From: Clostridia bacterium
Lineage (GTDB): Bacteria; Bacillota; Clostridia; RUG12999
Length of the DNA stretch: 35,407 nucleotides
Direction of reading: 5' to 3'
Assembly (NCBI GenBank): GCA_022801925.1
Contig: JAAWTG010000028.1
Coordinates: 1 to 35,407 of the forward strand
The translations under genes were made by a program, and so were the position numbers. Below the pieces are notes generated by a model. The model ran no database searches and had not been told where the DNA came from. It saw nothing but the letters and a program-made list of their open reading frames with translations. Shown here piece by piece: positions 1-35,407 of this stretch. The first letter of the stretch is position 1; every line of letters begins with the position of its first letter.

Positions 1-27
1 ACCGGAACATGTTCCGGTTCTTTTTTT
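1..27 (+). terminator. Rho-independent terminator of a gene left of the window
   Basis: A perfect 8-bp stem (ACCGGAAC / GTTCCGGT, positions 1-8 and 11-18) is followed by TTC and seven T residues (21-27). On the plus strand this is a typical intrinsic terminator. The gene it serves lies outside the window, and part of the stem may be missing on the left. Confidence 0.6.
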
Positions 28-34
28 GCGCTTC

Positions 35-79
35 AAAAGGGGCAAGGCATATTCGACTTTTATTTGCCTTACCCCTTTT
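35..79 (-). terminator. Hairpin ending the first ABC exporter operon
   Basis: Fifteen-base arms at 35-49 and 65-79 pair with a single mismatch around a 15-nt loop. They have A-rich bases on one side and T-rich bases on the other, so the element can work in both directions. It lies about 100 bp beyond the stop of the minus-strand ABC exporter gene and is the likely end of that transcript. Confidence 0.55.
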
Positions 80-178
80 CATGCAAAGACAAGTTTATCT
101 TCATGGGAGAGATGATATCCGCCGCTTGCGCGACAGATTGTGCTTTTTGTGTGTGCAAAAGTATCAGCCTGGTCAAAT

Positions 179-1918
179 TTATTCTGTTCTGGCGAATTGG
201 CTTTCATAAAGTTCTTTATAAAATCCGTTTTGGCGCAGTAGCGCGTCGTGCGTACCTTGCTCAATAATGTGCCCATCTTTCATCACCAGAATCACGTCTG
301 CTTCGCGAATGGTGGACAGACGGTGCGCAACAACAAAACTGGTACGTCCCTGCATCATTTTAGAAAACGCCTTTTGCACTAAAATTTCTGTGCGCGTATC
401 AATATTACTGGTTGCTTCGTCCAAAATCAGCATGGCAGGATTCATCAGCATGACGCGGGCAATACAAAGCAATTGCCGCTGTCCCTGCGACAAGTTTGCG
501 CCGGCATCCGTGACAGGCGTGTCATAGCCTTTGCTGAGCCGTCGGATAAAGCTGTGCGCATGGGCGGCTTTGGCAGCCGCTATCATTTCTTCCTCTGTTG
601 CGTCCGGTTTGCCATAGATGATATTTTCGCGAATGGTGCCGGAAAACAGCCATGATTCCTGTAAAACCATGCCATAACAACCGCGAAGACTGTCGCGGGT
701 TATATCGCGAATATCTGTGCCGTCTACGCGGATAGCGCCGGAATTGATATCATAAAAACGCATCAGAAGATTAATCAGCGTTGTTTTGCCGCAGCCCGTG
801 GGACCGACCAGCGCAATACGGTTGCCAGGTTTGACAAGCAGCTGCAAATGTTCAATCAATGGACGCTCCGGTGAATAGGAAAAAGAAACGTTGTCCAGCG
901 CCACTTGTCCGCCGCAGGATTCTTTTTGCAATGCGTCTGGTGCGTCTGACGTTTCGGAAGGTTCGTCCAGAACCGCAAAAACACGCTGTGTGGAAGCAAA
1001 CGCGCTTTGAAGCTGGGAAATGATTGCTGTGATTTCATTGAACGGTTTGGTATATTGATTTGCATAACTTAAAAACATAGATATCTGTCCAACGGTCAAA
1101 TGTCCGCCAATCGCGCTGAGTGCGCCCACAATTCCCACGCCGGCATAGACAACGGCGTTCACAAAACGGGTGCAGGGATTGGAAAGCGAAGAGAAAAACT
1201 GCGCTTTTTGTCCGTGCGTGTAGAGCATTTGATTGATTTCCTCGAATCCGGAAATGGATTCTTCTTCAACCCCAAAACTTTTCACCAGTTTTTGGTTTCC
1301 CACCATTTCTTCAATATAACCAGACAGATTTCCCTGCGTATCCATTTGGGAACGGAAATGTTTATAGGAGTTTTTTGCGATAAACGATGCCACAAAAAGA
1401 GAAAGCGGCGTGAGCAAAATAACCACCAGCGCAACGTAGACATTGGCGCGCACCATGAAAAAGATAGTGCCGAGAATTGTGATGATTCCGGTAAATAACT
1501 GCGTTGCGCCTTGCAGCAATCCTTCCGAAATTTGGTCAATGTCGCCTGCAACGCGGCTGATGATGTCGCCGTGCGGCATACCGTCAATATATTTCAGCGG
1601 TACCTGATTCAGTTTTTGGAACACCTGCAGTCGCAAATCTTTTACCGTGCGGTAGGTAATCACGTTGGTGAAATAGCTCATCAGCCATTGAAACACGGCG
1701 TATCCGGCAATGGCAAGACCCAGCAGCAACAGAATTTTCGGCATTGCGGCAAATTGTACCTGCCCCGCGCCGACAACCAAATCCACAGCGTCGCCAATTA
1801 AGACGGGTACCAGCAGGGAGCAGGAAACACTGACAAAAGCGCATATAAATGCCAGAACGATAAAAGGCGCATAGGGTTTTGTAAAACGCAATAAGCGTTT
1901 CAATACGGTTTTATTCAT
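179..1918 (-). CDS. Heterodimeric ABC exporter subunit with consensus catalytic site (multidrug/lipid type)
   Basis: This is a 579-residue half-transporter: an N-terminal six-helix ABC exporter membrane domain followed by a nucleotide-binding domain. Visible motifs are Walker A GPTGCGKTT, Walker B LILDEATSNID with the catalytic Glu, and the H-loop AHRLSTI. The signature is LSQGQ instead of LSGGQ. In known heterodimers (TM287/288, BmrCD type) the subunit with an intact Walker B often has an altered signature and pairs with a partner of the opposite kind, which is exactly the gene upstream. The start at 1918 was chosen because AGGAGGTGG lies just before this ATG; a longer open frame reaching 2422 merely runs antiphase through the upstream gene. 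The start overlaps the stop of the upstream gene by 8 bp, so the two are translationally coupled. The substrate cannot be told from sequence. Confidence 0.93.
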   Translation of the reverse strand: MNKTVLKRLLRFTKPYAPFIVLAFICAFVSVSCSLLVPVLIGDAVDLVVGAGQVQFAAMPKILLLLGLAIAGYAVFQWLMSYFTNVITYRTVKDLRLQVFQKLNQVPLKYIDGMPHGDIISRVAGDIDQISEGLLQGATQLFTGIITILGTIFFMVRANVYVALVVILLTPLSLFVASFIAKNSYKHFRSQMDTQGNLSGYIEEMVGNQKLVKSFGVEEESISGFEEINQMLYTHGQKAQFFSSLSNPCTRFVNAVVYAGVGIVGALSAIGGHLTVGQISMFLSYANQYTKPFNEITAIISQLQSAFASTQRVFAVLDEPSETSDAPDALQKESCGGQVALDNVSFSYSPERPLIEHLQLLVKPGNRIALVGPTGCGKTTLINLLMRFYDINSGAIRVDGTDIRDITRDSLRGCYGMVLQESWLFSGTIRENIIYGKPDATEEEMIAAAKAAHAHSFIRRLSKGYDTPVTDAGANLSQGQRQLLCIARVMLMNPAMLILDEATSNIDTRTEILVQKAFSKMMQGRTSFVVAHRLSTIREADVILVMKDGHIIEQGTHDALLRQNGFYKELYESQFARTE

Positions 1919-3665
1919 GGCATTCCACCTCCTGTGCAGAAAGCTGGGAAAGGCAAATTTCACGGTATACTTCGCAGGTGCGTAAAAGGTCGTCATGTTT
2001 GCCGACGCCTGCCACGCAGCCGTCGTCCAACACAACAATTTTATCGGCGTGACGGATAGAGCTGACGCGCTGAGACACCAAAAAGACGGTGGCACCCACA
2101 ATATCCCGCCGGATAGCCTGCCGCAGTGCAGCGTCCGTTGCATAGTCCAATGCGCTGGAACTGTCGTCCAGAATGAGTATATCAGGTTTGCCCACCAATG
2201 CGCGGGCAATGGTGAGCCGTTGTTTTTGTCCGCCGGACAGATTCTGTCCGCCTTGGCGGATTTCCGCCTGTAAACCGCCCGGTTTGCTTTGCACAAATTC
2301 CGCTGCCTGTGCAGTGCGCAGTGCGTCCCATAGGGCGTTATCGTCCGCCGATTGGTCCCCCCAGCGCAGGTTTGCGGCAATGGTGCCAGAGACAACCGAT
2401 GCTTTTTGCGGCGCCATACCAATCATAGCGCGAAGCTGGGACAGGGGATAGCTTTGCAGCGGAACGCCATGCAGCAGCAATTCACCTTTGGATACGTCAT
2501 AGAAACGCGGTATCAGTTGCACCAGCGTGGATTTTCCGCTGCCTGTTCCGCCGATAATACCAATGGTTTCGCCGGCATAGATTTGCAGAGATACATCTTG
2601 CAAAGCATATTCTTCATTGTCATGATAGGAAAAAGAGACCTGTTTAAACTCCAGCAACGGCATATTTGGGGCAGGGGAAATAAAAACAGGAGTCGCCGCC
2701 GTGTCCGCCACAGAAACCTCTGTTTCAAAAATTTCATTGACGCGGGAGGCAGAGGCGGACGCTTTGGTGAATGTCACCACGAGATTTGCAACCACCACCA
2801 ATGCCAAGAGGACTTGAGTCATATAGTTGATAAATGCAATGATTTCCCCTTGTGTCAGCGCGCCGGTATTAACCTGCAAACCGCCGCACCAGATAATCAC
2901 GATAATGGCAAAATTCATAATTGCATAGGTCAACGGATTCAGCAGGGCGGAAAGCCGTCCCACCCCAACGGCAGTTTGTGTGAGTTCATCGCTGGCACCG
3001 GAAAAACGTGCTGCCTCATGCTGTTGCTTGGAGAACGCACGAATCACGCGCGCGCCTTCTAAGTTTTCGCGGACAATCAGTGAAATACGATCCAGTTTTC
3101 GCTGAATTGTTCTAAAGAAGGGAATAGAGCGGCTCATAATGAGGTAGAGCACAAATGCAATCAACGGCATCACTATCATAAATACAACAGAAAGTTTTAA
3201 ATCAATGAACATTGCCATCACAACAGACCCTACTGCGAGAAACGGTGCGCGTATCACCAAACGAATCAGCATGGCAACGGCAAGTTGCAATTGATTCACA
3301 TCGCCTGTCAAGCGAGTGATGAGTGAGGGAGTACCGAATTTGTCCAGTTCCCGATGGGAAAAACGGTTGATTTTTTGAAACAAGCTGTTGCGGATATCTG
3401 TTCCAACGCCCTGCGAGGCAATGGACGCAAAATATTGGCAGACCAGCGCGCAGGAGAGACTGACAGCGGCAATCAGCAACAGCAGTCCACCCATGCGCAG
3501 CACATAAAGCTTGTCCTGATTTGCAATGCCGATATCAATGATACGCACCATCACAAGAGGAACAATCAGTTCCAAAACGGCTTCTGCTAATTTGAACAGC
3601 GGTCCGAAAAACACCTGTTTTTTATATCCTTTTAAAAAGCGTACTAATTTTCTCATTGTTTTCAT
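1911..3665 (-). CDS. Heterodimeric ABC exporter subunit with degenerate catalytic site
   Basis: This 584-residue half-transporter has a membrane domain (about residues 15-310) and a nucleotide-binding domain. Walker A is GGTGSGKST and the signature LSGGQKQR is canonical. The Walker B Glu is replaced by Asp (LILDDSSSALD) and the H-loop His by Gln (SQRVSSI). These are the typical changes of the degenerate half of a heterodimeric exporter such as TM287 or BmrC. Its intact signature would complete the one active ATP site formed with the downstream subunit. It is the first gene of a two-gene operon, with a good promoter at 3693-3722. The ATG at 3665 lacks a strong ribosome site; a second ATG three codons in (3656) is an alternative start. 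Confidence 0.92.
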   Translation of the reverse strand: MKTMRKLVRFLKGYKKQVFFGPLFKLAEAVLELIVPLVMVRIIDIGIANQDKLYVLRMGGLLLLIAAVSLSCALVCQYFASIASQGVGTDIRNSLFQKINRFSHRELDKFGTPSLITRLTGDVNQLQLAVAMLIRLVIRAPFLAVGSVVMAMFIDLKLSVVFMIVMPLIAFVLYLIMSRSIPFFRTIQRKLDRISLIVRENLEGARVIRAFSKQQHEAARFSGASDELTQTAVGVGRLSALLNPLTYAIMNFAIIVIIWCGGLQVNTGALTQGEIIAFINYMTQVLLALVVVANLVVTFTKASASASRVNEIFETEVSVADTAATPVFISPAPNMPLLEFKQVSFSYHDNEEYALQDVSLQIYAGETIGIIGGTGSGKSTLVQLIPRFYDVSKGELLLHGVPLQSYPLSQLRAMIGMAPQKASVVSGTIAANLRWGDQSADDNALWDALRTAQAAEFVQSKPGGLQAEIRQGGQNLSGGQKQRLTIARALVGKPDILILDDSSSALDYATDAALRQAIRRDIVGATVFLVSQRVSSIRHADKIVVLDDGCVAGVGKHDDLLRTCEVYREICLSQLSAQEVECHE

Positions 3666-3692
3666 CCCATCTTCATATAATTTCCATTATAT

Positions 3693-3722
3693 ATTATAGG
3701 ATATTATTCCCAGATTTGTCAA
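3693..3722 (-). promoter_or_regulatory. Sigma-A promoter of the first ABC exporter operon
   Basis: On the minus strand, TTGACA (3717-3722) and TATAAT (3693-3698) are both perfect consensus hexamers with an 18-bp spacer. The -10 lies 27 bp before the exporter start codon, leaving a very short leader. Confidence 0.75.
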
Positions 3723-3837
3723 TGGAAAAACACAGAAAATATCACTTTTAGAAAGGGCTTTAAGGGTGGCACATATTGTAATAAAATAGAAAATCGTGCT
3801 GCAAATTTCGGTGCCGGACGAAAAAGGGATACTGTTA

Positions 3838-3873
3838 AAAGAAGCGGGCTGCTCGTGAGCAGTCCGCTTCTTT
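3838..3873 (-). terminator. Terminator of spoIIID
   Basis: Sixteen-base arms at 3838-3853 and 3858-3873 pair fully (one G-U) around a 4-nt loop. On the minus strand the stem ends in CTTCTTTT. It starts 12 bp beyond the spoIIID stop codon. Confidence 0.8.
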
Positions 3874-3884
3874 AATAGAAGGTG

Positions 3885-4166
3885 TTAGGCTTCCTGTTTG
3901 ATTTCGGCTTGAGGTGCCTGTTCTTTTGCATATTTCAGCTTGGTTGCCATGCCGCCGCGGATATGGCGCTCCATTTTGTTTTCATCCATAATTTCGCGCG
4001 CCTGTTTGGCAAGCGCCGGATTGATTTTCACTAAGCGTTCGCTTAAATCTTTATGTACGGTTGATTTGGAGATACCAAATTTTTTAGCGGCGCGGCGCAC
4101 GGTCGCTTTGTTTTCGATGATGTATTGTGCGAGTATATTCACTCTGTTGTAAATATAATCTTTCAA
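3885..4166 (-). CDS. spoIIID: Sporulation transcriptional regulator SpoIIID
   Basis: This 93-residue protein matches SpoIIID along its whole length. It has the helix-turn-helix region around residues 22-45 (VRRAAKKFGISKSTVHKDL), the following ERL-x-INP-L segment, and the basic RHIRGGMATKLKY region that makes a second DNA contact in the Bacillus protein. SpoIIID acts in the mother cell during sporulation, activating and repressing sigma-E-dependent genes. The start is TTG at 4166, preceded by AGGAGGGGG about 11 nt upstream. The start fits the known N-terminus (M-x-DYI). The gene is monocistronic, with its own hairpin terminator and a possible sigma-E promoter. It is the clearest evidence that the host forms endospores. 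Confidence 0.96.
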   Translation of the reverse strand: MKDYIYNRVNILAQYIIENKATVRRAAKKFGISKSTVHKDLSERLVKINPALAKQAREIMDENKMERHIRGGMATKLKYAKEQAPQAEIKQEA

Positions 4167-4205
4167 GACCTGATTCGCCCCCTCCTAACTCTTTTTACAT
4201 ATTTC

Positions 4206-4235
4206 ATTTATATGTTGGCAGCAGGGCAAATAGAC
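4206..4235 (-). promoter_or_regulatory. Possible sigma-E promoter of spoIIID
   Basis: On the minus strand, GTCTATTT (4228-4235) and CATATAAAT (4206-4214) are separated by 13 bp. They resemble the sigma-E -35 (ATATT type) and -10 (CATACA-T) elements. In Bacillus spoIIID is transcribed by sigma-E, so the position and partner fit, but the match is imperfect. Confidence 0.35.
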
Positions 4236-4288
4236 TAAAAAATTTAGGGGAAGCAAATAAATTGGCAGGGAAAAACGGTATGCAGCAT

Positions 4289-4321
4289 AAAAGCGCTACC
4301 GCAAAATGCGGCAGCGCTTTT
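4289..4321 (-). terminator. Terminator of the second ABC exporter operon
   Basis: Fifteen-base arms (4289-4303 and 4307-4321) pair around a 3-nt loop. The single A-C mismatch on the plus strand becomes a G-U pair in minus-strand RNA, and that strand ends the stem in GCGCTTTTA. It lies 30 bp beyond the stop codon of the exporter gene. Confidence 0.8.
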
Positions 4322-4351
4322 CAATCTGTTCCATCAAACGAAAAAACTGTC

Positions 4352-6127
4352 TTACAGCGATGTCTGTGCCTGATAGAGTTTATAATATTCGCCCTGCAAC
4401 GCAAGAAGTTCTTCGTGCGTTCCTTGTTCGATAATATTCTGGTTGCCGATTACCATAATGCGGTCCGCTGCTTTAATGGTGGACAGCCGGTGCGCGATAA
4501 CAAAGGAAGTACGACCCTCCAAGAGACGGTTAATGCCGTCAATCAGCTTAATTTCCGTTTCTGTGTCAATGCTGGAGGTCGCTTCGTCCAGAATCAAAAT
4601 ATGCGGGTCTTTGAGCATGGCGCGCGCCAGTGAAATCAGTTGCTGCTGACCGGCGGACAAGGTGCCGCCGCGTTCGCTGACAAAGGTGTTGTACCCAGCG
4701 GGTAGTTTGGTAATGAAATCGTGTGCATTCACCACTTTTGCGGCTTCCATGACCTCTTCATCTGTTGCGTCCAGACGACCGTAGCGAATGTTTTCCATGA
4801 TAGTACCGGAGAACATAAAGCTGTCTTGCAGCATGTAGCCAAATTGTTCCCGCAGGGATTTGATGGTGACATCTGCAATGTTGATGCCGTCAATGCAAAT
4901 TTCGCCGCTGTTCAGATTATAATAGCGGCTGAGCAGATTGACGACCGTTGTTTTTCCGGCGCCTGTATGTCCGACAAGGGCAATGGTCTGTCCAGGCTCT
5001 ACCGTGAAATTCAAATCCTCTAAAATGTGGCAATGTTCATCATAGCCAAATGTGACATGTTTGAATTCTACTTTGCCTTTCACGTCCGGCATTTCTTTTG
5101 CATCCGGTTTGTCCTCAATCTCCACATCTTCTTCCATTGTCTCCAAAATCCGTTCCAGATAAGCAGCGTTGGTGATGACGCTGTTATAGATGTTGCTCAT
5201 ATTGTTGATGGGCCCCCAGAACCGCCAGATATAGCTGATAATAGCAACGATAACGCCAACGCTGAGCTGCGCTTTGGAGACCATGGCAGCGCCGATGAAA
5301 TAAATCACGCATACACTGAGTTCCGAGATAACGCTAGAGGTGGGCCAAATGAGAAATTCAATGCATTTCGCGCGTATCCAGGCGCGCATGGTGTCACCGC
5401 TGATGCGCGAGAATATACGGCTGTTTTTCCGTTCACGGACGAATGCCTGCGTGATGCGGACGCCGTTAATACTTTCTGCCAGATAGGCATTTAGGTTAGA
5501 GTTTTTGTCACTGTAAGATTGCCATGCCTTGCGGTGAATGGAACGCAGTTTCACAATGAAAAACACCAGCAAAGGGAAACCAATCAAAGAAATTGCCGCT
5601 AGGCGTACATCAATAGCAAACATGAATCCGACAATGACAAACAGGGAAACCATTTCCATGATGGCATTGACAATACCGTTGGAAAACATGTCTGCCAGAG
5701 AATTGACGTAGTTTACCACACGTACCAGAATTTTGCCGTGCGGACGGGAGTCGAAATAGGTAAACGGCAATTTTTGCAGGTGCGCAAACAAATCTTTGCG
5801 CAAGTCATAAATCACGCTATGCCCCACATAGTTCATATATTTCATGCGGAAACGTGTGGCAAAGATGGAGATAATCATAATTACCAAGCAAATGCCGCCC
5901 AGCGTAAACAGTCCACGGATGTTGGCGGACGGAATCATGTCATCCAGTGCAATTTGCACAATGTAGGGCAGCGCCATGTTAGCAACGGTTGAAATGAGCA
6001 GTACAATTAGCGTCAGGATAAATTCTTTTTTATATTTCAGTAAATAGGTTTTCGCTTTTTGCAAATGTGACTTGTTTAAGGATACTTTCAAATCCTCGTC
6101 CTGTGAATAAGTATTGACTTTTGGCAT
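4352..6127 (-). CDS. Heterodimeric ABC exporter subunit with consensus catalytic site (second pair)
   Basis: This 591-residue ABC exporter half-molecule has an N-terminal tail of about 30 residues before the first membrane helix. The nucleotide-binding domain shows Walker A GHTGAGKTT, a non-canonical signature LSAGQQQ, an intact Walker B LILDEATSSID and the H-loop AHRLSTI. It is therefore the catalytic half of a heterodimer whose other half is encoded just upstream. The start ATG at 6127 lies 3 bp beyond the stop of that gene, with a G-rich ribosome site (GGGGGGT) inside the upstream gene's last codons. Architecture and gene order repeat those at 179-3665. Such pairs usually export drugs, lipids or peptides across the cytoplasmic membrane; no substrate can be assigned. 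Confidence 0.93.
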   Translation of the reverse strand: MPKVNTYSQDEDLKVSLNKSHLQKAKTYLLKYKKEFILTLIVLLISTVANMALPYIVQIALDDMIPSANIRGLFTLGGICLVIMIISIFATRFRMKYMNYVGHSVIYDLRKDLFAHLQKLPFTYFDSRPHGKILVRVVNYVNSLADMFSNGIVNAIMEMVSLFVIVGFMFAIDVRLAAISLIGFPLLVFFIVKLRSIHRKAWQSYSDKNSNLNAYLAESINGVRITQAFVRERKNSRIFSRISGDTMRAWIRAKCIEFLIWPTSSVISELSVCVIYFIGAAMVSKAQLSVGVIVAIISYIWRFWGPINNMSNIYNSVITNAAYLERILETMEEDVEIEDKPDAKEMPDVKGKVEFKHVTFGYDEHCHILEDLNFTVEPGQTIALVGHTGAGKTTVVNLLSRYYNLNSGEICIDGINIADVTIKSLREQFGYMLQDSFMFSGTIMENIRYGRLDATDEEVMEAAKVVNAHDFITKLPAGYNTFVSERGGTLSAGQQQLISLARAMLKDPHILILDEATSSIDTETEIKLIDGINRLLEGRTSFVIAHRLSTIKAADRIMVIGNQNIIEQGTHEELLALQGEYYKLYQAQTSL

Positions 6128-6130
6128 GAT

Positions 6131-7879
6131 TCAGCACCCCCCTAACACTTCTCTGGACTGAAAATCACCATATTGGTGATTGAATACGTCATAGTAATAA
6201 CCGTGATTTTGCAGCAATTCTTCGTGCTTACCGTGTTCCACGATGCGCCCGCGATCCAGAACAATAATCTGATCGCAGTCTTTTACAGACGCAATGCGCT
6301 GAGAAATGATGAACACTGTCTTGTCACTGAAATAGGTATTGAGACTTTCCTGAATATATTTTTCCGTTTTGGCGTCCAGCGCGCTGGTGGTATCATCCAG
6401 CACCAGAACAGAAGGCTGTTTCAGCAGTGCGCGAGCCAAAGTCAAACGCTGTTTTTGACCGCCGGATAGCCCCATACCGCGTTCGCCGACAATGGTGTCA
6501 TATCCATCGGGCAGTTCAGCAATGAAGTCGTGTGCTTTGGCGGCTTTGGCAGCTTCGATAATATCCTCCATGGTGGCGTCTGTTTTTCCGTAAGCAATAT
6601 TTGCCGCGATAGTTTCGGAAAACAGAAAAACGTCCTGTTGTGCCACGGCAATACTGCCGCGTAGCATATCCAAATCAATGTTTTTGATGTCGTCGCCATC
6701 CACCAAAATCACACCATGGCTCACGTCATAAAAGCGGCTCATGAGATTAATGATAGTGGATTTTCCGGAACCGGTCGGACCAACAAAAGCAATTTTTTCT
6801 CCTTTTTTCACTGAGAAATGAATGTTTTTCACTGCGCCGTCCGATTCATAGCCAAAGCTGACATTGATAAAGTCAAAATTTCCTTGAATCCGTTCTTTCA
6901 CTGCATGGGGAGATTGCTGAATGTCAGGGTCTGTGCTGAGCAATTCCTGAATTTTATCCGCCGAAGCATAGCAATTGGCAGTGTCGTTGAGCAGAGAACC
7001 GCTTTGAGATAGGGGACCGGTAATCATCCAAATCATGCCGTTGAACATCACCAAATCGCCCAGTGTCATTTGCCCATGAATCACCAAAATGCCGCAAACA
7101 ACAATGTTATAGATGGTAAACAGCGTTTGCATGTTGGAAAGATAGGGCATATAGCGCCGCTGCAAACGGTTGACAGCGAAATGTGCTTGCCGGAAATCTT
7201 CGCTGGCGCGATCCATTTTTTCGTTTTCATAGTCCTCGCGGACAAACGCTTTGACAACCCGGTTTGCTTCAATATTTTCCTGCGCCACAGTATTGAGGCG
7301 GGCGCGCATTTCACGCACGCGCATGAACCGTTTTTTTACGCCGAAAGCCAGTTTAATTGCCATGTAGGCGAAAAGGGGGAAAATGACCAGCATCAACACC
7401 CAAAAACTTGTGCCGCCAACGGTACTCATAAAAATGAGCGCGCCCAGGAAAGTGACGCCTTGTTCCGCAAACATATAAATAATGTAGGAAAAAAAGTGGC
7501 GAATCATGTCCAAATCCGCGGTCATACGGGTCATCAAATCACCGGTGCGGGTCTTGTCAAAAAAATCGAAATCCAGAGAAAGGATTTTTTTGTATCCCTC
7601 TGTCCGAATATTCATCATGATTTTCTGACCGACATATTCGAGTTGGTAGCGTATGTAGTACCAAGTGGCAACACGGAGAACGGTAATGCTGAACAGCACT
7701 GCCAAAATGGGCAGCAGAATCGTTTGCCGCCCGCCGCTAATCACATCATCTACAATGATTTTGACCAGATAGTTGTTAATCAGCGGAATAAAAGAGATGA
7801 TGACGCCGAGTGCAATGGCTGTGTAATAACGCAGCCGGTAGCCTTTGAGTAAATCCATCAGAAACCGGAAAGTTTTCAT
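6131..7879 (-). CDS. Heterodimeric ABC exporter subunit with degenerate catalytic site (second pair)
   Basis: This is a 582-residue exporter half-molecule. Walker A is GPTGSGKST and the signature LSGGQKQR is canonical. The Walker B Glu is Asp (LVLDDTTSALD) and the H-loop His is Gln (SQRIASV), the marks of the degenerate partner in a heterodimeric exporter. The start was set at 7879 (MKTFRFL) because GGGGGAGA lies just upstream. The open frame continues 20 codons further to 7939, but that extension would run through the likely promoter (7911-7939). It is the first gene of a two-gene operon with 4352-6127. Confidence 0.92.
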   Translation of the reverse strand: MKTFRFLMDLLKGYRLRYYTAIALGVIISFIPLINNYLVKIIVDDVISGGRQTILLPILAVLFSITVLRVATWYYIRYQLEYVGQKIMMNIRTEGYKKILSLDFDFFDKTRTGDLMTRMTADLDMIRHFFSYIIYMFAEQGVTFLGALIFMSTVGGTSFWVLMLVIFPLFAYMAIKLAFGVKKRFMRVREMRARLNTVAQENIEANRVVKAFVREDYENEKMDRASEDFRQAHFAVNRLQRRYMPYLSNMQTLFTIYNIVVCGILVIHGQMTLGDLVMFNGMIWMITGPLSQSGSLLNDTANCYASADKIQELLSTDPDIQQSPHAVKERIQGNFDFINVSFGYESDGAVKNIHFSVKKGEKIAFVGPTGSGKSTIINLMSRFYDVSHGVILVDGDDIKNIDLDMLRGSIAVAQQDVFLFSETIAANIAYGKTDATMEDIIEAAKAAKAHDFIAELPDGYDTIVGERGMGLSGGQKQRLTLARALLKQPSVLVLDDTTSALDAKTEKYIQESLNTYFSDKTVFIISQRIASVKDCDQIIVLDRGRIVEHGKHEELLQNHGYYYDVFNHQYGDFQSREVLGGC

Positions 7880-7910
7880 AATACTCTCCCCCTTTTTTAT
7901 GGTAACGTTT

Positions 7911-7939
7911 ATTTTAGCATAAAAGGGGGAAGCATTCAA
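7911..7939 (-). promoter_or_regulatory. Promoter of the second ABC exporter operon
   Basis: On the minus strand, TTGAAT (7934-7939), a 17-bp spacer ending in TGC (extended -10) and TAAAAT (7911-7916) lie 32 bp before the exporter start. The 7880-8250 interval contains only this promoter and the divergent glnN promoter; nothing was recognised between about 7940 and 8124. Confidence 0.65.
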
Positions 7940-8124
7940 GCGATATAAACAATGTCCTGCCCGTACCTGCCGGACTATATCCGAATGAGATGGAATAAGA
8001 CGGATTTAACGGCATGAAAGTGGAAAAATCTCACGATTCCACCGGTTTTCGGCTGCAGATAAAATTGTTCGCTTTTTTGTTTCCTTTGACGAAAATTGTC
8101 TGAAAGTCGAATATTACTTTCTAC

Positions 8125-8153
8125 TTGCAAATAAACGGAATTACAGGTATAAT
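8125..8153 (+). promoter_or_regulatory. Promoter of glnN
   Basis: TTGCAA (8125-8130) and a perfect TATAAT (8148-8153) are separated by 17 bp. The leader to the glnN start is about 90 nt. No clear GlnR/TnrA-type palindrome or riboswitch was seen around it. Confidence 0.7.
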
Positions 8154-8250
8154 AGAACAAGAGAAATGATTTTGGCGTGAAAGAGAGATTGTGCGGTACG
8201 TTATGGAGTCCGCAGCTTGTATGTGAAAAAGCGAAAGGGGTCGGTTTGCA

Positions 8251-10365
8251 TTGGAAACAAACAGTATATATCCTGAAGGAAAACTGTCTGCCATTTATGG
8301 CAGTAACGTTTTTGGCGACACTGTTATGCGTGAGAGATTGCCGAAAGCGGTGTATAAATCGCTCAAAAAAACGATTGACGAGGGGGTTCCGCTGGAGCCC
8401 AATGTGGCGGAAACGGTTGCAAACGCCATGAAAGACTGGGCAATCAGCAAAGGGGCAACGCATTTCACCCACTGGTTCCAGCCCATGACGGGCGTGACGG
8501 CGGAGAAACATGATTCGTTTATTTCTCCCACGCCGGAGGGCAAGGTCATTATGGAGTTTTCGGGAAAGGAACTGCTCAAAGGAGAATCGGACGCATCTTC
8601 TTTTCCGTCCGGCGGACTGCGCGCAACGTTTGAGGCACGCGGTTATACGGCGTGGGATTGCACGTCTCCGGCGTTTGTGAAAGATGATTCTTTATATATT
8701 CCGACCGCTTTTTGTTCCTATACAGGGCAGGCGCTTGACAAAAAAACGCCGCTGCTGCGTTCCATGGAAGCTCTAAATACACAGGCGCTGCGGATTTTAC
8801 GGTTGTTTGGCAATACGGAAGCAAAACGTGTTTCTTCCAACATGGGGCCGGAGCAGGAATATTTTTTGGTGGATAAAGATACCTATAGCAAGCGCAAAGA
8901 TTTGATTTTTACAGGACGTACACTGTTTGGCGCCGGCGCACCCAAGGGACAGGAGTTGGACGACCACTACTATGGCAATATTAAAGAACGCGTTTCCAAC
9001 TATATGAAAGAATTGGATACGGAACTGTGGAAATTGGGGATTTCCGCTAAAACAAAGCATAATGAAGTGGCGCCGGGACAGCATGAACTTGCGCCGGTAT
9101 TCAATTCCTCCAACATTGCAACAGACCACAACCAGCTTACCATGGAAATCATGAAAAAAGTAGCGCTACATCATAATTTGGTGTGCTTGCTGCACGAAAA
9201 ACCGTTTGCGGGCGTGAACGGTTCCGGAAAGCATAACAACTGGTCGCTCAGCACCGATGACGGACAAAATTTGTTGGAGCCTGGTAAAACACCGGCGGAA
9301 AATATGCAGTTTTTGCTGTTTTTAAGCGCAGTAATTCAAGCGGTGGATGAATACGGTGATTTGCTGCTGCTGTCCATTGCGTCCAATTCCAATGACCACC
9401 GTTTGGGCGGCGATGAAGCGCCGCCGGCGATTGTGTCCATGTATTTGGGCGAACAGCTGACGGACATTTTGGAAGAAATGGTCACAGGGGTGGAAAAGCA
9501 TAATCAATTAGGCGGAAAAATGAAGTTCGGCGTGAGTACGCTGCCGGTACTGAAAAAAGACACGACCGACCGCAACCGGACGTCTCCGTTCGCGTTCACA
9601 GCGAATAAATTTGAATTCCGCATGGTGGGTTCGTTGGATTCTATTGCCTGCCCCAATTATATGATTAACACGATTGTGGCGGAATCGCTGCGGCAAATTG
9701 CCGATGAACTGGAAAAGGCGAGGGATTTTGATGAAGCGGTTCATGAAACGATTAAAACCATCTATCAAAAGCATAAACGGATTGTGTTCAATGGCAATAA
9801 CTATGCGGAAGAATGGGTGGAGGAATCCCAAAAACGCGGATTGTATAGTATGCGCTCTACGGTAGATATTTTACCGGCGTTTTTAGAGGAAAAGAATCTG
9901 AAACTGTTTGAACAACACAGTGTGATAAGCCGCGATGAGGCATATGCGCGCTATGAAGTGCTGACAGAAAACTATGTGAAGAACATGCATATAGAAGCGG
10001 TCACTATGCACGACATGGTCAGCCGGCAGATTTTACCTGCTTGTCTGCATTACATGAAGTTTTTGTCTGAGGGAATTATTTCCCTGCGGGAAACCGGTCT
10101 GGGGATTGAATCTAAAGCGGAAATAGATTTGTTGCGGGAAATCACAAAATGCACAGATTTGCTACGGAAAAGAAATGATGTTTTGCAAAAAGCGGTTGCG
10201 GAAATAGGGCAGATGGAGGACGCCTATGAAAAGGCAAAACAATATCGGGAAAAAGTATATGCTGCCATGCAGGAACTGCGTGAGGTGGCAGACAAGCTGG
10301 AAACATTGGTAGACCAGAAGTATTGGCCGATTCCGACCTATTCGGATTTGCTCTATAATGTATAG
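8251..10365 (+). CDS. glnN: Glutamine synthetase type III
   Basis: This 704-residue protein is the large type III (GlnN) glutamine synthetase, which makes glutamine from glutamate, ammonia and ATP in the cytoplasm. The N-terminal [17 protein letters not shown] stretch is typical of the family, as are the [10 protein letters not shown] segment, [17 protein letters not shown] and the ATP-site stretch [10 protein letters not shown]. The length matches the family (about 690-730 residues). The start is a TTG at 8251, preceded by AAAGGGG about 10 nt upstream. It is followed by a hairpin terminator and appears monocistronic. Ammonia assimilation is its expected role; no link to the neighbours is evident. 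Confidence 0.96.
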
Positions 10366-10449
10366 AAATGACCTCTGAGTACAGTTCTTTGGAAGTTCTA
10401 AAGTGGGTTTTTAACGATATTTTCTAAAATAGATATGAATCGTTTGCTG

Positions 10450-10497
10450 CCCCTGTTTTTAAAAGTTGAAAGCGGCTTTTAAGAGCAGGGGTATTTT
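10450..10497 (+). terminator. Terminator of glnN
   Basis: CCCCTG (10450-10455) pairs with CAGGGG (10486-10491), and inside it the TTTAAAAG and CTTTTAA segments extend the stem. The stem is followed by TATTTTATA. It is a fair but imperfect intrinsic terminator 84 bp past the glnN stop. Confidence 0.6.
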
Positions 10498-10530
10498 ATA
10501 TGGATTGCCGATTTGTCTGTGTTCTTTGCA

Positions 10531-10554
10531 GGACGGCATAAAACCGCCTTTTTT
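10531..10554 (+). terminator. Short hairpin with T-run just before the deacetylase start
   Basis: GGACGG (10531-10536) pairs with CCGCC (10544-10548) with one bulged A, followed at once by six T residues (10549-10554). It could be a second terminator for glnN read-through or a leader attenuator for the deacetylase gene, whose start codon follows within 35 bp. Confidence 0.35.
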
Positions 10555-10586
10555 GGAATATGGATAATAAAGAGGTGGTGAACCAA

Positions 10587-11462
10587 GTGGATAGATGGAT
10601 CAGTAAAGCGGTGATGGTGGGAAGTTGTCTGCTGTTAGCAGCGGCAATATGTATCATTTCATGGGCGGAACAAAACAGGGATTTAGCAACGGGTGGGCAT
10701 GTGGACGAGGGGATTGCACTCCCCATTATTATGTATCATCATACACTGAAAAACACACCGGAGGCGCTTGGGAAATTTACTATTTCGCCATCGGAGTTTG
10801 AGAGTGATTTGGACTATTTGCAGCATCGCGGCTACCAAACCATTGTAGTGCAAGATTTACTGGATTATTATGACAGGGGAAAGCCGCTTCCGCCCAAGCC
10901 GGTAATGATTACCTTTGATGATGGCTATGAATCGGGATATGCCTATATTTATCCTATTTTAAAACAGCGGAAAGAAAAGATTGTGTTGTCTGTGATTGGG
11001 ACGCTGGCAGACGAATACAGCGGACTAAAAAACCAAAGTTTGAACTATTCTTATGCTACATGGGAACAACTGCGGGAAATGAGTGACAGCGGCGTGGTGG
11101 AAGTGCAGAATCATTCTTATCAGCTGCATGACAACGAAGGCATTGGCGTTTCCAAGCATTCCTTTGAATCTAAAGAGGACTATCAAAAGCGGTTGATGGA
11201 GGACTTGGATAAAAACAAACAAAGAATTGTTGATTTTGTAGGGAAGGAACCAACGGCGTTTACGTTTCCGTTCGGTTCGGTCAATCAAACGGCACGAGAT
11301 ACCATTTGGAAAATGGGATACCGCGTGACCTTAGGATGTGAGGAAGGGGTTAATTGGATTACGCAGGACGAACAGGAATCTATTCGTAATCTGCGCCGTT
11401 ATAACCGTCCTTCCGGTATTTCTTCCGAAGCGTTTTTCAGCAGATTTTTGCCGGAGGAATAA
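10587..11462 (+). CDS. Membrane-anchored polysaccharide deacetylase (NodB family)
   Basis: This roughly 291-residue protein has one N-terminal hydrophobic segment (VMVGSCLLLAAAICIISWA), so it is probably a membrane-anchored extracellular enzyme. The NodB-type carbohydrate esterase domain follows: IIMYHH, the metal/catalytic motif TFDDGYESG, the second metal motif VEVQNHSYQLH (H-x3-H variant) and TFPFG. Such enzymes remove N-acetyl groups from peptidoglycan or exopolysaccharide. The GTG at 10587 was chosen because AGAGGTGG lies 8 nt before it. The ATG nine codons upstream (10560) has no ribosome site and sits directly after a terminator-like T-run. No separate promoter was recognised. A very strong terminator follows. 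Confidence 0.88.
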   Translation: MDRWISKAVMVGSCLLLAAAICIISWAEQNRDLATGGHVDEGIALPIIMYHHTLKNTPEALGKFTISPSEFESDLDYLQHRGYQTIVVQDLLDYYDRGKPLPPKPVMITFDDGYESGYAYIYPILKQRKEKIVLSVIGTLADEYSGLKNQSLNYSYATWEQLREMSDSGVVEVQNHSYQLHDNEGIGVSKHSFESKEDYQKRLMEDLDKNKQRIVDFVGKEPTAFTFPFGSVNQTARDTIWKMGYRVTLGCEEGVNWITQDEQESIRNLRRYNRPSGISSEAFFSRFLPEE

Positions 11463-11477
11463 AATATTGGTCAGGAT

Positions 11478-11522
11478 AAAAAAGGCAGCTACATAGAGAT
11501 CGTCTATGTAGCTGCCTTTTTT
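11478..11522 (+). terminator. Strong terminator of the deacetylase gene
   Basis: A perfect 18-bp stem (11480-11497 with 11503-11520), extendable by flanking A and T residues, encloses the 5-nt loop GATCG. It is flanked by A on the left and T on the right, so it could also act on the minus strand. Confidence 0.9.
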
Positions 11523-11534
11523 GGATTTTAATAT

Positions 11535-11569
11535 GGAAAAAGACCGCCGGATATTTCTCCGGCGGTCTT
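11535..11569 (-). terminator. Terminator of the sugar permease operon
   Basis: Eleven-base arms AAGACCGCCGG (11540-11550) and CCGGCGGTCTT (11559-11569) pair perfectly. On the minus strand the stem is followed by TTTTT. It lies 36 bp past the stop of the permease gene and meets the deacetylase terminator tail to tail. Confidence 0.85.
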
Positions 11570-11604
11570 GATTTTTTCTCTGTAGTGATACAATAGAACA
11601 ACAA

Positions 11605-12498
11605 TTAACCTTTGACTGCGCCAATCATAACACCCTTTACAAAGTATTTTTGCAGGAAGGGATATACGCACAAAATCGGCAGAGTAGCAATAACGATAAC
11701 GGCATATTTAATGGTTTCACTAATTGCCATCTGGTCGCCGGCGTCAACGCCGAATGTCATGTTGTTGGTATCGTTAATCAGAAGAATCTGACGCAGTACC
11801 AACTGCAATGGATATTTAGCATTGTCGTTGATATAGATAGATGCATTGAACCATGCATTCCAGTAAGCAACGCCATAATAGAGAACGATAACGGCGACAG
11901 TTGCTTTCGCTAGCGGCAGCACAATTTTGAAGAGAATGGTCAAATGTCCTGCGCCGTCAATGCGGGCGGATTCTTCCAAGCTGTCAGGAATAGCGGCAAA
12001 ACCGGAACGCATCACAACGAGATTATAGGTGGATACCATTGTCGGAACAATCAATGCCCACAGAGAGTCATACAGCACGCCGCCCAAGAAATTCTTCACC
12101 ACAAAATAGGTCGGAATCAAACCACCGGAGAAGAACATGGTGAACATAATTAAAAAGGCGATGGGACGCTGGAATAATACATTTTTTCTGGAGAGAAAAT
12201 ATGCGCCGATTGCTGTTACCATAACGCTTAATATGGTTCCGATAACCACAATAATAATGGTATTGCCATATCCGGACATAATGGATGGATGTTGAAAAGC
12301 ACGTTCATATGCCAATCCGCTAAATCCTAAAGGACGCCATAACATACCGGAATGTGCCAAGAATCGTCCGGCGTCACTGAATGATGCGAATACAACATAT
12401 AATAATGGGTATAATGTTACTAACATAAGAGCAACCATAAAAATCACATTAAAGATGTTAAATATATCTTGCCCTTTGGTTCTGTCAATAGAAGCCAT
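11605..12498 (-). CDS. Carbohydrate ABC transporter permease, YtcP/LplC type
   Basis: This 297-residue inner-membrane permease has about six hydrophobic helices and the MalG-type EAA loop (EESARIDGAGHLTILFKIVLP), which docks the ATPase. Its C-terminus, KYFVKGVMIGAVKG, is characteristic of the LplC/YtcP family that imports oligosaccharides such as pectin- or rhamnogalacturonan-derived sugars. The ATG at 12498 follows AGGAGG. It is the second gene of a two-gene operon, 18 bp after its partner. No solute-binding lipoprotein or ATPase gene is present nearby, so these must be supplied from elsewhere, as is common for this family, where one ATPase serves several importers. Confidence 0.94.
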   Translation of the reverse strand: MASIDRTKGQDIFNIFNVIFMVALMLVTLYPLLYVVFASFSDAGRFLAHSGMLWRPLGFSGLAYERAFQHPSIMSGYGNTIIIVVIGTILSVMVTAIGAYFLSRKNVLFQRPIAFLIMFTMFFSGGLIPTYFVVKNFLGGVLYDSLWALIVPTMVSTYNLVVMRSGFAAIPDSLEESARIDGAGHLTILFKIVLPLAKATVAVIVLYYGVAYWNAWFNASIYINDNAKYPLQLVLRQILLINDTNNMTFGVDAGDQMAISETIKYAVIVIATLPILCVYPFLQKYFVKGVMIGAVKG

Positions 12499-12516
12499 GA
12501 ATGATTCCTCCTTTTC

Positions 12517-13473
12517 TTACCACAAACTGGTATCGTTGAATTTCTTGCTCATCATATTAGCGCCGAATACCAAAATAAAGTTAATCACAGAATTGAGCAA
12601 ACCAACCGCTGTTGAATAGCTGTATTGGAAGTTTTGAAGCCCTTCACGGTATACGAACGATGAAATAACATCGGCAGTTTCGTAGGTCAGCGGGTTATAC
12701 AGCAAGATGATTTTTTCATATCCAATGTTCATCATTTGTCCCACGCGGAGCAGCAGCATCGTGATAATGGTGGGGATAATGGAAGGAATGGTGATGGAGA
12801 GCGTTTGCCGCCATCTTCCTGCGCCGTCAATGCGCGCTGCCTCATATAGTTCCGCATCAATGCCGGATAGCGCCGCCAAATAGATAATAGAACCCCAGCC
12901 AATGCCCTGCCAGATGTCCGAAATAACATAAATCGGGACAAAATAGCGTGGATTATTCAACATGGTGGTTGGTGTTCCGCCAAACACTTTGATGATATCG
13001 TTGATAATACCTGTTTCAGTTGTGAAGTCCTTAATCATACCACAGACAACAACCAGAGAAATGAAGTGCGGCAGATAGGTAATTGTCTGAACAGATTTCG
13101 TAAAAATTTTGCTGCGCAGTTCATTGATTAAAAGCGCCAAAATGATTGGTGCAGGGAATCCGAAAATCAAGGTTGAGAAACTGATTTTCAGTGTGTTAAA
13201 GAAAATACGGTTACGGTACATGCTGTCCCAAAACTTTCTGAAATTGTCAAGACCGACATTAGGACTGTTCCAAATTCCATCTGCCGGATTGAAATCTTTG
13301 AACGCAATAATTGCGCCATACATAGGTCTATACATAAAAATAAAATAGAAAAGAAGTACTGGAATCATTAATAGATAGAGACTGTAATTTCTTTTCATAT
13401 CGCTCGCAAGGATTTTTCCTGCGCTACTTAATTTGCTGCCTTTGGCAGCGGCATGCACTGTCTGTGTTGCCAT
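12517..13473 (-). CDS. Carbohydrate ABC transporter permease, LplB/YteP type
   Basis: This 318-residue permease is the partner of 11605-12498. After a cytoplasmic N-terminal tail of about 30 residues come six membrane segments. The family stretches LLMIPVLLFYFIFMYRPMYG and FKDF, and the EAA loop ELYEAARIDGAGRWRQTLSI, are visible. LplB/YteP proteins form the heterodimeric membrane channel of oligosaccharide importers. The ATG at 13473 has GGAGG 8 nt upstream. It is the first gene of the operon, transcribed from a promoter about 165 bp upstream with a structured leader. Confidence 0.94.
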   Translation of the reverse strand: MATQTVHAAAKGSKLSSAGKILASDMKRNYSLYLLMIPVLLFYFIFMYRPMYGAIIAFKDFNPADGIWNSPNVGLDNFRKFWDSMYRNRIFFNTLKISFSTLIFGFPAPIILALLINELRSKIFTKSVQTITYLPHFISLVVVCGMIKDFTTETGIINDIIKVFGGTPTTMLNNPRYFVPIYVISDIWQGIGWGSIIYLAALSGIDAELYEAARIDGAGRWRQTLSITIPSIIPTIITMLLLRVGQMMNIGYEKIILLYNPLTYETADVISSFVYREGLQNFQYSYSTAVGLLNSVINFILVFGANMMSKKFNDTSLW

Positions 13474-13517
13474 GATTGTTCCTCCATTTCTTCCGCAGGT
13501 GCGGTTGATTGATTCAT

Positions 13518-13550
13518 AACAATATACGAAAATGTTTTGCGTATATTGTT
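13518..13550 (-). promoter_or_regulatory. Hairpin in the leader of the permease operon
   Basis: The 11-bp arms AACAATATACG (13518-13528) and CGTATATTGTT (13540-13550) are perfect inverted repeats. The inner AAAA and TTTT can lengthen the stem to 15 bp with one bulge. The element lies in the roughly 150-nt leader between the promoter (13637-13665) and the ribosome site, 45 bp from the start codon. It could be an operator or an RNA structure. Confidence 0.5.
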
Positions 13551-13636
13551 CATTATGAACAGAAAACAGATGTTAATTTGGTCTGAGTAGCAATCTGCTA
13601 TTATCCAAAATCAACAAATTCTCTTGTATAGGTCAT

Positions 13637-13665
13637 ATTATACTATAAAATATATACATATGCAA
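13637..13665 (-). promoter_or_regulatory. Promoter of the sugar permease operon
   Basis: On the minus strand, TTGCAT (13660-13665) and TATAAT (13637-13642) are separated by 17 bp. Between 13666 and 13934 nothing gene-like was recognised; the stretch is A-rich, and the only plus-strand frame (13766-14080) has no ribosome site. Confidence 0.7.
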
Positions 13666-13934
13666 GACACAAAATTTAGAATCATGTGCAAAAATCAAAA
13701 CTGTAAAAAATGTTACATGATTTCTGTGCATTTTTAACAGTAGCTATAAAAATTGAACATAAGCGATGTGCAATATATACAAAAAGATGGGGCGGAGTAA
13801 CAAAAACCAAACAAGTAACAAAAACGAAACAGGTCTGAAATTGCACATAGAATCAGCATATTACAGAAAAAATGTACGGTTTTTGCAATATATGTACCGA
13901 GGATGGAATGGTAAAAAATACATATTTTTAGCGT

Positions 13935-14516
13935 TTAAAAACAAAATAAAGAAGAGAACGATGTGGGTGAGAGTAATAAAAATAATACAAAGAAGCATAA
14001 ATATCCGCAAAATTGTAACAAGAAAAAAATCTTTTTCTCTTGCAGACGGAAGACAGAAAAAAGACGACTTACAAAAATAATCGTTGCAAAGCCTAATAAA
14101 AGATATGGATAAAATACAATATCTGATTGGACTGTCAGCGGCAAAAATAAAAGCAGAGAACAAATTTCTCCGCATGTGGAGAACAGATAAGTGACGGTAG
14201 CGATAATAGGAGGGCCGGCAGGCATTTGACATATGCGGCAGTTTGCTGCCATATAGTTTTTGGGAAGCCCGAACAGCAGCGCTGCGGGAATTATCGCAAA
14301 CAGAAAAAGCAGATATTCCGGCAAAAACAGCAGCAAAATTTCCGCGATAAGAGCATAGATGATAATAGAAACAAACAAATATAAAAAACAGCCAAGCCAA
14401 AGATGGCGGGTACCGTAGTTTGGTTCAGATAAACGGTAAGATTGTAAGGCGGAAAGAGCGGGAAGGTGAAACAGGCAAAAAAGAAAAATTGCCGCATAGG
14501 CAATGGCAGATTGCAT
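13935..14516 (-). CDS. Hypothetical integral membrane protein
   Basis: I do not recognise this 193-residue protein. It is strongly hydrophobic, with about five or six predicted membrane segments (around residues 1-24, 39-60, 63-86, 104-123, 132-153 and 165-182). Short polar loops include CRICQMPAGPP near residue 93 and basic stretches that favour the positive-inside rule. The ATG at 14516 has GGAAGGG upstream, though at a long spacing, with GAAGG closer. A good promoter (14553-14581) points into it, which makes a real gene more likely. It is transcribed alone, divergently from the DUF951-birA operon. It is AT-rich and high in Phe and Leu. Confidence 0.55.
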   Translation of the reverse strand: MQSAIAYAAIFLFCLFHLPALSALQSYRLSEPNYGTRHLWLGCFLYLFVSIIIYALIAEILLLFLPEYLLFLFAIIPAALLFGLPKNYMAANCRICQMPAGPPIIATVTYLFSTCGEICSLLLFLPLTVQSDIVFYPYLLLGFATIIFVSRLFSVFRLQEKKIFFLLQFCGYLCFFVLFLLLSPTSFSSLFCF

Positions 14517-14552
14517 AAACCTTCACACCCTTCCTTATAATAGAATAAATTT

Positions 14553-14581
14553 ATGATATCATAGTAAGAATTTTTTGTAAA
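14553..14581 (-). promoter_or_regulatory. Promoter of the hypothetical membrane protein gene
   Basis: On the minus strand, TTTACA (14576-14581) and TATCAT (14553-14558) are separated by 17 bp, 37 bp before the ATG. Its -35 lies only 4 bp from the -35 of the divergent promoter at 14586-14614, so the two promoters are back to back. Confidence 0.6.
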
Positions 14582-14585
14582 GAGA

Positions 14586-14614
14586 TTTACAAAAAAAAGA
14601 GAATATGGTATTAT
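14586..14614 (+). promoter_or_regulatory. Promoter of the DUF951-birA-coaX operon
   Basis: TTTACA (14586-14591) and TATTAT (14609-14614) are separated by 17 bp. The leader to the DUF951 start is about 105 nt. Confidence 0.65.
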
Positions 14615-14728
14615 AAAGCATAGGCATAAGAGCAAACAAAAGTCAAAATGGATGGTGCCATGCCTTATATACGAAAAGAAGTTGCTGCCAGCAGCGGATG
14701 GTATTGAGAGGAAAAGGAGGCGGTCCAA

Positions 14729-14947
14729 ATGGCAATGAAGCTGGATGTGGGAGATGTTGTACAGACCAAAAAGAAACATCCGTGTGGGGAAAACAGATGG
14801 AAACTCTTGCGTGTGGGAATTGATTTTAAAATGCGCTGCATGGGCTGCGGCAGAATGGTAGAAATTCCGCGTGTAAAACTTGAAAAACGAATTAAGCAGG
14901 TAGAAAAAAGGACGGATGAAAATGTATCGGATTCTGATTGCCAGTGA
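14729..14947 (+). CDS. DUF951 family protein
   Basis: This 72-residue protein belongs to the small DUF951 family found throughout Firmicutes. Its hallmarks are the N-terminal LDVGDVVQTKKKHPCG stretch and the Cys pair MGCGRMVEIPR. With the first Cys these could bind a metal. The function of the family is unknown. AAAAGGAGG lies 8 nt before the ATG. The last 32 bp overlap the next gene, which indicates translational coupling in the operon. Confidence 0.9.
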   Translation: MAMKLDVGDVVQTKKKHPCGENRWKLLRVGIDFKMRCMGCGRMVEIPRVKLEKRIKQVEKRTDENVSDSDCQ

Positions 14948-15404
14948 CACGCACCGGCATATTGATTATGTTTGCAGAGCTGTGGAAGCTGTTGAAAAAA
15001 TTGATTTGATTGTGCATTTGGGAGATTTGTGTGCAGATGCGAGAGATTTGGAAAGCCTGTATCCGCAGTATGAATGGATTGGCGTGCGCGGCAACAACGA
15101 TTTTTGGGATACCGGCGACGACGAACGGGTGCTGGAGCGGGCAGGTGTGAAACTGTTTTTAACGCATGGACATGCCTATGGCGTACGCAGCGGCGTAGAG
15201 TCTCTGGTGCGCCGCGCGAAAACATTGGAAGCGAAAGCGGTGTTCTTCGGACATTCGCATGTGCGCACGAACAAAATGGTGGACGGTGTGCTGTGCGTGA
15301 ATCCGGGCGGATATAACACCATGCCCTATCCGGGCGTGATGATAGCGGAAATTGAAGATGGTAAACTGCGGGTATGTCCTTATATCGGAGCAAACTTTCT
15401 ATAA
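14916..15404 (+). CDS. YfcE/MJ0936-type metallophosphoesterase
   Basis: This 162-residue calcineurin-like phosphoesterase shows the complete metal-binding series: SDTHRH near the N-terminus, GDLCAD, GNND, THGH and the closing GHSH. YfcE/MJ0936 enzymes are small cytosolic phosphodiesterases with Mn or Ni in the active site; the natural substrate is generally unknown. In Firmicutes this gene often follows the gene for dITP/XTP pyrophosphatase, which is not present here. AAGGACGG precedes the ATG at 14916. A second ATG two codons later (14922) is at better distance from the ribosome site and may be the true start. Confidence 0.9.
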   Translation: MKMYRILIASDTHRHIDYVCRAVEAVEKIDLIVHLGDLCADARDLESLYPQYEWIGVRGNNDFWDTGDDERVLERAGVKLFLTHGHAYGVRSGVESLVRRAKTLEAKAVFFGHSHVRTNKMVDGVLCVNPGGYNTMPYPGVMIAEIEDGKLRVCPYIGANFL

Positions 15405-15417
15405 GGAGGAAAAGCGC

Positions 15418-16386
15418 GTGAAAGAATATATACAAAGAGCGCTTTTGGAGCATAGTGATGGTTATGTGACAGGCAGCGCCCTATGCAAGAAATTTGGTGT
15501 AACGCGGGCGGCAGTTTGGAAAGTGATGGAAGAACTGCGCACGGAGGGGTGGCAGATTGAGGCGGTGAGCGGCAAAGGATACCGGCTGAAAAACGAAACA
15601 GCGGCGGCGCTGTCAAAAGTTTTGATAGAAGTGCGGTTAGAGCATTCTATGTGGAACCGGATCATGTTGCTGGACAAAGTGGATTCTACCAATACATATC
15701 TCAAACGGTTGGCGGAGGACGGAGCGGAAGAAGGTACGGCGGTGATTGCGCTGCGGCAGACACAGGGACGCGGCAGGCGTGGGCGTAATTGGGCGTCCAA
15801 TCCGGGCGGGATATATTTGTCGTTTTTGTTTCAGCCACAGCCAGCTATTCCGTTGGAACAGGTTCCGGTGATGAGTTTGGCGGTCGCCATGGCGGCATAT
15901 AAGGCGATTTTACAGGTGGCAAATGTGCAAACCGGAATCAAGTGGCCCAACGATGTTATATATAAAGGAAGAAAAATGTGCGGTATTTTGTCGGAATTGT
16001 GCGGCGGTGTGGATACCGGTATTTATTGTGTGGCAGGAATCGGCATCAATGTAGAAAAGTCTGTGATTCCGGAAGAATTGCAGGAACATGCTGTTTCGCT
16101 GGAGGAAATTACAGGAACCATTTTAGACAAAAATGAGTTGGCGGCACAAATGCTGAAAGAAATGGAATGGGAATATCGGAATTTGGATACCTGTGTGCAG
16201 CGGTATGCGGAAATTTGCGTGACAGTGGGAAAAGAAGTCAGTGTGATTGGTGCGGCGGAAGAATTCAAGGGAACGGCAATCGGCGTGTCGGACGGCGGCG
16301 GACTGATTGTGCGCAAAGAAGATGGAACGGAAACGGTTGTTTCATCAGGAGAAGTTTCGGTACGCGGTATTTATGGATATGTATGA
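15418..16386 (+). CDS. birA: Bifunctional biotin-protein ligase and biotin repressor BirA
   Basis: This protein is 322 residues from a GTG at 15418, chosen because AGGAGGAAAAGCGC directly precedes it; an open frame from 15352 has no ribosome site. Residues 1-60 form a winged helix-turn-helix (GSALCKKFGVTRAAVWKVMEEL). The ligase domain follows with the biotinyl-AMP loop GRGRRGRNW (about 117-125) and KWPNDV (about 175-180). A C-terminal SH3-like domain completes it. The enzyme attaches biotin to carboxylases and, when loaded with biotinyl-AMP, represses biotin uptake or synthesis genes. It lies 13 bp after the phosphoesterase gene and ends just ahead of coaX. Confidence 0.96.
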   Translation: MKEYIQRALLEHSDGYVTGSALCKKFGVTRAAVWKVMEELRTEGWQIEAVSGKGYRLKNETAAALSKVLIEVRLEHSMWNRIMLLDKVDSTNTYLKRLAEDGAEEGTAVIALRQTQGRGRRGRNWASNPGGIYLSFLFQPQPAIPLEQVPVMSLAVAMAAYKAILQVANVQTGIKWPNDVIYKGRKMCGILSELCGGVDTGIYCVAGIGINVEKSVIPEELQEHAVSLEEITGTILDKNELAAQMLKEMEWEYRNLDTCVQRYAEICVTVGKEVSVIGAAEEFKGTAIGVSDGGGLIVRKEDGTETVVSSGEVSVRGIYGYV

Positions 16387-16406
16387 TACGAGAAAAGAGG
16401 GATACT

Positions 16407-17174
16407 ATGTTACTTGTAGTAGATGCAGGAAATACCAATATTGTTTTTGGCGTATATGACGGCGATAGTTTGATTGCCACATGGCGTATGGCAACGCAGC
16501 AAAACAAGACGGCGGACGAAATCGGATCGTTTTTGCTGGAGTTGATGCGCAGATGGAACATTGAAAAAGAGCAGATTGACGATATTATCATCGCTTCGGT
16601 GGTGCCCAGCATTATGTATCCGCTGGAACACTGTATGCGGAAATATTTGGAGAAAAATGCACTTATTGTAAATGAAACAATGGATTTAGGCATCAAGGTT
16701 CAGCTGGACAGTCCAAAGGAAGTGGGAGCAGACCGGCTGGTGAACGCCGCTGTGGCATATGAATTATACGGTGGACCGCTGGTTATCATTGATTTTGGGA
16801 CGGCAACGACTTTTTGTGCCGTGGACAGCAGCGGAAACTATCTGGGCGGCGCCATTTGCCCGGGTATTAAAGTTTCTGTCAATGCATTATATCAAAATGC
16901 GGCGAAATTGCCGCTGATTGAATTGGTGCAGCCGCAGGAGGTCATTGGACGCAATACGGTGGCGGCAATGCAGTCGGGTGTGATTTTGGGCTATACAGGT
17001 CAAGTGGAATATTTGACGAAAAAGTTTAAAGAACAAATCGGGGAAGCAAAAGTGATTGCCACAGGCGGACTGGCGCGCATGATAGCTTCCGATACGGACG
17101 CAATTGACGTTGTAGACCCGCAGTTGACGCTGAAAGGGCTGCATTTGCTCTATCGGAAAAATGCGGCAAAATGA
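16407..17174 (+). CDS. coaX: Type III pantothenate kinase CoaX
   Basis: This 255-residue enzyme catalyses the first step of coenzyme A synthesis, the ATP-dependent phosphorylation of pantothenate. Visible motifs are the N-terminal phosphate-binding DAGNTN (residues 6-11), GADRLVN (107-113) and DFGTATT (129-135), all standard for type III kinases, which lie in the ASKHA fold. The ATG at 16407 has AGAGGG 7 nt upstream. An in-frame ATG at 16383 that overlaps the birA stop is less likely. birA next to coaX is a frequent arrangement in Clostridia. CoA supply also matters for the PduP reaction encoded downstream, but no specific link is implied. Confidence 0.96.
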   Translation: MLLVVDAGNTNIVFGVYDGDSLIATWRMATQQNKTADEIGSFLLELMRRWNIEKEQIDDIIIASVVPSIMYPLEHCMRKYLEKNALIVNETMDLGIKVQLDSPKEVGADRLVNAAVAYELYGGPLVIIDFGTATTFCAVDSSGNYLGGAICPGIKVSVNALYQNAAKLPLIELVQPQEVIGRNTVAAMQSGVILGYTGQVEYLTKKFKEQIGEAKVIATGGLARMIASDTDAIDVVDPQLTLKGLHLLYRKNAAK

Positions 17175-17184
17175 GGAGATGAGA

Positions 17185-18354
17185 GTGTTGGAGCAAATCA
17201 GAAAATATGCAAATGAAATTTTTCGGGAAGCGGTAGCGATACGGCGCAAGCTGCACGAAATGCCGGAACTTGCCTTTGAAGAACATAAAACGGCGGCGTT
17301 TATCAAGGACCGCTTGGGCATGTGGGGAATCCCGTATCAAGACGGCGTTGCGGGAACCGGCATTGTTGCAACATTGGAAAACGGAGCGGGGCGCTGCGTG
17401 GCAATGCGTGCGGATATGGACGCACTGCCGGTGCAGGAGGAATCCGGCTGCGAATTTGCTTCCAAAACAGATGGTCATATGCACGCGTGCGGACATGACG
17501 CGCATATGGCGATTGTGCTTGGAACAGCCTATGTTTTGTCCAAAACAAAGGAAACGTGGCAGGGAACGGTGAAACTCCTGTTTGAACCGGGCGAGGAAGA
17601 GGACGGCGGCGCACGTCCCATGATTGCGGAGGGGGTGCTGAAACAACCGGAGGTTGATATTTGTTTAGGGATTCATGTCATGAATGAAATCGACGTAGGT
17701 TCAGTGCGGCTGACAGAAGGGGCAGCCATGGCGGCGGACGACGAGTTTGATTTGACCATCACAGGGAAAGGCGGGCACGGCGGCTGGCCGCAGGATACCG
17801 TTGACCCAATTGTTGCGGCATGTCAGGTCGTAAATGCCCTGCAAACCATTGTGAGCCGCAATGCGGATTCGCAAGATGCAGCGGTGGTTTCTATCGGCAG
17901 TATTCATGGCGGTACGACCTGTAATGTGATTCCGGACAGCGTACAGTTGCAGGGGACGGCGCGAAGTCTGAAAGAAGAAACGCGGCAAATGCTGCAAAAG
18001 CGGATTGAAGGCGTGGTAAAAGGTGTGACGGAAGCGCTGGGAGCGACCTATGAACTGGATTATCGTTTACTCTATCCGCCGACTGTAAATGCGCCGGAGG
18101 TGAACTGTTTGGTGGAAAAAGCGTTGCGGCCGTTTGACGAGATTCGGGTGACATGGACGAAAGAATCGTCCATGGGCAGCGATGATTTCGCGTTTTTTGC
18201 GCAGGAAGTGCCGTCGGCTTATATCAAATTGGGTAGCGGAACGCCGCAAAACCGGCAGCCGCTGCACAGCAGCAAGTTCACCATTGACGAACAGGTGATT
18301 TTGAATGGGATTTTAACGCTTGCGGCGGCAACGCAGCAGTATTTGCAGCCGTAA
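17185..18354 (+). CDS. M20 family amidohydrolase (hippurate hydrolase/IAA-amino acid hydrolase type)
   Basis: This metal-dependent amidohydrolase of about 389 residues cleaves an N-acyl bond in amino-acid conjugates or short peptides. It shows the M20D metal sites: MHACGHDAHMA, PGEEEDGG, the GIHVMNEIDVG segment and the C-terminal LHSSKFTID. The lid/dimerisation domain lies in the middle (about 180-295). Start choice is open: AGGAG at 17174-17178 best serves the GTG at 17185 (6-nt spacing). The ATG at 17179 is too close to it, and the ATG at 17161 lies inside coaX without a ribosome site. It ends the operon and is followed by a terminator. Natural substrate unknown. Confidence 0.9.
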   Translation: MLEQIRKYANEIFREAVAIRRKLHEMPELAFEEHKTAAFIKDRLGMWGIPYQDGVAGTGIVATLENGAGRCVAMRADMDALPVQEESGCEFASKTDGHMHACGHDAHMAIVLGTAYVLSKTKETWQGTVKLLFEPGEEEDGGARPMIAEGVLKQPEVDICLGIHVMNEIDVGSVRLTEGAAMAADDEFDLTITGKGGHGGWPQDTVDPIVAACQVVNALQTIVSRNADSQDAAVVSIGSIHGGTTCNVIPDSVQLQGTARSLKEETRQMLQKRIEGVVKGVTEALGATYELDYRLLYPPTVNAPEVNCLVEKALRPFDEIRVTWTKESSMGSDDFAFFAQEVPSAYIKLGSGTPQNRQPLHSSKFTIDEQVILNGILTLAAATQQYLQP

Positions 18355-18376
18355 AATGATAGCGTAAAAGAAAACA

Positions 18377-18427
18377 AAAGGACAGCATTTATTTCGTGTG
18401 GAATGAACTAAATGCTGTCTTTTCTTT
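18377..18427 (+). terminator. Terminator after the M20 amidohydrolase gene
   Basis: GACAGCATTTA (18381-18391) pairs perfectly with TAAATGCTGTC (18409-18419) and is followed by TTTTCTTTTG. The A-rich left flank would also allow action on the minus strand. Confidence 0.8.
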
Positions 18428-18505
18428 TGCCATAGGCGTTTTGGGTTGCAGGAGAGGAGGATATTTTCACGTTTTCTGTTTATTTTGGTTAATTTCAAAA
18501 AATAC

Positions 18506-18534
18506 TTTACAAAAACAAACAGAAATGCTATAAT
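18506..18534 (+). promoter_or_regulatory. Promoter of the microcompartment operon
   Basis: TTTACA (18506-18511) and TATAAT (18529-18534) are separated by 17 bp, with TGC directly before the -10 (extended -10). The leader to the first gene is about 50 nt. It is the only good promoter found before the 17-gene operon. Confidence 0.75.
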
Positions 18535-18575
18535 ACAAACATAAACAAAGAAAAACAAAAATAAACAAAGAAAAA
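18515..18575 (+). repeat. Ten-bp-phased ACAAA repeat at the operon promoter (candidate DeoR operator)
   Basis: ACAAA begins at 18515, 18535, 18545, 18555 and 18565, exactly one or two helical turns apart. It includes a 15-bp direct repeat (ATAAACAAAGAAAAA at 18541-18555 and 18561-18575). An inverted AAAATAAACA occurs upstream of the promoter (18477-18486). The position just after the -10 fits a repressor site. Binding by the operon's DeoR protein is inferred. Confidence 0.5.
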
Positions 18576-18590
18576 AGGAAGGCGGAAGAG

Positions 18591-19370
18591 ATGATGGTCA
18601 ACGAGTATGAAGTGAAAAAACAAATCTGTGAAATCGGTCAGCGTATCTACAACAAAGGGTTTGTAGCGGCAAATGACGGAAATATCACAGTGAAGGTGTC
18701 CGACAACGCTCTTTTTGCAACGCCGACAGGCGTGTCAAAAGGATATATGACGCCGGATATGCTAATTAAAGTGGATATGGACGGCAATGTGATTGAAGGC
18801 AAACTGAAACCTTCTTCAGAACTGAAAATGCATTTGCGAGTGTATAAAGAACGTCCGGACGTAGGGGCTGTTGTTCATGCGCATCCGCCGACTGCAACCG
18901 GTTTTGCAATTGCAGGTATCCCACTGAACAAATTTACTATGCCGGAAGCGGTAATTTCTCTTGGAACCGTGCCGCTGACAGCTTACGGAACACCGTCAAC
19001 CGAGGAAATTCCGAATGCAATTTCCGAAGCTATGCAAAGCCATGACGCAGTGTTGCTGGAAAACCACGGTGCGCTGACGGTTGGCAACAACTTACTGACA
19101 GCTTATTTCAAAATGGAAACACTGGAATTCTATGCAAAGATTTCTTTGATTGCGCGTCAACTGGGCGGAGAGCAGGAACTGACCTGCGACCAGATTGAAA
19201 AACTGATGCAGGTGCGTAAAAACATGAATCTGCCGGGACGGCACCCGGGCTGCAAACAATGTGAAAAACGCGGTACATCTGCTTGCAAAGGCAGTTCCGG
19301 TCAGGCACCGGCGAGCGAAGATATGATTGCGGAAATCACCAGACGGGTATTGTCGGAATTAAATCAATAA
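18591..19370 (+). CDS. Class II aldolase (fuculose/rhamnulose-1-phosphate type) with encapsulation peptide
   Basis: This 259-residue zinc aldolase of the FucA/AraD fold would split L-fuculose-1-phosphate or a similar deoxysugar phosphate to DHAP and lactaldehyde. The catalytic Glu77 (PSSELKMH), zinc ligands His96 and His98 (HAHPPTATGF) and His159 (ENHGALTVG) are in place. After the aldolase domain comes a linker with Cys221, Cys224 and Cys232, then an amphipathic helix (EDMIAEITRRVLSEL). This helix resembles the microcompartment targeting helices of PduD, PduP, PduL and the ADH downstream. It is thus probably packed inside the shell. It is the first gene of the operon, and pduC follows after 16 bp. 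ATGs at 18591 and 18594 are both possible starts. Which of the two sugars is used cannot be decided from sequence. Confidence 0.9.
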   Translation: MMVNEYEVKKQICEIGQRIYNKGFVAANDGNITVKVSDNALFATPTGVSKGYMTPDMLIKVDMDGNVIEGKLKPSSELKMHLRVYKERPDVGAVVHAHPPTATGFAIAGIPLNKFTMPEAVISLGTVPLTAYGTPSTEEIPNAISEAMQSHDAVLLENHGALTVGNNLLTAYFKMETLEFYAKISLIARQLGGEQELTCDQIEKLMQVRKNMNLPGRHPGCKQCEKRGTSACKGSSGQAPASEDMIAEITRRVLSELNQ

Positions 19371-19386
19371 ATTGCGGGAGGCTGCT

Positions 19387-21051
19387 ATGAAATCAAAACG
19401 GTTTGAAACGTTGGCGCAGCGGCCGGTACATAACGATGGATTTGTGCGGGACTGGGCGGAAGCGGGTTTTACCGCCATGCATTCTGCCTATGACCCAACG
19501 CCCTCCATCAAAGTGCAGCAGGGCGTTATTGTGGAAATGGACGGCAAAACGCGGGAAGAGTTCGATTTTCTCGACAGCTTTATTGCAGATTATGCAATTG
19601 ATACGGCGTTAGCACAGCAGGCGATGGAAATATCGTCGCTGGACTATGCACGGCGATTGTGCGACATTCATTCTGACAATCGGGAACTAAAGCGGCTGTT
19701 CGGCGCGCTTACCCCCGCCAAGTTGACAGAAATTATGGGACACATGAACGTTGTGGAAATGATGATGGGTATGCAAAAGATGCGGGAGAGGGAAATCCCT
19801 TCCAATCAGGCGCATGTCACCAACATGGACGACAATCCTGTGCAGATTGCCTGTGATGCGGCGGAAGCGGCGCTGCGCGGATTTGACGAAGAGGAAACCA
19901 CGGTGGGTATCGCCCGCTATGCGCCGCTATGCGCGCTGGGACTGCTGATTGGTTCTCAGGTAGGGCGCCCGGGCGTTTTGTCGCAATGCGCGGTGGAGGA
20001 AGCGGTGGAACTCAAACTCGGCATGAACGGACTCACGACCTATGCGGAAACCATTTCCGTTTACGGGACGGAAAAAGTGTTCATCGACGGAGACGATACG
20101 CCCTATTCCAAAGCGTTTTTGGCGGCTGCCTATGCGTCGCGCGGCATGAAAATGCGCTGTACCTCCGGCACAGGTTCAGAAGTGCTGATGGGAAATGCGG
20201 AAAAGAAATCTATGCTGTATCTGGAAGCGCGCTGTCTGCTGGTAATTAAAGGCGCGGGCGTGCAGGGAACGCAAAATGGCGCAATCAGCTGCATTGGTAT
20301 CACAGGCGCGGTGCCTTCTGGCATTCGGGCAGTGCTGGCAGAAAATTTGATTGCCGCTATGCTGGGGCTGGAAGTCGCGTCGGGCAACGACCAGACGTTT
20401 TCTCACAGCGACATTCGGCGCACGGCGCGTATGCTCATGCAAATGCTGCCCGGGACGGATTTCATCTTTTCTGGCTACAGCAGCGTACCCAACTATGACA
20501 ATATGTTTGCAGGCGCAAACTTTGACGCGGAGGATTTTGACGACTATAACATTTTGCAGCGCGATTTGATGGTGGACGGTGGACTGCGACCAGTGCGGGA
20601 GGAAGATGTAATCCATGTGCGGACAAAAGCCGCAAAAGCGGTGCAGGCAGTGTTCCGCGAGCTGGGATTTCCGCCCGTGACAGATACGCAGGTACAGCAA
20701 GCCGTTTATGCGCACGGTAGCCATGACGTAACGGAAAAACGCGATGTTGTGGGTGATTTGAAAGCGGCGGAAAAATTGCTGGACGGCAAAGTGACAGGCG
20801 CGGATATTGTGCGGGCACTGCATCAGGCAGGATTTGAAGACGTGGCAAAACATGTGTTTACCATGCTCAAACAGCGGCTCAATGCGGATTATCTGCAAAC
20901 ATCCGCCATTTTGGACGACAATTTCCATGTGATGTCGGCGGTCAACTGTAAAAACGATTATCAAGGTCCCGGCACGGGCTACCGTGTGGACGGCGCGCGC
21001 TGGGAAGAAATAAAAGATATTGCGGATGCGTTGGATCCGCAGGAGATGTAA
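19387..21051 (+). CDS. pduC: B12-dependent propanediol dehydratase large subunit
   Basis: This 554-residue alpha subunit of adenosylcobalamin-dependent diol dehydratase converts 1,2-propanediol to propionaldehyde. The length equals that of the Klebsiella and Salmonella proteins. All active-site residues known from the Klebsiella structure are present at the same numbers: His143, Glu170, Glu221, Gln296, Asp335 and Ser362. The start at 19387 has GGGAGG upstream; a frame opening at 19372 is an unneeded extension. It forms the (alpha-beta-gamma)2 enzyme with PduD and PduE. The closely related glycerol dehydratase cannot be excluded by motifs alone, but the aldolase next door points to propanediol. 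Confidence 0.97.
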   Translation: MKSKRFETLAQRPVHNDGFVRDWAEAGFTAMHSAYDPTPSIKVQQGVIVEMDGKTREEFDFLDSFIADYAIDTALAQQAMEISSLDYARRLCDIHSDNRELKRLFGALTPAKLTEIMGHMNVVEMMMGMQKMREREIPSNQAHVTNMDDNPVQIACDAAEAALRGFDEEETTVGIARYAPLCALGLLIGSQVGRPGVLSQCAVEEAVELKLGMNGLTTYAETISVYGTEKVFIDGDDTPYSKAFLAAAYASRGMKMRCTSGTGSEVLMGNAEKKSMLYLEARCLLVIKGAGVQGTQNGAISCIGITGAVPSGIRAVLAENLIAAMLGLEVASGNDQTFSHSDIRRTARMLMQMLPGTDFIFSGYSSVPNYDNMFAGANFDAEDFDDYNILQRDLMVDGGLRPVREEDVIHVRTKAAKAVQAVFRELGFPPVTDTQVQQAVYAHGSHDVTEKRDVVGDLKAAEKLLDGKVTGADIVRALHQAGFEDVAKHVFTMLKQRLNADYLQTSAILDDNFHVMSAVNCKNDYQGPGTGYRVDGARWEEIKDIADALDPQEM

Positions 21052-21063
21052 GGCGGTGAGGAG

Positions 21064-21705
21064 ATGGACAGAGAAGAATTGGTGCAATTAATAACCAAAC
21101 AGGTGCTGCAGCAGCTCGGCGATGCCGCTCCGACCGCGCAGCGGCAAACGGTACAGCCGCAGCCGGACGCGCTTTTTCAAGAAGGCGGTTCGGCGGCAAA
21201 AGGTGTTTACCCTGACGAAGTGGTGATTGGTCTTGCACCGGCGTTTGGGCTGGATAAACAGCAAACCATTTGCGGACTTTCCCACCGCGACGTTATGAAA
21301 GAAATGATGGCGGGCGTGGAGGAAGAAGGTATGAAATGCCGTTTGGTGCGTGTACATAACACATCGGACGTTGGGTTTATCGCCTTGACGGCGGCAAAAT
21401 ACAGCGGCAGCGGCATTGGAATTGGGATTCAAAGCAAAGGAACGGTGGTTATTCATCAAAAGGATTTATATCCGCTGACGAATTTGGAGTTGTTTCCACA
21501 GGCGCCGCTCATTACGCTGGAAATCTATCGGAAAATCGGGAAAAATGCGGCGCGTTACGCCAAAGGGCAAAGCCCTGAACCAATCGCCGTGATGAACGAT
21601 TGCATGGTACGCCCCAAATTTCAGGCAAAAGCGGCGGTCATGCACATCAAGGAAACCGAGCGGGTGCGTCAGGACATTCCGGCAGTAAGCGAGGTGACGT
21701 GGTGA
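21064..21705 (+). CDS. pduD: Propanediol dehydratase medium subunit with encapsulation peptide
   Basis: This 213-residue beta subunit of diol dehydratase helps hold the B12 cofactor. Its first 18 residues (MDREELVQLITKQVLQQL) form an amphipathic helix like the known PduD targeting peptide, followed by a Pro/Gln-rich linker to about residue 45. The conserved core starts at DEVVIGLAPAFG and includes KCRLVRVHNTSDVGF and SGIGIGIQSKGT. The ATG at 21064 lies 12 bp after the pduC stop with GTGAGGAG directly upstream. Its stop overlaps the pduE start (TGATG). Confidence 0.97.
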   Translation: MDREELVQLITKQVLQQLGDAAPTAQRQTVQPQPDALFQEGGSAAKGVYPDEVVIGLAPAFGLDKQQTICGLSHRDVMKEMMAGVEEEGMKCRLVRVHNTSDVGFIALTAAKYSGSGIGIGIQSKGTVVIHQKDLYPLTNLELFPQAPLITLEIYRKIGKNAARYAKGQSPEPIAVMNDCMVRPKFQAKAAVMHIKETERVRQDIPAVSEVTW

Positions 21706-22205
21706 TGCAGGATATGGATCAGTTGGTACAAGGGATTGTTGCACAATTGAAGCAGAAAGAGCAAGTGCAGCAGCCACCGCAGAAATCACAGTCACAGCCG
21801 AAGGACGGTATACAGTATCCGTTGCGGGAACACTGTGCGCAGCAGCTCAAAGCCAAAAGCGGCAAACCGTATGAACAAGTGACCTATGAAGCGCTGATTC
21901 GCGGTGAGGTGGAAAAAGACGATTTAAAAACCCACGCCGACACGCTGCGGTTGCAGGCAGAAATCGCCTATCGGGACGGTAAGAAACAGTTCGGCGACAA
22001 TCTCATGCGGGCGGCGGAAATGACGGCGATTCCCGACGAAGAAGTGCTGGAAATATATAATTTGCTGCGTCCCAACAGGACAGACAAAAAAACACTTTTG
22101 CAAGCGGCGGAAAAAGTGCGGCGGGACTATGGCGCGAATGCAATTGCGGCGCTGATAGAAAGCGCGGCGCAGGTCTATGAAAAACGCGGCATTGCAAAAC
22201 CGTGA
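21705..22205 (+). CDS. pduE: Propanediol dehydratase small subunit with encapsulation peptide-like N-terminus
   Basis: This 166-residue gamma subunit of diol dehydratase begins with an amphipathic helix (MQDMDQLVQGIVAQL) followed by a Gln-rich linker (about 19-35). In this way it resembles a second targeting peptide within the same complex. The family core follows: YPLREHCAQQLKAKSG, LRLQAEIAYRDGKKQFGDNLMRAAEM and LRPNRTDKKTLL. The start was placed at 21705, where TGATG links it to the pduD stop and AGGTGA lies upstream; the frame is open further upstream but overlaps pduD. Confidence 0.95.
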   Translation: MQDMDQLVQGIVAQLKQKEQVQQPPQKSQSQPKDGIQYPLREHCAQQLKAKSGKPYEQVTYEALIRGEVEKDDLKTHADTLRLQAEIAYRDGKKQFGDNLMRAAEMTAIPDEEVLEIYNLLRPNRTDKKTLLQAAEKVRRDYGANAIAALIESAAQVYEKRGIAKP

Positions 22206-22224
22206 GAAAGTGGGGTGAGGCAAA

Positions 22225-24033
22225 ATGATTGCAGCCGGCATTGATATCGGTAACTCCACGACAGAAGTGATGATTGCAAAACAGGAAAACGGTAAAACGT
22301 CTTTTCTGGGATATGCCTCAGCACCCACCACCGGACTGAAAGGTACGACAGACAACGTAGCGGGCGTGCTGGAGGCATTGGCGCTGGCGCAAAAAGAGGC
22401 GGGAGAAATCACAATCGACCAAATTTTCATCAATGAAACTGCGCCGGTGGTCAGCCGGTTATCCTCGGATATTATCAGCCAGACCATTGTGGTCGGCTCG
22501 GCAATGATTGGGCACAATCCCGATACGCCGGGCGGCTATGGTATCGGAACAGGACGGACGGTGCGGTTAGGAGACCCCTATCCATCGAAAGAAGAAGCTT
22601 ATATTGTGGTGGTTGACAGGCAAGTTCCCTTTGAAGAAGCGGCACGGCAAATACAGGCGGCTATGGACAGCGGCACCGACATTGCGGGCGCGATTGTCTG
22701 CCGTGACGACGGCGTGCTGATTGCCAATCGTCTCAGTCGAAACATTCCCATTGTGGATGAAGTGGAACAGATTGAAAAAGTACCCATTGGAGAAATGGCG
22801 GCGGTGGAAGTGGCAGGGAATGCAATGGCGGTGCAGATTTTATCCAATCCCTACGGGATAGCGGGTATTTTCGGACTTACGCCGGAGCAGACCAAAGCCA
22901 TCACGCCCATTGCACGGACGCTGATTGGCGCGCGCAGTGGCGTTGTGATATATTCTTCCTCCGGCGAGGTGAAACTTGGCAAGGTGGACGCGGGCAGCGT
23001 GACGGTTATTGGCAGTGCAGGAGAGATTTCCGTTCCTGTGGCGGACGGCGCGGACGCGGTGAATGAAGTGGTGAACCGCCAGCAGACAGTGTTTGATATC
23101 CGCGGACAGCAGGGAACAAACGCGGGCGCCATGTTTGACGAAGTGAAACGCATGGCGGCGCAGCGGACAGGGCAGGAAACAGAAGCGGTTAAAATTTCCG
23201 ACATTGCGGCGGTGGATACGTTTGCACCCATTAAAATCACCGGCGGCATTGCGGGAGAATATGCCATGGAAAACGTGGTGCTGATTTCCTCCATGGTGAA
23301 GACGTCCTATTTTCCCATGCGCGCGCTGGCGGAAAAAATGCAGGAAAAAACAGGGATTCCTGTTCAGATTGCAGGAAAAGAAGCGAGTAGTGCATTGCTG
23401 GGCGCACTGACAACGCCGGGCGTCAGCGTACCAGTCGCCATTTTGGATTTGGGCGGCGGCAGCACGGACGCGGCGTGTCTGGACGACAGCGGACTGCGCT
23501 ATGTTCACACGGCGGGCGCGGGCGATATGGTGACAACCATGATTGACCTAGAACTTGCGCTGGAGGACAGAGACCTTGCAGAATTGATAAAACGGTATCC
23601 GCTGGCAAAAGCGGAAAGTTTACATATCTTACGGTTTGAAGACCAAACCGTGAAATTTTTGGAACAACCTATGCCGCCGGAATTTTTTGCACGCACCTTG
23701 ATTGTGACAGAGGAAAAACTCATTCCGATTCGCAAAAAAGGACTGACCATGGAAAAAATTTCGCTGGTGCGGCGGGAGGCAAAACGTAAAGTATTTGCGG
23801 CAAATGCCCTGCGGGTGCTGCAAAAAGTGGCGCCGGAAGGAAACGTCCGCCGGATTGATTTTGTGATTATGGTGGGCGGCAGCGCACTGGATTTTGAAGT
23901 GCCGGATTTGATTAACGAAACTCTTGCCAAATATAACATTGTGGCGGGCAGGGGCAATATTTTAGGAAAATATGCAGCCCGCGCGGCAGTTGCGGCGGGG
24001 CTGATTTTGGCGGCGGGAGGTGATATGGATTGA
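22225..24033 (+). CDS. pduG: Diol dehydratase reactivase large subunit
   Basis: This 602-residue ATPase of the DdrA/PduG family belongs to the actin/Hsp70-like fold and releases damaged cobalamin from inactivated diol dehydratase. The first phosphate motif GIDIGNSTTEV (residues 5-15), the second LDLGGGSTDAA and the MVGGSALDFEVP segment are clear. In known systems DdrA works with a small subunit DdrB (PduH), which exchanges with the dehydratase beta subunit. No such gene is present here. It lies 19 bp after pduE and overlaps the following pduO start by 4 bp. No encapsulation helix is visible at either end. Confidence 0.97.
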   Translation: MIAAGIDIGNSTTEVMIAKQENGKTSFLGYASAPTTGLKGTTDNVAGVLEALALAQKEAGEITIDQIFINETAPVVSRLSSDIISQTIVVGSAMIGHNPDTPGGYGIGTGRTVRLGDPYPSKEEAYIVVVDRQVPFEEAARQIQAAMDSGTDIAGAIVCRDDGVLIANRLSRNIPIVDEVEQIEKVPIGEMAAVEVAGNAMAVQILSNPYGIAGIFGLTPEQTKAITPIARTLIGARSGVVIYSSSGEVKLGKVDAGSVTVIGSAGEISVPVADGADAVNEVVNRQQTVFDIRGQQGTNAGAMFDEVKRMAAQRTGQETEAVKISDIAAVDTFAPIKITGGIAGEYAMENVVLISSMVKTSYFPMRALAEKMQEKTGIPVQIAGKEASSALLGALTTPGVSVPVAILDLGGGSTDAACLDDSGLRYVHTAGAGDMVTTMIDLELALEDRDLAELIKRYPLAKAESLHILRFEDQTVKFLEQPMPPEFFARTLIVTEEKLIPIRKKGLTMEKISLVRREAKRKVFAANALRVLQKVAPEGNVRRIDFVIMVGGSALDFEVPDLINETLAKYNIVAGRGNILGKYAARAAVAAGLILAAGGDMD

Positions 24034-24977
24034 TTTATACCAAACAGGGCGACGGCGGCACCAGCAAGACCATCAAAGGCTTCAGCCAACCCAAGGACGC
24101 GCCGGTGTTTCAAGCGCTGGGGACGCTGGACGAACTTTCTGCGGCGCTGGGCGTTGCAAAAAGTGAAGCGGGTGCAACGGTGCGGGACACCATTACAGTG
24201 ATTCAAAGTGAGCTTCTGGGCGTCGGTGAATATGTCGCAGGCGGCAGACCGTTTGATTTTGCGGCGGCGGCAAACCGTTTTGAAACGCTGATTGATGCGT
24301 TTGAAAACAGAATGCAGCGGGAAAAGGCGTTTGTCCTCAGCGGCAAAACAAAACTGGGCGCGCTGCTGGACGTGGCGCGGACAGTGGCGCGGCGGGCGGA
24401 ACGCAGTGTGGTAACGCTGACAAAACGCTACATGCTGCCACCCGATATCAATCCGTATTTGAATCGGTTGTCTGATTTGCTCTATATTTTAGCGCGGTAT
24501 GTCGACCAGCTTGGCAATGTGCCGGAATCGGTGCAGCGTGCGGCGGAACCGGCAGCGGTTCCGACTGAAATGGGATTGCAATGCGCGGAGCGTATTTGCC
24601 GGGCGGTGCTGGAAAAAGCGCGGGCAATGGATTTGCGTGCGGTATGCACGGTATGCAGCGCAGAAGGCAGTTTGTTTGCGCTTTTGCGAGACGACGGCGC
24701 GCTGCTTGCCAGCATTGATATTGCCCAGCAAAAGGCAAAAACGGCAATATCGCTGCAAATGAGTACCAAACAGGCGCTGGAACTGTCGGAGCAAAAAGAC
24801 CGGCTTTATGGACTGCAATTCGGCAGTGCGGCAGATTTGATTTTGCTGCCGGGTGGTCAAACACTGACACAAAACGGTCGTATCGTTGGCGGCGTTGGCG
24901 TCAGCGGCGGGCTGGCGTGGCAGGACGACGAATTATCCTTATATGGGAAAGAACTCTTTGAAAGAGGTGAAGCATAG
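24030..24977 (+). CDS. pduO: PduO-type cob(I)alamin adenosyltransferase fused to a GlcG/HbpS-like domain
   Basis: This 315-residue two-domain protein resembles Salmonella PduO. Residues 1-175 are the adenosyltransferase that makes adenosylcobalamin from ATP and cob(I)alamin. They show IYTKQGDGGTS, GTLDELSA, the ATP-binding RTVARRAERSV and NRLSDLLYILARYVD. Residues 183-315 form a GlcG/HbpS-like (DUF336) domain ending in GGVGVSGG, which binds haem or cobalamin in related proteins. The start is TTG at 24030, whose bases are shared with the pduG stop (TTGA). GGGAGGTGAT precedes it. It supplies the cofactor of PduCDE. Confidence 0.95.
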   Translation: MIYTKQGDGGTSKTIKGFSQPKDAPVFQALGTLDELSAALGVAKSEAGATVRDTITVIQSELLGVGEYVAGGRPFDFAAAANRFETLIDAFENRMQREKAFVLSGKTKLGALLDVARTVARRAERSVVTLTKRYMLPPDINPYLNRLSDLLYILARYVDQLGNVPESVQRAAEPAAVPTEMGLQCAERICRAVLEKARAMDLRAVCTVCSAEGSLFALLRDDGALLASIDIAQQKAKTAISLQMSTKQALELSEQKDRLYGLQFGSAADLILLPGGQTLTQNGRIVGGVGVSGGLAWQDDELSLYGKELFERGEA

Positions 24978-26363
24978 ATGAATGAAGCAGAAGTGCGAAA
25001 GATTGTGGAAAGCGTGATTTTGCATATGGAAGGCGAATCGCCGGAAAGAAAGCAAAAAGGCGTGTTTGCCACAATGGAGGAAGCACTGGAAGCGGTACAA
25101 AAAGCGTATCGGCAATTCTGCAGCTACAATTTGGAGCAGCGGGAAAAAATGATTGACAACATTCGCAAAGCGACATTGGAACATGCACAGACTTTGGCGG
25201 AAATGGGCGTGAAGGAAACTGGCATGGGGCGGGTGACGGATAAAATCATCAAGCACCAGTTGGTGGCGGAAAAAACGCCCGGGACAGAAGTATTGCAGCC
25301 GGAAGCCTATTCCGGCGACCGCGGGTTGACTTTGGTGGAACAAGGGCCTTACGGAATTATCGGCGCAATTACGCCGTCCACCAATCCGAGCGAAACGGTG
25401 CTGTGCAACAGCATGGGTATGATTGCGGCGGGAAACGGCGTGGTATTTAACCCCCATCCGGGCGCGGTGAAAACATCTAACTATGCGGTAGACTTGGTGA
25501 ACCGTGCGATTCTGGAAGCGGGCGGCCCAGAAAATCTGGTTTGTTCTGTGGAAAAACCCACCATGCAGACGTCGGACGTGATGATGAAATCGCCGGCGGT
25601 GAAAATGCTGGTGGCAACAGGCGGCCCGGGCGTAGTGCGCGCGCTGCTTTCCTCCGGAAAGAAAGCGATTGGCGCAGGCGCAGGCAATCCGCCGGTGATT
25701 GTGGACGAAACAGCGGATATCCCCAAAGCGGCAAAAGACATTGTAGACGGTGCGAGTTTTGATAACAACCTGCCCTGCATTGCGGAAAAAGAATGCTTTG
25801 CAGTGGCGGACATTGCAGACGAATTGGTGCACTACATGACACAGAGCGGCGCTTATTTGATTGACAGCCGCCAGATGGAACAGATGTTGTCGTTTGCCAT
25901 GGTGCAAAAAGACGGAAAATATGTCATCAATAAAAAATGGGTGGGAAAAGACGCGTCCTTGTTCCTGAAAGAAATCGGCGTCAGCAGCGATGCCAAACTG
26001 ATTGTTTGCGAAGCGCCATTCGAGCATCCGTTCGTGCAGGAAGAATTGATGATGCCGATTCTGCCGGTTGTCCGCGTGAAAGATTTTGACGAAGCGGTGG
26101 AAAAAGCGGTGGCGGCGGAAAACGGGCGGCGGCACAGCGCGCATATCCATTCCAAAAACGTTGACCATTTGACGCGGTTTGCAAGGGAAGTGGAAACTAC
26201 CATTTTTGTGAAAAATGCGCCGTCTTATGCAGGAATCGGTGCAGGCGGCGAAGGTTATACCACCTTCACCATTGCAGGGCCAACCGGAGAAGGACTCACC
26301 TGCACGCGGTCGTTTACCAGACAGCGGCGCTGCGTGATGGTGGACGGATTCTCCATTATATAG
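24978..26363 (+). CDS. pduP: CoA-acylating propionaldehyde dehydrogenase with encapsulation peptide
   Basis: This 461-residue enzyme of the PduP/EutE family turns propionaldehyde, CoA and NAD+ into propionyl-CoA. The first 19 residues (MNEAEVRKIVESVILHMEG) are a targeting helix almost interchangeable with those of the ADH and PduL. The aldehyde dehydrogenase domain has GPYGIIGAITPSTNPSET, the nucleotide stretch LVATGGPGVV and the catalytic Cys267 in NNLPCIAEKE. The ATG follows the pduO stop without a gap, with AGAGGTGA upstream. Some relatives act in glycyl-radical compartments and accept lactaldehyde as well. Confidence 0.96.
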   Translation: MNEAEVRKIVESVILHMEGESPERKQKGVFATMEEALEAVQKAYRQFCSYNLEQREKMIDNIRKATLEHAQTLAEMGVKETGMGRVTDKIIKHQLVAEKTPGTEVLQPEAYSGDRGLTLVEQGPYGIIGAITPSTNPSETVLCNSMGMIAAGNGVVFNPHPGAVKTSNYAVDLVNRAILEAGGPENLVCSVEKPTMQTSDVMMKSPAVKMLVATGGPGVVRALLSSGKKAIGAGAGNPPVIVDETADIPKAAKDIVDGASFDNNLPCIAEKECFAVADIADELVHYMTQSGAYLIDSRQMEQMLSFAMVQKDGKYVINKKWVGKDASLFLKEIGVSSDAKLIVCEAPFEHPFVQEELMMPILPVVRVKDFDEAVEKAVAAENGRRHSAHIHSKNVDHLTRFAREVETTIFVKNAPSYAGIGAGGEGYTTFTIAGPTGEGLTCTRSFTRQRRCVMVDGFSII

Positions 26364-26392
26364 AAAGAAACAGGGAAAGGAAGTAAGGAAAC

Positions 26393-27607
26393 ATGAATCC
26401 ACAAGACATAGAAAAAATTGTCCGCCAAGTGCTGGCAAACGTGGACGGGAATTCCTCTTGTAACTGCGGTTCCGGTGGGTGCGGCAAGCACAGCGAGATT
26501 CCCAAAACAGCGCGGATTTCCATGCTGACGGGCGACCGTAAGCTGGAAGTGGTGGAAGTGCCAATGCCCACGCCCAAGGATGATGAAATCCTGATTCGCG
26601 TGGAAGGCTGCGGTATCTGCGGCACGGACGTACATGAATGGAAAGGTGACCCGTTCGGCTTGATTCCCGTTGTGCTCGGACACGAAGGCACAGGCGAAAT
26701 CATTGCCATGGGTAAAAATGTGAAATTTGATACGCAGGGCAAGCCGGTCAAAGTAGGCGACCGCGTTGTGACGTCCGTGATGACGTGTGGCACCTGCCCC
26801 ATGTGTATTCATCACCCTGAAACACCGAATTTGTGCGATAATCAGGGGATTTACGGACTCATTTCCGACAGTCCGGAATACCGGTTGAACGGTTGGTTTG
26901 CCAGCCATTTGCTGGTGCGTGCAAATTCCACATTTTTCGTGGTGAACGAACTGAGTTTTGAACAAAAACTGTTGCTGGAACCCTCTGCTGTGGCAGTTCA
27001 TGCGGTGGAACGCGCAAATTCCACAGGACTGCTGAACTTTGGCAGCAAAGTGGTGGTGCAGGGCTGCGGGCCGATTGGTCTTTTGATGATTGCGGTTCTC
27101 AAAACGGCAGGTATTTATAACATTATCGCCATTGACGGAAACGAACAGCGTCTTGCCATGGCAAAACGCATGGGCGCACTGAAAACCATCAATTTCAAAG
27201 AACACCCGAATCTGGACGAGCGCGTGAACATGGTGAAAGAAGGAAACGACTTGGGCGCGGATTTTGCGTTCCAGTGTACCGGCGTTCCGGCTGCTGCTGC
27301 GGATTTGTGGCAGTTTGTACGCCGCGGCGGCGGATTCTGCGAAGTCGGGTTCTTTGTGGACAATGGTGAATATACCGTGAATCCGCATTTTGCGTTCTGT
27401 AACAAAGAAGTGACGCTGGTCGGTTCTTGGGACTACGGCGCGAACGACTATCCGACAACCATTGCATTCGTGAAACGGGCAAAAGAAAACAATTTGCCGA
27501 TTGAGGATTTAATCACGCACCGTTATGGACTGGATGAACTCAACGAAGCAATGGAAATGAACATCTCTCTGCAGGGAATCAAGATTGCTTATGTCAACAA
27601 GGACTAA
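26393..27607 (+). CDS. Zinc-dependent alcohol dehydrogenase (MDR family) with encapsulation peptide
   Basis: This 404-residue medium-chain zinc dehydrogenase takes the place of the iron-type PduQ. An N-terminal targeting helix (MNPQDIEKIVRQVLANV) is followed by a linker with Cys23, Cys25 and Cys30. The catalytic zinc site is Cys76 (GICGTDVHEW) with GHE at 96-98. The structural zinc site has Cys132, Cys135, Cys138 and Cys148, with a longer last spacing than usual. The NAD(P)-binding motif is GCGPIGLL. It is expected to reoxidise NADH inside the shell by reducing propionaldehyde to 1-propanol and, since the aldolase makes lactaldehyde, probably lactaldehyde to 1,2-propanediol. The second role is inference. 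It lies 29 bp after pduP. Confidence 0.92.
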   Translation: MNPQDIEKIVRQVLANVDGNSSCNCGSGGCGKHSEIPKTARISMLTGDRKLEVVEVPMPTPKDDEILIRVEGCGICGTDVHEWKGDPFGLIPVVLGHEGTGEIIAMGKNVKFDTQGKPVKVGDRVVTSVMTCGTCPMCIHHPETPNLCDNQGIYGLISDSPEYRLNGWFASHLLVRANSTFFVVNELSFEQKLLLEPSAVAVHAVERANSTGLLNFGSKVVVQGCGPIGLLMIAVLKTAGIYNIIAIDGNEQRLAMAKRMGALKTINFKEHPNLDERVNMVKEGNDLGADFAFQCTGVPAAAADLWQFVRRGGGFCEVGFFVDNGEYTVNPHFAFCNKEVTLVGSWDYGANDYPTTIAFVKRAKENNLPIEDLITHRYGLDELNEAMEMNISLQGIKIAYVNKD

Positions 27608-27635
27608 GCAAAGCATGCGGAAGGAATGAGAAAGC

Positions 27636-27974
27636 ATGGATGCACTTGGTATGATTGAAGTCTTTGGATTTGTCACGGCGGTCTGCACGGCGGATGTAGC
27701 AGCGAAAGCGGCGGACGTGAAAATCATTGCATTTGATAACAACAAACCGGCGGCGGGCGACAGCGCGGAAGTACCGCTGGTGATGATTGTGAAAATGGAA
27801 GGAAGCGTAGACGCGGTGAAAGCGGCGGTGGAAGCGGGCAAGGCTTATGCGCAGTCCAAGGAACTCTATATTACATCACACATTATTCCACGTCCGAGCG
27901 ACGGCGCGGCAGCAATGGCGCACCTGTGTTCTTTGGGCAGGGATAAAATAAAGCAAGCAAAAACAGTGAAATAA
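27636..27974 (+). CDS. Microcompartment hexameric shell protein (BMC-H) 1
   Basis: This 112-residue single-domain shell protein has the BMC fold: LGMIEVFGFVTAVCTADVAAKAADV at the start, VKMEGSVDAVKAAVEAG and SHIIPRP at the end. A longer pore-side loop (about residues 33-47, NNKPAAGDSAE) and a basic tail of about 20 residues (RDKIKQAK) distinguish it from the PduA-like paralogs downstream. Hexamers of such proteins tile the facets of the compartment and pass metabolites through a central pore. It is the first of four BMC-H genes in a row, 28 bp after the ADH gene. Confidence 0.94.
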   Translation: MDALGMIEVFGFVTAVCTADVAAKAADVKIIAFDNNKPAAGDSAEVPLVMIVKMEGSVDAVKAAVEAGKAYAQSKELYITSHIIPRPSDGAAAMAHLCSLGRDKIKQAKTVK

Positions 27975-27993
27975 AAGAAAGGAAGTATGAATC

Positions 27994-28269
27994 ATGATGG
28001 AAGCATTGGGAATGGTGGAAACAAGAGGTTTGGTCGCAGCAATTGAGGCGGCGGACGCAATGGTAAAAGCGGCAAATGTTGTGTTGATTGGAACAGAAAA
28101 AATCGGTTCCGGTCTGGTAAGCGTTATGGTGCGCGGCGACGTTGGAGCAGTGAAATCTGCAACAGAAGCAGGCGCAGCGGCAGCGTCCCGACTGGGCGAA
28201 ATCGTAGCAGTACATGTGATTCCGCGTCCGCACGGTGATGTGGAAAAAATCCTGCCGGTATTGAAGTAA
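27994..28269 (+). CDS. pduA: Microcompartment hexameric shell protein (BMC-H) 2, PduA-like
   Basis: This 91-residue shell protein is very close to PduA/Eut[22 protein letters not shown], the pore loop [14 protein letters not shown] and [11 protein letters not shown]. In PduA the Ser of the KIGSG loop lines a pore suited to propanediol. It differs from the mature part of 28671-28949 by only about three residues, and the DNA is nearly identical, so the two are a recent duplication or are kept alike by gene conversion. ATGs at 27994 and 27997 are both possible starts; AAAGGAAG lies upstream. Confidence 0.95.
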
Positions 28270-28312
28270 TCCAAATTGCTGTAAGCAGAAAATCAAAGGT
28301 AGGAGTGGCGGC

Positions 28313-28579
28313 ATGGATGCAATAGGGCTTATCGAAATTCAAAGTCTGGTTGCGGCGATTGAAGCGCTTGACCAGATGTGCAAAACGTCCGGCGTTAAAC
28401 TTGTCCATATTGAACGCCGCCTTGGCGGGCGTATGGTAAGTTTGGTGGTGGAAGGCGACGTATCTTCCGTGACCTGTGCACTGGAGCGCGGCAAGGAAGC
28501 AGCGCAGCGGCTCGGCAAGGTGAAAGGGTGCGAGGTCATTGCGCGTCCGCACGAGGAGATACAGAAGTTTTTAAAATGA
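28313..28579 (+). CDS. Microcompartment hexameric shell protein (BMC-H) 3
   Basis: This 88-residue BMC-H protein is divergent from its two PduA-like neighbours. It has AIGLIEIQSLVAAIEALDQM, an R-R-L-G-G-R pore loop in place of KIGSG, and IARPHEEIQKF at the end. The Gly-Gly-Arg loop would give a pore of different size and charge. It sits between the two near-identical genes, which argues that the duplication happened around it. AGGAGTGG is 6 nt before the ATG. Confidence 0.94.
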   Translation: MDAIGLIEIQSLVAAIEALDQMCKTSGVKLVHIERRLGGRMVSLVVEGDVSSVTCALERGKEAAQRLGKVKGCEVIARPHEEIQKFLK

Positions 28580-28592
28580 TTGAGGTGTAATC

Positions 28593-28949
28593 ATGGCGAC
28601 AGCAAAAAAACAGGCGTCAGTGAAACAAGAACCACAAAAACAAGAAGTACAAAAAAAGGAGGAAATAAAAATGAATTTTGAAGCATTGGGAATGGTGGAA
28701 ACAAGAGGTTTGGTTGCAGCGATTGAGGCGGCAGACGCAATGGTAAAAGCAGCAAACGTAACGTTGATCGGAACAGAAAAAATCGGTTCCGGTCTGGTGA
28801 GCGTTATGGTGCGCGGCGACGTTGGAGCAGTGAAAGCGGCAACAGAAGCAGGTTCCGCAGCAGCGTCCCGACTGGGCGAAATCGTAGCGGTACATGTCAT
28901 TCCGCGTCCGCACGGCGATGTGGAAAAAATTCTGCCGGTCTTGAAATAA
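28593..28949 (+). CDS. Microcompartment hexameric shell protein (BMC-H) 4 with N-terminal extension and internal start
   Basis: The full frame encodes 118 residues. The first 26 are a Lys/Gln/Glu-rich hydrophilic tail ([18 protein letters not shown]...) followed by a PduA-like shell domain with the KIGSG pore loop. The upstream ATG at 28593 has GAGGTG about 6 nt before it, while an internal ATG at 28671 has a perfect AAGGAGG with 8-nt spacing. Two products, 118 and 92 residues, may therefore be made, as is known for PduB and PduB'. If only the internal start is used, the protein is an ordinary PduJ/PduA copy. The coding DNA from 28678 on nearly repeats 28002-28269. Confidence 0.88.
28656..28673 (+). 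promoter_or_regulatory. Internal ribosome site and start codon within the fourth BMC-H gene
   Basis: AAGGAGG (28656-28662), an 8-nt A-rich spacer and ATG (28671-28673) form an ideal translation start in the same frame as the upstream ATG at 28593. It is stronger than the site serving the upstream ATG, so it decides whether the short form, or both forms, are made. Confidence 0.7.
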
Positions 28950-28970
28950 GAAAGCAGAATCCCTGTTGGA

Positions 28971-29039
28971 GCGGGAACGGCTTTGCCGTTCCTGCCAATA
29001 GGAAAGCGGACGCAAGCCCGTTTTCCTATTGGCAGGAAC
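28971..29039 (+). promoter_or_regulatory. Two mutually exclusive hairpins before pduL
   Basis: Hairpin A pairs 28971-28981 with 28985-28995 (11 bp, one G-U, loop TTT). Hairpin B pairs 28988-29005 with 29022-29039 (18 perfect base pairs, 16-nt loop). They share bases 28988-28995, so only one can form at a time. No T-run follows hairpin B; the pduL ribosome site begins within 10 nt. It may adjust pduL expression or protect an mRNA end. Confidence 0.55.
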
Positions 29040-29061
29040 CAAAACGAAAGGAGTAGCTGCT

Positions 29062-29685
29062 ATGGAACAGGTGTTGATAGAAAAAATTGTGCAATCGGTG
29101 ATGGAAAATGTCACCGGAGATGATATAAAAATCGGCGTATCGCAGCGTCATATTCATTTGTCGCAGGAGGATTTGGAAATTCTGTTCGGCAAGGGATATG
29201 AACTGACGAAATTGAAACCGCTGATGGGAAAAGAATTTGCGGCAAAAGAAGTGGTGACGCTGGTTGGCGCGTCGCTTAAAGCGATTGAAAATGTCCGCGT
29301 GCTAGGACCGGTACGCAAACAGACGCAAGTGGAAATTTCCAGAACGGATACGTTTGTGCTGAAAATCAGTCCGCCCGTCCGCCCGTCCGGCGATATCAAA
29401 GGTTCGGAGCGTGTAGTGGTCGTTGGGCCGAAAGGCAGTATATATTTAAAAGAAGGCGTTATCATTGCCAACCGGCATATTCATATGACGCCGGCAGCAG
29501 CGGCAAAAAATGACGTGAAAGACGGCGACTATGTAGACGTGATGGTGGAAGGGATTAAACCGACAAAATTCTATGATGTACAGGTGCGTGTGCGGGACGA
29601 TTTCAACGTGGAAATGCACATTGACACCGACGACGCAAACTCTGCCGGACTTCGTAACGGCGACAAAGTGACGATTATCAAATAA
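29062..29685 (+). CDS. pduL: Phosphate propanoyltransferase with encapsulation peptide
   Basis: This 207-residue PduL phosphotransacylase is unrelated to Pta. It converts propionyl-CoA and phosphate to propionyl-phosphate and so returns CoA for PduP inside the shell. The first 18 residues (MEQVLIEKIVQSVMENVT) are the targeting helix. Two metal-binding copies follow: VSQRHIHLS with His30 and His32, and ANRHIHMTP with His139 and His141. His186 (VEMHIDTDDAN) completes the site. The start at 29062 has AAAGGAG upstream; a frame beginning at 29029 would run into hairpin B. A propionate kinase to yield ATP is not encoded in the window. Confidence 0.96.
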   Translation: MEQVLIEKIVQSVMENVTGDDIKIGVSQRHIHLSQEDLEILFGKGYELTKLKPLMGKEFAAKEVVTLVGASLKAIENVRVLGPVRKQTQVEISRTDTFVLKISPPVRPSGDIKGSERVVVVGPKGSIYLKEGVIIANRHIHMTPAAAAKNDVKDGDYVDVMVEGIKPTKFYDVQVRVRDDFNVEMHIDTDDANSAGLRNGDKVTIIK

Positions 29686-29703
29686 AGAAAAGAGGGAACC
29701 GGA

Positions 29704-29955
29704 ATGATTTTAGGAAAAGTAGTGGATACGGTGGTTTCAACGCGCAAAGTGGATTCTTTGGTAGGATATAAAATCATGATAGTAAACTGTTTGGACAGAG
29801 AACAAAAGGAAACAGGAGAGCATGTTGTGGCGATTGACCACATTGGCGCGGGCATCGGCGAAACAGTGATTGTCTGCGAAGGCGACAATGCACGGTTTGC
29901 CTGCGACCGCAAAGAAATACCGACAGACGCGGTAATTGTGGGAATTGTAGACTAA
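29704..29955 (+). CDS. eutN: Microcompartment pentameric vertex protein (EutN/CcmL family)
   Basis: This 83-residue protein is a BMC-P vertex protein, recognised from MILGKVVDTVVSTRKVDSLVGYKI at the start, the AIDHIGAGIGETVIVCEGDNAR core and the IPTDAVIVGIVD ending. Pentamers cap the corners of the shell. AGAGGGAACCGGA directly precedes the ATG, 18 bp after the pduL stop. It is the only vertex gene in the operon. The role corresponds to PduN. Confidence 0.95.
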   Translation: MILGKVVDTVVSTRKVDSLVGYKIMIVNCLDREQKETGEHVVAIDHIGAGIGETVIVCEGDNARFACDRKEIPTDAVIVGIVD

Positions 29956-29963
29956 GATAAATG

Positions 29964-29997
29964 CAGGTTCTTTTGGTGTTTGGTATAAAGGAACCTG
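29964..29997 (+). promoter_or_regulatory. Intercistronic hairpin between eutN and pduS
   Basis: CAGGTTC (29964-29970) and GAACCTG (29991-29997) pair perfectly, with further TTT/AAA pairing inside. It is followed by TTCTGTCT, not a clean T-run, so it is at most a weak terminator. It may lower downstream expression or mark an mRNA processing site. Confidence 0.4.
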
Positions 29998-30034
29998 TTC
30001 TGTCTAAATGAAAACAAAAGGGAGAAGAAAAAGC

Positions 30035-31345
30035 ATGTTGCAGGAACAAATCAGTCGGGCGGGCGTGGTTGGCGCGGGCGGCGCAGGATTCCCTTCCGCG
30101 TTTAAGCTGGCGGAGGGAATCGAAACAGTTTTAATCAACGGCGTGGAATGCGAACCGCTGCTCAAAACCGATTTTCATTTATATGCCGCGCAGCGCGCAT
30201 TTTTGGAGGGAACGCTGGAGACGGTGGTGGAGCAGAGCGGCGCAAAAGAAGGCGTGCTGGCAATCAAACGCCATGCGGCGGAATTGCTTGGTATTTCAGC
30301 ACATTCTTTCGGAAAATCCTGCCGCTATACTGTGATTGACAACATCTATCCGGCGGGGGACGAATTGGTTTTGATAGAAGAAGCGCTGGGAAAAACCGTG
30401 GGAAGCGGAAAACTGCCCATTTCGCAGGGTGTTGTGGTCTATAATTTGGAAACGCTGTATAACATTGGAAATGCCATGGCAGGAAAACCTGTTACGGAAA
30501 AATTTGTTACCATTGCAGGACGGACGGAGAAAACAACCGTGCTAAAGGTGCCGGTGGGAACAAGCCTGTCCTACTTGTTGGAACAAGCCGACTTGACATT
30601 AACGGAGGAAGATGCTATCATAGAAGGCGGTCCCATGATGGGAAAATTATCCGGCGCAGATGCTGTGGTAACAAAGACGGCCAAAGGATATTTGATTTTG
30701 CCGAAGGACAGCAGTGTTGTTATGCGGCGGAAACTAAACCAGCGTGTAGCGCTGAGCCGTGCGGCGTCCGCTTGTTGCGGCTGCCGTATGTGTACGGATT
30801 TATGTCCGCGGCATTTGCTTGGACACGATATTGAACCGCATAAAATTGTCAAAACAGTGGCGCAGGGCATTCAAAACACCAAAGTATTTCAGGGAGCGTT
30901 TCTGTGCAGCAGCTGCAGCGTGTGCGATACAATTGCCTGCTGTCAGGGGCTGAGTCCGCGCATGGTGTTTGCCGGCGTGAAAGGTGAACTGGCAAAACAA
31001 GGAATGCGGCCGGAGCCCAAAGACGTGAAACCGCGGCAGGAACGGACGTTTCGGCGCGTGCCGACGCAGCGTATTTTACGGCGGCTTGGCGTATGGCAAT
31101 ATGACAGAGACGATTACACATATTTGGAACCGCCGCGTCCACAAGAAGTGGAAATTCCTTTGCGGCAGCATATCGGCGGACTCTATCCGCTCGCGGTGAA
31201 AGTGGGCGATAGAGTGAAAACAGGCGACCCGCTGACGGCGCAGGGCGAAGGCTTGGGCGCGCTGATTCACGCAAGTATAGACGGAACGGTCACGGAAATT
31301 ACGGAAAAGGCGGTGAAGATTGTTGAAAGCAATCGGAGTCATTGA
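30035..31345 (+). CDS. pduS: PduS-type RnfC-like flavin and iron-sulfur protein
   Basis: This 436-residue protein of the PduS/RnfC family is thought to reduce cob(III)alamin or pass electrons across the shell. The N-terminal AGVVGAGGAGFPSAFKL belongs to the flavin/NADH-binding part. Mid-protein YNLETLYNIGNA and the SLBB-like stretch follow. Two cluster motifs for [4Fe-4S] are visible: CCGCRMCTDLCPRH and CSSCSVCDTIACC. The C-terminal part looks like a barrel-sandwich domain (PLAVKVGDRVKTGDPL). The start at 30035 has AGGGAG upstream; the ATG at 30008 has no ribosome site. Its end overlaps pduT by 26 bp. No encapsulation helix is visible. Confidence 0.94.
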   Translation: MLQEQISRAGVVGAGGAGFPSAFKLAEGIETVLINGVECEPLLKTDFHLYAAQRAFLEGTLETVVEQSGAKEGVLAIKRHAAELLGISAHSFGKSCRYTVIDNIYPAGDELVLIEEALGKTVGSGKLPISQGVVVYNLETLYNIGNAMAGKPVTEKFVTIAGRTEKTTVLKVPVGTSLSYLLEQADLTLTEEDAIIEGGPMMGKLSGADAVVTKTAKGYLILPKDSSVVMRRKLNQRVALSRAASACCGCRMCTDLCPRHLLGHDIEPHKIVKTVAQGIQNTKVFQGAFLCSSCSVCDTIACCQGLSPRMVFAGVKGELAKQGMRPEPKDVKPRQERTFRRVPTQRILRRLGVWQYDRDDYTYLEPPRPQEVEIPLRQHIGGLYPLAVKVGDRVKTGDPLTAQGEGLGALIHASIDGTVTEITEKAVKIVESNRSH

Positions 31346-31868
31346 GATAAAAACCATTTCAAAAGGGTATCTGGTAAGCGATGGGATTTTGGATTTGGTG
31401 TCCGTTGAAATCGTCATGGCGCAGCCCGTTTGCCCGGGAAAATTTGTGCTGATTCTTGCAGGCGGCGTTGCGGAAGTGGAAAATGCTGTGGCATTTGCCA
31501 ATCGGAAATATAGCGAGGCAGTGGTGGATTCCACGGTGCTGGGACGCATTGAAGAAGAAGTATATCTATCGTTGGTGGGCGCCGCAGAGACAGCGCAGCG
31601 CGGTGCGGTTGGTATTATAGAAACCTTTTCCATTGCCGCTGTTATTCAGGCAGCGGATACGGCGGTGAAAACCTCCGGTGTGGAGATAATGGAAATTCGG
31701 ATTGCGCGCGGTATGGGCGGAAAATGTTATGCACTTTTCACCGGCAGCGTATCGAATGTGGAAGACGCGGTGAAAAACGGCGGCGCGCAGGCAGCGGAGG
31801 AAGGACTGCTGGTGGATACGGCAGTCATTGCCAGTCCCCATACGGAATTGTGGCAATATATAGAATAG
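31320..31868 (+). CDS. pduT: Tandem-domain trimeric shell protein with Fe-S site (PduT)
   Basis: This 182-residue protein has two BMC domains (about 1-90 and 92-182) that form a pseudohexameric trimer. Cys38 (AQPVCPGKF) matches the Cys38 that holds a [4Fe-4S] cluster in the pore of Salmonella PduT, which suggests electron transfer through the shell, probably with PduS. The second domain has AVGIIETFSIAAVIQAADTAVK and GMGGKCYALF. The start is TTG at 31320 (numbering then matches PduT); TTG at 31323 is possible too. AAGGCGGTGA lies upstream inside pduS. It is the only trimeric shell protein in the operon. Confidence 0.94.
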   Translation: MLKAIGVIEIKTISKGYLVSDGILDLVSVEIVMAQPVCPGKFVLILAGGVAEVENAVAFANRKYSEAVVDSTVLGRIEEEVYLSLVGAAETAQRGAVGIIETFSIAAVIQAADTAVKTSGVEIMEIRIARGMGGKCYALFTGSVSNVEDAVKNGGAQAAEEGLLVDTAVIASPHTELWQYIE

Positions 31869-31878
31869 AGGTGTAGAA

Positions 31879-32640
31879 ATGTTTGCACTGGAACGTCAGA
31901 AACGGATTATGGAACAATTGGAACAGCAAGGCGGCGTGTTGGTGAATGAACTTAGCCGTCAGTTCGGCGTGACGGAAGAAACTGTCCGTCGGGATTTGGA
32001 AAAATTGGAGAATCAGGGAATGCTGCTACGGACGCACGGCGGCGCGGTAGCATATGAAGAAAGCACGGCGGAGTTGTCGCTGGACGTGCGCAAAAAGAAA
32101 AACGTTCCGGTGAAGGAAGAACTCGCAAAAGTGGCGCAGCAGTTTATTCTGCCGGGCGATACCATTTTTTTAGATTCATCCACAACAACGTTTTGTCTGG
32201 CAAAACGTATTAAACAAATGTCCGGCGTGACGGTGATTACCAATTCGCTGCGCGTACTCAATGAACTGTCCGGCTGCGATAAATTGAAAGTCATTTCTGT
32301 GGGCGGCGTATTGAGTACCAATCTTTCCTTTGTGGGCGGTATCACCGAGAACAATATTTTGCAGAACTTTTTTGCAACGAAGATGTTTTTCAGTAGCAAA
32401 GGCGTGACCAGAGACGCCGGTATTTTGGACAGCAACGAACAGGAAAGCCACATTAAATCGGCTGTGTTTCGCAATTGCAAACAGAAATTCTATATCTGCG
32501 ATGACACCAAAATCGGGCAGGTTGGGTTTATCAAACTTGCGCCGCTGGAAGAAATTGATACGTTTATTACGAATGCCGCATTGGATCGGCAATGGCAGGA
32601 TACTTTGCAGGAATGCGGTGTGAAACTGGTAACAGAGTGA
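31879..32640 (+). CDS. DeoR family transcriptional regulator of the microcompartment operon
   Basis: This 253-residue DeoR repressor has an N-terminal helix-turn-helix (NELSRQFGVTEETVRRDLEKLENQGML, about 22-48, followed by RTHGGAV). The sugar-phosphate sensor domain follows, with GDTIFLDSSTTTFCLAKRI, VITNSLRVLNEL and ICDDTKIGQVGF. Proteins of this family usually release DNA when they bind a phosphorylated sugar; here a fuculose- or rhamnulose-phosphate would be logical. As the last gene of the operon it would be autoregulated. The phased repeat at 18515-18575 is its candidate operator. GAGGTG precedes the ATG at 31879. Confidence 0.93.
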   Translation: MFALERQKRIMEQLEQQGGVLVNELSRQFGVTEETVRRDLEKLENQGMLLRTHGGAVAYEESTAELSLDVRKKKNVPVKEELAKVAQQFILPGDTIFLDSSTTTFCLAKRIKQMSGVTVITNSLRVLNELSGCDKLKVISVGGVLSTNLSFVGGITENNILQNFFATKMFFSSKGVTRDAGILDSNEQESHIKSAVFRNCKQKFYICDDTKIGQVGFIKLAPLEEIDTFITNAALDRQWQDTLQECGVKLVTE

Positions 32641-32671
32641 GAACGGTATTGAAAAAGTTGAAATATAAATG

Positions 32672-32721
32672 AAAAACGCTCAAAACAGGGGACTTCACGT
32701 TTCTGCTTTGAGCGTTTTTTT
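32672..32721. terminator. Bidirectional terminator at the end of the microcompartment operon
   Basis: AAAAACGCTCAAA (32672-32684) pairs with TTTGAGCGTTTTT (32707-32719), with CAG/CTG extending the stem inside. T residues run to 32721 on the plus strand, and the minus strand ends in TTTTTC. It lies 32 bp after the deoR stop and 50 bp beyond the GH2 stop on the other strand, so it can end both transcripts. Confidence 0.8.
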
Positions 32722-32770
32722 ATAAGTTTTTTAGGAAGGGGAGAACATCAATGAAGTTTACGCGTCCCGT

Positions 32771-34501
32771 TTAGCATTCTTCTATTTTCGCTTTTCTGCT
32801 GAATATTTCACGTAAAACACTGCTGTCGAATTTTGCTTTTCTGGTATAGGTAAACAGTCCGTTAATTTCCTGTTCTACGTCATAGAGCTGCGTATAGCAG
32901 AAACCGAATATTTTGCTGTTATCCAAAAGAACATCTGTCAAACCTTTCAAACGAGACAAAAATTCTTCCTTTGTTTTCGGTGCATCGCCATAACCCCAGC
33001 CATCGGAGCCGCCGTCCTCATCCCAGCGGATTCCGCCATATTCACTGACAAAAACAGAGCCGCCGGAATAGGATTGGTGTGTACGGCCTTTGCATGAAAA
33101 CAGAACCCAAGATTCCAGTATATCCTCTCTTTCCAAGGCTGCGAATTTATCGCCGAAGGATTCCGGATTTTGTTCGTAGGTGTGCAAATCAAAAATATCT
33201 GTCATCACATGGTAGCTGCCGCTTGAATCAATGCAGGGGCGGGTAGGATCCCACAGTTTCGTCTCCTGATAAACCGTTTTCAGTATATTGTCCTCCTGTA
33301 CGCGTCCCTGAAGCGGCCATGTTTCATTGAACGGACACCAGCCGATAATAGAAGGGTGGTTGAAATCACGCGCGACTGCCTCGCGCCATTCGTCCAAAAA
33401 GCGGCTGAGATTATCGGCGTTTGTGTGGTCAAAGCCCCAGTTTGCATGTTCGCCCCAAACCATATATCCCAAACGGTCACAGTGATATAAGAATCTGGGT
33501 TCAAAAATCTTTTCGTGCAGACGCGCGCCGTTAAAACCAACTTCCATAGAAAGCTGTATGTCTTTCAGTAAGTGTTCATCGGTGGGGGCAGTGTAAATGC
33601 CGTCGGGATAATATCCTTGGTCTAATACCAGACGCTGAAAAACGGACTGTCCATTGAGGAGGAAACGCATACCGTCCATTTGTGCGCTGCGCAGTCCAAA
33701 ATAGCTTTTTACTTCATCTTCGCCAAACCGCAGCGTTACATCGTATAATCTACCGTGACCGGCTTCCCACAGATGTTTTTCGGACAGGGGGATTTCCAGC
33801 CGAACCGTTCCGCCGGAAGAAACAGCGGCAGCGGTTCCGGTGTTGCTATTCTGATATGAGGTGGAAATCTCCAGCTTGCCGCTGCCGTGTACCACCGCTT
33901 TGACAGACAATTTACTGTTTTCCACATCAGGATAAAACCATACGCGTTCTATGTAGTTTTGCGGGACATATTCCAGCCAAACCGTCTGCCAGATGCCGGT
34001 GGTACGCGTGTAATAGCAGCCATAAGAACCGTATTTTGAAGATTGTTTTCCGCTCGGCTGTTTTCCGCTGCGGACGTCATCAATGGCGCAGACCGTCAAT
34101 ACATTTTCGCCTTCTTGTACAGCGGCGGTAATATCAAACGAAAAAGAAGTATACCCACCCTGATGTCTGCCGACTTCTGTTTGGTTGACATATACAACAG
34201 CTTCATAGTCTACCGCACCGAAATGCAAAAGCACATGCCCGCTTAGTTGGTTTGCAGTTAAAGTAAATGTGCGGCGGTACCAAACAGCCGCCATAAAATC
34301 TTTGCAGCGGGTGCCGGATAGCTCACTTTCGGGGCAAAACGGCACGATGATTTTGTCATTCAGGCTGTCTCGTTGATAGAATTTTTGCTCTATTCCGCTG
34401 TTTCCATGGTCAATTTCAAATTGCCATTCTCCGTTTAGATTTGTCCATGATTTCCGCTCAAATTGCGGATTGGGATGTTCCGGTCTTGGAAGATGTTTCA
34501 T
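32771..34501 (-). CDS. Glycoside hydrolase family 2 enzyme
   Basis: This 576-residue glycosidase has the GH2 order: a sugar-binding jelly-roll domain (about 1-180, with WYRRTF and NQTEVGRHQGGYTSFSFDIT), an immunoglobulin-like domain (to about 275) and a TIM barrel. The general acid is Glu393 in GWCPFNETWP and the nucleophile Glu487 in VFVSEYGGIRW. It lacks the extra C-terminal domains of LacZ. No signal peptide is seen, so it is probably cytoplasmic. Specificity (beta-galactosidase, glucuronidase or mannosidase type) cannot be read from motifs. The ATG at 34501 was chosen because AAGGAG sits 8 nt upstream; a GTG at 34510 is too close to it. An AraC gene is divergently transcribed and probably controls it. 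Confidence 0.92.
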   Translation of the reverse strand: MKHLPRPEHPNPQFERKSWTNLNGEWQFEIDHGNSGIEQKFYQRDSLNDKIIVPFCPESELSGTRCKDFMAAVWYRRTFTLTANQLSGHVLLHFGAVDYEAVVYVNQTEVGRHQGGYTSFSFDITAAVQEGENVLTVCAIDDVRSGKQPSGKQSSKYGSYGCYYTRTTGIWQTVWLEYVPQNYIERVWFYPDVENSKLSVKAVVHGSGKLEISTSYQNSNTGTAAAVSSGGTVRLEIPLSEKHLWEAGHGRLYDVTLRFGEDEVKSYFGLRSAQMDGMRFLLNGQSVFQRLVLDQGYYPDGIYTAPTDEHLLKDIQLSMEVGFNGARLHEKIFEPRFLYHCDRLGYMVWGEHANWGFDHTNADNLSRFLDEWREAVARDFNHPSIIGWCPFNETWPLQGRVQEDNILKTVYQETKLWDPTRPCIDSSGSYHVMTDIFDLHTYEQNPESFGDKFAALEREDILESWVLFSCKGRTHQSYSGGSVFVSEYGGIRWDEDGGSDGWGYGDAPKTKEEFLSRLKGLTDVLLDNSKIFGFCYTQLYDVEQEINGLFTYTRKAKFDSSVLREIFSRKAKIEEC

Positions 34502-34535
34502 TGTTGACACTCCTTATTTTTTATTTTATGCAACC

Positions 34536-34564
34536 ATTTTACTTTGAATGGAGTCGAAAAACAA
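34536..34564 (-). promoter_or_regulatory. Likely promoter of the GH2 gene
   Basis: On the minus strand, TTGTTT (34559-34564) and TAAAAT (34536-34541) are separated by 17 bp, 34 bp before the GH2 ATG. Both hexamers deviate from consensus, as is usual for activator-dependent promoters. Confidence 0.45.
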
Positions 34565-34584
34565 TTGCTTTTTGAACTAATTAT

Positions 34585-34612
34585 TTGACTTTTTGTCCAA
34601 ACATGTTATAAT
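34585..34612 (+). promoter_or_regulatory. Promoter of the AraC regulator gene
   Basis: TTGACT (34585-34590) and TATAAT (34607-34612) are separated by 16 bp, with TGT before the -10. The start codon follows 26 bp later. Confidence 0.65.
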
Positions 34613-34638
34613 AAAAATGAGGAAAGAAGGAATGTGGA

Positions 34639-35407
34639 ATGAATTTGGATTTTAAAGTATCACATTGCGGATATAGGATAAAAGAAAAAGATAATACTTT
34701 GATATATCGTCCAGACGGCAGCGGAGATTATTTGTTTCTTTTTTTTCCGGAAGGGATGTATATCACGCTTGGCGGACAGGAATTTCTGCTCCGAAAACAT
34801 GCTTGTATTTTTTATGCGCCACAGGATTATCAAAGATTTCGAGGGTGTCCTGTTTTTGTGAACAGCTACGTTCATTTTACAGCGGAAAAGACCTATATGG
34901 ACAGTCTGAATATTCCGTTTGGACGGCCGTTTTATCCTGGAAACTATGAAATGTTAAACCATTTAATACTTGAAATGCAAAGAGAAAATATTTCCAGTAA
35001 TATGTATGCAGAGGATTTAGCGCGTCTGGCATTGCAAAAGCTGCTGTTGTTGTCCGGTCGCCATTTTGCTTTTCAAAGCAGCGCAGAACTTGCAGGGAAT
35101 GCAGTGCGGCAGCAAATGGAACAACTGCGGTTGGAAATGCTCACGAATTATGACTATCCGTGGACGATGCAGGAACTTGCGGATAAAGCCGCTATGAGCC
35201 GCAGCAGGTTTTATGCTTGCTATAAAGAATTTTTTGGTGCAGCGCCCAAGGCGGAACTGTTGGAGACGCGTATGGCGGAAGCAAAATTGATTTTGACAAA
35301 CAAGGCAATCACGGTGCAGGAAGCCGCACTGAAATGTGGGTTTGAAAATTTGTCCCATTTTACCAGATACTATAAAAAATATTATGGCGTGCCGCCGCGC
35401 GGCGGCA
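34639..35407 (+). CDS. AraC family transcriptional regulator (partial, runs off the window)
   Basis: The frame is open from the ATG at 34639 to the last base, giving at least 256 residues. The N-terminal part (about 1-140) resembles an AraC-type cupin sensor domain (DGSGDYLFLFFPEGMYITLGGQ). The two helix-turn-helix units are near the end: WTMQELADKAAMSRSRFYACYKEFFG and ITVQEAALKCGFENLSHFTRYYKKYYG. The protein should end a few residues past the window. AAGGAATG precedes the start. It is divergent from the GH2 gene and is likely its sugar-responsive activator. Confidence 0.88.
   Translation, partial: MNLDFKVSHCGYRIKEKDNTLIYRPDGSGDYLFLFFPEGMYITLGGQEFLLRKHACIFYAPQDYQRFRGCPVFVNSYVHFTAEKTYMDSLNIPFGRPFYPGNYEMLNHLILEMQRENISSNMYAEDLARLALQKLLLLSGRHFAFQSSAELAGNAVRQQMEQLRLEMLTNYDYPWTMQELADKAAMSRSRFYACYKEFFGAAPKAELLETRMAEAKLILTNKAITVQEAALKCGFENLSHFTRYYKKYYGVPPRGG

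Follow-up and report, generated by a model that had tools for sequence, protein, structure and literature searches.

How one operon can yield thousands of shell tiles and only tens of copies of some enzymes is an open question for microcompartments, and the shell-to-enzyme stoichiometry matters for their engineering. The pdu-like operon of a Clostridia bacterium raises this question at a precise point, the spacer between its last shell gene and pduL. An earlier reading of the sequence (the original prediction) had placed there two mutually exclusive hairpins that might act as a switch. We analysed this spacer in the window (the whole stretch of 35,407 nt) and its counterparts in related operons.

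Operon context

From position 18591 on, the window encodes a class II aldolase, pduCDE, pduG, pduO, pduP, an alcohol dehydrogenase and four BMC shell genes in the order bmcX, AJ1, bmcU and AJ2 (our own labels), followed by the hairpin and then pduL. Downstream of pduL come pduN (vertex protein), pduS (RnfC-like) and pduT (BMC protein), and then the gene of a putative regulator; some of the operon's gene names are presumptive, being assigned from gene order and recall. A promoter-like sequence, TTTACA-17-TATAAT, is found at 18506-18534, 5' of the aldolase gene. A promoter of pduL's own within the AJ2-pduL spacer was considered and dropped, as no + strand site is listed there. By eye, the pduN-pduS spacer (29956-30007) apparently contains another hairpin, CAGGTTC...GAACCTG. 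The features around the AJ2-pduL border are collected in Table 1.

Table 1. Features at the border between AJ2 and pduL, in window coordinates
Feature	Position	Strand	Details
AJ2	28593-28949	+	N-terminally extended PduA/J-type hexameric shell gene; EutM model, 133.7 bits (cut-off 133)
Internal Shine-Dalgarno and ATG	28656-28673	+	AAGGAGG at 28656-28662, ATG at 28671-28673; start of the canonical shell core
Hairpin A	28971-28995	+	Arms 28971-28981 and 28985-28995; overlaps hairpin B at 28988-28995
Hairpin B	28988-29039	+	Arms 28988-29009 and 29018-29039, loop 29010-29017; 18-bp perfect core 28988-29005/29022-29039
pduL ribosome site	29047-29053	+	AAAGGAG; outside the stems of hairpins A and B
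pduL	29062-29685	+	Phosphate propanoyltransferase, ATG at 29062; NF011652, 248 bits (cut-off 209)

Geometry and predicted folding of the two hairpins

Both predicted hairpins are present and share the bases attributed to them. The 11-nt arms of hairpin A form 10 Watson-Crick pairs and one G-U, while the 22-nt arms of hairpin B are 95% complementary, with 8 nt between them. The perfect core of hairpin B is the second longest perfect hairpin detected in the window with loops of up to 40 nt. The longest, at 11478-11522, is a 20-bp, terminator-like stem with A- and T-runs at its ends and is likely a two-way terminator. The region 28945-29075 has a minimum free energy of -58.8 kcal/mol. The mean of 200 dinucleotide shuffles is -34.7 (sd 3.9), which puts the region at z = -6.18, and none of the shuffles folds equally well. 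Taken singly, hairpins A and B reach -19.4 and -39.7 kcal/mol, respectively.

When the RNA is folded prefix by prefix, hairpin A forms first and is then eroded by hairpin B from about 29034. However, calling the two mutually exclusive was an overstatement: with hairpin A enforced, a 14-bp form of hairpin B remains, and on 28971-29039 this combination comes to -41.7 kcal/mol, against -43.2 for hairpin B with a shortened A. In a longer context hairpin B is preferred by 5.6 kcal/mol, and hairpin A is at most accessory. The distance to the pduL ribosome site is as predicted, with 7 nt between the end of the 3' arm and the AAAGGAG motif, which starts 8 nt past that end.

The hairpin follows AJ2 in both gene orders

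The proteins of the window were mapped by tblastn onto the 80 best of 170 confirmed pduL loci, together with 6 loci from a family search, and the spacers between mapped neighbours were folded (84 loci, 60 dinucleotide shuffles per spacer). The set includes loci of Mediterraneibacter catenae and Lachnoclostridium sp. An76/An169, which are cultured relatives. A fold is termed strong at z < -3; spacers shorter than 30 nt were scored negative, and pairs of neighbours were excluded if their gap exceeded 700 nt or their overlap 150 nt. The survey omitted the window itself (L026) and L027, apparently the contig of L032; two of the loci, L028 and L043, look like one operon. It revealed two gene orders: a window-like one, with AJ2 followed by pduL, and a rearranged one that runs AJ1, AJ2, pduN, pduS, pduT, pduP, bmcX, bmcU, pduL.

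Among these best 80 of 170 loci plus 6, strong folds were observed in 47 of the 64 spacers after AJ2, as against 51 of 645 after all other mapped genes. Spacers leading into pduL have them in 28/34 cases when the upstream gene is AJ2 and in 3/49 when it is another gene; the corresponding figures for pduN are 19/30 and 4/34, and after AJ1 there are strong folds in 2 of 60 spacers. Merging similar spacers of at least 30 nt in the same loci leaves 29 of 41 clusters after AJ2 versus 26 of 132 elsewhere (p = 3.4e-9), with 2/8 for other genes ahead of pduL and 1/11 after AJ1. Hence, the folds track AJ2 in both gene orders: the hairpin is attached to the 3' end of this shell gene rather than to pduL, and AJ2 appears to be the gene to which hairpin B belongs. 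The median distance is 24 nt between stop codon and stem (range 0-84) and 23.5 nt between stem and start codon (range 4-89); with such wide ranges, the stem does not sit at a constant distance from the ribosome site of pduL or pduN.

In the same set of the best 80 of 170 loci plus 6, 17 of the 64 AJ2 spacers do not fall below z = -3, and several are hairpin-free (e.g., L042, L047, L060 and L063). The next richest site is the pduP-adhQ spacer (14/29), where the strong folds are those of Lachnospiraceae-type loci (L080-L107); with this second fold, hairpins may flank the shell block on both sides. Other strong folds occur between pduT and g32 (10/31) and between pduL and g32 (10/44).

A wider sample comprised 391 genomes drawn from the class, of which 97 have a close AJ homologue; 43 loci (L112-L154) and 40 further stretches, a part of all matches, were read. 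Shell genes without the extension that precede a PduL-like start (judged by eye over 30 residues) are followed by a strong fold in 11 of 12 cases (L134, L136, L137, L138, L143, L144, L147 and L128-L131), the exception being L153 at -1.9. The idea that the hairpin depends on the N-terminal extension of AJ2 was dropped on this count. The loci L128-L131, which are of the L048/L056 kind, also have a strong fold after the first shell copy, so AJ1 is not always fold-free. For extended shell genes in L112-L154 the tally is 6/8, or 9/11 when the window (L118), its congener (L125) and L152, with the same spacer as L075, are counted. The 40 further stretches gave strong folds in 3/13 spacers between an AJ gene and pduL and in 5/9 between an AJ gene and pduN; the latter include L160, L163, L164 and L167, which repeat the spacers of L033, L050, L042 and L037, and become 3/5 without these repeated loci. 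The hairpin is frequent within a part of the class, but it is missing from many distant clostridial operons and is not universal.

Covariation and sequence turnover

Between groups, the hairpins after AJ2 have unrelated sequences and the same form. The original prediction had proposed to look for covariation in related operons, and this we observe in a set of 14 related spacers, mostly labelled Mediterraneibacter and selected for hairpins that can be aligned (pairs were assigned by eye from this alignment, and the Lachnospiraceae-type spacers L081, L082, L092 and L096 are among those left out). Four of 15 pairs are changed on both sides, with a score of 0.189 that is reached by 0/500 shuffles in a control that leaves the relatedness of the spacers in place. 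The cells with changes on both sides likewise exceed all 500 shuffles, and pairing is 91.8% in register as opposed to at most 49.7% for slid versions. The number of pairs changed on both sides was reached by 12/500 shuffles and that of further pair types by 481/500. Taken together, the covariation supports RNA pairing in this one set.

Between the window and its congener, 2 of 112 spacer bases differ, while for third codon positions the count, added up by hand, is 178 of 2314. One of the two differences abolishes the outer pair of hairpin A, the other is in the loop of hairpin B, and the stem of hairpin B is spared. The third positions of AJ1 (27994-28269) and AJ2 differ at 18/92 and 17/119 sites, in excess of the figure for all compared genes; gene conversion between the two copies is a possible source of this excess.

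Alternative explanations

A dispersed intergenic repeat, raised by the original prediction as another possibility, would have multiplied the hairpin through the genome. The 15-base core of the arm is found at three exact places in the 2.95-Mb assembly (which is possibly incomplete), two of them hairpin B itself. The third, an exact 19-nt match (G000:C3:29070-29088, L018; E = 0.006), might be taken for a repeat copy, but it is a single arm, coding by eye and perhaps due to chance. The remaining 11 places have two mismatches each, no second copy of hairpin B was found in this assembly, and the spacer occurs in only 2 of the 9 genomes of the order searched, those of the window and one congener. 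We therefore give the repeat almost no weight. Scarcely more probable is a DNA operator, with the palindrome as the binding site of a regulator: the long perfect dyad and the GGGAAC/GTTCCC motif repeated in many related spacers would suit it, but the sequences are unrelated between groups, G-U is tolerated at five pairs of the covariation set, and the site is deep within the operon with no + strand promoter-like site listed in the spacer. A two-state switch, in which hairpins A and B would compete and thereby control pduL translation, has in its favour the 8 nt common to the two stems and a rise in the predicted openness of AAAGGA (29047-29052) from 0.50 to 0.78 when hairpin A is enforced, by which an effect on pduL translation is possible. 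It is nevertheless improbable, because the hairpin remains with the shell gene where pduL has moved away and because a competing strong stem, as an attenuator or riboswitch conserved in relatives should have, is present in just 2 of 53 comparable spacers, one of them of the window's own kind. Moreover, the congener has lost the outer pair of hairpin A, hairpin A is compatible with a shortened B, and Rfam 15 gave 0 matches in the window at gathering score.

The main rival is a leaky internal terminator after the shell gene, which would leave less pduL/pduN mRNA. Such termination and a 3' protection of the shell mRNA could operate side by side, and partial termination would lead to the same shell-to-enzyme ratio. 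In clostridial ABC-importer operons, U-poor stem-loops terminate between 20.7 and 96.1% of transcripts in reporters, including types with the U-tract paired in the stem (PMC9045158), and in the window a TTTT (29021-29024) is paired within the 3' arm of hairpin B. On the other side, among 58 AJ2 spacers with a stem of at least 8 bp (best 80 of 170 loci plus 6), just 4 have a TTTT at any place in the 3' arm or the tail, the window's kind (L032) included, and 1 has at least 5 T among the first 8 nt past the stem; the mean number of T in this tail is 1.71, versus 1.97 expected from composition. The window itself has 0 T in the 8 nt 3' of hairpin B (CCAAAACG), where an intrinsic terminator would have its U-run, and the AJ2-pduL spacer has no listed terminator-like site on the + strand. 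The earlier doubt about termination for want of a T-run is thus borne out in the window and in its relatives, and we regard leaky termination as unlikely, though well ahead of the other alternatives.

Proposed role in shell stoichiometry

The presence of the hairpin at the needed step-down in both gene orders favours 3' protection of the shell mRNA. With a probability of about 0.6, we interpret hairpin B as an operon-internal RNA element of the 3' end of a main hexameric shell gene that protects the shell mRNA upstream of it. In the mechanism that we infer, the long pdu mRNA would be cleaved or would decay downstream of the shell gene; hairpin B would then block 3'-to-5' exonucleases, so that the shell segment would outlast the pduL/pduN segment and shell protein would be made in excess of PduL or PduN. 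Of the outcomes offered by the original prediction, the setting of pduL translation by a switch is disfavoured, while the tie to the shell-to-enzyme ratio holds up. The protein copy numbers behind the ratio argument are those of Salmonella, with 5212 copies of PduJ and 33 of PduL per purified compartment and a J:N ratio of 87:1; for Citrobacter freundii, the same paper cites a PduJ share of only 18% of the shell proteins (PMC7181861). In many gut bacteria with protein-shelled compartments, a strong hairpin directly follows the gene for a main shell tile; it probably keeps this part of the message long-lived, so that far more tile than enzyme would be made.

AJ2 itself has a further feature of potential relevance. 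Its N-terminal extension, which is present in most loci with two shell copies, is lysine-rich and in the window ends at an internal ATG preceded by AAGGAGG with a gap of 8 nt. An AGGAGG precedes the core ATG in 35/35 unique stretches with an extension of at least 20 residues, and the duplex energy with a 16S tail is on average 5.2 kcal/mol better than that of random synonymous versions (Wilcoxon 2.9e-11, the sequences being related and hence not independent). This suggests that an internal start gives rise to two isoforms, one long and extended, the other short and canonical. PduB' arises from an internal start, and the two-isoform reading of AJ2 resembles the PduB/PduB' pair. Both PduB and PduB' appear in PMC7181861, and a BMC catalogue notes that extensions occur on BMC-H proteins and are most often C-terminal (PMC8217296). 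No published account of an AJ2-type internal ribosome site was found in the literature searched.

Tentatively, and at somewhat less than even odds, we propose that in part of the Clostridia the last PduA/J-type shell gene of pdu-like operons carries a two-part stoichiometry device: an internal ribosome site that would yield a short and a long isoform, and a hairpin, kept in position and rewritten in sequence, that would end a long-lived shell mRNA before PduL or the vertex protein PduN. No report of a shell-gene hairpin was found in the literature searched, and microcompartments, propanediol and ethanolamine all go unmentioned in the main texts of three SRPS papers. A hairpin at the shell-to-enzyme border that is conserved in position and not in sequence offers both a direct test and a usable part.

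Comparison with known systems

The malE-malF REP and the intercistronic hairpins of the puf operon are reported to protect upstream mRNA. Hairpin B shares their intercistronic position but, unlike REP, is not a dispersed repeat. The internal terminators of clostridial ABC-importer operons (PMC9045158) also follow a gene needed in excess; unlike them, most hairpins of our survey are without any U-tract.

A close parallel is the cip-cel operon. In C. cellulolyticum, 28 of 33 stem-loops 3' of operon genes are without a U-run, the upstream transcript is more abundant where such stem-loops occur, and a reporter with a stem-loop showed a rise of the upstream and not the downstream transcript (PMC4423207); in R. 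cellulolyticum such stem-loops can double as cleavage signals (PMC10311766). The present case differs in being a microcompartment operon, and hairpin B alone, at -39.7 kcal/mol, is beyond the range of -6.6 to -31.8 listed there (PMC4423207). Like the SRPS stem-loops, ours is a stable stem-loop at a gene 3' end inside an operon, with no U-run (1/58 with at least 5 T in 8 nt among the best 80 of 170 loci plus 6), and it recurs at the same place in related operons, though it is absent from many distant ones. In both cases (for cip-cel, PMC4423207 and PMC10311766), a clostridial operon for a multi-protein assembly contains a gene whose product must be made in excess, and a hairpin lies 3' of this gene, mostly without a U-run and with its position kept while its sequence changes.
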